Shown piece by piece: positions 1 to 47,474 of a DNA stretch of 47,474 nucleotides (its first letter is position 1; every line of letters begins with the position of its first letter). This DNA comes from a virus. Both the position numbers and the translations under genes were made by a program. The stretch spans positions 1 to 47,474 of IMG/VR virus record IMGVR_UViG_3300024518_004056. One strand, given 5' to 3'. Under the pieces are notes generated by a model. That model was given only the letters and a program-made list of their open reading frames with translations, was not told the DNA's origin and searched no databases.

Positions 1-1
1 C

Positions 2-1852
2 GGTCGGGCAAACAGCCTGAGTGTGTTAAAAATCGACCCGACGGATGGCTCGATTACGGCCAGCTTTGACACGGGCAGCACCGCCCAAGCCATATATATC
101 GACAGCAGCGACCAGATATTCGTTGTCGGCAACCGCTCCGGCAGCAAGTGTGTCTGGAGACTTAATACCTCACTTGTTGAGCAGGCGTCGCTTGCTACCA
201 CTGTGCTTGATGTTGATGTGCTGGCCATTACCGGTGGCCGTGCTTCGGCCAGCGTCGTGGCGCCCAAGGACGTAAAATACAAAAAGAAACTTGTGGCTAT
301 CGCCAAAGATGAGGTGTGGCACGAGAATCCGGCGGGCACGATGGTGGTTGTATCTGATTCACAGAGCGGCGGGCTGGTCGCCACCAATCCATTAACCGCC
401 GCCGAGGCATTCCAGAAAGCATTTATTGCCAACGCCTCGGTTTTGAAAGTCGTGCGGTTTGCCGACGCCCGGCTCGCAACTAACGACTTGACTGCGGCCT
501 CTCTCGTGCCGCCGCACGGGGACATCTTGACCCAGGCGACAACTGGCGCCAAGATGGTCGTGGACTACGTCTCAGCAGATCGGGGCACCGTTTATGGGTT
601 TACGACAACATCCACGGCGTTCAATGCAACCAATATCGTAAGCTCAGGGAATGTGGCGCTGTCTATTCTCATTGCTTCTGTCGTTACCGCTGCTACCGCC
701 TCTAAGCCATTTTTCCACAACTACACGGTATATCCCAACGTCAGCACTACCCCAAAGACGTATGGTTCGTTACCTGACAAGGCCACGCTCATTGCCTTGT
801 ATCGGGGGAGAGTTGTTCTGTCCGGCAACCCGGCCTATCCGTTCCAGTGGTATATGTCTCGGCAGAACAATCCGTATGACTTCGCTTATGTCGCTAATGA
901 CCCCCAGGCCCCGGTGGCGGGCGGCAATGCCGACGCCGGCGAGTTGGGCGATACGATAACCGCCTTAATCCCCTACAAGGACGACTACCTGGTTTTTGGC
1001 TGCACGAGCACTATCTGGGTTATGCGGGGCGATCCGGCTGCCGGTGGGTCGCTCGATGAAGTGTCATTGACGACAGGAATCTTTGGACCGGCGTCTCACT
1101 GCTGGGACGACAAGGATAACCTGTATTTCTTTGGCTCTGGAGGGGTTTATAGAATCCCGCCGGGGTTCGGTCCCCCGGAGAATCTTACGATTGGCGTGTT
1201 GCCGAATCTTATTACTGACCTGGGCATAGACCCGTCCACGCACCGGATAGTCATGGCGTACGACCGCAGACGGGTTGGCGTCCTGATTGCGATTACTGCG
1301 TTGGCGACGGGGTCCAATATCAACTACTGGTTCGACCTTAAGACCGAAGCCTTTTTCCCGGAAACGTATCCCGGCGAATGTGGTATTTATGCGGCTACGT
1401 TTTACGAGGCACAGACTGCGGACTACCGCAGGCTCCTGGTTGGTGGCCGGGACGCATATATCAGGTATTTCCTCGACAGCGCCAAAGATGATGACGCCGG
1501 GACCACCGACGACGCTATCGGTTCTTACGTAACCTTTGGGCCGGTCCAGCTTGCCCAGGACGCTGATGCCGAGGGCAAGATAATCTCTTTGACCATTATA
1601 ACCGGCACAAGCACTGACGGGCTAAGCTACGATGTCCATGTGGCCGACAGTGCCGAGGAGACGATAGACGCAGTGGTGGCGGGCAGCACACCGTTCCTGA
1701 CCGGGACGGTCCAGGTTGACAACCGGGTTGCCAAGATCAGAATCAAGTGCAGGGGCATTTACGCCCTCGTGCGGATTTTCAACAGCACGGCGAGCCAAAC
1801 GTGGTCCTGTGAAAAGATCGTCGCCCAGGTGTCGGAGGGGGGGCGGCGATAA
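2..1852 (+). CDS. Beta-propeller tail nozzle/stabilisation-like protein (5' partial)
   Basis: The reading frame is open from the first bases of the window, so the gene begins outside it; the first possible start inside is a GTG at 23. At least 609 residues are visible, rich in short beta-strand repeats, with blocks such as DTITALIPYKDDYLVFG and TGIFGPASHCWDDKDNLYFF that are typical of beta-propeller proteins closing the podovirus head-tail channel (T7 gp12 or P22 gp10-like roles). The head-tail adaptor lies near the other end of the window, which fits the usual adaptor-nozzle order if the molecule is circular or permuted. The role is inferred from style and position, not from a unique motif. 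The next gene starts in an ATAATG-type overlap with its stop. Confidence 0.65.
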   Translation, partial: GRANSLSVLKIDPTDGSITASFDTGSTAQAIYIDSSDQIFVVGNRSGSKCVWRLNTSLVEQASLATTVLDVDVLAITGGRASASVVAPKDVKYKKKLVAIAKDEVWHENPAGTMVVVSDSQSGGLVATNPLTAAEAFQKAFIANASVLKVVRFADARLATNDLTAASLVPPHGDILTQATTGAKMVVDYVSADRGTVYGFTTTSTAFNATNIVSSGNVALSILIASVVTAATASKPFFHNYTVYPNVSTTPKTYGSLPDKATLIALYRGRVVLSGNPAYPFQWYMSRQNNPYDFAYVANDPQAPVAGGNADAGELGDTITALIPYKDDYLVFGCTSTIWVMRGDPAAGGSLDEVSLTTGIFGPASHCWDDKDNLYFFGSGGVYRIPPGFGPPENLTIGVLPNLITDLGIDPSTHRIVMAYDRRRVGVLIAITALATGSNINYWFDLKTEAFFPETYPGECGIYAATFYEAQTADYRRLLVGGRDAYIRYFLDSAKDDDAGTTDDAIGSYVTFGPVQLAQDADAEGKIISLTIITGTSTDGLSYDVHVADSAEETIDAVVAGSTPFLTGTVQVDNRVAKIRIKCRGIYALVRIFNSTASQTWSCEKIVAQVSEGGRR

Positions 1853-2112
1853 TGGCAGGAAAAGGGTACACTTTCCGGGATGGCGACTGGCCGCGGTTGC
1901 GGCAGATAATCCAGAAGCTGACCATTGATGATTTGGCTGTAACAATGCTCGGCACGACGAACCAGGTAACCGTAACCGACAACGGCGACGGGACTCTGAC
2001 GTTCTCGCTGCCCCAGGACATTGACACGGCAGCCGACGTTCAGTTCGGGTCGGCAGTAATAACCAACACCGCTACCGTGGGACGCATATTGGCGGGCGGC
2101 GTAACAACGTAA
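1852..2112 (+). CDS. Small tail-fibre-like protein
   Basis: Encodes 86 residues. Its start overlaps the stop of the upstream gene by one base, and a purine-rich GGAGG lies upstream, so translation is probably coupled. The middle carries TVTDNGDGTLTFSLPQDIDT followed by a short strand-rich tail, a phrase seen often at the start of phage fibre or appendage proteins. It is much shorter than a full fibre, so it may be an adaptor piece or a fibre cut down to its attachment part. No catalytic features are visible. Confidence 0.55.
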   Translation: MAGKGYTFRDGDWPRLRQIIQKLTIDDLAVTMLGTTNQVTVTDNGDGTLTFSLPQDIDTAADVQFGSAVITNTATVGRILAGGVTT

Positions 2113-2121
2113 GGAGCAATT

Positions 2122-2394
2122 ATGGCGTATACGGTAACGGCGACGATAGCAAATGTGATTAACGAGGCCCGGCAGGAAGTTGTCATGTCGGTTCAATTTG
2201 ACGACGGATTGGGCGACATCCGCACCCTTACCAGTAAGGGTAAGACGAAGACACAGGCCGAGGGGAAGCAACTTCTGGACGGCATCCTGGCCCGGTACCA
2301 GGAGCAAGTTGCAAGAGAAGCCAGGGTTGCTTCGGTGATTGCCACTCTTGAATCGGACGCCAAGACTTATTTGGAAACAGAGCTAAATGGCTAA
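2122..2394 (+). CDS. Hypothetical virion-region protein
   Basis: Encodes 90 residues behind a good AAGGAG ribosome site. The N-terminal half is strand-like and the C-terminal half is a charged helix (KTQAEGKQLLDGILARYQEQVAREARV). I do not recognise the family. The gene overlaps the start of the next one by eight bases and lies among tail genes, so a small structural or assembly role is the most likely guess. Confidence 0.6.
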   Translation: MAYTVTATIANVINEARQEVVMSVQFDDGLGDIRTLTSKGKTKTQAEGKQLLDGILARYQEQVAREARVASVIATLESDAKTYLETELNG

Positions 2395-2935
2395 TAAGAT
2401 ATTATTGGGCATGGGGACTTCGATAGGGTTTTCGTCTGGCTACAGTGAGGCATTGTCTGACGAAACATTTGCGTTGACCCTTGCCAGCCTTGGCAGTAGT
2501 GCAGCCAGACAAAGTGCCAAGGCGGATATGGATACACTGAGCGTAGCAAATCGTTATCCGCGAGAGTTTGCTGTTACCGCTCTTATCGAATGGCCTTCTG
2601 GAAATGCCCCTGCTGCCGGAGCAGATGTGAATTTTTATTGGGCTCCGTCCGTAAGTGCTACCGCCGCCACGGCTAATCCTGGTGGAACTACTGGTTCTGA
2701 TGCCGCGTATACCGGGACAGCAGGCAGTACATTGCCGGAGTCGCTGTTGGAATTACAGTCCCTCGGTACGATGTGGACAACTAACGATGACGGTGTCCAG
2801 ATAGTTACGTTTAAGGCAACTTTGCCAACACAATTCGGGATGGTAGTAGTCGAAAACAGTACAGACCAGAACCTTGAGGCAGACGGCGTAGAAATGTCAG
2901 TAATCTTTACTCCTTTGGAATTGGAGATTCAATAA
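2387..2935 (+). CDS. Virion-associated protein, tandem paralogue A
   Basis: Encodes 182 residues. It aligns along its whole length with the next gene: both start MANKIL, share a ladder such as TLASL..SAARQ..AD.D, then ANPGGTTG.DAAY.GT.GSTL.ESLL.LQ.LG, and end GDGVEMS or ADGVEMS...FTPLE.EIQ. The two are an old tandem duplication. The composition is low in charge, rich in Ala, Ser and Thr, and strand-prone, as in virion surface proteins. The family is not recognised. Genes overlap at both ends, so it is part of the tail-gene operon. Confidence 0.65.
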   Translation: MANKILLGMGTSIGFSSGYSEALSDETFALTLASLGSSAARQSAKADMDTLSVANRYPREFAVTALIEWPSGNAPAAGADVNFYWAPSVSATAATANPGGTTGSDAAYTGTAGSTLPESLLELQSLGTMWTTNDDGVQIVTFKATLPTQFGMVVVENSTDQNLEADGVEMSVIFTPLELEIQ

Positions 2936-3492
2936 TGGCAAATAAGATACTTGTAGCGGCAAACGCGACTCCGCTGGTATGGGCCCTCGCCTCAGATTAT
3001 GGCAATAGCCCGTTCGCCGACACCCACCTGATAACGCTGGCGTCCCTGGCGGCGTCCGCTGCCAGACAGGGGGCAATCGCCGACATCGACAATGGCCTTG
3101 TGGCAAACAGGTTTGCCCGTAGGTACGCGGTTACGCCGCGAATTGAGTGGGATGTCTCGCCAACCGATGGCGGGGCTATGGACCTGTACTGGGCCTCCTC
3201 GCTAAGCAGCACAGCCTCGGTGGCCAATCCCGGCGGGACTACCGGCGCCGACGCCGCCTATAGCGGAACGGGCGGCAGTACGCTGGCTGAGTCTTTGTTG
3301 CAGTTACAATTCCTGGGCTCCCTCATTACGACTAATGACTCTGCGCCCACGGTCCAACAGGCGACATTCGTTGCCGAATTTGCCCTACAATACGGGATGC
3401 CGGTGGTCCATAACAACACCGACCAAAAACTTGAAGGCGACGGCGTGGAAATGTCCCTGACCTTCACTCCGCTTGAGGAGGAGATTCAGTAA
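2935..3492 (+). CDS. Virion-associated protein, tandem paralogue B
   Basis: Encodes 185 residues and is the diverged second copy of the preceding gene (about half the positions match by eye, with only small gaps). The ATG overlaps the stop of the first copy by one base, so the pair is probably translated together. Two related subunits side by side may form a heteromeric ring or appendage, but nothing in the sequence proves that. No enzymatic motif is visible. Confidence 0.65.
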   Translation: MANKILVAANATPLVWALASDYGNSPFADTHLITLASLAASAARQGAIADIDNGLVANRFARRYAVTPRIEWDVSPTDGGAMDLYWASSLSSTASVANPGGTTGADAAYSGTGGSTLAESLLQLQFLGSLITTNDSAPTVQQATFVAEFALQYGMPVVHNNTDQKLEGDGVEMSLTFTPLEEEIQ

Positions 3493-4316
3493 TGGCGCAG
3501 AATCTCAGGCACCTCCAGAAGCCCCACTTTGGTTCGCTGAGGACCGACGCGCATTGGAGTGTGCAGGGCCTTCTGGCCTTCTGGTCGTTCGCGCCAGCAG
3601 CGGGGCAGTTGATAGACTTGTCTCCTCATAAACGTCATGGTACGCTAACAGGCGATGGCCTTACTTGGCAAGGCAGTGGCCTGAAATTCGGTGGTACAGA
3701 TGACTATGTAGATTGCGGAGTGTCGCCGATGCCCGGCAAGTCTGCAATAACTGTCGAGACATGGGTGAAGCGAGGTGCGGTGGCAGATGAAATGGTCGCC
3801 GAGGACGGTACGAACTTTGATCAAAATACTTTCTATCTCGTAATGGACAAGGTAGGTGCTGAGGTTCTCCCTCAATTTGAGATTTATACGGTTGCATTTG
3901 ATGCTGTGCAGTCGTCCATTGATGTCCCCGCAGATACATGGTGGCACATCGTTGGAACATGGCAAAACGGTACACTGGCTAAGATATATATAAATGGTGT
4001 GCTGGACTCTGCGGCAACGCAAAGCGGGTCGCTGCGGGCACAGAACTTGAAAGCGACCGTTGATTCCAATCTATTTATCGGGGGAAGGCCAGCGTCGCCA
4101 TTGAGCATTGACTTTTCTGGTACTGTAGGGCTATTCCGGTTGTGGGATCGACAGCTACTGGCGTCTGAAATACAACACCTTTACGTTGATCCGTGGACTC
4201 CGATAGATCGCGGCGCCTGGTTCCTGGGCAAAAGCGTCGTGGGCGAGGCCGCAAACCCAAAAGGGCCGTTAGGTCATCCGCTATACGGTGCATTGGCAGG
4301 ACCAATAGCAGTTTAA
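3492..4316 (+). CDS. LamG/concanavalin-like domain virion protein
   Basis: Encodes 274 residues. From about residue 40 to 230 it shows the pattern of a laminin-G-like jelly roll (Laminin_G_3 type): a LKFGGTDDYVDCG opening, then ITVETWVKRG, then DTWWHIVGTWQNGTLAKIYINGV, then NLFIGGRPAS and FSGTVGLFRLWDRQLLASEI. Such domains bind sugars or proteins and are common in phage tail appendages. The C-terminal segment (DPWTPIDRGAWF) is a short anchor-like tail. Its start overlaps the previous stop (TAATG). A receptor-binding or adhesion role is inferred. Confidence 0.75.
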   Translation: MAQNLRHLQKPHFGSLRTDAHWSVQGLLAFWSFAPAAGQLIDLSPHKRHGTLTGDGLTWQGSGLKFGGTDDYVDCGVSPMPGKSAITVETWVKRGAVADEMVAEDGTNFDQNTFYLVMDKVGAEVLPQFEIYTVAFDAVQSSIDVPADTWWHIVGTWQNGTLAKIYINGVLDSAATQSGSLRAQNLKATVDSNLFIGGRPASPLSIDFSGTVGLFRLWDRQLLASEIQHLYVDPWTPIDRGAWFLGKSVVGEAANPKGPLGHPLYGALAGPIAV

Positions 4317-4333
4317 TTTTGAGGATATGAACA

Positions 4334-5713
4334 ATGAATTATCAAGGCGATTATGATGTTGGAGCAAATATCTACGTCTGGTTCAATACCTTCGATTCCA
4401 ACGATCCCAGTGCATCGGTAACTATGACTGATTTCATAAATACGGACGTGCATATTCATAAAGACGACAGCCTCACGCAAAGGAATAATGCCGCAGGCGT
4501 AACTGTCGATGTGGACGTAGATGGTATCGCTGGCGTTCATAAGATTACGATTGATACTGCGGACAACACGGTGGCGGACTTTTTTGAGGCTGGGCACGAC
4601 TACGCCGTTCGTATCGAAGGTGTTACTGTAGATGCAGCGGCATTAAACCCGGTAGTCGGAACGTTCAGCATTGCCAATCGTAGAGTGGCGGGCCAGATGT
4701 GTGTGAGCAGTATTGAGGGTCTTACCACCCAATCAGCGTTCACGCTGACGACAGGGGAGGCATCTGCCAACGACGATGCCTATAATGGCTGTACGATAAT
4801 TGTAACCGATCAGGTGACCAAGATTCAAAAGGCCATCGGCCATATCTCCGATTATACGGGAGCAACGCGAGCAATTACTTTACATGCCGTCCCGCTCCAG
4901 ACAGCATTTACTATGGCCATTGGCGATAGTGTTGAGATAATTGCAACTTCTGCGTTTGCCAATGTCAACACGATTACGCAGCAGACCCAGACAGCTAACG
5001 ATAATGGTGCTGATATAAATACTCTTATTACTCAGGTAGGCACGGCAGGGGACGGACTGACTGCTATCAATCTTCCTAACCAGACAATGGACATTGTAGG
5101 CGATGTTACAGGCAACTTGTCAGGCTCAGTTGGGAGTGTAACTGGTGCAGTGGGTTCGGTTACGGGCGCAGTTGGAAGCGTAACAGGCCATACGAACCAA
5201 ACAGGGGATAATTTTGCTATTGTTAATGGGGCTGCCGGTCTCGTGGCCATCAATACCGATGTTGAGGCGATTTTGGTAGATACCGGCACAACTATTCCCG
5301 GCACGATCACGACGGCACAGAATGACCTTGATACCATCACGGGTACTGCGGGGGCCTTAATAGCTACCGACGCGCAGGACTTGTCCGGCAGCCTTGATGT
5401 GAATACTAAAACCATTACGGCCAATGCAATTACTGCTGCCGCCATAAATACAGGAGCCGTTGCCGCTGATGCCGTGGCGGCAACCGCCCTGGATAACGTG
5501 GTAATGAGCGACCTGGCACAGCAAGCGCCATCTTCTACAGCAAGCATAGTTGTCGCTATGAATTGGTTATATGAAGCGTGGCGAAATAAGACCCTTACAA
5601 CAGCAACCCTTATAACGTTGCGAAACGATGCCGACAGTGCCGATGTGTGCAAGGCAACTATAAGTGATGATGCGACCACGTTCACGAAGGCTGAATTTAT
5701 AACCGGGGCATAA
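4334..5713 (+). CDS. Tail fibre/appendage-like structural protein with GSVTGAV repeats
   Basis: Encodes 459 residues behind a GAGG ribosome site. Residues 1-110 form a strand-rich head with an immunoglobulin-like feel (VHIHKDDS...GVTVDVDVDG). The middle carries repeated VGSVTGA units at about residues 266-285, and the rest is a low-complexity run of Ala, Thr, Asn and Asp with short helices (FANVNTITQQTQTANDN). Proteins of this build are usual in tail fibres and baseplate appendages. Partner and receptor are unknown. It lies directly before another fibre-like gene. Confidence 0.6.
   Translation: MNYQGDYDVGANIYVWFNTFDSNDPSASVTMTDFINTDVHIHKDDSLTQRNNAAGVTVDVDVDGIAGVHKITIDTADNTVADFFEAGHDYAVRIEGVTVDAAALNPVVGTFSIANRRVAGQMCVSSIEGLTTQSAFTLTTGEASANDDAYNGCTIIVTDQVTKIQKAIGHISDYTGATRAITLHAVPLQTAFTMAIGDSVEIIATSAFANVNTITQQTQTANDNGADINTLITQVGTAGDGLTAINLPNQTMDIVGDVTGNLSGSVGSVTGAVGSVTGAVGSVTGHTNQTGDNFAIVNGAAGLVAINTDVEAILVDTGTTIPGTITTAQNDLDTITGTAGALIATDAQDLSGSLDVNTKTITANAITAAAINTGAVAADAVAATALDNVVMSDLAQQAPSSTASIVVAMNWLYEAWRNKTLTTATLITLRNDADSADVCKATISDDATTFTKAEFITGA
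5129..5188 (+). repeat. Three in-frame 21-base units encoding VGSVTGA
   Basis: Units begin at 5129, 5150 and 5171. The protein repeat is nearly exact, but the codons differ from unit to unit (for example GTA ACT, GTT ACG and GTA ACA for Val-Thr). The repeat is therefore old and kept at the protein level, not a recent slippage product. Confidence 0.8.
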
Positions 5714-6871
5714 ATGGCGGTAGATACCGAGACAAAACGACGTTCCGTTTTAGCGGCAACTATTATGGCGTTGGCTGTTGCGCCTGTGCCCGATGGTACG
5801 GTTGCCGCCGTGGACAGGCAGCATATCGTGGGCATCTACGGTGGCATTGCTGCCGGTGCACCGGGCGTCTCCACGACCGCTATTCACATATTCGCCACTG
5901 GCACCGTAGGGCCGAACTCGGCCTCTGATTCTGGCGATAATGTGCTGGTTGCCGGAGTGGTTGAATCCCAGGGCGGCATCAGGGTTGGCGGGGCGAGCAA
6001 CTATACCGACATAGATGCGTCAGGGTTCTTCACCCAGGCGGGCACGGCGATAACGACCCTCGATCAGTTGTACCTTAACGAGATCACGACTCCGTCGGCG
6101 GTGGCCAACGATGGTGCGCTCTATACTAAAACCAACAACGGTTTCTTTTTCCAGGATGGGGCGGGCAACGAGCACCTGATCCACGGCGAGGCGTTTGGTA
6201 GTATGTGGTTTCACGATACAACGGCGGGCGTCGTGGCCATTGCGGCGACGGACACGCTTACCAAAATAACCTCGTTCGCCAATTCGGGCTCAGTGGACGA
6301 CAGTGGCCGAGTCACGGTGTCTACGGCAAATAACGAGCTTACGCTCAGTTCGGATGCCGCAGGAATCTACGATGTCTCCTTTCACGCCTCCATTACAGCG
6401 GCGGGTGCATCGAAAGAGATGGTGATTGTGGCCGGAATTGAGTTGGCGACCGCCCAGACTATTGCGACGGCCACCAACGCCTCCCCGATAGTGATCGGCA
6501 TTACGGGGCATGAGAAGCTGAGCGGTGATTGCGTAACCATTTCTGGGTGCACGGGAAACACCGCCGCCAATGGCGATTGGGTCGTTACCAGGATTAACGC
6601 TGATACCTTCAGCATCAAGGACTTAAACGGGACGGCCTCCACGGGCAATGGGGCGTACGACGCGGACTCTGGCAGTGTAGATATCTGGTATCCTGGCTGC
6701 CTGGTGATGCACCGGGAAGTGTCGCAAACAAACCTTGGCGTGGGCGGCGGCGACGCCAAGATCACCCTGGCGGCCAGCGACAAGATCGGCCTCTACGTGG
6801 CCAACATAGACGACGCCAACGACCTGAATGTATTTGCAATCGTATTAAACGCCGAAAGAAGCGGAGAGTAA
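5714..6871 (+). CDS. Tail appendage/fibre-like structural protein
   Basis: Encodes 385 residues, starting directly after the stop of the previous gene. Residues 1-60 resemble a fibre base (VAPVPDGTVAAVDRQHIVGIYGG). Residues about 120-160 carry a TPSAVANDGALYTKTNNGFFFQDGAG-type element common at shaft-to-tip junctions. Residues about 245-310 hold a small beta domain (GDCVTISGCTGNTAANGDW...) seen in many phage tail proteins. The C-terminal part looks like a compact jelly-roll tip. A surface-exposed role on the tail is likely; receptor specificity cannot be read from the sequence. Confidence 0.6.
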   Translation: MAVDTETKRRSVLAATIMALAVAPVPDGTVAAVDRQHIVGIYGGIAAGAPGVSTTAIHIFATGTVGPNSASDSGDNVLVAGVVESQGGIRVGGASNYTDIDASGFFTQAGTAITTLDQLYLNEITTPSAVANDGALYTKTNNGFFFQDGAGNEHLIHGEAFGSMWFHDTTAGVVAIAATDTLTKITSFANSGSVDDSGRVTVSTANNELTLSSDAAGIYDVSFHASITAAGASKEMVIVAGIELATAQTIATATNASPIVIGITGHEKLSGDCVTISGCTGNTAANGDWVVTRINADTFSIKDLNGTASTGNGAYDADSGSVDIWYPGCLVMHREVSQTNLGVGGGDAKITLAASDKIGLYVANIDDANDLNVFAIVLNAERSGE

Positions 6872-6872
6872 G

Positions 6873-7889
6873 ATGCCTATAAATGTTGATTACACGCCGG
6901 TTGGCGAGATATACGAAGCCTCTCGTGTTGCGGGAAGCGTCCAGGGCCTGATGCAGGCTGACCAGATGCAGCAGCAGCAGGAGAACTTCGAGATGCGGCT
7001 ACAGGCCGAGCAACAGGCCCGCGAATGGACCGAGCGGATGCGACAGGAGGCCGCTACGGAGGATTACCAGCGAACCCTGGCGATGGCCCAGGCCAAGGCG
7101 GACATTGATTTCCAGACCGAGGTTGCCGCATACCAGAAGAAGCGGGCTTTGTTTATGTCCGAGGTTGGAGAAATAGAGGCCTCCGACAAGTTCACCTCGG
7201 CCCAGAAACAGGAAATTGTGGCGAAGGCCTATGCCAATCGCCTTGGGGTTACGCTTGGGAATACCACGATGGAGAACCTCCTGGCCAAGCAGCAGAACAA
7301 GATGGCCCTTGTAAAGCATGTCCAGGAGCAGGTGGACCTTAATGAGCAGGACCCGACTACCGGGATGACGCCGGAGGAGGGGCGGCAGCAACTTGCCGCG
7401 GCGGGTGTTCCGTATTCCAATAAAATGCTTATCCCGGAGAAAACACAAATACGCGACCAGTTGGATGGCCGCACTCAACAGCTTCGGCTGATTAAAACGG
7501 CGATGAAGGATTATGGTGTCGGTAAGGAATGGACCCAGCGGGGCAAGCTGACGGTTAAAGACACTCCCTCCAGCGAGCCGAGGGTGGCCCAGCCCCACGA
7601 GGAGGCCGCCTACGAGTCGCTCAAGAGACGGGCTACAGAGCTTATGGGCGAGATTGCCGAGCTTGAGAAGATGGCTAAGCCCGCAATACCGCAGAGGGAA
7701 ATCGACGCCTACCTGGCAACGCTGCCCCCCGAAGCGGCTGCGGGCTGGGAGATCGCCAAAGCTGAGGGCATGAGCTTCCAGGAGTTCCTGGAGAGAATAG
7801 GGGCAATGCCAAAGAAGCCAAAGAAACCGACTCTGTTTCAGAAGATTTCGCCCATTGGCGCTATGGGATATATCGCGGGGTCCGAATAA
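6873..7889 (+). CDS. Coiled-coil virion/internal protein
   Basis: Encodes 338 residues behind GGAG. Residues 25-75 are a Gln/Glu-rich coiled coil (DQMQQQQENFEMRLQAEQQA), and residues 230-265 form a second helix with heptad spacing. There is no signal peptide. It lies just before the giant virion protein and overlaps it by one base, which is the usual place for an internal core or ejection protein in podovirus-like genomes. That role is inferred from position and build only. Confidence 0.55.
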   Translation: MPINVDYTPVGEIYEASRVAGSVQGLMQADQMQQQQENFEMRLQAEQQAREWTERMRQEAATEDYQRTLAMAQAKADIDFQTEVAAYQKKRALFMSEVGEIEASDKFTSAQKQEIVAKAYANRLGVTLGNTTMENLLAKQQNKMALVKHVQEQVDLNEQDPTTGMTPEEGRQQLAAAGVPYSNKMLIPEKTQIRDQLDGRTQQLRLIKTAMKDYGVGKEWTQRGKLTVKDTPSSEPRVAQPHEEAAYESLKRRATELMGEIAELEKMAKPAIPQREIDAYLATLPPEAAAGWEIAKAEGMSFQEFLERIGAMPKKPKKPTLFQKISPIGAMGYIAGSE

Positions 7890-10800
7890 TGGGCAAGGCC
7901 TTTGATGACTGGCTGGGTGGATATAAAGAGTCGCCGACCGCAGTGGCTGAGCCCGCAACGTTCGACGACTGGCTCAGACAGAACCCCCAGGTCAAAGAGC
8001 AGGCCCAGGCCAGCATGGGCCTGGGCGAACAGGCCAAGATCATTCTCCCGGAAGCTGTCAAGGCGGGGGCTAGGGCCATCCAGGATATCCCTGCCGCCAT
8101 GAGCGACGCACTCTACATGATCGGGGACTTGTCAACCAAGCCGACTGCGTTTGAGAAGCACATCCGGTCCCAGCCGGGGGCGGCGGACAACCCACAAATC
8201 CAGGCGTATGCCAGGGCACTCCCTGCCCAGCGGAAGGCGATGCGAACGTTCGCCACCAACGTCAGTGATTACTGGAGAACTGCTCAGCGAGAGGGCTGGG
8301 AGAAGAAAGACCCCCGCATCGACAAGCTCAAGTGGTCGGAAGCGCCGATTCTTAAGGGCCTGGTCAGCGGCATTGAGTCGTCCGGCACGTTCTTGACGTC
8401 GGTGGCGGCGTCGGTGGTTACGGGCAATCCCGCCGTGGGGCTTGCCATCCTGAGCGCAGAATCCGCTGGCGGGATGTATAAGGAGCTTATTGCCGAGGGC
8501 GTGGACGAAGACATAGCTGGCCCGATGGCACTGCTGGCGGGCACATTCGAGGGCGTCAGTGAGCATTACCTTGGGTTCGACAAACTGTTTACGGGGACGG
8601 CGAAAACGCTGCTGCGAAAGTTCCTTAAGAGCGGTGCCCGCGAGGGGCTCCAGGAGTTCTTCCAGAACATGGGCGAAAACTACATACGGCACTTCGCCAA
8701 GGAATACGATGAGACCGGCGAGCCGTCCGAAGCCCTGAAGATTTCCTGGGCCGAATTGTTGGAAAACTGGCAGGAGGCGATCTCCGGTGGCCTGGTGATG
8801 GGTGCCGGGGGCGCTGTGTTGACGGGCCGGGCTGGCGTGGGTGAGGTGGAGGCCGAAGGGCTGCCAGAGGCACCGCCGCCACAGATGGGCCAGGCGGAGA
8901 AGGGTACGATACTCAAAGAAATCACCAAGCACTTCCTGACAGAGGAAAACGTGGACCTGGAAAGCGACGTTGCCAAGGGCGTCGTTGAGGGCGTCCAGGT
9001 TGTTGAGCCCCAGGGGGAGGAGCAGATGGCTGCCGACGAGGTGGCCCGCAGGCTGGGTAAGGACACGATATGGTTCATTGACCCGTCCCGCACTCTGGGT
9101 ATGCGAGGGCTTGTCGCTGGAGCCCTGCCCGGCACGATCTTTATGAACGCAGCCCAGGGGGCTGACGCGACCATGTTTGTCATGTCGCATGAGATTGGCC
9201 ACCAGCTACAGTTGGACTCGCCGGAGCTTTACGAGAAGTTTGCCGATATCGTTGAGGGGAACACCACAGGCTTTGAGCGGTTCGTCGAGCTGGACCGCAT
9301 CAAGAAGCTGGACTCCAGGGCCCAGAGAGACGAGTTTGTCGCCGACATGTTCGGCCAGGCTGCCCGCCAACCGGGGTTCTGGGACAAGGTTTTTCAGGCC
9401 GAGCCGACTCTGGGGCAAAAGGTCCTGCAAATCATTCGCAACGTCATCAATCGGCTCAAGCCGTACACGCCGGAGGCGAGAGAGACCGATGCGCTGACGG
9501 CATCGTTTATCACCAACATTTTCGCCATCGAAAAGGCGGCGGCCAAAGCAGCCAAGAAGTACGCCCCGGTCGCCAAGGAGCAGGCCGACGTTCGACTGCT
9601 CAGGCGAGAGGCGAAGATGGCATTGCAGGCGGGCCAGGAGTTGACTACGCCCCAGCAGCAGGCCCTGAAATACACTGACCAGCAGCTACGGGACCTACCG
9701 CGAGAGTTCGCCCGCAAGACATTCAGGCTCAGTGAGGACGAGACGACGAACCGGCAGATGCGAACGCTCGCCAATGCAGTCGAGGGCCCATATAAAGATC
9801 ACGCATGGACATTCCTGTCCAGCTTGCAGTATGAGGAGGGGCTGTCTCCGCGGACCGTGGCGGCTTACCTGACGGCAGTGAGGGATTTCTCCCGGTTCAT
9901 GGGCGACAAGAAGAAAGTCCAGGCCGTCCAGCCGGAGGACCTCCGGGCGTACAAGCAGTCTCTGGGTAAGGCCGGGAGGGCGGCGGCAACCGTCAACCTC
10001 CGAATGGCTGCCCTTAATGAGTTCTTCGGGTTCCTTACACAGACCAACCAGATTGCGGGCAACCCCATGCTGGCGCTGGCTGACGAGCGGGCCAAGGGTG
10101 AAAAGAAGTTGCCCAGGGTGCTGTCGGTGCCGCAGATGCGGAAGTTTGTTAAGACCGCCAGGGAAAAGAGCAGGCCGAGCCTGAAGGCGCGGAATACTGC
10201 CCTGGCTGAGATATTGTGGGCGACCGGCGCCCGGTCCTCTGAGGTTACGGAGATGAAAGTTGGAGACCTGCGGCTGGGCGAGCGGCTGATAACCCTGCAC
10301 GGCAAGGGGGCTAAGGACCGGCTGGTTCCGATAACACCATCCACGGCGACGGCATTGCAGGCCCATATCGAGGGAGCTGGTTTGCAGCGAAACGACTACC
10401 TGTTCCAGACCCGGACTGGCAAGCAGATGTACCGCCAGGACATCCACCGATTTGTCAAAGAGATTGTCCACAAGGCGGGCCTGCCGTCGTGGGTTAGCAC
10501 GCACTCGCTCAGGCACACATTTGCCACCCACCTGATGGAGGGCGGCGTGGACATTCGTTTCATCCAGGAAATGATGGGGCATTCCACCCCGGAAATAACG
10601 GCACTTTACGCACACGTAACGATCAAGCGGAAGAAAGCGGTGTTCAAAAAATACCACCCGTCAGAGGTGGGCATCCTGAAGCCGACGAAGGCGCCGGTGT
10701 CGGCAGAGGGCCTGCGATTCGCCGAGGGCAAGCCGCCCGCGAAACGTAAGTACGTTACCACTAAGGAGGGCAAGCTGGTCCGGGCGCCGAGCATGGAGCA

Positions 10801-13747
10801 GTTAAAAAAAGCCCCCGCCAGAGGCAAGAAACGTACTATTGCCCGGACGACCGGCATGGAAGTGCCTGGTAAGGCAGTGAGTGAGGAGAAGGCGCTGAGG
10901 GGCCGGATGCAGGCCCAGGAAACGGCGGCCAAGATGGGCGTCAAGGCCGGGCTGGCGATGGGCAAGGCCAAGGCCCAGGCACTCAAGGATAAATATAAAA
11001 CGCTGGCCGAGTGGCGAAAGGCGTTCCGTAAGTACGTCAAGAAGTCCCTGCCGGGTAGCGCCCAGGGGACCATGCTCACTGCCCTGGAGGGTATCAAGGG
11101 CGAAAAGAGCTATGCGAAAGCCCTTGAGCGGCTGCTGGCCAAGATCGAGCAGGTTCAGCGGACAGAGGCGCTTAGCCGTGCCAAGAAGCACATCAAGAAG
11201 ATTCAGAAGAAGTGGGGCCGCAAGGGCACGTTCGGCGGCTACAAGCTGCTGCCGGAGTACGAACGGATACTCACCCGGTCGCTGGAGAGGTTCACTACGA
11301 AGCGGGAAATGACCGAAGGCGAACGGGCCGACCTTGAGGAGTTGCTTGTGTGGGCTACTGAGGAGCAGGCCAAGCTGGAGGCGACCGGCGAGATGGACTC
11401 GCCCCTGCACCAGCACAATGTTATACCGACCATACAATCTCTAAAGACCCGCTTGGGGGCCATAAGCATAGCCAAGTGGCCCGCTGAGGACATCGACGCA
11501 TACACCGACTCCCTGCTGGCGGTGGTGTACCAGCACCTGTATGAGCGGACCGCATTCAACCGGGTTATGCGGGAGCGGCTGGAGTTCGATATCGCCCAGG
11601 GCGTGTCTGATGTTGGCGACGCCGCGGGCAGGCCAGTAGAGTCCCTCCGGGACGTGGGCGCCGAAACAGTGCGGGTCTGGACCAAGGTTAAAGATGAGGC
11701 CAGGGCCTTCTTGGGCAGACGGAACTTCAATATCTCCACCCTGGCCAAGATAATGAGCGGCATGAAGGGCCAGGGCCCCGTGTGGCGGCGCCTGGCCGGC
11801 AATATCGAGCAGGGGCTGGGCAAGGCCCTTGGACACAAGCAGGCGGTCCAGGACCTTATCTGGCGCCGCCTGGCGGACAAGGGCGTTGCCGCCAGGGACA
11901 TCATGTCGATGAGCAAAGTGCTCAAACGCGGTAGTTGGCAGGGGCCCAAGTGGCTAAAGAAGCTGGCTGAGTCGGACTGGGACGCGGAAGGCAAGAATTT
12001 CGTCTCGGTTCCAACACAGTATATCAAGGTCGCCCTGGACAGCGGCAAGAGCCTCAAGTTGTCGGTCGGCGAGGCCATTGATATCTTCATGCACACCCGT
12101 AACCCGGACAACTACAAGGCCCTGCTTGGGCCAAATGGTATATCTTTCTACGGCAAGCCGGTCCAGGAGGGGCAATCGCTCACTGATGCTGACGTGGATG
12201 CGATCACTGACGCCATGTTTGAGGCGGCTCCCAAGGCCCGTGCCGTTATCGAGGTTATGGAGGAGGCCGTGGCGTTCCAACAGGACGCCATCAACGTCCT
12301 TTCCCGTCGGATATTAGGGTATGACCTGGCGACGCTGCCGGGATACTGGCATATCAGGCGGCTACTGCCGAAAAAACCACGAGGAAAACAAGCGGCGTAC
12401 GCCTATGAGACCATTGAGGGACGCAGCCACCTGAAAGAGAGGGTGGGTGGGAGCGACCCGATTGTTATTGGCGACGCATTCAACAACCTGATCGAGACCG
12501 TGGCCGTTGGCGCCGACTACGTGGGGCTGGCAGAGCCATTGCGGAATGCCAAGACCATGATCGGGAACAAAGAGTTCCGGGCGGCGGCCGAGAAGAACGG
12601 CTTTGGCAAGTACCTCGATGACATAAGCTGGCAGATCGGGCAGATCGAGAGCCCGAAAGCTGACCGGATATGGTTTGACCGCTGGCTGGCGGCGTGGACC
12701 CGTAATGTAACCAGGGCGATCTTCGGGCATAACCTTAGAATCGCTGCCCAGCAGGAGATATCGGTATTCCTGGCGTTCGCTCACCTGCCGTTTAGGTATG
12801 CCAAGGCACTGCGGGCGGCCGTAACTGCCGACGTGGTGGCACGCATTGAACTCTGGAGCCCATATATCCGCGACCGTTTCGCAGGGCATATATCCAGGGA
12901 GGTTGGAGATATCGCCGAGACTGGCGGACCGCTCCGCTTCTGGACGGGGAAGGACCAGTACGCCAACCACGGAACGTTCCTGATTCGACACTTCGACAAG
13001 CGGGCTATCGTTAATGTGTGGAGGATGGTCGAGGCAGAGGTCGCTGACAAGGCGACATACAGCCACTTAACGAGGGAGGAGATGTACAATAATGGCGCGT
13101 ACCGGGCGGACGTGGTTGCCCGTGCCGAACAGATAATGCGGGACACGCAGCCGACCTGGCACAAGATTGACCGCTCGATTATTGGCTCCCATCCCAGCTC
13201 CGGCGCCAAAATACTGACGATGTTTCACTCCCAGCGAGAGAAGATGGTGCAGATGGCCGGCCAGGCCATCGCAGAGTACAAGAATAGCCCCAAGGACCGG
13301 GCTGCCAAGTGGAAGATGGCGCGGACCTACGGAATGGTGGGGCTGAACCTGGCGCTGGTTAACGCGTGGAAGGTGGCGTTTGCCACGTTAATCATGGGTC
13401 GCAAAGACGAGCCGGAGGAGTGGGCCACAAATGTTCTGGCGGACATTCCGGGCATGTTCTATGTCCTGGGGCCGCCGGTGCGGGAGTCCGTGAAAGCCGC
13501 CAGCCGGTCATACCGCCACAAGCGGGTGTACCAGTTGGGCTCAGTGTCGCTGCCGCCCCTGAAAATACTGGAATCCGGTCGGGATGCGGGGTATGCCTGG
13601 AACAAGGTTGCATTTGAATTGCTGGAGGGCCATAATGTAGAGAAGGAACTGGGCCGCGCCCTTGATAAAACCTGGGACTTTAGTCAGTACGCCCTGGGGC
13701 TGCCGTTCAAATCCGTGACGGATATAGCGAAGAAATGGAGCGAGTAG
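7889..13747 (+). CDS. Giant virion (polyvalent-like) protein with metallopeptidase motif and embedded tyrosine recombinase
   Basis: Encodes 1952 residues in one unbroken frame. In order: two short FDDWL motifs (residues 5-9 and 25-29); a hydrophobic Gly/Ala-rich region (about 150-240); a zinc-peptidase signature HEIGH (434-438) with a candidate third ligand E482 in DEFVAD; a complete tyrosine recombinase (about 630-920) with a SAM-like core-binding part and catalytic Arg782 (ATGAR), the Lys hairpin GKGAKDR, His872 and Arg875 (HSLRH), His898 (GH) and Tyr907 (LYAHV), at canonical spacing; then about 1000 residues of basic, mostly helical sequence. Giant multi-domain proteins of this kind (polyvalent proteins) are known to be packaged and injected. 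The fusion would let recombinase and peptidase enter the cell with the DNA; that is inference. A stand-alone integrase gene was not seen. Confidence 0.85.
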   Translation: MGKAFDDWLGGYKESPTAVAEPATFDDWLRQNPQVKEQAQASMGLGEQAKIILPEAVKAGARAIQDIPAAMSDALYMIGDLSTKPTAFEKHIRSQPGAADNPQIQAYARALPAQRKAMRTFATNVSDYWRTAQREGWEKKDPRIDKLKWSEAPILKGLVSGIESSGTFLTSVAASVVTGNPAVGLAILSAESAGGMYKELIAEGVDEDIAGPMALLAGTFEGVSEHYLGFDKLFTGTAKTLLRKFLKSGAREGLQEFFQNMGENYIRHFAKEYDETGEPSEALKISWAELLENWQEAISGGLVMGAGGAVLTGRAGVGEVEAEGLPEAPPPQMGQAEKGTILKEITKHFLTEENVDLESDVAKGVVEGVQVVEPQGEEQMAADEVARRLGKDTIWFIDPSRTLGMRGLVAGALPGTIFMNAAQGADATMFVMSHEIGHQLQLDSPELYEKFADIVEGNTTGFERFVELDRIKKLDSRAQRDEFVADMFGQAARQPGFWDKVFQAEPTLGQKVLQIIRNVINRLKPYTPEARETDALTASFITNIFAIEKAAAKAAKKYAPVAKEQADVRLLRREAKMALQAGQELTTPQQQALKYTDQQLRDLPREFARKTFRLSEDETTNRQMRTLANAVEGPYKDHAWTFLSSLQYEEGLSPRTVAAYLTAVRDFSRFMGDKKKVQAVQPEDLRAYKQSLGKAGRAAATVNLRMAALNEFFGFLTQTNQIAGNPMLALADERAKGEKKLPRVLSVPQMRKFVKTAREKSRPSLKARNTALAEILWATGARSSEVTEMKVGDLRLGERLITLHGKGAKDRLVPITPSTATALQAHIEGAGLQRNDYLFQTRTGKQMYRQDIHRFVKEIVHKAGLPSWVSTHSLRHTFATHLMEGGVDIRFIQEMMGHSTPEITALYAHVTIKRKKAVFKKYHPSEVGILKPTKAPVSAEGLRFAEGKPPAKRKYVTTKEGKLVRAPSMEQLKKAPARGKKRTIARTTGMEVPGKAVSEEKALRGRMQAQETAAKMGVKAGLAMGKAKAQALKDKYKTLAEWRKAFRKYVKKSLPGSAQGTMLTALEGIKGEKSYAKALERLLAKIEQVQRTEALSRAKKHIKKIQKKWGRKGTFGGYKLLPEYERILTRSLERFTTKREMTEGERADLEELLVWATEEQAKLEATGEMDSPLHQHNVIPTIQSLKTRLGAISIAKWPAEDIDAYTDSLLAVVYQHLYERTAFNRVMRERLEFDIAQGVSDVGDAAGRPVESLRDVGAETVRVWTKVKDEARAFLGRRNFNISTLAKIMSGMKGQGPVWRRLAGNIEQGLGKALGHKQAVQDLIWRRLADKGVAARDIMSMSKVLKRGSWQGPKWLKKLAESDWDAEGKNFVSVPTQYIKVALDSGKSLKLSVGEAIDIFMHTRNPDNYKALLGPNGISFYGKPVQEGQSLTDADVDAITDAMFEAAPKARAVIEVMEEAVAFQQDAINVLSRRILGYDLATLPGYWHIRRLLPKKPRGKQAAYAYETIEGRSHLKERVGGSDPIVIGDAFNNLIETVAVGADYVGLAEPLRNAKTMIGNKEFRAAAEKNGFGKYLDDISWQIGQIESPKADRIWFDRWLAAWTRNVTRAIFGHNLRIAAQQEISVFLAFAHLPFRYAKALRAAVTADVVARIELWSPYIRDRFAGHISREVGDIAETGGPLRFWTGKDQYANHGTFLIRHFDKRAIVNVWRMVEAEVADKATYSHLTREEMYNNGAYRADVVARAEQIMRDTQPTWHKIDRSIIGSHPSSGAKILTMFHSQREKMVQMAGQAIAEYKNSPKDRAAKWKMARTYGMVGLNLALVNAWKVAFATLIMGRKDEPEEWATNVLADIPGMFYVLGPPVRESVKAASRSYRHKRVYQLGSVSLPPLKILESGRDAGYAWNKVAFELLEGHNVEKELGRALDKTWDFSQYALGLPFKSVTDIAKKWSE

Positions 13748-13748
13748 C

Positions 13749-13943
13749 ATGGCGAAGAAAATAAATGGGTATACGGCCTGGGTAGTGGTTGGGCTGACAG
13801 TGCTGGCGATGTACACGACGACGGTGGTGTGGGGCATCCGGTTAGAGGGCAAAACCAACATCAACGAGGAGAAGATCAAGCACGTTGATAAGCATATCGG
13901 AGAGATCAATGAGAAGATGGATATTATTTTGGAGAAGTTATGA
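13749..13943 (+). CDS. Small membrane protein, holin- or spanin-like
   Basis: Encodes 64 residues: a short basic N-terminus, one transmembrane helix (about residues 9-29, TAWVVVGLTVLAMYTTTVVWG) and a charged coiled coil (KIKHVDKHIGEINEKMDIIL). One-pass proteins like this act as pinholin-type holins or inner-membrane spanins. It is followed, with a four-base ATGA overlap, by a lipoprotein gene, which makes a lysis pair plausible. No endolysin is next to it, so the role is only a suggestion. Confidence 0.55.
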   Translation: MAKKINGYTAWVVVGLTVLAMYTTTVVWGIRLEGKTNINEEKIKHVDKHIGEINEKMDIILEKL

Positions 13944-14383
13944 AAAAGCGACTCGTGAGTATGGCCGTCGTGTGCTGGTTGTCGTTAGGCGTATGCGGAT
14001 GTGTCCAGGAGCTGAATCCCGTAACCGGCGAGCAGGAGACACTGGTGAAGCCGGGCGTGGTGGCCAAGATCGACGCGGTCGCCGAGGCAGCACCCGGACT
14101 GGCGGCGATTCTGGCGATATTCTTCCCGGCACTGCTGCCAGCGGGAACGCTCGTCGCCGGGGCAGCCGGTGCGTGGGCCAAGATGCGACCGAAAATTAAA
14201 ACCGCCCGCAAGGAAGCAGAGATTTACCACACGGCAACAGAGTCGCTCGTTGAGGCAGTCGAGCAGTTCAAGGCCGATAATCCTGACCAGTGGGCCAAAC
14301 TCAAAGCCAAGCTGGGCGACAATGTGGGCGCCAATACCGAGGCGGTGATTAGGGCGATTCGGGGCCTCCCCACGAAGGACTGA
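13940..14383 (+). CDS. Small lipoprotein, possible lysis partner
   Basis: Encodes 147 residues with an N-terminal signal sequence ending in a lipobox-like VCGC, so Cys21 is the probable lipidated residue. A second hydrophobic stretch (about residues 48-78, rich in Ala, Leu and Gly) could span a membrane. The remainder is a soluble helical domain. The start overlaps the upstream membrane-protein stop (ATGA). It is the last rightward gene here; its 3' end overlaps the convergent rusA-like gene by 35 bases. Outer spanin or holin accessory are candidate roles. Confidence 0.55.
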   Translation: MKKRLVSMAVVCWLSLGVCGCVQELNPVTGEQETLVKPGVVAKIDAVAEAAPGLAAILAIFFPALLPAGTLVAGAAGAWAKMRPKIKTARKEAEIYHTATESLVEAVEQFKADNPDQWAKLKAKLGDNVGANTEAVIRAIRGLPTKD

Positions 14384-14714
14384 GGCTGACCCAGGTTCGC
14401 GGATTGTAGCTCTCACATATACCTACGGTGGCCCGCCTAACCTGCTTGTCGTTGGCGTAGTAGGGCCCGGCAAGGGCGTCCATGACGAACTTGAGGTAGT
14501 TGTCGATATCGCCGCGAATTTTGGCGCCGAAACACAACACCACAATGGCCAACTCCCCCTCCATCGGCTCATCCGGCCTGGATTGGGCCATTGCCTGGGC
14601 CAGGAAGGACTCCTTGTCCTTGGCGGACGGGTCATATTTACCCCTGCCGCCCTTGCGGTCGCGGTGTCGCTTCTGGACGCGGGGCTCGCCTGGGATGGTG
14701 AAAGTGTACGTCAT
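14349..14714 (-). CDS. rusA: RusA-like Holliday junction resolvase
   Basis: Encodes 121 residues from the ATG at 14714, chosen over an upstream ATG because AAAGG lies at good spacing and the protein then begins MTYTFTIPGEP, as RusA proteins do. The RusA hallmark is clear: GDIDNYLKFVMDALAG followed by YYANDKQV, carrying the metal-binding aspartates of this endonuclease. RusA cuts four-way DNA junctions made during phage recombination and replication, before packaging. It is the last gene of the leftward early operon. Confidence 0.9.
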   Translation of the reverse strand: MTYTFTIPGEPRVQKRHRDRKGGRGKYDPSAKDKESFLAQAMAQSRPDEPMEGELAIVVLCFGAKIRGDIDNYLKFVMDALAGPYYANDKQVRRATVGICESYNPRTWVSLSPSWGGPESP

Positions 14715-14971
14715 TGTTCGACCTTTATTGAGGTTGTGTATACGTACCACTCGCCTTTGCCGGTTACTCTATATTTCACGCCCCGGTGCTTTTCAACCAG
14801 CCCAGCCTCGACCAACCGCTGTATGTGCTGGTGGACCGCCTGCCTGGAACAATCCAGGATGCCAGCGAGCCTTACCAGTGTGGGCGAAATCCCATAGTTA
14901 GCCCTGTAGTCGCGCAGCTCTTTCAGTACAGCGTACCGGCCCGGCCTCATGCGATAACGTATATCCTTCAT
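14711..14971 (-). CDS. Winged-helix DNA-binding regulator (LexA N-domain-like)
   Basis: Encodes 86 residues. The whole protein is one winged helix-turn-helix of the LexA or MarR sort: RYAVLKELRDYRANYGISPTL, then VRLAGILDCSRQAVHQHIQRL and a wing VEAGLVEKHRGVKYRVT. It lacks any LexA protease domain. The start (GGAG upstream) overlaps the stop of the HNH gene as ATGA, and the stop overlaps rusA by four bases. It is a candidate for the protein that reads the shared 13-base site at 22524 and 28784, but this is untested. Confidence 0.75.
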   Translation of the reverse strand: MKDIRYRMRPGRYAVLKELRDYRANYGISPTLVRLAGILDCSRQAVHQHIQRLVEAGLVEKHRGVKYRVTGKGEWYVYTTSIKVEQ

Positions 14972-15351
14972 CTAATGCTCCAGTGATGCTGCTGGTGGTG
15001 CGAGGCACACATCCACGTTACATCTAACGGCTTGTCGTAATCTTCATGGTGTGCCTCAGCCCGGTTGGTGCACCGCGGATGGCCGCATGGGCCGATAGCC
15101 AACTCGCCTGCCCGTATTGCACGCCACATTATACGGTGGCAGCGTACCTTGCCAGGGTTCTTTCTGCGATATTCCGCACTATACTGCCTGATCCGCTCCT
15201 TGTTGGACAGATAATACAACCGCTTGGCCGCTCGTATTTTCTTCGCATTGAGTATCCGGTACTGGCGGACGGTCGCCAAACATGCCTCGCGGTTGCGACG
15301 GTATCGCTCACGGGCCTTGGCGCGGCCAACTTGTGGGTCTGCGTAGGGCAT
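14968..15351 (-). CDS. HNH-like endonuclease or zinc-binding protein
   Basis: Encodes 127 residues. The first 75 are a very basic helical stretch (KARERYRRNREACLAT...). The C-terminus holds CGHPRCTNRAEAHHEDYDKPLDVTW followed by MCASHHQQHH, the pattern of the compact phage HNH family in which AHHxDY carries the catalytic His and the paired Cys/His residues bind zinc. Such proteins nick DNA and may be homing or packaging helpers. It sits in the leftward operon seven bases after the replication gene. Confidence 0.7.
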   Translation of the reverse strand: MPYADPQVGRAKARERYRRNREACLATVRQYRILNAKKIRAAKRLYYLSNKERIRQYSAEYRRKNPGKVRCHRIMWRAIRAGELAIGPCGHPRCTNRAEAHHEDYDKPLDVTWMCASHHQQHHWSIR

Positions 15352-15358
15352 AGAATCG

Positions 15359-15922
15359 TCACACTTCCCCTGATTTAAGTTTCTTGATTTGCTCGTAAAG
15401 CTCTTTATTGATGCCCAACGGGCCCCTTTTCCTCCGGGGCTGGGTCCGGTCCACTTTATCGGCAGAGGCCGCCGTTCGTTCGGCCATCAGTACTCGCTCG
15501 TCCACGTCCGCTCGTACAATCCATTCGGTGCCGTCGTTTACTGACAGTTTCTGGCACATATCCTCGGCGGCAAGGATATATCGCTCGTTAGGGATATCCT
15601 CCAGGTGCGACCGACTCAAAATTACCGGCATATACCGCCCCGCAGTCGGGCCCTTAACGCACTGGACAAATACCGTCGGCTCAAATGGAGGCGGGGGCTT
15701 GACCGTGCCCCCAACCTCACTCTGAACCGCTCGTTGACTTTTCGCATCCCTACGCTTCCATGTCCTGACAGCGGCCTGCCACGACACAATCGGTTTACGA
15801 TTCCGGCCAGTCCCATACATCCATCCGATCATGTCATAGTGGTCAATGAACTGCTCGGCGTCGATCTCGTAGTCGATGCTGTCGGCGTACTCTTTAACTT
15901 GATGTGCTGTTGGCTTAATCAT
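15359..15922 (-). CDS. Replication protein with O/DnaD-like C-terminal motif
   Basis: Encodes 187 residues. The N-terminal 55 residues read HQVKEYADSIDYEIDAEQFI, then YDMIGWMYG...KPIVSWQAAVRTW, the pattern found at the end of phage O-like and DnaD/DnaT-like helicase-loading proteins (eFidyY...gW...W..AvrtW). Here it is at the N-terminus, followed by a 130-residue region I do not recognise with a basic patch (PRRKRGPLG). There is no ribosome site: the ATG lies six bases after the 3' end of the tRNA-Glu gene. A role in loading the host helicase is inferred. Confidence 0.6.
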   Translation of the reverse strand: MIKPTAHQVKEYADSIDYEIDAEQFIDHYDMIGWMYGTGRNRKPIVSWQAAVRTWKRRDAKSQRAVQSEVGGTVKPPPPFEPTVFVQCVKGPTAGRYMPVILSRSHLEDIPNERYILAAEDMCQKLSVNDGTEWIVRADVDERVLMAERTAASADKVDRTQPRRKRGPLGINKELYEQIKKLKSGEV

Positions 15923-15928
15923 CGTTAT

Positions 15929-15999
15929 TAGCCCAACCCGGAATCGAACCGAGATTGACGGGCTGAAAACCCGCTATCCTGCCATTAGATGACTGGGCC
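15929..15999 (-). tRNA. tRNA-Glu (anticodon TTC)
   Basis: Reading leftward, the sequence folds as a full cloverleaf: acceptor GGCCCAG with TTGGGCT (two G-T pairs), D arm ATCT/GGAT with AATGGCA loop, anticodon stem GCGGG/CCCGT around loop TTTTCAG (anticodon TTC), T arm CTCGG/CCGGG with TTCGATT, discriminator A. No CCA is encoded. The 3' end is six bases from the start of the next gene. A possible TATAAT box is present on the same strand at 16060-16065. Confidence 0.88.
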
Positions 16000-16118
16000 T
16001 AAAAGGTGGCTGGTAAGTGCGTGGTCAGTCGGGCTTCTCTTAGTCGGCAATCGGGTGTAATTATAGTCGGTTCATCGGATATACACTGTGAATTGTTCTG
16101 CTATTCGGAGTTAAGGGG

Positions 16119-16134
16119 GCGGGATTCCTCCCGC
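16119..16134. repeat. Perfect 6-bp hairpin between the two tRNA genes
   Basis: GCGGGA and TCCCGC enclose a TTCC loop. No T-run follows on either strand, so it is not a standard terminator. It could be a processing signal for the tRNA transcript. The rest of the spacer 16000-16152 shows no gene. Confidence 0.5.
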
Positions 16135-16152
16135 ATGGGGCGGCATATAGCC

Positions 16153-16224
16153 GCAACGATATAGGGATCGAACCTATAATCTCAAGTTTAGAAACTTGTG
16201 CTGTACCAATTCAGCTAATCGTAG
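16153..16224 (-). tRNA. tRNA with abnormal anticodon loop (identity unclear)
   Basis: Read leftward: acceptor CTACGAT with ATCGTTG (one T-T mismatch at position 2), D arm GCTG/CAGC with a GG-bearing loop, T arm ATAGG/CCTAT with loop TTCGATC, variable loop AGATT, discriminator C, no CCA. The anticodon arm is one base too short for the normal 5+7+5 layout: CAAGT/ACTTG leaves a six-base loop TTCTAA, or CAAG/CTTG leaves an eight-base loop TTTCTAAA. Possible readings are TCT (Arg), CTA (amber) or a four-base UCUA. The rest of the fold is sound. Confidence 0.75.
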
Positions 16225-16317
16225 TATGCAATCGACATTCCGAAACGTCTCCTGATTAAGGGCTCAGGGCAGGCCCATTGCACTTCCACCAGCCATAATG
16301 TCAAAGAGCGGTTAAAA

Positions 16318-16659
16318 TTAACTAAGCTCGTCCTTGTCCTTCGGGTCCTCAATCGGGGGCACGTAGTCGGCGTTTATGTCGCAGTCGCCAATTACGCCCT
16401 CCACCTCTGTCGTCCAGTTTGCCTGCTGGATAGTGGCGTCGACAAGCCTTAGCCGCTTGGCGTAATAGTCAAACTCTGCCGTTACCTGCCCAAGGGTCAT
16501 CTTGGGAACGTGGAGTGTTGCCTCGTCGACACCTTCGGCGGCGTTCACCCTCCGCACGATGGTCTTAAAGAGCATGTTCTTATTCTCCATGATGGGCTGG
16601 ATTCTGTCAAGCCGCTGCTGCAGCTCTTTCCGCCTGAGTAGTGCTTCTGCTAACTTCAT
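16318..16659 (-). CDS. Coiled-coil protein, DIP1984/septicolysin-like N-terminus
   Basis: Encodes 113 residues behind GGAG. It opens MKLAEALLRRKELQQRLDRI and later has LVDATIQQANWTTEVE, both resembling the DIP1984 (septicolysin) family of helical proteins of unknown function (which begin MKLAEAL..R..LQ..). It is shorter than typical members and has an acidic tail. The function is unknown. It precedes the tRNA genes on the same strand. Confidence 0.6.
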   Translation of the reverse strand: MKLAEALLRRKELQQRLDRIQPIMENKNMLFKTIVRRVNAAEGVDEATLHVPKMTLGQVTAEFDYYAKRLRLVDATIQQANWTTEVEGVIGDCDINADYVPPIEDPKDKDELS

Positions 16660-16755
16660 CCCGATTCTCCAAAAAAAGCTAAAATTAAACCGGCTGCCAA
16701 TGGACTATAAAGACCATCGCTCGTTCACAGGTTTCTATCACTACAGGTAGGGGAA

Positions 16756-17046
16756 TTACAGTTTCGTCCAGTGTACCCCGGCCAGCCGTTGAGCCTGTTT
16801 CCTGCAGCACGAACACTTCTTTTCTTCCGTGAGGGAAGGCGGCAAGGTATGGTTACGCGAACCGCTCCTGAGAACATTCTTGATTAAGTTGTTAAAAATC
16901 GCCCGGACAGGGAGGTTCATGAGGCCCCGCCCGCCCGGACTTGGAGGAGGGTGATGAAAAGCCATTAAAAAAGCCCACGCCTGATAGTCTGCTGAGAATA
17001 CCGGGTCGCGGGCTTTGAGATCGAATTTATTAAGTACACTCAGCAT
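16756..17046 (-). CDS. Hypothetical small protein with C-terminal Cys cluster
   Basis: Encodes 96 residues. I do not recognise the family. The C-terminus carries KKCSCCRKQ, a possible metal site. The start codon lies seven bases after the -10 box of a candidate promoter (17054-17081) with no room for a ribosome site, so it may be read from a leaderless message. Confidence 0.5.
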   Translation of the reverse strand: MLSVLNKFDLKARDPVFSADYQAWAFLMAFHHPPPSPGGRGLMNLPVRAIFNNLIKNVLRSGSRNHTLPPSLTEEKKCSCCRKQAQRLAGVHWTKL

Positions 17047-17053
17047 GTTCCAA

Positions 17054-17081
17054 ACCTTACCACGTAATCTCGATTTGTCAA
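17054..17081 (-). promoter_or_regulatory. Candidate sigma70-type promoter, leaderless geometry
   Basis: On the minus strand: TTGACA, 16-base spacer, TAAGGT. The -35 box is perfect and the -10 box is weak. It has the same 16-base spacer and near-zero leader as the promoters at 22523 and 28736. Confidence 0.5.
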
Positions 17082-17100
17082 TAGGGAAAATAAAAAAACT

Positions 17101-17280
17101 TTATGGGTGCCCGGCTTCGGTTAAAAGCTCGTCTATCTGTTGCAACCTGTTGACCTCCGATGTGTCGACATCGTCCAAGATGCCCCTTACCAGCATCAAC
17201 ACCTCGTGGTCGCCCAAAATTATCGTTGTGCCGCTGCTTTCGGCTACGCGGGCTACCTTCTGTTTCGTGAACTTTTTCAT
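17101..17280 (-). CDS. Hypothetical small acidic protein
   Basis: Encodes 59 residues from the ATG at 17280, preferred over 17286 because AAAGG is then correctly spaced. The sequence is amphipathic (IILGDHEVLMLVRGILDDVD...RLQQIDELL). The family is not recognised. It lies within the leftward early genes, upstream of the candidate promoter at 17054. Confidence 0.5.
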   Translation of the reverse strand: MKKFTKQKVARVAESSGTTIILGDHEVLMLVRGILDDVDTSEVNRLQQIDELLTEAGHP

Positions 17281-17298
17281 CGTCATCCTTTCAAATAA

Positions 17299-17338
17299 GG
17301 AGGGCCGGGCAAACCCTGCGCGGGCCGCCCAACCCTCC
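17299..17338 (-). terminator. Long hairpin, weak terminator-like
   Basis: Arms GGAGGG-CC-GGGC and GCCC-AA-CCCTCC pair with one 2x2 internal loop. On the minus strand the stem is followed by TTATTTG, a poor T-run. It lies between the Rrf2-like gene and the next small gene, so partial termination is possible. Confidence 0.45.
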
Positions 17339-17353
17339 GGAGGGGAGAAAACA

Positions 17354-17830
17354 TCATACGTAATAACTGTCCATTATATACTTAACTCGTTGATGGAAGC
17401 TCATCACCGACCTACCCCACGCCGTCAAGTCGCTAAGATCGTATTTGTGGCCCACCAGCATACATATCTCACGTAAAGTCGCCCGCCGCAGTCGCTTATA
17501 GCCACCCATCGGGCCACGGTAGCCCTCGGTTATGCCCGCCTTGGACATTTTCACCAGCAGCGGCCTCATGGTGCCCATCGACACACCGATCTGTTCGGCG
17601 ACATGGAACGCCGGGACGTAGCCGTTACGGGTTTCGGTCTTGTCGATGACCTCCAGTGCCCCGATCAGGTATACCGCCTGTGCGGGCAATGGTCCGGCTG
17701 GGAACGCCTTGGCTTTATACAGCCCTCGCGGCGTCGTCCGTGGTTTAATTAGTGAATCGGAAGTCATTTTGTTCTCGGCCTTGAGCTTGGCAATTTCTTC
17801 GTCGCAATCATTGTGGTCGTCGTATGTCAT
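17354..17830 (-). CDS. Rrf2-like winged-helix regulator
   Basis: Encodes 158 residues from the ATG at 17830, which shares a base with the TGA of the lipoprotein gene. Residues about 45-135 match the Rrf2/IscR winged helix: AVYLIGALEVI, then GYVPAFHVAEQIGVSMGTMRP, then LVKMSKAGITEGYRGPMGGY and LREICMLVG. The Fe-S cysteines of IscR are absent, so it would act without a cluster. It is the second candidate for phage promoter control. Confidence 0.7.
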   Translation of the reverse strand: MTYDDHNDCDEEIAKLKAENKMTSDSLIKPRTTPRGLYKAKAFPAGPLPAQAVYLIGALEVIDKTETRNGYVPAFHVAEQIGVSMGTMRPLLVKMSKAGITEGYRGPMGGYKRLRRATLREICMLVGHKYDLSDLTAWGRSVMSFHQRVKYIMDSYYV

Positions 17831-19122
17831 CAGTCCCCCCACGTAAGCAATATCGCATAGTCGGTAAAATTCACGACGCCGTCCCTGTTGCGGTCAAACG
17901 GCCCGCCGTGGGCCAGCCAGTGTGCCGACAACTCTACCAGCAAGGCGGTAGATAGTATCGGGTCAACCCGCATTTTATGTCCATGAGGCAGCCAGCACAC
18001 GACCACGTCGCGACCAGAGGAGGATGCTTTGGACAGCCCAGACCGATGTGGTGGCCCGGCAAGCACTAAAACATAGTCAGACCGCCAAATCCACTGATCG
18101 CAACTTTTGCACCGACCGACCTCATAGACATTTATCCCGACCTCCGCTGTCGGGCTCTGGTTCGGGTCAATAATCGAAAGCGTGGCCTCCACCATCCCCA
18201 GCCCCGCACTTTCGGCGGGGGCGTGAAAGCTCACGGTATACGGCCACGCCGTATCCACAATAGACCCGACATCATTCGCATCATAAGGCAAGGGGGTGAT
18301 GGTACGGCTGGGCTGGACGACCCACAATCCATCAGCCGCCCTTACCTTATTCCAATGAGCGCGAATCAAAATATCCCCGCCATCGGCGGCGGAATCGCTG
18401 TAAGGTGGATTGCCTAACGAATCTGCGCATTCCCCCGCTGTCGGGGGAATATCCGCAACCGCCACCTTTGGCAGGGGATTGTTTATACCCGGCATAATCC
18501 GGAAGGTCGCACCGAAAGACTTGGCCCCGTAAACGGCGCCCTGCCAAGATTGGGCAAAGGCCCCCTTCTCGCCGTCGAAACGGTATCCAAACTCCTGGCT
18601 GAATGACGCCTCGGTCATAGCGTCATTCTTTTCGTCCATGCCGCAGCCATGCCACTGGAGGACGAGGTTATCCCGAACGTGGGCATTACCCGGCCACTCT
18701 CGCAGGCCTGCGGCGAACGTGGCGACGCCTTCGTTGTTACTGATGCCAGTTACTGTATCGGAGTCCTCGCCGGCGTGCCCGCTCGCCCGCAGGAAAAGGG
18801 GTAATTTAGGCCCCCACAGCACCTGGCGTCCGCCGACCGAAAACTCGATGTGGATGCCCGGCTCGGTAAACGCATCCTCGGTCGATTCATACTCAAGCGC
18901 CGCCGTCCACCCGAAAGCGGCGTGGGAAGCAAAGCCATCGGCGCCAATGTCCCAGTAATCCAGCCGATGGTTGCCCATAGGCCGGATGATCGGGGCCGAC
19001 AAATACCCAACATCCGGGCTCGTCGTGTCCTCGCAGCCCGTCAGGGCCGACAGTAATAGAATTGCGGTTGTCATAATCAAAAACCAGAACCACCAGTCAG
19101 GGTGTACACGCGCCATAATCAT
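17830..19122 (-). CDS. Lipoprotein with C-terminal dockerin-like motif
   Basis: Encodes 430 residues. An N-terminal hydrophobic helix (about residues 11-28) ends in the lipobox LTGC, so Cys30 is the likely lipid-bearing residue. The middle is strand-rich with several Cys pairs (RCKSCDQW). The last 25 residues read FDRNRDGVVNFTDYAILLTW, a calcium-loop element like dockerin repeats, which are abundant in Planctomycetota. The protein should sit on the outside of the infected cell and may alter the surface or block further infection. Start and stop both overlap neighbouring genes, so it belongs to the early operon and is not a stray host fragment. Confidence 0.7.
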   Translation of the reverse strand: MIMARVHPDWWFWFLIMTTAILLLSALTGCEDTTSPDVGYLSAPIIRPMGNHRLDYWDIGADGFASHAAFGWTAALEYESTEDAFTEPGIHIEFSVGGRQVLWGPKLPLFLRASGHAGEDSDTVTGISNNEGVATFAAGLREWPGNAHVRDNLVLQWHGCGMDEKNDAMTEASFSQEFGYRFDGEKGAFAQSWQGAVYGAKSFGATFRIMPGINNPLPKVAVADIPPTAGECADSLGNPPYSDSAADGGDILIRAHWNKVRAADGLWVVQPSRTITPLPYDANDVGSIVDTAWPYTVSFHAPAESAGLGMVEATLSIIDPNQSPTAEVGINVYEVGRCKSCDQWIWRSDYVLVLAGPPHRSGLSKASSSGRDVVVCWLPHGHKMRVDPILSTALLVELSAHWLAHGGPFDRNRDGVVNFTDYAILLTWGD

Positions 19123-20069
19123 TCCCCTTTAATCTTAAGTTTCCAGTAGTTTCCCTTCTTTGATTGTACTTCACTCCATTCTAGCATATACGGGCCCGCC
19201 ACCGCGTTCTGGCCGGGGACGAGCATCTCTTTCATTCGCTTCTCTGCGGCAATAGCCTGCGATTTTAAGGGCTTAAGCCGTTGGTTTTCCCTGATGGCCC
19301 CTATGACCTCGGGATCAGTAATCAGTTTCGTTTCACCCCCAATTTTAAGGTCCGGCATACAAATATGGGCAAACCGGCACCCGTCGCAGTAGTCGGGACG
19401 GGCGATTCGCATTTCGGGCGGTGTTTTTGCCTTGACAGCCTTATTGACGCGACCGGCTTTTTGCAGCAATTCCTCAACAAAGCCAAGGTCAACGTCAAAC
19501 ACCACCGATTTCCAGTCGTGGTATATGTTCGACTTATTGACAAAGAAAATAACGCAATGCTCTAGATTGTGGGCGAACGAGTACAGCATTAACTGTGCAA
19601 TATAGCCAGTGGACCACGTATGCCGCTTCAAACTCTGTAGGTCTGAGTAGCCGCGGTACGGGTTCTGCCCAGCGGTCTTGATGTCGACAATGCCGTATGT
19701 CTCCCATTGGCCTGTTTCGGGGTCATTCACCTGTAAGGAGCCGTCAACGGACCCGGATATCTCGTAATCCGCCAGTAAACTGTCGGCAGTTGTTACCTGT
19801 TGGCCGACAATCCGAAGCGGCGGGTCGCAATTCGGCCCGATCTGGGTGTTGAAATGGGCGACCAGTATCGGCTCTAATGTTTTACCCTGCTCGAATATCC
19901 CTTGCAGGCTGTCCGGGATGCTCTTTGCCTTGTCCCAGTCCGCCCGGCAATGGTACAAATACCGCTCGCACGGGTGCCCCATGCTGGATATGCGGTTTAC
20001 GTGGCACGGGAAAGCCCGCTTCTTGGCCTCCATAACCTTTGATATTGCCGGAGCAAGGTTAATCATCAA
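19119..20069 (-). CDS. Cas4/RecB-like PD-(D/E)XK nuclease with Fe-S cysteines
   Basis: Encodes 316 residues. The nuclease core shows ISGSVDG (Asp109) and IVDIKTA (Asp129, Lys131), followed by a Y..QLMLYS helix, as in RecB-family exonucleases. One early Cys in GHPCERYLYH (Cys34) and a late YCDGCRFAHIC (C-x2-C-x5-C) give the one-plus-three cysteine layout of Cas4 and AddB iron-sulphur nucleases. Two genes upstream lies a candidate annealing protein, so the pair probably forms the phage recombination module: resection by this enzyme, pairing by the partner. Start overlaps the preceding gene and end overlaps the lipoprotein gene. Confidence 0.8.
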   Translation of the reverse strand: MMINLAPAISKVMEAKKRAFPCHVNRISSMGHPCERYLYHCRADWDKAKSIPDSLQGIFEQGKTLEPILVAHFNTQIGPNCDPPLRIVGQQVTTADSLLADYEISGSVDGSLQVNDPETGQWETYGIVDIKTAGQNPYRGYSDLQSLKRHTWSTGYIAQLMLYSFAHNLEHCVIFFVNKSNIYHDWKSVVFDVDLGFVEELLQKAGRVNKAVKAKTPPEMRIARPDYCDGCRFAHICMPDLKIGGETKLITDPEVIGAIRENQRLKPLKSQAIAAEKRMKEMLVPGQNAVAGPYMLEWSEVQSKKGNYWKLKIKGE

Positions 20070-20367
20070 GAATCTCCCGCACTATCTGGCAAACCTCTTT
20101 GGCCCCAAAGCCCGCTTCCCGTAGGCCGCCACTTGCGGCGGCCCCGCAAAACCGTATCGCCCCCGCAAGGCGCTCCTTATTGACGGGCTCGCCCATCACC
20201 AACAAAGTTGCCTCGGTAGACATTAAAGCCAACATGTGCGTAAGCTCCACCGCGGGCAGGATGCAGTAGTTTTTCCCGTGCGACGTGCTCATCTCCTCCC
20301 GCAAGGCGGCAAGCTCCTCGTCGTCCCACTCCAGCGTAGCAAATTTGCTCTTGGCGCCATCAATCAC
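20059..20367 (-). CDS. Hypothetical protein in recombination module
   Basis: Encodes 102 residues, with an acidic N-terminus and an Ala/Gly-rich helical C-terminus (FCGAAASGGLREAGFGAKEV). The family is not recognised. It overlaps both the nuclease gene (11 bases) and the annealing-protein candidate (8 bases), so it may be a small partner of the two. Confidence 0.6.
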   Translation of the reverse strand: MIDGAKSKFATLEWDDEELAALREEMSTSHGKNYCILPAVELTHMLALMSTEATLLVMGEPVNKERLAGAIRFCGAAASGGLREAGFGAKEVCQIVREILDD

Positions 20368-21280
20368 GGTTTTCGTCCTTAAACGCGTTCCACACTTCTT
20401 TGGTCCGGGACAAGGTAACGTTTAGCCGCTTGCCCCGCAGCATCTTATACGATGTTACGCCCTTGACGGTGCCGTCCTTGCCCTCGAACTGTGTCAGCGC
20501 CAACAGGCAGGCCTTTGCCGTTATATCACGGTCAGATATGTCGGCCTCGCTGTTGATTGCCAGCTCGACATTGCCTGAGTCGTAATGACACATCATTCCG
20601 GCATCGACAATCTCGTAGACAATGTTCGACAATTCGACCTGTTTAGTGGTATCGCCCTTGCTCGTACCACCCTTGGACCCGGAGGCGTACGGGACGGCGT
20701 CAGAGGCCGCCTGGGAGCCGTCCTGGCCCGTTGTTTTCATAATCCGCTCCCATTCATCCAACGGGATGTTGCGGATGCCTAGCAGGGCCCTGATGGCGTT
20801 CCCTTGGCACCTGCGGTACGCTGCCATGCGGATGTCGTTCTCGTTGATGTCCGATAAATCTCGCCACTCGCCGCCGCGGGAGCCTAAAAACTTGTCGCGG
20901 GTGCTGTACGTGCCGGTAGAGTACAAAATCCGCCCTTTAAGCTGTGCTCTGCACTCGTAGACATATCGGTATCCCCTGCCTTGCTCGTCCTCAAACTCGT
21001 CCTTGCCCAGACATTGAAAGTCGCTAAGTTTAATCGGGAACATGCGGGCGACCCGCTCTGCACCGGCGGCATTTAGCGCCATCTTCTTATCAAACAGCTT
21101 CCAGTCGCTGGGATACGTCTGCGTTGCCAGCAGGGTTTCCTGCGCCTTCTTCATTTCCGGGGCGTACCGGGCAACTTCGGTCAGGTACCTCGCTTGCTCG
21201 GCAGGAGACACGTCCTGTTCGACCATCACAATGTCGCTCGTCGGGTCTGGCTCAAATTCAGGGGCTTGGTGTTCATCCAT
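20360..21280 (-). CDS. Candidate single-strand annealing/recombination protein
   Basis: Encodes 306 residues from the ATG at 21280, chosen because AAGGAG lies eight bases before it; an in-frame start at 21340 lacks this. The core (about residues 60-190) has ALNAAGAERVARMFPIKLSD, STGTYSTRDKFLG and NDIRMAAYRRCQGNAIRALL, a layout found in phage proteins located next to exonucleases and resembling RecT-type annealing proteins in order of features. I cannot assign a named family with certainty. The neighbour nuclease supports a recombination role. Confidence 0.55.
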   Translation of the reverse strand: MDEHQAPEFEPDPTSDIVMVEQDVSPAEQARYLTEVARYAPEMKKAQETLLATQTYPSDWKLFDKKMALNAAGAERVARMFPIKLSDFQCLGKDEFEDEQGRGYRYVYECRAQLKGRILYSTGTYSTRDKFLGSRGGEWRDLSDINENDIRMAAYRRCQGNAIRALLGIRNIPLDEWERIMKTTGQDGSQAASDAVPYASGSKGGTSKGDTTKQVELSNIVYEIVDAGMMCHYDSGNVELAINSEADISDRDITAKACLLALTQFEGKDGTVKGVTSYKMLRGKRLNVTLSRTKEVWNAFKDENRD

Positions 21281-21476
21281 TGATTTTTCTCCTTTGTCGT
21301 CTGCCTTTTGGTTTCCGGACCGCCGCGTCGTGAAGCCCATATCGCATCACCATATTACCAAACTCCCGAAACGTCATGTTGACGCCGAAAACAGCTTGGT
21401 ATTGAAGGTGGACTTTCTCCGCCAACTTGCCGACCTCGTCCGTTAGCTTCAACTGCTTGGGATTGTTACGCTCCAT
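21273..21476 (-). CDS. Small basic hypothetical protein
   Basis: Encodes 67 residues with a C-terminal basic tail (RKPKGRRQRRKING). The central part (LTDEVGKLAEKVHLQYQAVF...) is helical. It may bind nucleic acid. It overlaps the start of the annealing-protein candidate by eight bases. Confidence 0.55.
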   Translation of the reverse strand: MERNNPKQLKLTDEVGKLAEKVHLQYQAVFGVNMTFREFGNMVMRYGLHDAAVRKPKGRRQRRKING

Positions 21477-21490
21477 CGCTCGTCCTTTGG

Positions 21491-21814
21491 CTATTCCTCG
21501 GCGTCGGGGTTCGGGTACGTGTCCACAATATGCTTCTTGCGGGTCCCTGTTATTGTACCAGCCCCGTAGTTTTTAGCAACCGCCTGGCTGTCAGCGCCCT
21601 CACCATTGCGTGTGTCAAGCAGCTTAATGCCGTACTTATGACAACGGGAGTACACCTGCCCGACCGTGAGCCCGGTCATGCGGCCAATAAACTTGCCGGA
21701 AAACCGCTTTTCGGCCCAAAACGCCACAGCCTTGTTAAGCCAGCCATTAGGCCCGTCCCAGTCAATTCTGCCTGATTTATTCAGGCCCACGTGGGAGGTT
21801 TTTCGTCTAATCAT
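21491..21814 (-). CDS. Helix-turn-helix-like small protein (GcrA-like feel)
   Basis: Encodes 107 residues from the ATG at 21814; AAAGGA is six bases before this start, whereas it touches the alternative ATG at 21820. Residues about 20-70 read NKAVAFWAEKRFSGKFIGRM followed by TGLTVGQVYSRCHKYGIKL, resembling the DNA-binding helices of GcrA-type and other phage helix-turn-helix proteins. The family assignment is tentative. It overlaps the zinc-finger gene by eight bases. Confidence 0.55.
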   Translation of the reverse strand: MIRRKTSHVGLNKSGRIDWDGPNGWLNKAVAFWAEKRFSGKFIGRMTGLTVGQVYSRCHKYGIKLLDTRNGEGADSQAVAKNYGAGTITGTRKKHIVDTYPNPDAEE

Positions 21815-22340
21815 TGCCATTCCTTTCGATAAATACGGGCGGGCCCAGCGTCAGCGGCACGCGGATTGTAATGTCTGGGGTCAACTCAAACTCCACATCT
21901 ATTGTCGGTTCGCCGCTCGTCAGAGCCGCTGTGATGCGTGAGCCGACCGATTGCTTGGGCTTTTGCGGGGGCCGGCCCCGCATCCCGACCGGATTCCAGT
22001 GCTGCGGACTGCCCAGTGCCTCAAAGTCTACGCCCGCAATCGCAGGGATTTTGGGGTAGCCGCCTTTTTTGTGGACGTGCCCGATGTGAGCGGCAACGCC
22101 CCGCCTGCCGACTGCCGTAAAGCCGCAATGGAGGCACTTAAACGGACCAATAAGCGTCTTATTGATGGCCTTGGCAGCCTTTTTGGCGGATGCCGCGGCC
22201 CGGTTCGGCCCGGCTCGCGTTACCGGGTCAATCGTTGCGGCCCAGTCGCCCGTGCTTGCCCCATGCGCACGGCTCAGGTGTGGGCGGACCTGTTTGATGG
22301 AGCCAAACACGTCCCCACATATCTTACATTCGTAATTCAT
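21807..22340 (-). CDS. Protein with two C2H2-type zinc fingers
   Basis: Encodes 177 residues. Two clear fingers are present: YECKICGDVFGSIKQVRPHL followed by SRAH at the N-terminus (C-x2-C-x12-H-x4-H), and FKCLHCGFTAVGRRGVAAHI followed by GHVH at about residues 67-90. The rest is a basic linker and a strand-rich C-terminal domain (EPTIDVEFELTPDITIRVPL). C2H2 pairs are uncommon in bacteria; in phages they usually bind DNA or RNA. The target is unknown. Confidence 0.7.
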   Translation of the reverse strand: MNYECKICGDVFGSIKQVRPHLSRAHGASTGDWAATIDPVTRAGPNRAAASAKKAAKAINKTLIGPFKCLHCGFTAVGRRGVAAHIGHVHKKGGYPKIPAIAGVDFEALGSPQHWNPVGMRGRPPQKPKQSVGSRITAALTSGEPTIDVEFELTPDITIRVPLTLGPPVFIERNGND

Positions 22341-22360
22341 CGCTCGTCCTTTCCAAGTAA

Positions 22361-22513
22361 TTAATTTTCAAATTTCTCCTCCATGTCCTGTAATGCCCGA
22401 AGATATCCTTGGGTTTCGGGCTCACTTATGTCGCTCGTGTCGTTTAGTCGCATCGTTCGTAAATGCTCTATGAGCCGCAAAACTTGTCCGCTCGTTACTT
22501 GTCGTTTAGCCAT
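22361..22513 (-). CDS. First gene of leftward early operon, 50-residue protein
   Basis: Encodes 50 residues beginning MAKRQVTSGQVLRLIEHL and ending LQDMEEKFEN. It is a helical, charged protein of unknown family. No ribosome site precedes it: the ATG lies nine bases beyond the -10 box of a strong promoter, so the message is probably leaderless. It heads the long run of overlapping genes down to 14349. Confidence 0.7.
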   Translation of the reverse strand: MAKRQVTSGQVLRLIEHLRTMRLNDTSDISEPETQGYLRALQDMEEKFEN

Positions 22514-22522
22514 AGCATACAG

Positions 22523-22550
22523 AGTATACGCCGTATGCGATCTAAGTCAA
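22523..22550 (-). promoter_or_regulatory. Strong early leftward promoter
   Basis: On the minus strand: TTGACT, 16-base spacer, TATACT. Each box has five of six consensus bases. The start codon of the next gene is nine bases beyond the -10 box. A 13-base near-palindrome shared with the promoter at 28772 overlaps the -10 box. Confidence 0.75.
22524..22536. promoter_or_regulatory. Candidate operator, copy 1 (GTATACGCCGTAT)
   Basis: The 13 bases are identical to 28784-28796. With flanking bases the site is a near-palindrome (GTATAC-GCC-GTATGC). It covers the -10 box of the leftward promoter, so a bound protein would block it. Confidence 0.6.
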
Positions 22551-22579
22551 CAGAAAAATATAATTTATTTTCGGCAAAT

Positions 22580-22603
22580 AAAAAAGGGCCCCGAAGGGCC
22601 CCT
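22580..22603 (-). terminator. Intrinsic terminator closing the ubiquitin-like operon
   Basis: On the minus strand, stem GGGCCC/GGGCCC around a TTCG tetraloop is followed by six T. It lies two bases after the stop of the small zinc protein, so it ends the conjugation operon and insulates it from the next early promoter. Confidence 0.85.
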
Positions 22604-22604
22604 C

Positions 22605-22763
22605 TTATGGGTGGATAGCTTTACAGACCGCGCAGCGGTACTGTTTTTTGGGCGGACTGCCCGGCGAATCCGCCATGCGATTGCAGACCCGCCGCCCTTT
22701 ACCGTACAGGGCATCTTGGCTCGGACTTTTGCACGTACACCTAAAAACTTTAGTTTGGGACAT
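22605..22763 (-). CDS. 52-residue zinc-binding protein, last gene of conjugation operon
   Basis: Encodes 52 residues: MSQTKVFRCTCKSPSQ at the start, then DALYGKGRRVCNR and YRCAVCKAIHP at the end. The Cys residues (C-x-C, a single C, C-x2-C) suggest a small zinc ribbon; the YGKGRRV.N phrase is seen in other short phage proteins. It lies between the E1-like gene and the terminator. It may just be carried along, or it may be an accessory of the pathway. Confidence 0.65.
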   Translation of the reverse strand: MSQTKVFRCTCKSPSQDALYGKGRRVCNRMADSPGSPPKKQYRCAVCKAIHP

Positions 22764-22786
22764 AATAAGGCTCCTATAAAACGCGA

Positions 22787-23476
22787 TTAATCATCTATTT
22801 GTGGCGGCTTTGGCTTACCAGCAACCATAACGCCGGACAGGATATTTAGCACGATCTGAGGATTAAACAGCGGGATTCCCCGCAACCACTGGGAAAACTG
22901 CGCCACCATTAACCCCGCCGCAATGTTGGCACAATAACAGGTGCTTTTTGCGGTGCAGGGCTCCGTTAAGGATTCGTCGTCAGTGTGCAGCGACTCGGCG
23001 TAGTATTGCAGCGAATCGGCGATATTACTGTCGGCGGTCAATATCCGACAAATCTCAGCACCCATGCGGCCATCGCAGAAAAACCGAAAATGTCCTGTTT
23101 CGGCCTCAAATATCTCCCGCCTTGCTTCCATACTGTCAACACAAGCGAAGATTACCGTCTCGTCGGTCAACTGTCCGGGTTTGTATACGTCCGCTATCAT
23201 TTGCGGAATATCGGCGTCTGGATTGATTAAACAGATATCCCTTGCAACCGCAGCGACCTTGTCCTGTTCGATATCGGACGGCCAATGTCCCTGCGGCCCG
23301 ACATTTAGTTCCTCAATAGTGTCGGGGTCAATCAGGGTAAAACTCCCCGCGCCGCTTTGGGCTAACTGCATTGAAACATTACGCCCGATGGCCCCGACTC
23401 CGATAACTGCGATATCTAGACCCGCCAAACGCTCGGCGGGAATAATACCGCTCATCCTTAATTGCCGTTCACTCAT
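22787..23476 (-). CDS. E1/ThiF-like activating enzyme
   Basis: Encodes 229 residues from the ATG at 23476, which has GGGAG nine bases before it; a start at 23503 lacks support. Seen: the nucleotide loop VIGVGAIGRN (Gly26, 28, 31), DPDTIEELN (Asp50, Asp52, Asn58), DK at 72-73, and VDSMEARR at 113-120, all standard in the ThiF/E1 adenylation fold. Candidate catalytic Cys lies in EPCTAKSTCYC (Cys174, 180 or 182). E1 enzymes adenylate the C-terminus of a ubiquitin-like protein and pass it to a Cys. The start lies inside the JAMM gene end, so the two are translationally coupled. It is shorter than BilC-type E1s and holds only the adenylation part. Confidence 0.9.
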   Translation of the reverse strand: MSERQLRMSGIIPAERLAGLDIAVIGVGAIGRNVSMQLAQSGAGSFTLIDPDTIEELNVGPQGHWPSDIEQDKVAAVARDICLINPDADIPQMIADVYKPGQLTDETVIFACVDSMEARREIFEAETGHFRFFCDGRMGAEICRILTADSNIADSLQYYAESLHTDDESLTEPCTAKSTCYCANIAAGLMVAQFSQWLRGIPLFNPQIVLNILSGVMVAGKPKPPQIDD

Positions 23477-24266
23477 TGTCGAAACTCCCTTCTGGATATG
23501 CATGGTAGTGTTTACTTAACAGGTCTAAATACTCTTTCTCATCTTCGGTCAACGCCCCTGCTATGGGCCGGTCGAGGTGTCCCATTATTTTTGTATTGCC
23601 GTTGGTGGCGATTGCGGGAGTGGACACAACTCTTGGCTTTTTGCGCACGTTGGCGTCAAATTCATCGGCCCATTTTTGCTGTTTGGCGGGTAACGGCTTT
23701 TCCCATAATTCGACTGTGATCTTGAAATTATGGACATTGGCTTGCTTGCCCGCTTGGCTATATAGTTCGGCGTAGCTACTGTAGCTGTCATTGAATATCA
23801 GCATTACCGCCCAACTGCATTTTCCGAACGCTTTAGCGAATGTATTGTCATCGTCGTCGGACGGTCGCGGCCCCCAACTACCAGAGCCGCCGTGTGTGTG
23901 GAACCATATACGCCCGAACTGGTGGGGCTGGAGGCCTTTCTTGACCATCTTATGGTAATATTTGGCGACCGCCAAATCGTCTAAATCAGCATGACCAGCC
24001 CCAGTGCGCTGCGCTACAAGCGCAAAATCGGTGATCTCAAAAGGTTTTTCGAGATTCTCAACAACGCCGAACCCGCCGAACTCCCCGGTTGACCGGTCAA
24101 TCCAGAATTTGAGTTTTTCGGTTGCCTTCTGGGTGCAGGTAAATGATACCGAAGGCAGCTTTGGTTTCGCTTTGTATATCACCTGCCCGCCGTGGCCCCC
24201 GTGAAAACCCATATAGCCGTACCCGTAATTTGCGTACTGTTGTTTGTGTTTTTTACGTCTGCCCAT
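23469..24266 (-). CDS. JAMM/MPN+ metalloprotease, deubiquitinase-like
   Basis: Encodes 265 residues behind AGGAG. After a Gly/Tyr/His-rich leader (1-35), residues 40-170 hold a JAB domain: Glu62 in GEFGGFG, then WFHTHGGSGSWGPRPSDDDD with His123, His125, Ser136 and Asp139 in the exact H-x-H-x10-S-x2-D layout of active JAMM enzymes. Such enzymes trim ubiquitin-like precursors or remove them from targets. The remaining C-terminal part (170-265) is helical and unassigned. It overlaps the E2-like gene by 14 bases and the E1-like gene by 8, which supports a joint pathway. Confidence 0.9.
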   Translation of the reverse strand: MGRRKKHKQQYANYGYGYMGFHGGHGGQVIYKAKPKLPSVSFTCTQKATEKLKFWIDRSTGEFGGFGVVENLEKPFEITDFALVAQRTGAGHADLDDLAVAKYYHKMVKKGLQPHQFGRIWFHTHGGSGSWGPRPSDDDDNTFAKAFGKCSWAVMLIFNDSYSSYAELYSQAGKQANVHNFKITVELWEKPLPAKQQKWADEFDANVRKKPRVVSTPAIATNGNTKIMGHLDRPIAGALTEDEKEYLDLLSKHYHAYPEGSFDNE

Positions 24267-25287
24267 TGGTAGTTTCTCCTAAGTCGATAACCAAGTGATC
24301 GGTTGTAATTGCGGCCGTTGCCGTGTCGATGTTGAGCCCAATCGCCACTGTTGGCTCGGCGGGTTCGGGCTTGGCTTTACGTGTTTTGGGCAATGCCAGC
24401 CCACAGTATACACATTTGCCGCCCCCTCCGCAGTCTGCGCAGTGCAGCGCATGACAGGCCTTGCAAGTCTTTGACGACAACAAGGCCAGAGAAGGACAAA
24501 ACGCGCAGCGCTCACGCGCCCGCCCTGTACCCTCTTTAGCCCAATACCGACAATCACGATTGCCGCCGTAGTTATGAGTATTAAGCATTTGCGCTATGCA
24601 AAAAACCGCTTCAAACAGAAACCCACCCGCAAGACGCGCGCGTATAGGGTTGCCGATTTCGCCCAGACAGGCGTACCCGCCGTCATATACGTGCGGATGG
24701 ATGCAACCGCCACTTCGGCGGGTTTGGTGTTTTACGATTACCAATCCCGTCTCTCTCGGAGCCTCGCCGTAACTTCGGCGTAACCTGCGTCCGCGCTTTG
24801 CAAGGTTAATCTCGATGCGATACCGGCCCATCGGCATGATTCGTTTATACTTATTGATGAATCGCGGCGCGGTGATAATATGCAGCCACCTAGGCGCGTC
24901 GGGGTCGGCGTAGACGCCCGAAACAAAGTCAGCCGCCGCAAGGGCCCGGATTTGGCTTCCTGTGGGCTTAGAGTGTACGTGACGGCCACGTGCGGTCATT
25001 GCCCGGTTGTTTGCTGCGCAATACTGTATGTCGCCAACTTCGCGCCAGATTTGCCGACACACGCCGTTAGGCAATGGGTTTGTTGCGGCATCAGCTAATT
25101 GCGCGGCCAACTGGGCTAACCTGCTGGCATAATAGCCCGGAGATTTGCGGTCACCCTGTGGGGTTTTCCACCATTGCGCCCAGATCGCCGCGGTTTCGGC
25201 GGCACTATCAAATGCCCCGTCATAATGTGCAGCAACCGTGGACAACAGTGATGCGTTTTTGGCGTGCGATAAGTTTACGTGATACAT
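24253..25287 (-). CDS. E2-like conjugating enzyme with RING-like C-terminal zinc region
   Basis: Encodes 344 residues behind GGAGG. The N-terminal 120 residues are helical and unassigned. Residues about 130-240 show an E2 signature: HPHVYDGGYACLGE (His197, Pro198, candidate active Cys207), with the same His-to-Cys spacing as the HPN...C motif of ubiquitin-conjugating enzymes, after strands RYRIEIN and LVIVKH. Residues 261-295 give C-x2-C-x10-C-x3-H-x3-C-x2-C-x5-C-x2-C, which fits the C3HC4 RING formula. Four CxxC knuckles also fit a double zinc ribbon, so RING is a candidate, not proven. A fused E2 plus E3-like part in a phage would be unusual. Gene neighbours are Ubl upstream and JAMM downstream. 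Confidence 0.8.
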   Translation of the reverse strand: MYHVNLSHAKNASLLSTVAAHYDGAFDSAAETAAIWAQWWKTPQGDRKSPGYYASRLAQLAAQLADAATNPLPNGVCRQIWREVGDIQYCAANNRAMTARGRHVHSKPTGSQIRALAAADFVSGVYADPDAPRWLHIITAPRFINKYKRIMPMGRYRIEINLAKRGRRLRRSYGEAPRETGLVIVKHQTRRSGGCIHPHVYDGGYACLGEIGNPIRARLAGGFLFEAVFCIAQMLNTHNYGGNRDCRYWAKEGTGRARERCAFCPSLALLSSKTCKACHALHCADCGGGGKCVYCGLALPKTRKAKPEPAEPTVAIGLNIDTATAAITTDHLVIDLGETTNGQT

Positions 25288-25299
25288 GATGTTACCTCC

Positions 25300-25338
25300 A
25301 AAAAAGAGACGCGCCGCCCACGCGACCGACGGCGCGTC
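25300..25338 (-). terminator. Attenuator-like terminator between Ubl and E2 genes
   Basis: On the minus strand, a perfect 9-bp stem (GACGCGCCG/CGGCGCGTC) with a 13-base loop is followed by TCTTTTTT. It lies in the 60-base gap between the Ubl stop and the E2 start. It should cut expression of the enzymes relative to the Ubl. Confidence 0.8.
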
Positions 25339-25347
25339 CGCCCATAA

Positions 25348-25581
25348 TTAACTACCGCTGACATTGACGGGTGTAGCCGATATGGTGTCCCCGTCTTTGA
25401 GGACTTGGGAGATTTCCGCCGGCAGTGTTTCGACGGTTATCAACAAACCAGCCAGCGACTCCCCGCCGCCGGCCCCGCGGACAAACTCCCCGACCGTTGT
25501 GCCGTTGCGGATTGTGTGGGGCCTAACAAACCCGCCGCCCTCATTGGAGATATAACACACTTTAATCATTTCATCTTCCAT
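25348..25581 (-). CDS. Ubiquitin-like (beta-grasp, ThiS/MoaD-type) protein
   Basis: Encodes 77 residues; GGGAG precedes the ATG at 25581. The beta-grasp pattern is visible: strand MIKVCYIS, turn, HTIRNGTTVGEFV, central LLITVETL, then QVLKDGDTISATPVNV, the last element being the standard LxDGDxI motif before the C-terminus of ThiS, MoaD and Ubl proteins. The protein ends VSGS; removing the last Ser would expose Gly76, as needed for E1 activation, and a JAMM protease is encoded in the same operon. It is the first gene of the conjugation operon and is separated from the rest by an attenuator. Confidence 0.8.
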   Translation of the reverse strand: MEDEMIKVCYISNEGGGFVRPHTIRNGTTVGEFVRGAGGGESLAGLLITVETLPAEISQVLKDGDTISATPVNVSGS

Positions 25582-25617
25582 TTCCGAGACTCCCTAAAAA
25601 AATATTCTTTGTGGGTC

Positions 25618-25633
25618 CGTAGTACGCACTACG
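25618..25633. promoter_or_regulatory. Hairpin/possible operator in Ubl leader
   Basis: CGTAGT and ACTACG form a perfect 6-bp inverted repeat with an ACGC loop, in the 5' leader of the conjugation operon. It could be a protein site or leader structure. Confidence 0.4.
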
Positions 25634-25646
25634 AAGGCCCGATAAT

Positions 25647-25675
25647 ATATTACATAAAATAGTGAAAAAGAGCAA
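25647..25675 (-). promoter_or_regulatory. Candidate promoter of the conjugation operon
   Basis: On the minus strand: TTGCTC, 17-base AT-rich spacer, TAATAT. Both boxes are moderate (four of six). It would give a leader of about 60 bases before the Ubl gene. Confidence 0.5.
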
Positions 25676-25684
25676 GGATTTTTA

Positions 25685-25712
25685 TTGACAAAGTATAAGA
25701 TTTTCATAGAAT
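25685..25712 (+). promoter_or_regulatory. Strong rightward promoter
   Basis: TTGACA (perfect), 16-base spacer, TAGAAT (five of six). It faces away from the conjugation-operon promoter and serves the two small rightward genes at 25776 and 26049. Confidence 0.7.
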
Positions 25713-25775
25713 GGGTAATATGGCGGCTAATGGGGCTGTCAAGTATACTATTTTTTTCGGAAAGGTAGGTTTGTT

Positions 25776-25985
25776 ATGGAGATTTACGATTGCATCGGGC
25801 TTGTCAAGTGGAATGATGACGCAGGCAAGGAGCGCGCCGAGACGTTCGGCCCGGAACAGCGTATCCTCGCGGTATCGGCATCCGATGCCCGCGAGCAGTA
25901 CCGCGAGGACAACGGGGCGGACTTCAAGGACGCCCGGCAAAAGGGCTATGTCGACGTAGCCGTTCGACAGTTCAAGACCTGCTAA
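25776..25985 (+). CDS. Small hypothetical protein
   Basis: Encodes 69 residues. The pattern WNDDAGKERAETFGP..., then ILAVSASDAREQYREDNGADF, resembles small phage proteins of mixed strand-helix fold but no named family. It lies about 60 bases after a strong promoter, between the two leftward blocks and opposite to them, so it is expressed alone with the next gene, as accessory (moron-like) genes often are. Confidence 0.65.
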   Translation: MEIYDCIGLVKWNDDAGKERAETFGPEQRILAVSASDAREQYREDNGADFKDARQKGYVDVAVRQFKTC

Positions 25986-26048
25986 GTGTGCAAACCAGCG
26001 GTTTGGCCCCGGCGCTATGGGGTCAGGCCCATTTTTGGAGGATTTGAG

Positions 26049-26408
26049 ATGAAACTACTCACCGAAGCGATATTAAAAGCCAAATCCCCAAAACCGAAAA
26101 AGGGAAAGGGGGGGACTATAGGGGGGGAAAGGGATACTCTGTTAGAAGAAAGGAATTGCTTAGAGTGTAAACACCTCCGCGACTGCTACAGAGTCTTCGC
26201 GACCCGCAGAGAATACCAGAGAGAATCAAAGGATTGTGAAAATTATGACCGCGAACCCTATAACATTATAAAATTTTGGCTTTTGCGAACAAAACGCCGT
26301 TTTTGGCGCGCAGTATGGATATATGGCAACAGATTAGGTCGTTACGCCGGTCGGCGGATTATCGCTATTGCCCACAAACAAGAAGCTTTGCGGCGTAAAG
26401 ACCTGTAA
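26049..26408 (+). CDS. Small basic hypothetical protein
   Basis: Encodes 119 residues from the ATG at 26049, which has GGAGG upstream; the longer frame from 25986 has no support. It is very basic, with CLECKHLRDCY (possible metal site) and a positively charged amphipathic helix (RTKRRFWRAVWIYGNRLGRY) that could bind membrane or nucleic acid. Function unknown. Confidence 0.6.
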   Translation: MKLLTEAILKAKSPKPKKGKGGTIGGERDTLLEERNCLECKHLRDCYRVFATRREYQRESKDCENYDREPYNIIKFWLLRTKRRFWRAVWIYGNRLGRYAGRRIIAIAHKQEALRRKDL

Positions 26409-26432
26409 AATTGACTTTTTCACCTCCTCCTA

Positions 26433-26474
26433 GAGCCGGTGTCTTGCGGACTCACACATCCGCAGGCCCGGCTC
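26433..26474. terminator. Two-part hairpin after the rightward gene pair
   Basis: Outer arms GAGCCGG/CCGGCTC (7 bp) and inner arms TGCGGA/TCCGCA (6 bp) form one long stem in the gap between convergent genes. There is no T-run, so it may be a weak terminator or RNA end-protector. The remainder of 26409-26738 shows no gene. Confidence 0.5.
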
Positions 26475-26643
26475 ATTCTACGCGCACACCCCCCGCTCGC
26501 CCGCCTTAATCAGCCAATGAGGGGGTTTTAGATCAATCTTTTGGGGGCTTAATAGAGGATTAGAGACATCGCCTATAAGATATGTTATGGAATGCTTACC
26601 CCTTGCGTAGCATAGGGTTAGGGTGTGTTATTATCGGACGGAG

Positions 26644-26694
26644 TGGGGGTGTAGGTAGGCCTGTCAGGGCTGTGGGGCCCCCACCTACCTCCCC
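26644..26694. repeat. Imperfect inverted repeat facing the leftward operon end
   Basis: GGGG-GTAGGT-GG pairs with CC-ACCTAC-CCCC, with internal loops; an alternative small stem GTGGGG/CCCCAC also fits. It lies 45 bases beyond the stop of the last leftward gene at 26739 and may mark the transcript end. Confidence 0.4.
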
Positions 26695-26738
26695 TATGTA
26701 TGCTCTCGGCGTTGATGAGGGACCCAATCACTAAAAAC

Positions 26739-26900
26739 TCACCTGGGGACCCGTTGGTCATAAATCCGCTTTACGGTTTCCTCTTGTTTTTTCGAGTACC
26801 ATTCTGGCGGGTTATCTATCAGGCTTGCGATGAACTGTTTTTCCCAGTCGCTGAGTTTTTCGCCTTTTTCGTCGATTTCTTGGACTATGTCGTTATACAC
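26739..26900 (-). CDS. 53-residue hypothetical protein
   Basis: Encodes 53 residues from a GTG at 26900 with AAAGGG upstream. It reads MYNDIVQEIDEKGEKLSDWE, then KQFIASLIDNPPEWYSKKQE and ends KRIYDQRVPR. The LSDWEKQFI...LS.KQ...L..I..R layout is common in short phage proteins of unknown role, often beside replication genes. It is the last gene of the second leftward operon. Confidence 0.7.
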   Translation of the reverse strand: MYNDIVQEIDEKGEKLSDWEKQFIASLIDNPPEWYSKKQEETVKRIYDQRVPR

Positions 26901-27003
26901 TGGGGGACCCTTTCTTTATAAGCCGTCAGGCGTGCTGTGGCCGCCGTCAGTCGATTTGGGGTGCCGGAGGGCACAATCTTCCGGCCGATGTCTTTAACGT
27001 GCC

Positions 27004-27102
27004 TCAGCGGCCTGCCAGGGGGCTTCTCGTCGCTTCTGGGGGGCCGATCACGGGTGCTGCGACCGCTCCTGCGATTAGCTGCATAAATCCTCTACGGTTC
27101 AT
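27004..27102 (-). CDS. Possible 32-residue Tat-signal-like peptide
   Basis: MNRRGFMQLIAGAVAAPVIG looks like a twin-arginine signal (RRGFMQL then a hydrophobic stretch), but the frame stops after 32 residues. It overlaps the end of the MazG-like gene. It may be a cut-down exported protein or chance. Confidence 0.3.
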   Translation of the reverse strand: MNRRGFMQLIAGAVAAPVIGPPEATRSPLAGR

Positions 27103-27418
27103 TGTCTGCCAACCTTTCCCGTACCAACGCCTCCAGTAATATCATATAAGCGACAATATCTCCCAGCTTTTCATCCCATCGCTCGTACGGCTGCACGACG
27201 CCTCTGTCGATGTCGTGGATGAAGTCCACTGTCACTTGAATATGCTTCACCACCATGCCCAAAAGGGCTGTTTCTGGCGTAGAGCCCAGCATTCGGGCCA
27301 CCTCTTTGAAGTTACTGAGGCGGTCTCCGCGGGCGTATTCGCTGCCTTTCGCCAACAGGGCCGTTTTGGTTTTGTTCAATCTGGCTTGCGTTATGCGTCT
27401 AAATTCTTTATTGTTCAT
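27092..27418 (-). CDS. MazG/DUF1599-like nucleotide-metabolism protein
   Basis: Encodes 108 residues from the ATG at 27418 (AAGGTGG upstream; ATGA overlap with the previous stop). The all-helical pattern LLAKGSEYARGDRLSNFKEV, then LLGMVVKHIQVTVDFI and RWDEKLGDIVAYMILLEALV, is that of the small phage family linked to MazG-type and dATP/dGTP-hydrolase N-terminal domains, with an EK..D..aY metal-site-like motif. A role in trimming or modifying nucleotide pools is inferred. Confidence 0.65.
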   Translation of the reverse strand: MNNKEFRRITQARLNKTKTALLAKGSEYARGDRLSNFKEVARMLGSTPETALLGMVVKHIQVTVDFIHDIDRGVVQPYERWDEKLGDIVAYMILLEALVRERLADNEP

Positions 27419-27732
27419 TTTCCACCTTCTTTCAGGGCTTGCTTTACTTCGTCGCACCACTGGCATTGTTCTTGTTCCCATTCATCGTCTGAATACAATG
27501 ATCCTTCAAGGGACGGGTCGCACGCATCACTAGCCATGTCTCGCGTTACATATTCCCGGTTTGATACCTTATGAGCAATGCACCCAGAGCCGTCACAATT
27601 CGGGCACTTCGCCACAGACAACAGCCCCTGTAACTTATCCAGCTTTTCGCCGATACAGCGGTTACACAGCCCGATATTCAGGGTGTAGTTGTAGTCGTTC
27701 AGGCATCCACAAAGTTTACATTCTGCTGCCAT
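27415..27732 (-). CDS. Cys-rich zinc-binding protein
   Basis: Encodes 105 residues with four Cys knuckles: ECKLCGC, LCNRC, KCPNCDGSGC (a DnaJ-like phrase) and QCQWC. It probably binds two zincs. The acidic C-terminus (SDDEWEQEQ) may hold a partner protein. The family is not recognised. It overlaps the next gene as ATGA. Confidence 0.65.
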   Translation of the reverse strand: MAAECKLCGCLNDYNYTLNIGLCNRCIGEKLDKLQGLLSVAKCPNCDGSGCIAHKVSNREYVTRDMASDACDPSLEGSLYSDDEWEQEQCQWCDEVKQALKEGGK

Positions 27733-27779
27733 AGGATAATTCCCTTGAAGGGGGGGATGGTCGATTTTCCGTTTTTTTG

Positions 27780-27881
27780 TCAGAGACCCTTACATGGCCC
27801 ACTAACTTCTTCTCCCAGCATGGGTTGCGCACAGAAAACTTCCCGTTCGCCCTCATTTTCACCATCAATCAAGTCCAACAT
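27780..27881 (-). CDS. Possible 33-residue acidic peptide
   Basis: MLDLIDGENEGEREVFCAQP followed by a short tail. It overlaps the end of the preceding frameshifted gene by 13 bases. Composition and coupling make it believable, but it is short and unsupported by a family. Confidence 0.35.
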   Translation of the reverse strand: MLDLIDGENEGEREVFCAQPMLGEEVSGPCKGL

Positions 27882-28104
27882 ATCCCTAAATTGTTCCGAG
27901 AAGTCCGTTGTTTACTATAGGGGTACACCCTAAGCTCCCCTTTGAAGTATTTGAGCACCTCAACTGCCAACGTGTCCACGTCCCCGCACACGTACTCCCG
28001 GCAACCGATCCCCACGACGAATCCGTTCTCAACCACACTGTCTTGATCATTACGTGGTGGCGCGTATACGGCCTGAAATCCTTAAGCTTTAACATTTCCT
28101 TCAT
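27869..28104 (-). pseudogene. Small gene needing a -1 shift (or broken)
   Basis: The start at 28104 has AAAGGG and reads MKEMLKLKDF. In that frame the rest looks like noise. In the -1 frame, from the same point, it reads QAVYAPPRNDQDSVVENGFV then VGIGCREYVCGDVDTLAVEV and LKYFKGELRVYPYS, protein-like to a stop at 27869. A slip at GAT-TTC (Phe codon TTC to TTT) would join them. A real frameshift, a mutation or a sequencing error cannot be told apart. Without a shift, translation could begin at the GTG at 28036. Confidence 0.5.
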
Positions 28105-28276
28105 TGTCATCCCTTTCTGGATAAATCGCTCATACAATATGTGTTTGTTACCATTGGGTTGGTGGTCGTCCCCGCCGTCCACGTATGGAACGCAGGTTCC
28201 CTCACCAGTCGGCTTTCGCGGCACGGCGGCAGGCGTACGCCGTCATCATCATCTTCTTCGGCCTCGTCGCCGGCCT

Positions 28277-28474
28277 CTACGCAAAAGGGCGCACAAGCAC
28301 CTGCATCTTGTCCTGGTTGATGTCTCCCGTCGGGTTGCCCATCACCGCCTTGATCGCCGCCGTCCTGTCGTCCTTGGCCACCACTGCCACTGGCCCGAAT
28401 ACCAGTTTTTCGCTTTCGCCCTGCTTTTTCTCCTCTGCCGTCGGAATCTCTAAAACTGCCACTTCATACAACAT
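28277..28474 (-). CDS. Conserved small phage protein
   Basis: Encodes 65 residues from the ATG at 28474 (AAAGGG upstream). MLYEVAVLEIPTAEEKKQGE, then EKLVFGPVAVVAKDDRTAAI and MQVLVRPFA resemble a common short phage protein (YEVAVL..PT.KE...GE.EKL..GP.AVVA.D...A......EVLVRPF) of unknown role. No gene was called in the 170 bases that follow (28110-28276); short frames there are not convincing. Confidence 0.7.
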   Translation of the reverse strand: MLYEVAVLEIPTAEEKKQGESEKLVFGPVAVVAKDDRTAAIKAVMGNPTGDINQDKMQVLVRPFA

Positions 28475-28727
28475 CTCCATCCCTTTCATTTATTGCCCTT
28501 GCCAATTTATCCCCCATTTCGTCCCACAACCGGGCCGTGAGCCCGTTTCTCATGCCGCTCTTGCCCACATCGCACACTGCGATTACGCCCTTGGCCTCAT
28601 CGGAGCCCTCATGCGTGAACACCGGCTTGCCGTCCTTGACCCCCAGGAAGTGGTTCGGGCTCGCACAATCCGGGCCGTGTTCCTCGATCAACTTCTCGAT
28701 CACCAATCTCGCCTGTATCGGGTTCAT
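28464..28727 (-). CDS. First gene of second leftward operon, hypothetical
   Basis: Encodes 87 residues from the ATG at 28727, which is eight bases after the -10 box of a strong promoter; hence it is probably read from a leaderless message. It begins MNPIQARLVIEKLIEEHGPD and has FTHEGSDEAKGVIAVCDVG. I do not recognise the family. The longer frame to 28829 would start upstream of the promoter and is rejected. Confidence 0.65.
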   Translation of the reverse strand: MNPIQARLVIEKLIEEHGPDCASPNHFLGVKDGKPVFTHEGSDEAKGVIAVCDVGKSGMRNGLTARLWDEMGDKLARAINERDGDVV

Positions 28728-28735
28728 ATACCCAC

Positions 28736-28763
28736 AGTATAAGAATTTTTTGCCACTTGTCAA
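28736..28763 (-). promoter_or_regulatory. Strong leftward early promoter
   Basis: On the minus strand: TTGACA (perfect), 16-base spacer, TATACT (five of six). The start codon follows eight bases after the -10 box. It stands back to back with the rightward promoter at 28772. Confidence 0.8.
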
Positions 28764-28771
28764 GTTTTTAT

Positions 28772-28799
28772 TTGACTTTTTCCGTATACGCCGTATATT
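28772..28799 (+). promoter_or_regulatory. Rightward promoter, divergent from the early one
   Basis: TTGACT, 16-base spacer, TATATT, each box five of six. Its -35 box is eight bases from the -35 box of the leftward promoter. It drives a single small gene through a leader of about 135 bases that contains a GGCGCC-ATAA-GGTGCC hairpin at 28904-28919. Confidence 0.75.
28784..28796. promoter_or_regulatory. Candidate operator, copy 2 (GTATACGCCGTAT)
   Basis: Identical over 13 bases to 22524-22536. It overlaps the -10 box of the rightward promoter, so one bound protein could control this promoter and the main early leftward promoter. Confidence 0.6.
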
Positions 28800-28940
28800 T
28801 TGCATGGCGGCACTGGATTCGGGCGCCAAGTCGTTAGAGTCCTTAACCGGCTGAACAGCGGCGATACCCCAGGGTGGCTACTGGATAAGAGCAGTTAGCC
28901 GTGGGCGCCATAAGGTGCCGCCAACATTTAGAAAGTGAAT

Positions 28941-29201
28941 ATGCTTGATTCAGAAAGAGTATTGGAATTGGCAACGATGTACCATAAGGCCCGAAGAATG
29001 ATTGGAATGCTCAACGGCGACGAAAATTTTGTTCACATCCAGATATCTGACGGGAAGCAGGAGGCTGTCCTTGACATCCCCGTCGAGGATACTGGGCCCG
29101 GTGCGGACTTCTTAGGCAACATGGCGACGGCCCTTGAGCAGTTCCACAACTCAATCGCCCATCGGATTCGGGGTGAGGTTCGCAAGGCACACATGGATTA
29201 A
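28941..29201 (+). CDS. Hypothetical protein in single-gene unit
   Basis: Encodes 86 residues from the ATG at 28941 (a GTG at 28935 is also possible). MLDSERVLELATMYHKARRM leads into FVHIQISDGKQEAVLDIPVE and a C-terminal helix. The family is not recognised. It has its own promoter, the shared operator and its own terminator, the layout of a regulator or an independently controlled factor, but no DNA-binding motif is visible. Confidence 0.65.
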   Translation: MLDSERVLELATMYHKARRMIGMLNGDENFVHIQISDGKQEAVLDIPVEDTGPGADFLGNMATALEQFHNSIAHRIRGEVRKAHMD

Positions 29202-29216
29202 GGTGCATTTCCGAGT

Positions 29217-29268
29217 AGGGCGGCCATAGGTCCGGTTATTCCCCAGGGCCTGGCCGCCTATTTTTTTT
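29217..29268 (+). terminator. Strong intrinsic terminator
   Basis: Stem GGCGGCCA/TGGCCGCC with an inner branch, followed by eight T. It separates the single-gene unit from the late structural genes. Confidence 0.85.
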
Positions 29269-29278
29269 GCATACCCCC

Positions 29279-29308
29279 TTGAAATCACCTGCGCCGATTC
29301 CCTATAAC
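29279..29308 (+). promoter_or_regulatory. Candidate late promoter
   Basis: TTGAAA, 18-base spacer, TATAAC (five of six each). It lies just after the terminator and before the first structural gene. Confidence 0.55.
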
Positions 29309-29341
29309 GATATGTGTAATGTTATTTATGGGAGTTTGCCC

Positions 29342-29722
29342 GTGTCTTTATTCTCGCATGCCGAAGTTGATCGCGTGTCCGCCGGCGGCGGTGTCATTGG
29401 AGTTACGGTTTCTAACCAGGCCACCAACGGCGGCAGCCACCTTGCCGTCCAGGCGACCTCGACTCCGACCCCATGCCGCGAGTGTTACATCTCGCACTGT
29501 CCTTCCATAGCCACGGGGGCGGGTAATGCCGTACATTTCGCCATAGATGTGTCCGTAAACGTCTCTCTGGGGGCAACGGTGCCAAAATCTATTCCGGGCA
29601 ACTCGTTGGGGCCTGGGAGCTCCGGAGTGCTGCGACTCCCCATCGACGACGTAAGCAAACTATGGTTTTTCAACACGAGCGACACAGTCATCGCCAAAGT
29701 TGGAATCACCTACAGAACATAA
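29342..29722 (+). CDS. Decoration/virion-like protein, tandem paralogue A
   Basis: Encodes 126 residues from a GTG at 29342. The spot is set by comparison with the next gene, which has GGGAGTTTG and MSLFS at the same place. It shares with it AEVDRVS..GGV.G, PTPCRECY.S.CPS, SLGAT.PKSIP.NSLGPGS and IDDVSKLWF......AKVGITYRT. The strand-rich, compact fold and location just before terminase suggest a head decoration or head-fibre protein. The long frame from 29267 starts inside the terminator and is rejected. Confidence 0.6.
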   Translation: MSLFSHAEVDRVSAGGGVIGVTVSNQATNGGSHLAVQATSTPTPCRECYISHCPSIATGAGNAVHFAIDVSVNVSLGATVPKSIPGNSLGPGSSGVLRLPIDDVSKLWFFNTSDTVIAKVGITYRT

Positions 29723-29738
29723 TTAAGGGAGTTTGGAA

Positions 29739-30089
29739 ATGTCTCTATTCTCGAATGCTGAAGTTGATCGCGTGTCTAATAGCGGGGGAGTTGTCGGCAT
29801 TGTGGTCTCTGACTCGGCCACCCAGGCCACGACAGTCCCGACTCCGTGCCGTGAGTGCTACGTGTCCTACTGCCCGTCAACGGCCACGATAGCGGGCAAC
29901 ATGGTCCACTTTGCCATCAACACGTCTTTGACGGTTTCCCTGGGGGCGACGCTGCCCAAGTCCATTCCGGCCAATTCACTCGGCCCCGGAAGCGACGGGT
30001 CGCTCAAAATCCCCATTGATGATGTGAGCAAGCTCTGGTTCTACTCCATAGCAACCGCCGCCAAGGTCGGCATTACCTACAGGACGTGA
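29739..30089 (+). CDS. Decoration/virion-like protein, tandem paralogue B
   Basis: Encodes 116 residues from the ATG at 29739 behind GGGAG. It is the second copy of the preceding gene, with a 10-residue deletion after the first strand. Both keep the CRECY and YCPS or HCPS cysteines, which may form a disulphide or metal site. The next gene (small terminase) starts two bases after its stop. Confidence 0.6.
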   Translation: MSLFSNAEVDRVSNSGGVVGIVVSDSATQATTVPTPCRECYVSYCPSTATIAGNMVHFAINTSLTVSLGATLPKSIPANSLGPGSDGSLKIPIDDVSKLWFYSIATAAKVGITYRT

Positions 30090-30090
30090 T

Positions 30091-30762
30091 ATGGCCGCCA
30101 AGAAAAAAACCAACCTGGCAATGCGGGGCAGTGTTTTTCGAAGTGGGGCGATACCACTAAGCGAGTTCCTCACCAACGCCGCGGGCACCGGCCTGTCTAA
30201 GCGGGACATGGCGGACCTGCTGGGCATCTCGGAGAACACGCTGCACCGGAATCTCAAGGGCGACGATCTGTACCAGGAGGCGATGTCCAAAGCCGATACC
30301 GAGGCCACCCGGTTCATGGTGTCTAAGATGTACGAGGAGGCAATCGGAGGCAAGCCGTATAAGAAGGTTGTGGTCAAACAGACCCCCAAGGGCACTGAGA
30401 TCACCACTACGATGGGCACGACAATGCCCAAGCCTATGTTGATGATGTTCTGGCTGACCAACCGGGACAATGAGCACTGGAAGCATGTAAAGCAGGTTGT
30501 TCAAGACATTACGGAGAATAAGAAGCACACGTATGAGTTACCAACTGGAGACAAAGTCTCTCAACTCGTCGGAGCAATTCTTGGCCAACATCCCGATGGA
30601 CCTCAAGCAAAACCTGTTGTATCGACAGTCGCTCCATCAGAAGCTGGCCGGGGACGAGGGCCTACAGAGGACATACCTGGAGTTGTGTGTGGCGAAGCCA
30701 CAGATAGCGTTCAAGACCCTGCTGTGGACCTTCCAGCCGAAACGGGAACAGAGTCTGCATAA
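30091..30762 (+). CDS. terS: Small terminase subunit (TerS-like)
   Basis: Encodes 223 residues. Residues about 25-65 hold a helix-turn-helix (GLSKRDMADLLGISENTLHR) as used by TerS to bind the packaging site. A helical oligomerisation region follows (FMVSKMYEEAIGG...). The last 75 residues are low-complexity (Pro, Gly, Ala, Glu) and overlap the start of the large subunit in another frame. The pairing with the next gene makes the call firm; the true C-terminus is less sure. Confidence 0.75.
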   Translation: MAAKKKTNLAMRGSVFRSGAIPLSEFLTNAAGTGLSKRDMADLLGISENTLHRNLKGDDLYQEAMSKADTEATRFMVSKMYEEAIGGKPYKKVVVKQTPKGTEITTTMGTTMPKPMLMMFWLTNRDNEHWKHVKQVVQDITENKKHTYELPTGDKVSQLVGAILGQHPDGPQAKPVVSTVAPSEAGRGRGPTEDIPGVVCGEATDSVQDPAVDLPAETGTESA

Positions 30763-32566
30763 GCACATTCCGTTCAACACCTGGCCGGTCCAGGATGAAT
30801 GTATTGAGGTGCTTGTTAAGGGAATCCGCGAAGGCGGCGACCTCCTCGTGGATAAGTCCCGCGAGATGGGGGCGACCTGGCTGATTCTGGGCACATTCTT
30901 CGTAGACTGGCTCCTGGTTCCGGACACGACGCTGCTGGTCATCTCCCGTAAAGAGGAATATGTGTGGCAGGGCCACAAAGGCGGACGCGGCGGGAACAAA
31001 TCGACCCTGTTCTGGAAGATATTTTATATGTACCATGCCCTGCCCTACTGGGTTAAGCCCAGGAAACCCTTTATCAGCGAGCGGCACCTGGAAAACACCC
31101 AGAACGGCGCCACAATCGACGGCGAGAGCACCAATGCCGACGTGGGTGCCGGTGGCCGGTTCCAGGCCGCCATGTGTGATGAGTTTGCCCGCGTCAAGTA
31201 TCAAGACGCTGCCATGATATCCGAAACGCTGTCAGATACCACGCAATGTAGAATCTTCAACTCTACACCGACTTCCAGGGGGCATCCGTTTGGCCAGATA
31301 CGGTTTGGCGGCAAAGTCCCGGTTATTACGCTGCCCTGGTGGCGTCATCCCTGGAAGATTCGCGGGCACTATGAATCCCCGGCCCTGAATACTATCGTTA
31401 TCCATGACATAGGCTTTTACCGGAAGCAGTGGCCGGGGATTTTTGATAATATCACCGAGGGCAAGGCCTTCAGGTACTCGGACTGGGAGAACTCCGTGCT
31501 GCTTACGCACGCCGACGACTCCACCCTCTCAGAGCTGGAGTTCGTGGCCGACGCCAACGACCCGGCTAACGAGGAAATGTTCAGTCCGACCGGCAAGCGG
31601 AGCCCGTGGTACGACCGGGAATGCCGTCGCCGGTCGGCGAGAGATAAAGCCACCAATATCGACATCAACTATGTTGGTGCCGGTGATGTGGTATTTAACC
31701 CCATGATTCTGTCCCGCCAGATCGACACCTACGGCAAGCAGCCAAGTTTCCGAGGAGAAGTGCTATTTGAATGCAACGACAACTCCATCAAGCACGTCCG
31801 GTTCGCAGAGAACTATGGCCGCAGGAGGCTTAAATGGTGGGGTCCGCTACGTGGTGCACGGCCTGACCAGACCCACAACTATATCATGGGTGAAGATATT
31901 TCGATGGGGACCGGCCAGTCCAACTCAACCATCTCCATATTCGATTGCAACACGCACACCAAAGTCGGGTCCTGGGCTTCTGCTCAGACTCCAATAGACC
32001 GTTTTGCCGAGACCGTCTACGCCGTGGGGACGTGGGTCGGGGGGCAAAGCCGCCTTCCATTTAATATCTGGGAGGCGAACGGCCCAGGCGGGGCTTTCGG
32101 AAGGAAGTTGTACGGACTGGGCTACGACTTCGTGTTCCGCACGCGCGAGGAGAAATCTCCCTCCCGCAAACGGAAGCACACATTCGGCTGGTACTCCACC
32201 GGGGATAACAAATTAAACCTGTTGTGTAACTACGATGCCGCCTTATCTATGGCATTTCGGCCAGAACTGGCCCATAAGGCGTTTATAAATCCTGACATTG
32301 ACAGCCTCCATGAGGCCGAAGATTATGTTTTCTATCCGTCGGGGAAAGCAATAGGCCCTTCCCGTGCCGAGGCAGACGAGGGTGGCGCCAAGGCCGCTCA
32401 CGGCGACCATGTCATCTCGGACGCCCTGTGTAACCTGGCCAGGTGGGACCAGCCGTCGGCGATGGTGAATCTGCCGGACATGAATTATGGCTCACTGGCC
32501 TACCGGCGGGACGTTGCTTCCCGGCAGGCCGAGAAGGATAGACAGGAGAGCGTATGGCTCATCTAA
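30533..32566 (+). CDS. terL: Large terminase subunit (TerL)
   Basis: Encodes 677 residues from the ATG at 30533; ATG 30596 is an alternative and 30497 is unlikely. The ATPase has a deviant Walker A KSREMGAT (108-115) and Walker B MCDE (Asp216, Glu217), then a coupling-type NSTPTSRG. The nuclease half shows MGEDISMG, NIWEANGPGG and HGDHVISDAL as metal-ligand candidates. TerL pumps DNA into the procapsid and cuts it. Its end overlaps the portal start by 13 bases. It overlaps the TerS frame by at least 167 bases. Confidence 0.9.
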   Translation: MSYQLETKSLNSSEQFLANIPMDLKQNLLYRQSLHQKLAGDEGLQRTYLELCVAKPQIAFKTLLWTFQPKREQSLHKHIPFNTWPVQDECIEVLVKGIREGGDLLVDKSREMGATWLILGTFFVDWLLVPDTTLLVISRKEEYVWQGHKGGRGGNKSTLFWKIFYMYHALPYWVKPRKPFISERHLENTQNGATIDGESTNADVGAGGRFQAAMCDEFARVKYQDAAMISETLSDTTQCRIFNSTPTSRGHPFGQIRFGGKVPVITLPWWRHPWKIRGHYESPALNTIVIHDIGFYRKQWPGIFDNITEGKAFRYSDWENSVLLTHADDSTLSELEFVADANDPANEEMFSPTGKRSPWYDRECRRRSARDKATNIDINYVGAGDVVFNPMILSRQIDTYGKQPSFRGEVLFECNDNSIKHVRFAENYGRRRLKWWGPLRGARPDQTHNYIMGEDISMGTGQSNSTISIFDCNTHTKVGSWASAQTPIDRFAETVYAVGTWVGGQSRLPFNIWEANGPGGAFGRKLYGLGYDFVFRTREEKSPSRKRKHTFGWYSTGDNKLNLLCNYDAALSMAFRPELAHKAFINPDIDSLHEAEDYVFYPSGKAIGPSRAEADEGGAKAAHGDHVISDALCNLARWDQPSAMVNLPDMNYGSLAYRRDVASRQAEKDRQESVWLI

Positions 32567-34338
32567 AGCGTCGCTCAAAAAAGGACGTGCGTAAACGGTT
32601 CCCGCGGCGAGTCCAGGAAAATGCCGAGCAGTGGCGGATTCACACGAAGAATATACGTAAGGTCCGCATTAAGATGCTGGAACAGTACGCGGGCGGGTGG
32701 TTCCGCGGCCAACCGGCATCCTCGCACCAGCCCCTCAATCTGATTGACCGCGGCGTGCAGATCGTTGGCCCATATCTGGTCGGGGGCGCCCCGAAAGTGA
32801 TGATCGACGCCAAGCGGGGCCTGTCGGCCAACCGGCCATTTGCCAGAACCTTGGAGCTTGCCCTGGAGCACCTGTTCAGGGAGATTAAGTTCCACCAGAA
32901 CACCCTGCGTCCAGCGGTGTTTAACTCCATGTTCTCGATGGGAATCGTTAAAACCGGCATAATGAAGGCCAAGGAGGTCGAGGTTTATGGCCACCTGCAC
33001 GATGTCGGCCAGCCGTATGCCGACAATATCGACTTTGAGGATTATGTCGCCGACCCGATGGCCCGTACGCGCGAAGAAATGGAGATGGAGGGGCATCAAT
33101 ACACTCTCCCGGAGGAATTTCTCAAGGATTCCGGGCTTTTCAAGAATTATGACCGCCTGAAACCGGACAATGAGGCGTGGGGCGAGTCTACAAGGCCGGA
33201 GAAGGTGAGCAAAGAGCACAGCCACGGGGCCGCACGGTACGAGAGACTGCGAAAAGTGGTCAGGGTGCAGGATTTCTGGATTCCGGACGAGGGGGTCATA
33301 ATTACAGTGCCCCTCATCGGCCAGGGCCAACGGATTATGCGGACAGTAGAGTGGGACGGCCCGGAGAGCGGACCCTTCGACGTACTGGGGTACAGGTATT
33401 TCTCTGATTCCATCCTTTGTATACCCCCCGTATTTACCTGGCTGGGCTTCAATAAGATCATCAACAGCCTGGTATCCAAGATGCGGAACCAGGCCGAGCG
33501 AGAGCGGAAGATCGTGGCCTACGACCTGGGGTCCTCACAGGATGCCAAGTACATATCCCAGGCCCCGGATGGCCATACCGTCGGCGTAAGGAACATCGAC
33601 GGCATCAAGGAACTGGAGATGGGCGGGGTCTCTGAGGCCAACTTCCAGTTTATCCAATATATGGAGCAGCAGTTCTCCATTCAGGGCGGGAACCTCTACA
33701 CCATCGGCGGCAGGGAGACCGGCGCCCAGACTCTGGGCCAGGAGCAGATGCTTCAAGCCAACGCATCTAAGGCTTTAGAGGATATGGTCCAGCAGGTCCA
33801 CCAGTTCACCAGTTCAATCATCGAAAAGCTGGCGTGGTTCATGTGGTCAGACCCCATGATCGACCTGCCGGTGATTAAGCGTGTGGCGGGATACGAACTG
33901 GAGACTAAGTTCTCCCAGGAGACCAAGGAGGGCGACTTCTTTGACTACGCATTTGATATCGAACCGTACTCCATGAGCCGGATGAACCCGGAAATCAGGT
34001 ATCAAAGGCTGATGCAGCTTGTGTCCGGCGTGGTGCTGCCGACTGCCGAGATAGCTGCCGCCCAGGGTTCGCAGTTGAATGTGGACGAGCTTGTGAGAGA
34101 AACCGCCCGGTTCCTGGATGTCCGCAACATGGACCGATGGTGGTCTCCGGCAATCCCCCAGGAGGCCGCAATGAACCCGTACCAGCCACTCCAGGGAGAG
34201 GCGAAAAGCGGCCAGGCCGACGGCAGGTTCTCCGGGAACGACGACACAGCCGGAAATATGAATAACCTGAACCAGCAACAGTCCCGTGCGGCTGGTCAAC
34301 CCAGCGATACCTTTGCGAAAGGAAATAAGAATGCCTGA
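32554..34338 (+). CDS. Portal protein
   Basis: Encodes 594 residues. Position (after TerL, before scaffold and capsid), length, and helical composition fit the dodecameric portal of short-tailed phages. Landmarks are LNLIDRGVQIVGPYLVGGAP near the N-terminus, FGFNK-like WLGFNKIINSLVSKMRNQAE for the stem helix, and TLGQEQMLQANASKALEDMV for the crown-side helix. A Gln/Asn-rich flexible tail ends the protein. The start overlaps TerL. Confidence 0.8.
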   Translation: MAHLKRRSKKDVRKRFPRRVQENAEQWRIHTKNIRKVRIKMLEQYAGGWFRGQPASSHQPLNLIDRGVQIVGPYLVGGAPKVMIDAKRGLSANRPFARTLELALEHLFREIKFHQNTLRPAVFNSMFSMGIVKTGIMKAKEVEVYGHLHDVGQPYADNIDFEDYVADPMARTREEMEMEGHQYTLPEEFLKDSGLFKNYDRLKPDNEAWGESTRPEKVSKEHSHGAARYERLRKVVRVQDFWIPDEGVIITVPLIGQGQRIMRTVEWDGPESGPFDVLGYRYFSDSILCIPPVFTWLGFNKIINSLVSKMRNQAERERKIVAYDLGSSQDAKYISQAPDGHTVGVRNIDGIKELEMGGVSEANFQFIQYMEQQFSIQGGNLYTIGGRETGAQTLGQEQMLQANASKALEDMVQQVHQFTSSIIEKLAWFMWSDPMIDLPVIKRVAGYELETKFSQETKEGDFFDYAFDIEPYSMSRMNPEIRYQRLMQLVSGVVLPTAEIAAAQGSQLNVDELVRETARFLDVRNMDRWWSPAIPQEAAMNPYQPLQGEAKSGQADGRFSGNDDTAGNMNNLNQQQSRAAGQPSDTFAKGNKNA

Positions 34339-34534
34339 ATACGCGCGCATTGCCGACCGCATATATGAGGAATACCTGCGGCAGCCGAAGTCGAAGAAAA
34401 AGCTGAGCCGTAAGAAGTTTATGAAGCGGTACGGCCATAAAAAGCTGAAACGAAAGACGGGCCGCACCAGAAAGACCCTAAAGGACGTCGGGTCGGCCTT
34501 GACGCCAGCAGAAAAACGGAGAATGACTGATTAG
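34331..34534 (+). CDS. Small basic protein
   Basis: Encodes 67 residues from the ATG at 34331 (overlapping the portal stop). A third of the residues are Lys or Arg (KSKKKLSRKKFMKRYGHKKL). It may bind DNA in the head. The family is not recognised. Confidence 0.6.
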   Translation: MPEYARIADRIYEEYLRQPKSKKKLSRKKFMKRYGHKKLKRKTGRTRKTLKDVGSALTPAEKRRMTD

Positions 34535-34553
34535 TTTGATTTGAGGGATGGAT

Positions 34554-34784
34554 ATGGGTTACAGAAAGCCGCCGCTCGCGGTGTTTATCGACACCGTAAA
34601 GCGGTACGACAAGAGGGTCGGGCTGCGTAAATTGTACAAGGATTACGAAGTTACGATGGAACTGAGACCGAATTTTCGCAAGATGTGGGACAAGATCGCA
34701 GAGGAAATTGCAGATGCCAAAAAAAACCAAGCCCCGGAGCCTGAAAAGCCGCCGGAGGAAGAAACTGAAGCGAAAAGCGAGTAA
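34554..34784 (+). CDS. Small hypothetical protein
   Basis: Encodes 76 residues from the ATG at 34554 (GAGGG six bases before; the ATG at 34548 has none). The N-terminal 50 residues are helical and basic, and the tail is acidic (EPEKPPEEETEAKSE). It may be a minor head assembly factor, judging only by place. Confidence 0.55.
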   Translation: MGYRKPPLAVFIDTVKRYDKRVGLRKLYKDYEVTMELRPNFRKMWDKIAEEIADAKKNQAPEPEKPPEEETEAKSE

Positions 34785-34796
34785 GGGAGGCTACTA

Positions 34797-35210
34797 ATGG
34801 CCGCTACGGGAACGATTTTGGTCCAAGCCAAGGTGGTTGAGCTTGGCGCCGACATTGACGTCCGAAAAAAGTACAACATCGCCAACACGCCAGAGGCGGC
34901 GCTTCATGCGTACAAGACCCTGGGGGCAGTGAGTGTGCCGGAAATGCTTGTGCTGGGCGACGTGAAGGTCAGTGTCTGCGACGGAATCTGGTTTAGGTCG
35001 ATTGGCGGAAACATCACGCTCGACACGAACGTCCTCAGTGCAGGTGTTGCTTCGGACCATATTCCGAAGATTGTGGCCGTTGACAGTGAGCCGATTTACT
35101 TCAAGCCGATAGGCTGGAACCCGACAACCTCCGTCGTGCTCAGTGTTGCTATCCTGTGCAGCACGGCAGCGGCGGCATACGAATACGTTGTTATAGGACA
35201 GACATCATAA
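34797..35210 (+). CDS. Virion-like protein before scaffold
   Basis: Encodes 137 residues behind GGAGG. It is strand-rich and uncharged (ILVQAKVVELGADIDV..., NITLDTNVLSAGVASDHIPK) with a hydrophobic Ala-rich end. It resembles small head proteins or decoration proteins. The stop overlaps the next ATG (TAATG). No family is recognised. Confidence 0.55.
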   Translation: MAATGTILVQAKVVELGADIDVRKKYNIANTPEAALHAYKTLGAVSVPEMLVLGDVKVSVCDGIWFRSIGGNITLDTNVLSAGVASDHIPKIVAVDSEPIYFKPIGWNPTTSVVLSVAILCSTAAAAYEYVVIGQTS

Positions 35211-35527
35211 TGCCGATTTATTGCTATAAGTGCCCCTGCGGGGCGAATCTGGAAGTTTATACTCACTATCCGAAGCCAACAAAGACGACGAAGTGCCATT
35301 ATTGCGGTGGCAAGGCCCCAAGGAGTATCGCCGCCGAGGGAGTGAATACCGATTGTGGCGACCATCCGCGGGTCTCGGAGTCGATGGGAGTGAACCCGGA
35401 CCAGCTTGCATTGGCCCAAAAAACCTTCCCCGGCAGCGAGTACACGGAGGGTGGGGCGCTAAAAATAAAAAATCGTGCCCATAAAAAGGTTGAAATGGCG
35501 AGGCGCGGGTATGTAGAGTTTGAATAG
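35210..35527 (+). CDS. FmdB-like zinc-ribbon protein
   Basis: Encodes 105 residues from the ATG at 35210. The N-terminus is a zinc ribbon of the FmdB kind: MPIYCYKCPCGANLEVYTHY then TTKCHYCGGKAPRSI. Phage genomes often carry this small ribbon next to scaffold or capsid genes; its job there is unknown. The rest is basic and helical. Confidence 0.7.
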   Translation: MPIYCYKCPCGANLEVYTHYPKPTKTTKCHYCGGKAPRSIAAEGVNTDCGDHPRVSESMGVNPDQLALAQKTFPGSEYTEGGALKIKNRAHKKVEMARRGYVEFE

Positions 35528-35543
35528 AATCGGAGAACAAGGG

Positions 35544-36554
35544 ATGAGTTTGGAAAAATTAGATGCGGTTTACGATGAGATTCTGGGCAAAACGGGCGAG
35601 TCGATAGCGACTGCCGAGCCGGAGCCAGATAAGGGCCCGGCGCCAAAGGATAACGCCTATGACCCCCCGGATTATTCCGGTGAGGAGGCAGGCGATGACG
35701 ATGGGGTTGACCCCAGAGACCCGTCAACCTTCCCGAAAGATAAGGGAGAGCCGGACGAAGATGACTCCGGCGAGGAGCCAGAGGGCTCCGAAGAAGAAAC
35801 CGAGGAATACGACGATATTCCGGACGAGCTTGTTGCCGCCGGGCGACTGGCTGGTTTCACTGACGAGGAAATTATAGACCTCGACGCAGATAACCCGGCA
35901 GTGCTTGAAGCCCTTGCGAAGGCATACAAGCAGGCCGATGGGCCACCAGCAGCAAAAGAGGCTCCCCAGGAGCCCGCACAGAAGCCGGGAAAGGAACCGG
36001 ACCCAGAACCAGAATCCCTGGAACTGGAATTTGACCTGCCAGGGCTCGATGATGAGCTAAGCAGGGTGGCCGGTCCGGTCCAGGAAGCATTTGGCAAACT
36101 CGTGAACAGGCTCAGCGACCTTGAGAGCCGTATGGGCGAAACCCAGAACACGATGGCCAGTGTGGAAAAAAGTCGCCAAGCCGACGGTATTCGGCAAATC
36201 GACACGTTCTTTGACAGTGCGGCCAAACAGACGCCGGAACTTGGCAACTCGGAAAACCTAACCGATAGCCAAAAAGAGGCGCGTATTCATGCTTGGAGAA
36301 TCGCCAAGGCGGTATCCAACGACTCCGCCGGCGAGATGAGCATCGAGGAGGCGCTGAAAGTTGGCGTCAATGCACTGCGAGGCCAAATAAGTGAAACGAA
36401 AATTAAGGCTCGGCTCGTCAGCGACCTGAATAAGCGAAAGAGTAAGTTTTCGCCGCGACCACGGGGTTCCCGCCGGTCGCCGAAGCCCAAAACCGAGGAA
36501 GAACGCGGAATTGCGGCTATCGACGAGGTCCTTGACGACCCGAAGTACAAATAA
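35544..36554 (+). CDS. Scaffolding protein
   Basis: Encodes 336 residues from the ATG at 35544 (GGAG upstream). Residues 15-110 are very acidic (GEEPEGSEEETEEYDDIPDE). The second half is a charged coiled coil (ESRMGETQNTMASVEKSRQA), and the last 35 residues are basic (KRKSKFSPRPRGSRRSPKPK), as expected for a scaffold that binds the capsid inner wall. It stands directly before the major capsid gene. Confidence 0.75.
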   Translation: MSLEKLDAVYDEILGKTGESIATAEPEPDKGPAPKDNAYDPPDYSGEEAGDDDGVDPRDPSTFPKDKGEPDEDDSGEEPEGSEEETEEYDDIPDELVAAGRLAGFTDEEIIDLDADNPAVLEALAKAYKQADGPPAAKEAPQEPAQKPGKEPDPEPESLELEFDLPGLDDELSRVAGPVQEAFGKLVNRLSDLESRMGETQNTMASVEKSRQADGIRQIDTFFDSAAKQTPELGNSENLTDSQKEARIHAWRIAKAVSNDSAGEMSIEEALKVGVNALRGQISETKIKARLVSDLNKRKSKFSPRPRGSRRSPKPKTEEERGIAAIDEVLDDPKYK

Positions 36555-36566
36555 AGGAGCATGTAA

Positions 36567-37682
36567 ATGGCAGGCATTACTATTAGCCAGGCCATCGACC
36601 TTGGACAGGCGACGCTTGAGTCATTCGAGCAGGACGCGCTACAGGTAGCACTGAAACACCAGTCCTACGAGGTCCTGAACCAGTGGTTCAAAGGCGATAA
36701 GGTACAGATTGACGGCGGTGATCGTGTAACCCGCTATATCACCCTGCGGGACGCCGGGAACGCCCAACATGTCAGGATGTACGATGTCGATACGCCGAAT
36801 GTGGCCAACGTCGATGAAGTTATCACGGTCAACTGGACTCACGCCCAAGTGAGCTTCACCTATTCCATCAAGGAATTGGCCATGAATAAAGGCAACAGGT
36901 CTCGTATCTACAGCCTGTTGAAACAGCGACGGACGAATGCGTTTCGTGAGTTTGCTGACCTGCTTGAGGAAGCTGCGTGGGAGACTCCATCCAGTGCCAC
37001 CGATGACAGGAGCCCGTTTGGGATTCCCGCGTGGCTGGCGACGATGGACAACGGCGAGACTGCCGGGACAGAGAATTTCCTTGGCTACAAGGGGTACTAC
37101 ACCACGGCAGACGACACCACGTCCCAGTTCTCCAATACAGGCGGCATTACGTCAAGCTCAACCACCAACCCGCGGTGGGCAAACTGGTACAGCGACCACC
37201 AGGGCAACCTGGACGACAGACTCCTGAAACGGCTGGCAAGAGCGTTTCGGCGGACCAAGTTCCAGTCGCCCATGTTCGCCAAGCAGGCCATCGACCCGGA
37301 AAGCGGCTTTTCTAACTTCCGCCTCTATACCAATGACGCCGTACTGGCCGAGTTAGAGGAAATCGGAAGAAAGTCTGACGACCGGCTCGGTGCTGACCTC
37401 GGCAAGTACGCGGGCAGCATGATCTATAAGGGCATTCCGTTTAAGTACGTCGATGTCCTGGATACGGAGCTTACCTTTGTGCGGGGAGCGAACCCGATCT
37501 ATGGTGTAAACCATAATCACTTCTATCCGGTCTGTCTCGACGGAGAGAACTTCCGTATCAATAAGCCCATGAGCAAAGTGGGCCAGCACAACGTCCTGAC
37601 TGTATATGTGGACTTGTCGTACGCATATATCTGCGACAATCGCAGGGTTGGCGGATTTTTGATTTCCAATCACGAGGGTTAG
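36567..37682 (+). CDS. Major capsid protein
   Basis: Encodes 371 residues behind AAAGGAG. It lies between scaffold and a virion gene and has the mix of long helix and strands seen in HK97-fold capsid proteins of podovirus type: early helix QAIDLGQATLESFEQDALQV, then RYITLRDAGNAQHVRMYDVD, a helical spine (RSRIYSLLKQRRTNAFREFA), and a terminal strand TVYVDLSYAYICDNRRVGGF. No protease is encoded nearby. The call rests on order, size and style. Confidence 0.8.
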   Translation: MAGITISQAIDLGQATLESFEQDALQVALKHQSYEVLNQWFKGDKVQIDGGDRVTRYITLRDAGNAQHVRMYDVDTPNVANVDEVITVNWTHAQVSFTYSIKELAMNKGNRSRIYSLLKQRRTNAFREFADLLEEAAWETPSSATDDRSPFGIPAWLATMDNGETAGTENFLGYKGYYTTADDTTSQFSNTGGITSSSTTNPRWANWYSDHQGNLDDRLLKRLARAFRRTKFQSPMFAKQAIDPESGFSNFRLYTNDAVLAELEEIGRKSDDRLGADLGKYAGSMIYKGIPFKYVDVLDTELTFVRGANPIYGVNHNHFYPVCLDGENFRINKPMSKVGQHNVLTVYVDLSYAYICDNRRVGGFLISNHEG

Positions 37683-37785
37683 TAGTACAATGTAACCACT
37701 GGCGGGGCTGGTGGCGGATGCCGGTAGCCCCAAAATGGCAAGGCGAGGGAAAACGTAACTCGCCCCAGCCAGGAAGGAAAGTATT

Positions 37786-38682
37786 ATGAGTGTAATGACG
37801 TGTGTACACGGAACCGCCGCAGAAGTTAATGTAATGCGCGTATTCTTCAGCGGGACCGACACCCTTCAGGAAGGGTATCCCCTGTGTTTCAACTTCGACG
37901 CAGCGGACGTGGATTCGGAGAACAACGCTCTGACTGACATTGATGTTGGCGTGGAGTTCTTCAACGACGCAAGGCGAATCATGGTGGAAAAGCCCGCCGA
38001 GGGCAACAAGCTCCACTTCGCAGGCGTTGTGTCCCAGAAGTCCGCGGGCGTAACTGGCCCTGGGTGGATTGAAATCCACCGGCCCGGTTCGATCTGTAAC
38101 GTGTTCGCTGCATCTAATGTGGATCACGGGTCCACCGGCCTGACCACGAATACCGGCGAAACCGTAACCTTCCAGCCCGGCTCGTATAACTTCATTACGG
38201 GCGGATTCCTGGGTTCGGGCACGGCGGTTATTCTCCAGGATGTGGACCGAAGCTCCACCAGCGGCCTTGTCATGGCCGAGCTTTGCACCGGAGAGCCCTC
38301 TGGAGGCGTAAATGTGGTATCGTCTCTGTCGGTTTCGGGCGTGTGGAGCCTGGCTCTTGGCGTACCGGCAGTGAATGCCGGGGTGTATCTCTTTAGCCAG
38401 CAGACACTGGCGGCGGCTCCCATTACGTCGGTTTTCCTGGGCACAGGCGACGGGAATTACCACGGTCAGCGAATCAAGCTCGTGGCCGATAGCACCTTCG
38501 CGAGCACCGCTATCTCCGTCAACATATCGACGGCGTGGAAGTCGGAGGTGCTCAGCACCGCCACTGGAATTGTCAGCGGCATTGTCGGTATCTCGGCAGC
38601 GGGTGAGTCAGTGGAGTTGTGTTGGAACGGCACATACTGGGGACTGGTAAGCTCGATTGAGGTTTCCGGCATCCAAACATAG
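37786..38682 (+). CDS. Virion protein, possible head fibre/decoration
   Basis: Encodes 298 residues; GGAAGG is upstream. The spacer before it (37683-37785) has two small hairpins (GGGGCT/AGCCCC and GGCGAG/CTCGCC). The protein is uncharged and strand-rich, ending in a compact domain with repeated VSSLSVSGVWSLALGVPAVN-like strands and ITSVFLGTGDGNYHGQRIKL. That looks like a surface-exposed protein on the capsid. No enzyme motif was found. A strong terminator follows. Confidence 0.6.
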   Translation: MSVMTCVHGTAAEVNVMRVFFSGTDTLQEGYPLCFNFDAADVDSENNALTDIDVGVEFFNDARRIMVEKPAEGNKLHFAGVVSQKSAGVTGPGWIEIHRPGSICNVFAASNVDHGSTGLTTNTGETVTFQPGSYNFITGGFLGSGTAVILQDVDRSSTSGLVMAELCTGEPSGGVNVVSSLSVSGVWSLALGVPAVNAGVYLFSQQTLAAAPITSVFLGTGDGNYHGQRIKLVADSTFASTAISVNISTAWKSEVLSTATGIVSGIVGISAAGESVELCWNGTYWGLVSSIEVSGIQT

Positions 38683-38700
38683 AGTTAGACGGTTGCAGCG

Positions 38701-38728
38701 GGAGGGGCCTTCGGGTCCCTCCTTTTTT
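38701..38728 (+). terminator. Intrinsic terminator between capsid block and sugar cassette
   Basis: A 9-bp stem GGAGGGGCC/GGTCCCTCC with one G-T pair and a TTCG loop is followed by six T. The next start codon is only 12 bases downstream, so there is no room for a full promoter; the cassette must rely on read-through or an unusual promoter. Confidence 0.85.
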
Positions 38729-38740
38729 CGGAACACAGGG

Positions 38741-40033
38741 ATGAAAAAGATACTCGTGCTTTCGCACATGCCGACGAGAGACGACGTGGTGGATGTTATG
38801 CTCACACAAGAGCTTGGCAAGCACGCCGTTTCCTGGAAGGTTTCAGTGCTTGATTACATTCGCGGACACTGTCTGTCGATAAAGCCCGACATTGTCGTGT
38901 TTCCTGAGATACGTTGCGAGTACACCAGGGACATGGTGAAACAACTGCACGAGTGGGGTGTCGTTGTCGTCCAGAAGCGATGCGAGATGGGCGTAACTGC
39001 CGAATCGGACATCGACGCTGAGACCCACCGGGCCGTCTTTGGCAACTGGCAGATAGGTGGGTATATCGACCTGGACCTGGTGTGGGGGCCCAGATTTGGC
39101 GAAATGGTGGCACGGCACACTGATATATCCGGCGACAAAATCAAGGTGGTCGGGGCCCTCGGCTTCGATCAATACTTCATACCCCCCCCGCCGGTGGAGG
39201 AGCCTGACGGCAAGACGGTCCTGTTCGCCGGTGGTTTTGGCTATGCCGACCGACAGGCCATATATTCAATACCGGAAGCGAAGCTCGGCGAGGCCATCCA
39301 CACTAACTCTGTGGCGGACGACAGGAGCCGCAGGCATTTCTTCATAGAACTCATTAAAGGTTTCCGCAAGCGGTTCCCGGACTGGACATTCAAGGTCCGC
39401 CCGCATCCGGGGGAGAGTGGCACCGCATACAACAAGGCGCTGGGCGAGGACGTGGAGTTCCTGGCTAACATGCCAGCCGTTGCTGCCCTTAGAAATGTGG
39501 ATGTTGTGATTCACACTGGTTCTACGATGGCCTTCGAGGCACACCTGCTCGACAAGCCCACGTTGAATTTTCGCAATACGTCGCTGGATACACTGGTGGG
39601 GTCAGTCGCCCCGACATACGCCTGTGCGGAGGACCTGCTGGACGCATTCGCGGTGATGGACACCACCAAAAGCAATGCCGACCTGGAAGTGATTGACCGG
39701 CTAAAGCGGGACTATTACGGGCCGATAGATGGCAAGGCGCACAAGAGGGCCGCAGAAGCTATTTTGGCATTGCCGGCGCGGCCCACGACATACCCAAGAG
39801 AGTGGCCAAAGGATGAGATCAAGTATCAATCCAAGGGGGTCCACGCCAGTGTTGATAAGTGGTTCTGCGCGGCCTGCCTGAACCTGTGGTTTGGCGATAA
39901 AGGCCGGGACCTGCTGAAGTGCCCATATTGCGGCATTCCGTGCGTAGTCCATGTTCCCAGGAAGGATGAAAATGCAATTCTATCGCTGCAAAAAGTGTCT
40001 GATGGTGTCAACCCGCCCAAGGATAACGTTTGA
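38741..40033 (+). CDS. Surface-carbohydrate glycosyltransferase-like protein with zinc tail (copy 1)
   Basis: Encodes 430 residues from the ATG at 38741, just past the terminator. It starts MKKILVLSHMPTRDD, has FKVRPHPGESG and VVIHTGSTMAFEAHLLDKPT, the phosphate/nucleotide-sugar style of surface-polysaccharide GT-B proteins. The C-terminus ends in a zinc ribbon WFCAACLNLWFGDKG then LLKCPYCGIPC. It is a paralogue of the gene at 41518. It would add a sugar or polyol to a glycan; donor and acceptor are unknown. It overlaps the next gene by 62 bases. Confidence 0.7.
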   Translation: MKKILVLSHMPTRDDVVDVMLTQELGKHAVSWKVSVLDYIRGHCLSIKPDIVVFPEIRCEYTRDMVKQLHEWGVVVVQKRCEMGVTAESDIDAETHRAVFGNWQIGGYIDLDLVWGPRFGEMVARHTDISGDKIKVVGALGFDQYFIPPPPVEEPDGKTVLFAGGFGYADRQAIYSIPEAKLGEAIHTNSVADDRSRRHFFIELIKGFRKRFPDWTFKVRPHPGESGTAYNKALGEDVEFLANMPAVAALRNVDVVIHTGSTMAFEAHLLDKPTLNFRNTSLDTLVGSVAPTYACAEDLLDAFAVMDTTKSNADLEVIDRLKRDYYGPIDGKAHKRAAEAILALPARPTTYPREWPKDEIKYQSKGVHASVDKWFCAACLNLWFGDKGRDLLKCPYCGIPCVVHVPRKDENAILSLQKVSDGVNPPKDNV

Positions 40034-41024
40034 CGGGAACGGTGTCTGTAACGCCTGCCAGTGGCATGAGACCAAGAAAACAGTCGATTGGAGGAACCGG
40101 GAGCAAACTTTCGACGCCCTGTGCAACAGGTTCATGCGAGCGTCGGGCAATGACTGCATAGTCCCCTGGTCTGGTGGCAAAGACTCGATCTATGTCGCCC
40201 ACACGCTGCATGATTATGGCATGAACCCGCTCCTGATAACCATAATCCCGCACTTGGAGACGGAGATCGGCAAATGGAACCGGCTTAATATGTGCCCGGA
40301 CTTCGACCACCTGATGATAACCTTGGAGGAAGGGCGGTATCGCCGGGAGGCCAAGAAGCATTTCCTCCAGCACGGCAGGCCGAAGCACCCGTGGGAGAAT
40401 GCAATCTCAGCGGTGATCTTGCAGCAGGCGGTCAAGCTGGATATCCCATTTGTCATATACGGCGAGGAGGGTGAGCAGGAGTATGGTGGCACGTCCCAGG
40501 AGGCAGATACGTGGATGTGGCCGGTGAGTAAAGAGTACCTGACGAAGTTGTACTATTCGGGGCAGACGGTCTACAAGTTGCCGCGCAACGCCGAGTTCGA
40601 CAGCCTGTTTTTCACCCAATGGAGCCGCTTTGAGAACTGGTCGCCGTCTACGCACGCCAACTTCGCCATCGCCAAGGGCATGAGAACCGAGCCTGTCCGC
40701 CACCAGGGCACGCTGACCACGTCATCCCAGATATCAGACAAGCTCCAGGACCTGCACATGCACCTGGCCTTCCTGAAGTTCGGCTTCGGGCGATGCACCG
40801 CGGACACATCTATCGCCATCCGCGACGGCTGGATGACACGGGAGGAGGCCATCGGCTGGGTCCAGTCGTACGAGGACGAGCTTCCAATGCGGTACTTCCA
40901 GGAATACCTGGAATATTTCGGCATGTCGGCCAGAGAATATTGGGCGGCACTTGACAGACACGTAAACTTGGATATACTCAAGAAAGAGCATGAGAAGTGG
41001 GTTCTGAGGGAGCCAGCGTTTTGA
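39972..41024 (+). CDS. N-acetyl sugar amidotransferase (PseA/WbpG-like)
   Basis: Encodes 350 residues from the ATG at 39972 (GGAAGG six bases before). Cys6 and Cys9 (YRCKKCLM) with Cys26 and Cys29 (GVCNACQWHE) form a zinc ribbon. A PP-loop ATPase motif SGGKDS (67-72) follows. This is the layout of the family that turns an N-acetyl group into an acetamidino group on surface sugars, known from pseudaminic and legionaminic acid pathways. It sits with NeuA, NeuB and NeuD homologues, so the product is probably an amidino nonulosonic acid. Confidence 0.85.
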   Translation: MQFYRCKKCLMVSTRPRITFDGNGVCNACQWHETKKTVDWRNREQTFDALCNRFMRASGNDCIVPWSGGKDSIYVAHTLHDYGMNPLLITIIPHLETEIGKWNRLNMCPDFDHLMITLEEGRYRREAKKHFLQHGRPKHPWENAISAVILQQAVKLDIPFVIYGEEGEQEYGGTSQEADTWMWPVSKEYLTKLYYSGQTVYKLPRNAEFDSLFFTQWSRFENWSPSTHANFAIAKGMRTEPVRHQGTLTTSSQISDKLQDLHMHLAFLKFGFGRCTADTSIAIRDGWMTREEAIGWVQSYEDELPMRYFQEYLEYFGMSAREYWAALDRHVNLDILKKEHEKWVLREPAF

Positions 41025-41521
41025 AGGATCGGATAGGGATTGACGTGCCGAGTACGCACTGGATGCTGCACAATAAGCGTCTGATGCGATGGCTGTGTAA
41101 GAGGAAGTTTGCACTTTTTGGCGAGGGGTGTGAGTTCCGGCCTGGCGCGTACGCTGTCGGGTGCTCCAGAATCTTTCTTGGGGACAGGGTAATTATCAGG
41201 CCGCAATGTATGTTATTTGCCGCCCCTGACGCCAATATAGCCATAAGTGGTGGTGCGTTGCTCGGTCCTGGCGTCCACATCTATACCAACAACCACACCT
41301 ATACCGGTAAGCAGTGCATTATAGACCAGGGCCACACAAAGGGCCGCGATGTCGTCGTGAGGCGGGGGGCATGGATTGGGGCCAATGCCATAATCCTGCC
41401 GGGAGTAACGGTTGGAGAGTGTGCCGTCGTGGCTGCTGGAGCGGTCGTAACCAGTGATGTGCCGGACTTTGGCCTGGTGGGCGGGGTTCCGGCCAAGACA
41501 ATAGTGAGGCCAGTCGAATGA
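41021..41521 (+). CDS. Left-handed beta-helix acyltransferase
   Basis: Encodes 166 residues from a TTG at 41021 (GAGGGAG upstream, overlapping the previous TGA). Hexapeptide turns form a beta helix, with the catalytic-type NNHTYTGKQC (His) and the typical end ARGAWIGANAIILPGVTVGE-like RRGAWIGANAIILPGVTVGE and GVPAKTI. It resembles maltose/nodulation O-acetyltransferases and probably acetylates the sugar. It overlaps the next gene as ATGA. Confidence 0.8.
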   Translation: MKDRIGIDVPSTHWMLHNKRLMRWLCKRKFALFGEGCEFRPGAYAVGCSRIFLGDRVIIRPQCMLFAAPDANIAISGGALLGPGVHIYTNNHTYTGKQCIIDQGHTKGRDVVVRRGAWIGANAIILPGVTVGECAVVAAGAVVTSDVPDFGLVGGVPAKTIVRPVE

Positions 41522-42789
41522 AGAAAGTGCTCTTGTTTTCACACAACCCGCTCCGGGATACCGGGCCGGACATGCTCCTGTGTAAGGCCCTGGCGGCCAA
41601 GGACATGATGGTATTTGGGGCGCCGTACCTGCAAAGGGACCGCGTGTCGATCATTGCCGTCAAGCCGAACGTGGTCATTCTGCCCGAAATACGCTGCGAG
41701 TACACCCTGGACCTGGCAAAACAGCTTCGGGCGTGGGGCGTCCAGGTAGTGGTCAGGATGTGTGAGATGGGTATTACGGCCCCGTCGGTCGAGAAGATTG
41801 AGGATGACTACCGCAGGGCGATATTTGGCAACTGGGACTACTCTGGCTGCGTAGACTTGATGCTGGCGTGGGGCCCAAAAGCTAAGGCCTTGCAAGTTAA
41901 ATACGGGCACCTGCGGGACGACCAGATTGCCGCAGTCGGCGGCCTTGGGTTCGACCCGTATTTCAATCCACGCCCTATATCGCCGATGATTAAGCCCGAC
42001 TACAAGAAAATCGTCATGTTTGCCACGGGGTTCGCATACGCTGACCGCAATCCCGAATACTCCATGCCGGAAGCGAAGCCGGAGGATGGCATACACCAGC
42101 GAGTCGTGGAGAGGGATATCGCAGGCCGAAAGATATGGCTGGAGGGCATGGAGAAGTTCCACGCCAGGTTCGGCAAGAACTGGACGATGGCGATACGGAC
42201 GCACGGGGGCGAAAAAGAGTCATCTTACATGACACCCCTGGATGGGAAGTTGGTCGCAATCCCTGGGCTGTCAACCTGCCTGGCGCTCCAGGGAGTCGAT
42301 GCGGTCGTTCACTGCGGCTCAACCCTGGCCTTCGAGGCCCACCTGTGCAATATCCCCGCCCTGAACTTCGCCAACATTACGCCTGATGAACTGGTGGCTG
42401 ACATCAGCCCTCGGTGCGACACCATAGATGACCTGCTGGAGGCGTTTGAGCACCTGGATTTGAGTAAGTCCAACGCCAGCCCCTGGGCGGTCTCGGAATT
42501 AAAGCACAAATGGTACGGCCCAGTGGATGGCAAGGTCGCCGAGCGTTCCGCAGAAGCCATAGCTGCTCTGCCGGCGAACCAGACGGCAATCCCCAACGGC
42601 TGGCCAGCGGCGCCGACGGAGGCGAAGTACCTCACACCTGGGGTCATGCTCTCCGGAGCCCAATGGCAGTGCACCTCCTGCCTGAAAATGTGTTTCACCA
42701 ACAACGAGAGAGAAATGATTAAGTGTCCGTATTGCGGGATTGCCTGTGTGAAGATGATGCCGGAGAAAAAGGATGTTGCAGGGACATAA
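41518..42789 (+). CDS. Surface-carbohydrate glycosyltransferase-like protein with zinc tail (copy 2)
   Basis: Encodes 423 residues and matches the gene at 38741 along its length: MKKVLLFSHNPLRD, ILPEIRCEYTLDLAKQLRAW, MAIRTHGGEKE in place of RPHPGE, VVHCGSTLAFEAHLCNIPA and a zinc ribbon QCTSCLKMCF then IKCPYCGIAC. The catalytic loop differs from copy 1 (THGG against PHPG), so the two may use different sugars. The paralogues enclose the amidotransferase and acetyltransferase genes. Confidence 0.7.
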   Translation: MKKVLLFSHNPLRDTGPDMLLCKALAAKDMMVFGAPYLQRDRVSIIAVKPNVVILPEIRCEYTLDLAKQLRAWGVQVVVRMCEMGITAPSVEKIEDDYRRAIFGNWDYSGCVDLMLAWGPKAKALQVKYGHLRDDQIAAVGGLGFDPYFNPRPISPMIKPDYKKIVMFATGFAYADRNPEYSMPEAKPEDGIHQRVVERDIAGRKIWLEGMEKFHARFGKNWTMAIRTHGGEKESSYMTPLDGKLVAIPGLSTCLALQGVDAVVHCGSTLAFEAHLCNIPALNFANITPDELVADISPRCDTIDDLLEAFEHLDLSKSNASPWAVSELKHKWYGPVDGKVAERSAEAIAALPANQTAIPNGWPAAPTEAKYLTPGVMLSGAQWQCTSCLKMCFTNNEREMIKCPYCGIACVKMMPEKKDVAGT

Positions 42790-43534
42790 GTTTGCGTGTG
42801 TACTGGCGGCCAGGGCGGGTTCTAAGCGGCTAAAGAACAAGAATCTGCGGAAGTGTGCGGGGAAACCGCTGTGGGAGTGGACAAAAACAGCCGTGGACGC
42901 GGCTGAGATGTTCGACGACAAGTGTGTAACCACCGACCTGGAGACCCTGTATCACCATTTCGTGTCGGGGAACTGGGTCTGGGCGACCCGCCCACCGGAA
43001 CTTGCTGGAGACGATGTCCACATATCCGATGTCATGCAGTGGATGGCCCAGCGAGAGTACGTCGACCACGAGTATCTGTGCCTCGTGTCGCCCACAAATC
43101 CCTTGCGGACCGGCGCCCACATCCGCGATGCAGCCAAGCTGATGCTGAAAGAGGGGGCTGATGCGGTTGTGGCGGCGGCACCTGGGCCGCCTGGGAGTCA
43201 AGACGTATCCCTGGACGATAGCAAGCAGCTTCGGCCCCGCTATCCACATATCTGCGACCAGTTGACGCAGGCCTGGAGTGGGAGTTATCACTTGACAGGC
43301 TCCATCGTAATCGCTAAAACCGAACTCTGGGCCAGGAAGGCCAGTATATATAACGACCCGAATATCAAAACCGTTGGCTACGTCATGCCCAAGTGGGACA
43401 TTGATATCGACGGCAAGGATGACCTGTTTATGGCGGAGGCTATATTAGAATGCCTAAGAAAAAGACGGATATCTTTGAAAAGCTCTTTAAGGTCTGCACT
43501 ACAGGGACGATTAAGGAGAAACAGCGGACGGTAG
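42773..43534 (+). CDS. neuA: CMP-nonulosonate (sialic acid-type) cytidylyltransferase
   Basis: Encodes 253 residues. The N-terminus AARAGSKRLKNKNLRKCAGK is the CTP loop of NeuA-type enzymes; SPTNPLRTGAHI and WDIDIDGKDDLFMAEAIL are the other family marks. It activates nonulosonic acid by joining it to CMP, ready for transfer. The start overlaps the previous gene, and the last 28 residues overlap the radical SAM gene in another frame. The symbol is by family; Neu, Leg and Pse forms cannot be separated by eye. Confidence 0.88.
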   Translation: MLQGHKFACVLAARAGSKRLKNKNLRKCAGKPLWEWTKTAVDAAEMFDDKCVTTDLETLYHHFVSGNWVWATRPPELAGDDVHISDVMQWMAQREYVDHEYLCLVSPTNPLRTGAHIRDAAKLMLKEGADAVVAAAPGPPGSQDVSLDDSKQLRPRYPHICDQLTQAWSGSYHLTGSIVIAKTELWARKASIYNDPNIKTVGYVMPKWDIDIDGKDDLFMAEAILECLRKRRISLKSSLRSALQGRLRRNSGR

Positions 43535-44331
43535 GGATTTTCCCCAAGCTGGTCGATATAGAGTTGACCAACTGCTGTAATATGCGGTGCAAGATGTGCC
43601 CGACAGGCTCTGGGACCGTCAATCGCACCGTTGGCTACATGGACACCCGGCTGATCGACAAAATACTCACCGAGTTGTCCAAGTTCAAGACGCCGGTGCG
43701 GTTTATACGCTGGGGAGAGCCAATGCTGCACCCAGCGATCTACGATATCCTGCGGCAATGCAAGGAATATGGCATTTATACCCACATCAACACCAACGGG
43801 TGGATGCTCTCGCCGAATATCGCCAAATCACTCGTTGCGACCGGGGTGGACAGCATTAAAATCTCCATGCAGGGTCATGACAGGCAGTCATACGCCCTCG
43901 TGCGGGGCATGGACTTCTTTGTGCAGCTTTGTGATGATATCCGGGGGTTGGTGCTGGCCCGTGGCAAGTCAAAAACGCCCCGGATTGTGGTTGGGACGAC
44001 TGTTTCACATGAAACACCGGCTGCTAAGAAGGTGGGCGAACTCCACAAGGTTGTGGATAAGGTGTATGTGGGCAAAACTCTCGACCTGGCGGAGAAACGA
44101 GACCCGCCAAAGGTCTGCCCGGAGGTCTGGGACAAGTTGTCAATCGACTGGGATGGCAAGGTAACATGCTGCTGCGGGGATTACGACAACTTTATGACAG
44201 TGGGAGACCTGGAGAACCAGACGCTTCGGGAAATCTGGGTGGGGGAGAAGGCGAAGGGATACCGAAAGAAGCTGGCGGAGCATAATTACGAGGGATTGGC
44301 GCTGTGTCAACGCTGTGCGCGAGGAATATGA
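43450..44331 (+). CDS. Radical SAM/SPASM-type enzyme
   Basis: Encodes 293 residues. The radical SAM motif CNMRCKMC (Cys43, 47, 50) is intact, followed by FIRWGEPMLHP (the GGEP-like motif) and a SPASM-like tail with CPEVWDKLSIDWDGKVTCCC and LCQRC for extra Fe-S clusters. The reaction is unknown; in sugar cassettes such enzymes can make amino or deoxy groups. It overlaps its neighbours, so it belongs to the cassette. No known nonulosonate step needs it, which makes it notable. Confidence 0.85.
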   Translation: MPKKKTDIFEKLFKVCTTGTIKEKQRTVGIFPKLVDIELTNCCNMRCKMCPTGSGTVNRTVGYMDTRLIDKILTELSKFKTPVRFIRWGEPMLHPAIYDILRQCKEYGIYTHINTNGWMLSPNIAKSLVATGVDSIKISMQGHDRQSYALVRGMDFFVQLCDDIRGLVLARGKSKTPRIVVGTTVSHETPAAKKVGELHKVVDKVYVGKTLDLAEKRDPPKVCPEVWDKLSIDWDGKVTCCCGDYDNFMTVGDLENQTLREIWVGEKAKGYRKKLAEHNYEGLALCQRCARGI

Positions 44332-44747
44332 AGGTAGACCAGAACTTTGTGGTTGCTTACAGCCGACTGTTCGATTTTCTGGTTCGGCAGGGCGGTACGG
44401 AGGAGGTAACGAAGTTCTGCGAGGTGTTCGCCGACTGCATCGCCAGGGAGATGACCGAGCGGGTGCGTGCCCGCGGCCTCAGCGGGGCGTTTGAATACTG
44501 GGCGTACACTTTGCCCCAGGAGGGCGCCACATGTAGGATAACCTTGGACGTCAAGGAGGGCCGGGAGACGCTGGATATCCAGATGCAGGATTGTCCCTCG
44601 GTCAGACACCTGGATAAGCCGAATTGCCTGTACTGCAAACACTGCGACGTGATCTACCGGCACCTACTGGTGCCATTGGGATACGACTATTTTATTAAAT
44701 TTGACGGACACGGACGATGTCGAATAACAGTAACGGAATCGTCTTAA
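44328..44747 (+). CDS. Unknown Cys-containing protein in sugar cassette
   Basis: Encodes 139 residues from the ATG at 44328 (ATGA overlap). It is helical at the start (FVVAYSRLFDFLVRQGGTEE) and ends in NCLYCKHCDVIYRHLLVPLG then YDYFIKFDGHGRCRIT. The CxxCxxC may bind metal or a cluster, perhaps accepting from the adjacent radical SAM enzyme. The family is not recognised. Confidence 0.65.
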   Translation: MKVDQNFVVAYSRLFDFLVRQGGTEEVTKFCEVFADCIAREMTERVRARGLSGAFEYWAYTLPQEGATCRITLDVKEGRETLDIQMQDCPSVRHLDKPNCLYCKHCDVIYRHLLVPLGYDYFIKFDGHGRCRITVTESS

Positions 44748-45352
44748 TCGGCAACGGCGGGCACGCGAGGGCCGTCCGGGACGTGATTGAGTCGCTCAAT
44801 GGGTACAGCATATCCCTGGGCGGGCGGGCTGAGGTTGTGGAGGTTATCGAGGACAGCCGCAAACTATCAGAGGATTACTGGGACGGCCTGAGTAGTGCGG
44901 GGTTTCGTATCGTACTCGGCATAGGGCAGATCAAGAGTGCCGATAACCGCATAAACGCGGTGAAGGCCGGGGACGCAATGGAGGTCCAGTGGGCAACGAT
45001 CATATCTCCCCACGCCTATGTGTCCCCAACGGCCAAAATAGGCACCGGCACCGTTATCATGCACAATGCAGTGGTCAACGCAGGGGCGGAGGTTGGAGAG
45101 TTCTGTATAGTAAACACCGGGGCGACAGTCGAGCATGATGCCACGGTCGGGGCGTTTTGCCACATATCCACAAACGCAGTAGTCAACGGTGGGGCAGGGG
45201 TTGGCAACTGTAGTTTTGTAGGTAGTGGAGCCGTAGTCCTTAATCAAATAAAGATTGGCTACCAGGTCGTCCTTGGTGCGGGATCAATAGCGTGCTGCGA
45301 CATCATAGAGCCGGGGATTTATCGCGGAAACCCCGCCGGAAAAATAAAATGA
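44717..45352 (+). CDS. neuD: NeuD/PglD-like sugar O- or N-acetyltransferase
   Basis: Encodes 211 residues. It has the N-terminal nucleotide-like domain of the family, GIVLIGNGGHARAVRDVIES, and a C-terminal left-handed beta helix with HDATVGAFCHISTNAVVNGG and GAGSIACCDIIEPG; the PGIYRGNPA end is typical. Such enzymes acetylate sialic, legionaminic or bacillosamine sugars. It overlaps the previous gene by 31 bases and stands before the NeuB gene, the usual neighbourhood. Confidence 0.85.
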   Translation: MSNNSNGIVLIGNGGHARAVRDVIESLNGYSISLGGRAEVVEVIEDSRKLSEDYWDGLSSAGFRIVLGIGQIKSADNRINAVKAGDAMEVQWATIISPHAYVSPTAKIGTGTVIMHNAVVNAGAEVGEFCIVNTGATVEHDATVGAFCHISTNAVVNGGAGVGNCSFVGSGAVVLNQIKIGYQVVLGAGSIACCDIIEPGIYRGNPAGKIK

Positions 45353-45383
45353 GATTTCTATGGTGCCTTAGAAAGGCGACGTA

Positions 45384-46304
45384 ATGGTCTATGTCATCGC
45401 TGAAGCTGGTTGCAATCATTTAGGCGACATGAACCGAGCCCAGAGAATGATTGAGGCCGCGGCCCTGGCAGGGGCGAATTGTGTGAAGTTCCAGACATAC
45501 GACTCGGATGTGCTGGTCGGGGCCGACGACATCAGGGAGTTTTGTCGTTCGTGTGAACTAAGCCTTTCATCCCACGAGCGGCTTATAAAATGCTGTGCCG
45601 ATAACGGCGTTAACTTCCTATCGTCGGCCTTCGATCTGGATAGTTTGCACATGTTGGCTGAACTGGGGGTTCCGTGGCTCAAGATTCCGTCCGGGCAAAT
45701 CCATAACGAAGATTACCTGATAGCGGCCAAGCACCTCTTTGGGCACCGCATCTACCTGCCGTCGGGAATGTGCACATGGGACGAATGGGCCAGGGCGATG
45801 GACGTGTTAAGGCCGGGGCCGAATGAGGTCAAGGGAGTTACGAGAATGCACTGTGTTACCGGATACCCTGTCCCGCTGGCCCAGGCGAATATGTGGGGGC
45901 TGCGAGATTTGGCGTGCTATTCGCGGCGGTATGGGTATTCTGACCACACCATGAGCAACACCACGGCCATTATGGCTGTCATGTTGAGTTGCCGCGTTAT
46001 CGAGCACCACTTCTACCTGGACGAGGTAAATTGTCCCGACATGCCTGCGTCGTTTTGTATAGCGAAGCTGTCGTCTTATATACGCAGCATACGGGATGCG
46101 GAGTTTGCGATGGGGGCGGGCGACCACGAGAAAATAATTCAACCCTGCGAGGAAAAACACTTGAAACGCCGTGACGTAACTCGTTACGCTGAACGGCATG
46201 GCGACACTCGGACTGACATTTCAGAATCTATACCAGCAAGTCCAGAAGTTCCTGGGCACCTACGGAACGTCCGGGGCGACGGCCAGCAGCGCGGCGGAGA
46301 CTGA
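45384..46304 (+). CDS. neuB: Nonulosonate (sialic acid-type) synthase, NeuB-like without SAF domain
   Basis: Encodes 306 residues. It has the NeuB barrel: YVIAEAGCNHLGD, AGANCVKFQTY, FLSSAFDLDSLHMLAELGVP, WLKIPSGQI, YLPSGM, MHCVTGYPVPLAQ and YSDHTMSNTT. It condenses phosphoenolpyruvate with a hexosamine to make a nine-carbon sugar. Normal NeuB enzymes have about 340 residues and end in an antifreeze-like SAF domain; here the protein ends after the barrel, and its last 35 residues overlap the next gene in another frame. The Neu, Leg or Pse substrate is not clear. Confidence 0.85.
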   Translation: MVYVIAEAGCNHLGDMNRAQRMIEAAALAGANCVKFQTYDSDVLVGADDIREFCRSCELSLSSHERLIKCCADNGVNFLSSAFDLDSLHMLAELGVPWLKIPSGQIHNEDYLIAAKHLFGHRIYLPSGMCTWDEWARAMDVLRPGPNEVKGVTRMHCVTGYPVPLAQANMWGLRDLACYSRRYGYSDHTMSNTTAIMAVMLSCRVIEHHFYLDEVNCPDMPASFCIAKLSSYIRSIRDAEFAMGAGDHEKIIQPCEEKHLKRRDVTRYAERHGDTRTDISESIPASPEVPGHLRNVRGDGQQRGGD

Positions 46305-46944
46305 TTCCAAGTATTTCGTCAATAAGGCGTACCGCAGGATAGTCTCTGCCTACGACTGGACGTTTCTGACGCTGTACACCTCACTGAGCACCTCAACTGG
46401 CGACCGGGACTATGAACTCCCCGAAGGATTCCGCGGACTCCGCACCCCGTTTACATTCACCAACGTCGTTGGTTATCCACCGCCCACTCCCCGGACGGTG
46501 GACGAGATCATTGAGATGCGGAACTATGGTGTATTCAATAGCTGGCCCCAGTATTACGCTATCCGTGCCGGCGAATACACGAAAGAGCTTGGGTTGCGGT
46601 ACGAGGTCATATTCTGGCCGACGCCGGATACCAGCTACGATATGTTCTATAGTTATTGGTTCACGCCGGAGGTTTTGTCGGGGGACGCCGATTTGCCTAT
46701 GGGTGGGCCTGAGTTTGCCGAGTGCCTGCAACAGATGGCCCTGGGGATGGCTGAGGAGGAAAAGGATGAAATCTCAGGCGGCACCCAGATGATAGCCGCC
46801 CAGGCCCAGCTTGCGGCGTGTATCACGATGGACCAGAATCGGGAACCTCGCAGCGTAGGTGAGGATATGCCCATGAAGCAGTTGACCGCGTGGCAGATCG
46901 CCCGCGGCACCACAAGGATAAATGATGCGACTTTCGTAACATAA
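46198..46944 (+). CDS. Head-tail adaptor (T7 gp11-like)
   Basis: Encodes 248 residues. Landmarks are YFVNKAYRRIVSAYDWTFLT, DRDYELPEGFRGLRTPFTF and YEVIFWPTPDTSYDMFYSYW, the helical bundle plus beta-barrel style of the podovirus gp11/gp4 adaptor that sits under the portal. Position after the cassette, with the tail nozzle at the other window end, agrees. Its ATG lies 107 bases inside the NeuB frame with no clear ribosome site, so translation may be coupled. Confidence 0.7.
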   Translation: MATLGLTFQNLYQQVQKFLGTYGTSGATASSAAETDSKYFVNKAYRRIVSAYDWTFLTLYTSLSTSTGDRDYELPEGFRGLRTPFTFTNVVGYPPPTPRTVDEIIEMRNYGVFNSWPQYYAIRAGEYTKELGLRYEVIFWPTPDTSYDMFYSYWFTPEVLSGDADLPMGGPEFAECLQQMALGMAEEEKDEISGGTQMIAAQAQLAACITMDQNREPRSVGEDMPMKQLTAWQIARGTTRINDATFVT

Positions 46945-46954
46945 GGAGACGGCA

Positions 46955-47251
46955 ATGACTCAGGGTAATGTTGATTTTGAAATGCAGAACGCGCTGTTCA
47001 GGAAAGTGGGTGGCACCACTCCGATTGCGGTGGTAAATGTCGTAACCGCCACGTCTCTCGGTGGCCGCCAAGCCATGATAATGTATGTTCACGGGGCTCC
47101 CGGCACGTACGCGGTGGCTTCGGAGAGCGGCAATGAGCACGGTCCGATGGCGCTACAGTTCGCCAAGGGTTGTATCGGCATCGACACCGACAACGGCACG
47201 CTGTTTATGAACAGCAATGCGTCGGCGCCATCCTGGACTGCTCAGGTATAG
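46955..47251 (+). CDS. Small strand-rich virion protein
   Basis: Encodes 98 residues behind AAGGAG. It has FEMQNALFRKVGGTTPIAVV and ends in GIDTDNGTLFMNSNASAPSW, the kind of short beta-strand protein found as a fibre or decoration subunit. The end phrase (GIDTDNGTLFMNS) recurs in tail proteins. No family can be named. Confidence 0.55.
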   Translation: MTQGNVDFEMQNALFRKVGGTTPIAVVNVVTATSLGGRQAMIMYVHGAPGTYAVASESGNEHGPMALQFAKGCIGIDTDNGTLFMNSNASAPSWTAQV

Positions 47252-47268
47252 ACATTTTCATCCCTCCT

Positions 47269-47307
47269 CCGATGGGCGTACACAGTTACATCGTGTGCGC
47301 TCATCGG
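47269..47307. repeat. Long hairpin between tail genes
   Basis: CCGATGGGCGTACAC and GTGTGCGCTCATCGG pair over 15 bases with two G-T pairs and a nine-base loop. Flanking TCCCTCCT/AGGAAGGGA can extend it. No T-run follows. It could slow or end transcription, or protect the RNA end. Confidence 0.65.
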
Positions 47308-47327
47308 CGTGAGGAAGGGAGGTTATT

Positions 47328-47474
47328 ATGGCAGTGGGAAGTGCCTTGCAGGCGGCTGCGGACAAAGCCCGTGCGGCTAACGAGAAACGATACGGTGAAG
47401 GCCTGGATTTGTGGGACCAGATCATCCAGCGATACCAGCCCGGCCAGGGATTCGGTGCGGGCGCAATGGCGTCC
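47328..47474 (+). CDS. Tail or internal virion protein (3' partial)
   Basis: The first 49 residues are visible behind GGGAGG: MAVGSALQAAADKARAANEK, a helix, then LDLWDQIIQRYQPGQGFGAG. The frame runs off the window. It is helical and Gln/Ala-rich, like internal or coiled tail proteins. It does not continue in frame into the partial gene at position 2, so sequence is missing between the ends. Confidence 0.65.
   Translation, partial: MAVGSALQAAADKARAANEKRYGEGLDLWDQIIQRYQPGQGFGAGAMAS

Follow-up and report, generated by a model that had tools for sequence, protein, structure and literature searches.

Prokaryotic ubiquitin-like (Ubl) conjugation is known mainly as a bacterial anti-phage defence. 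The locus described here raises the question of whether a phage can carry such machinery of its own and, if so, which proteins it would tag. We analyzed a window that is the whole of a 47,474-nt stretch, the virus record IMGVR_UViG_3300024518_004056. Reading of its open reading frames gave a leftward cassette, Ubl–E2–JAMM–E1, that runs from 25581 to 22787. The features of this region are the following:

25618..25633, no strand assigned: perfect palindrome CGTAGT-N4-ACTACG, 5' of the Ubl gene, a possible operator
25348..25581, minus strand: Ubl, 77 aa, beta-grasp and ubiquitin-like by profile search and model, ending in ...VNVSG76-S77
24253..25287, minus strand: E2-like protein, 344 aa, with a poorly modelled helical N-terminus (1-100), a UBC core (about 104-254) and a Cys-rich C-terminal segment
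24667..24699, minus strand: E2 active-site motif H197-P-H-V-x3-G204-x2-C207 (letters HPHVYDGGYAC), with an equivalent motif in independently found relatives
24403..24507, minus strand: C-terminal segment of the E2, putatively zinc-binding, with four CxxC pairs (C261/264, 275/278, 283/286, 292/295) in RING-like spacing
23469..24266, minus strand: JAMM/JAB isopeptidase, 265 aa, with E62, H123, H125, S136 and D139
22787..23503, minus strand: E1-like enzyme of the ThiF family, 238 aa as listed, with GxGxxG, DxDx5N and Cys183 in a PCT motif; probable start 23476
22605..22763, minus strand: Cys-rich (zinc-ribbon-like) ORF, 52 aa, fifth small gene and last of the cassette transcription unit, upstream of the terminator
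22581..22606, minus strand: intrinsic terminator of the cassette, a hairpin of -18.4 kcal/mol (z -2.8) followed by T6

On re-reading, the four core ORFs and every motif quoted by an earlier, sequence-only reading of this DNA were found in place, including LKDGDTI in the Ubl, H123-T-H125-x10-S136-x2-D139 in the JAMM protein, and GVGAIG and DPDTIEELN in the E1. That reading had also described an overlapping operon with a promoter and a terminator. The E2 and JAMM genes do overlap, by 14 bp, as do the JAMM and E1 genes, by 35 bp with the listed E1 start; the ATG at 23476, after GAAGGGAG, is the more likely start, and the overlap would then be 8 bp. The Ubl gene, however, is non-overlapping, with a 60-bp gap downstream. 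Likewise, the terminator stands, but the promoter scanner listed no promoter upstream of the Ubl gene on the cassette strand. The palindrome was rejected as a repeated operator, being present as a single exact copy in the window, with two-mismatch matches at chance level, and a family search with the 52-aa Cys-rich ORF gave no match. The cassette is on the strand opposite to the structural genes, and recombination genes adjoin it, among them a gene for a Cas4-type exonuclease in the same leftward module. In other phages, genes for primase, a Mu Gam-like protein, DnaB and RNA ligase are found near the cassettes. The earlier assignment to an early region agrees with the Cas4-type neighbour and with the primase, Gam and DnaB genes beside the relatives' cassettes. 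It should be noted that the window also contains a weak PAPS-reductase-like match.

A profile built from the Ubl and its relatives matched PF1061/SAMP2 in the PDB (E 2e-11/5e-11). The structure model is a beta-grasp (pLDDT 88), with Caldiarchaeum ubiquitin, SUMO, MoaD and ISG15 as the nearest structures. Of 35 non-redundant Ubls, 32 have a glycine among their six C-terminal residues, compared to about 42% expected from composition. The 77-aa protein itself has the modelled fold and a near-terminal glycine, as expected of a modifier with a C-terminal glycine or processable tail. Gly76 is likely to be the reactive C-terminus once Ser77 is removed. In the relative L069, three Ubl repeats are encoded in tandem, each with a terminal IKGN, which amounts to a polyubiquitin-like precursor.

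The E2 family was recognized by none of Pfam, NCBIfam, PHROGs and PADLOC. The profile of the E2 and its relatives, when searched against the PDB, matched eukaryotic UBCs (E 2.4e-7), with a UbcH5B-RING fusion as the top match, and the model core could be aligned to Ubc13 over 119 residues (Z 8.1, rmsd 3.2), although, by the tool's own warning, a Z of about 8 can reflect a common arrangement. The mean pLDDT of the E2 model is 63, with confidence in the core only. These matches point to a UBC-fold E2 with an active-site cysteine. The sequence-only reading had staked its case on a beta-grasp in the 77-residue protein and an E2 fold around Cys207, and both were recovered. Conservation of the E2 motif in alignment A4 is in part a product of how the loci were chosen, since this motif served to find them. 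A RING E3 domain in the E2 tail was rejected, as Pfam gave no RING or zinc-finger match despite the four CxxC pairs.

The JAMM profile matched RPN11 in the PDB (E 5e-11) and is RPN11/JAMM1-like; the complete catalytic set E62/H123/H125/S136/D139 is invariant in 35 alignment rows of diverged relatives. The E1 profile matched ThiF in the PDB (E 2e-21), and the E1 scored 71.2 bits with Pfam ThiF (cutoff 28.1). Its adenylation motifs and catalytic cysteine are accompanied by strict conservation, with G35/G37/D59/D61/N67/K82/D123/R128/R146/C183 invariant in 31 alignment rows of diverged relatives. Taken from profile searches and structure models, this evidence supports the earlier claim that the gene set for Ubl conjugation is complete in this phage.

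Comparison with known systems showed the following differences: (i) BilABCD resembles the window in having Ubl, E2, JAMM and E1 in a single operon; however, BilA has two tandem Ubl domains, BilD has an inactive and an active adenylation domain, and BilB has the CEHH motif (PMC11354881), whereas the window has a 77-aa single-domain Ubl, a one-domain E1 of 238 aa and an E2 in which residues 213, 215 and 220 after C207 are N, I and A in place of the E (+6), H (+8) and H (+13) of CEHH. Together with the weak similarity to BilC (E 0.04), this leaves a close kinship with Bil unsupported. (ii) Citrobacter BubCD has JAMM and E1 domains related to those of the window at profile level (a weak similarity, E 0.002, with the JAMM profile), but in a single fused chain, while the window has separate genes. 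(iii) PRTRC membership failed, the NCBIfam PRTRC ThiF model scoring 34.3 bits against its cutoff of 144.75 and the other proteins having no PRTRC match. (iv) CBASS type II (Cap2/Cap3) has an E2-E1 fusion with a CD-NTase; in the window E2 and E1 are separate, and no CD-NTase was found among the scanned neighbour genes. (v) Archaeal SAMP2/JAMM1 and Caldiarchaeum ubiquitin/Rpn11 are the closest solved relatives of the Ubl and JAMM proteins, but belong to cellular systems. The SAMP pathway is not known to include a UBC-type E2. (vi) The Ubl-JAB pair of lambda tail proteins I and K is located in tail-assembly genes without E1 or E2. Prokaryotic operon types 6a-6e, as described in PMC1779556, are E1/E2/JAB/Ubl combinations, some on mobile elements; types 6a-6c have a fused E2-E1, type 6d an E2 without the upstream His, and type 6e a polyUbl with an inactive E2.

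We consider it highly probable that the phage encodes a system for reversible ubiquitin-like conjugation, which as an accessory module of the early region would tag host or phage proteins during infection. The activities, direction of transfer, timing and targets that we infer would be as follows. The JAMM protease would cleave Ser77 to expose Gly76, which would be adenylated by the E1 and bound to its Cys183 through a thioester. From there the Ubl would be handed to Cys207 of the E2 and joined to target proteins by the E2, perhaps with help from its own Cys-rich C-terminal tail acting as an integral targeting or E3-like element; the JAMM protein would also take the Ubl off its targets. As expression would be from an early DNA-recombination region, proteins of the host or replication proteins of the phage would be likelier targets than finished virions.

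A scan of IMG/VR with the E2 motif found E1, E2 and JAMM together in 73 contig stretches; all four genes are present in 55 and the order Ubl-E2-JAMM-E1 in 47. An independent scan with the E1 motif added at least 104 E1 genes, with a JAMM gene detected nearby in 87 among the matches listed. Among these matches the E2 slot is usually taken by an HPx[IV]…C protein, recognized in most loci by the motif alone, the E2 profile giving no recognition; in the 36 aligned proteins (380-660 aa), the Pro of HP is present in 35 and the Cys in all 36. The cassette is thus widespread in phages, which the sequence-only reading had no means of seeing. Similar cassettes are also carried by contigs of CPR bacteria and archaea. 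The loci L059 and L030 of IMG/VR phages and L115 of a Thermoplasmata archaeon contig have full cassettes and the E1s closest to that of the window (about 40% and about 37% identity for L059 and L030, tblastn). They form one supported clade with the window (SH-aLRT 98), although their E2 and Ubl are strongly diverged; L059 lies on a contig of 183 kb. Relative searches found no close phage relative with the cassette. When IMG/VR was scanned with single proteins, E2 and E1 gave no relatives, the sole match of the JAMM scan (L001) was a false positive, and tblastn of E2 and JAMM against named phages gave no matches. Two phages whose capsid is 60-63% identical and whose records are of similar size have no detectable E1, JAMM or E2; therefore, this type of phage can do without the system.

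Bacteroides phage crAss001 has the genes gp79-gp78-gp77-gp76 in the same order as the window cassette, flanked by primase and uracil-DNA glycosylase. They are annotated as hypothetical (gp79 and gp78), metalloprotease (gp77) and ThiF of thiamine biosynthesis (gp76); gp77 and gp76 match our JAMM and E1 profiles (E 8e-24 and 8e-44). The N-terminus of gp79 resembles the phage Ubl in a weak match (probability 36), with a shared KSG motif followed by a long tail; gp79 is a long precursor, unlike the 77-aa Ubl. The gp78 protein has the motif HSHV...PCTG; with an hhalign probability of 0.8 and no PDB match, it was rejected as a proven E2 and is retained on motif and position only. Phage records matching gp78 and gp79 number 45 each, with an identical organism tally. 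Cultured crAss001 probably carries a version of the cassette, its E2 and Ubl being assigned mainly by position and motifs.

The open literature searched contains no description of phage-encoded Ubl conjugation beyond tail protein I, which is also the only phage entry in the accessible part of PMC1779556, and the jumbo-phage and crAss001 papers in it are silent on the subject; an earlier mention elsewhere is possible. We see an even chance that tailed phages of many lineages, probably including crAss-like gut phages, make widespread use of covalent Ubl tagging as an infection strategy that has so far gone undescribed, directed at host or replication proteins by E2s with their own zinc-binding targeting tails, in some cases with polyubiquitin-like precursors. 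As the family is common to phages and CPR/archaeal contigs, viruses may also have helped to spread such systems. The genes for the machinery belong here to the viruses themselves, in many lineages. Since a probable version is present in the culturable crAss001, what phages tag, and why, is testable now; a re-search of existing mass-spectrometry data, where present, could address the targets.

A narrower version of reversible conjugation, SUMO-like tagging of replication or repair proteins that would regulate the phage's own replication or protect its DNA ends, is a tentative reading that we hold somewhat short of even. The primase, Mu Gam-like end-protection, DnaB and RNA ligase genes of other phages and the Cas4-type neighbour are consistent with it; however, early phage genes of many functions share this location, and neighbourhood alone names no target.

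Bil targets virions. By analogy, the phage cassette could serve defence or superinfection exclusion, tagging structural proteins of rival phages so that their particles fail. Bacterial operons of like parts are indeed anti-phage (PMC11354881), and the cassette is accessory, as its absence from the capsid relatives indicates. Nevertheless, we regard this as unlikely: the cassette fails on the Bil membership features tested, there is no sign of lysogeny-linked expression, the cassette is within replication/recombination modules and not a defence island, and nothing tested favours rival virions over the phage's own. Tagging of the phage's own structural proteins during assembly, as a more complex form of lambda proteins I and K, is less probable still. 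In lambda-type phages, tail assembly does involve a Ubl (TAPI) together with a JAB protein (TAPK; PMC1779556), but the window cassette includes an E1 and an E2, runs opposite to the structural genes and has recombination/replication neighbours; gp75-gp79 go unmentioned in the crAss001 structure paper, which is weak evidence. Finally, a sulfur relay, in which a ThiS/MoaD-like carrier, a ThiF-like enzyme and JAMM would make a thio-compound or modify nucleic acid instead of conjugating proteins, is very improbable. It would be suited by the additional matches of the Ubl and E1 profiles to ThiS/MoaD and ThiF, by the existence of sulfur-metabolism operons of the JAB-E1-ThiS type (PMC1779556) and by the PAPS-reductase-like match, but rhodanese is absent, the JAMM and E1 genes of the E2-motif loci have a UBC-fold E2 beside them, the HPx[IV]...C protein fills the E2 slot in most E1-motif loci examined among the matches listed, and L069 has its polyUbl precursor.

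Four genes encoding a 77-residue ubiquitin-like modifier (Ubl) and E2-, JAMM- and E1-like proteins follow one another leftward in the window. A sequence-only reading had described them as a complete Ubl-conjugation operon with its own promoter and terminator. The genes and every motif it named were found in place, and a strong terminator does end the cassette, after a 52-residue Cys-rich ORF that follows E1. The E2, JAMM and E1 genes overlap mutually as claimed, whereas the Ubl gene is set apart by a 60-bp gap, and the promoter scanner detected no cassette promoter. The cassette and its immediate surroundings are as follows:

22787-25581 (minus strand): cassette, in the gene order Ubl, E2, JAMM, E1
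21807-22340 (minus strand): 177-residue protein adjoining the cassette, with two C2H2-type zinc-finger matches, one over the Pfam cutoff
22520-22550 (minus strand): promoter-like TTGACT-N16-TATACT (10/12), just downstream of the cassette terminator and overlapped by the partly palindromic GCATACGGCGTATAC

The window spans an entire IMG/VR virus record, which is assigned to a phage on its gene content: a major head protein was matched at E 5e-10 and a terminase weakly, and a Cas4-type exonuclease is present. The record carries no exact terminal repeat. The exonuclease and the cassette share a leftward block, with head and tail genes on the opposite strand.

Curated libraries recognised the E1 only (Pfam ThiF, 71 bits): E2, JAMM and Ubl fell below every Pfam cutoff, with no convincing NCBIfam, PHROGs or PADLOC match. 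For greater reach, we scanned IMG/VR with the E2 motif HPH[VI]-x3-G-x2-C-x-G and made iterative profiles from the resulting stretches; aligned-family profiles of the four proteins were searched against PDB. The Ubl profile matched PF1061 (2e-11) and SAMP2 (5e-11), the JAMM profile RPN11 (5e-11) and JAMM1 (5e-9), and the E1 profile ThiF (2e-21) and ubiquitin E1s. The E2 profile matched eukaryotic ubiquitin-conjugating enzymes (2e-7), the best row being an engineered UbcH5B-RING fusion (4e-8). The two folds on which the sequence-only reading had made its claim depend were both recovered. The Ubl model is a confident beta-grasp (pLDDT 88), nearest to Caldiarchaeum ubiquitin, SUMO, MoaD and ISG15. 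The E2 model, confident in its core only, aligns there, around Cys207, with Ubc13 (Z 8.1, 119 residues, 3.2 A), and E2s account for 50/50 of the matches listed in the structure comparison.

Residues E62, H123, H125, S136 and D139 of JAMM are invariant across 35 diverged rows, as are G35, G37, D59, D61, N67, K82, D123, R128, R146 and C183 of E1 across 31; C183 lies in a PCT motif, which we take, from Uba1, to be the E1 catalytic cysteine position. In the E2 alignment H197, P198, H199, G204 and C207 are invariant, partly by construction, because the loci were selected by that motif. The window Ubl ends in VSG-S, and the last glycine lies six or fewer residues from the end in 32 of 35 non-redundant Ubls (window included), usually as SG, KG or AG plus 0-3 residues. 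A phage gene in another IMG/VR stretch (L069:10543-11196) encodes three Ubl copies in tandem, all with KQIKGN at their ends, and is read from its sequence as a polyubiquitin-like precursor. These ends are compatible with trimming by the adjoining JAMM.

Among 94 stretches with the E2 motif, 73 had E1, E2 and JAMM, the core genes being on a single strand in all 73; 55 had all four genes, and 47 the gene order of the window. Some cassettes have two adjacent E2-like genes (L046, L052, L093). A second scan, with an E1 motif independent of E2, found family E1 in at least 104 stretches (104/118 among matches listed), with JAMM nearby in at least 87 (87/104 among matches listed). Few E2s of these loci were recognised by the E2 profile; 36 non-redundant proteins from the E2 slot (380-660 residues) were aligned and, among matches listed, share HP-x-[IV] (Pro 35/36), an invariant Cys (36/36) and conserved C-terminal cysteines. 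In the genome collection, cassettes also lie on contigs, which may be chromosomal or viral, assigned by binning to CPR bacteria, Myxococcota/Deltaproteobacteria, Planctomycetota, one Thermoplasmata archaeon and one Lokiarchaeota archaeon. Viral and cellular rows are mixed in a quick E1 tree with many weak branches, where two IMG/VR loci (L059, L030) and the Thermoplasmata contig cluster with the window (support 98).

By tblastn, the window E1 matched 78 named-phage records, most of them from Flavobacterium phages or from Bacteroides phages of the crAss-like group. In crAss001, gp77 is matched by the JAMM profile and gp76 by the E1 profile; upstream, gp78 carries HSHV...PCTG, and the N-terminal domain of gp79 resembles Ubl and ends KIKSG before a long tail. 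The crAss001 cassette is probably complete, rather than proven so, because the gp79-Ubl match is weak (probability 36, E 4e-4) and the gp78-E2 profile comparison was not significant. Relatives of gp78 and of gp79 occur in 45 records each, with identical organism tallies.

E1, JAMM, E2 and the exonuclease were undetected in two phages of similar record length with 60-63% identical capsids, while the same E1 search recovered 8/8 known carriers; on this comparison the module is accessory within the lineage, though the records may be incomplete.

In the best reading of the chemistry, which we consider highly probable, JAMM would process Ubl, E1 would activate it, and Ubl would be transferred to E2 and attached to target proteins, from which JAMM would remove it. 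The cassette would work like known prokaryotic Ubl conjugation, but it lacks defining features of Bil and of PRTRC and has no BubCD fusion. Defence against rivals is a possible role; as for the candidate target class, the location of the cassette favours takeover of the host or control of replication. Primase, DnaB helicase, RNA ligase and Mu Gam-like end-protection genes are among those close to other cassettes. It should be noted that the available text of Iyer 2006 (PMC1779556) reports phage Ubls in tail assembly only. We found no phage Ubl conjugation in the open literature searched, including jumbo-phage and crAss001 papers, and do not claim absolute priority.

Three other genes of the window were recorded:

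39951-41024 (plus strand): weak and partial phosphoadenosine phosphosulfate reductase match (E 5e-4, 41 residues)
43450-44331 (plus strand): radical SAM protein with SPASM domain (Pfam 1.6e-15, 4.2e-12), amid structural-module genes
7889-13747 (plus strand): 1952-residue ORF enclosing a complete tyrosine recombinase at about residues 642-911 (Pfam Phage_integrase 1.7e-37; R...HxLRH...Y motifs visible)

Residues 1377-1818 of the last ORF match a 1524-residue phage protein family lacking assigned function, and the whole looks like a polyvalent protein with an embedded integrase.
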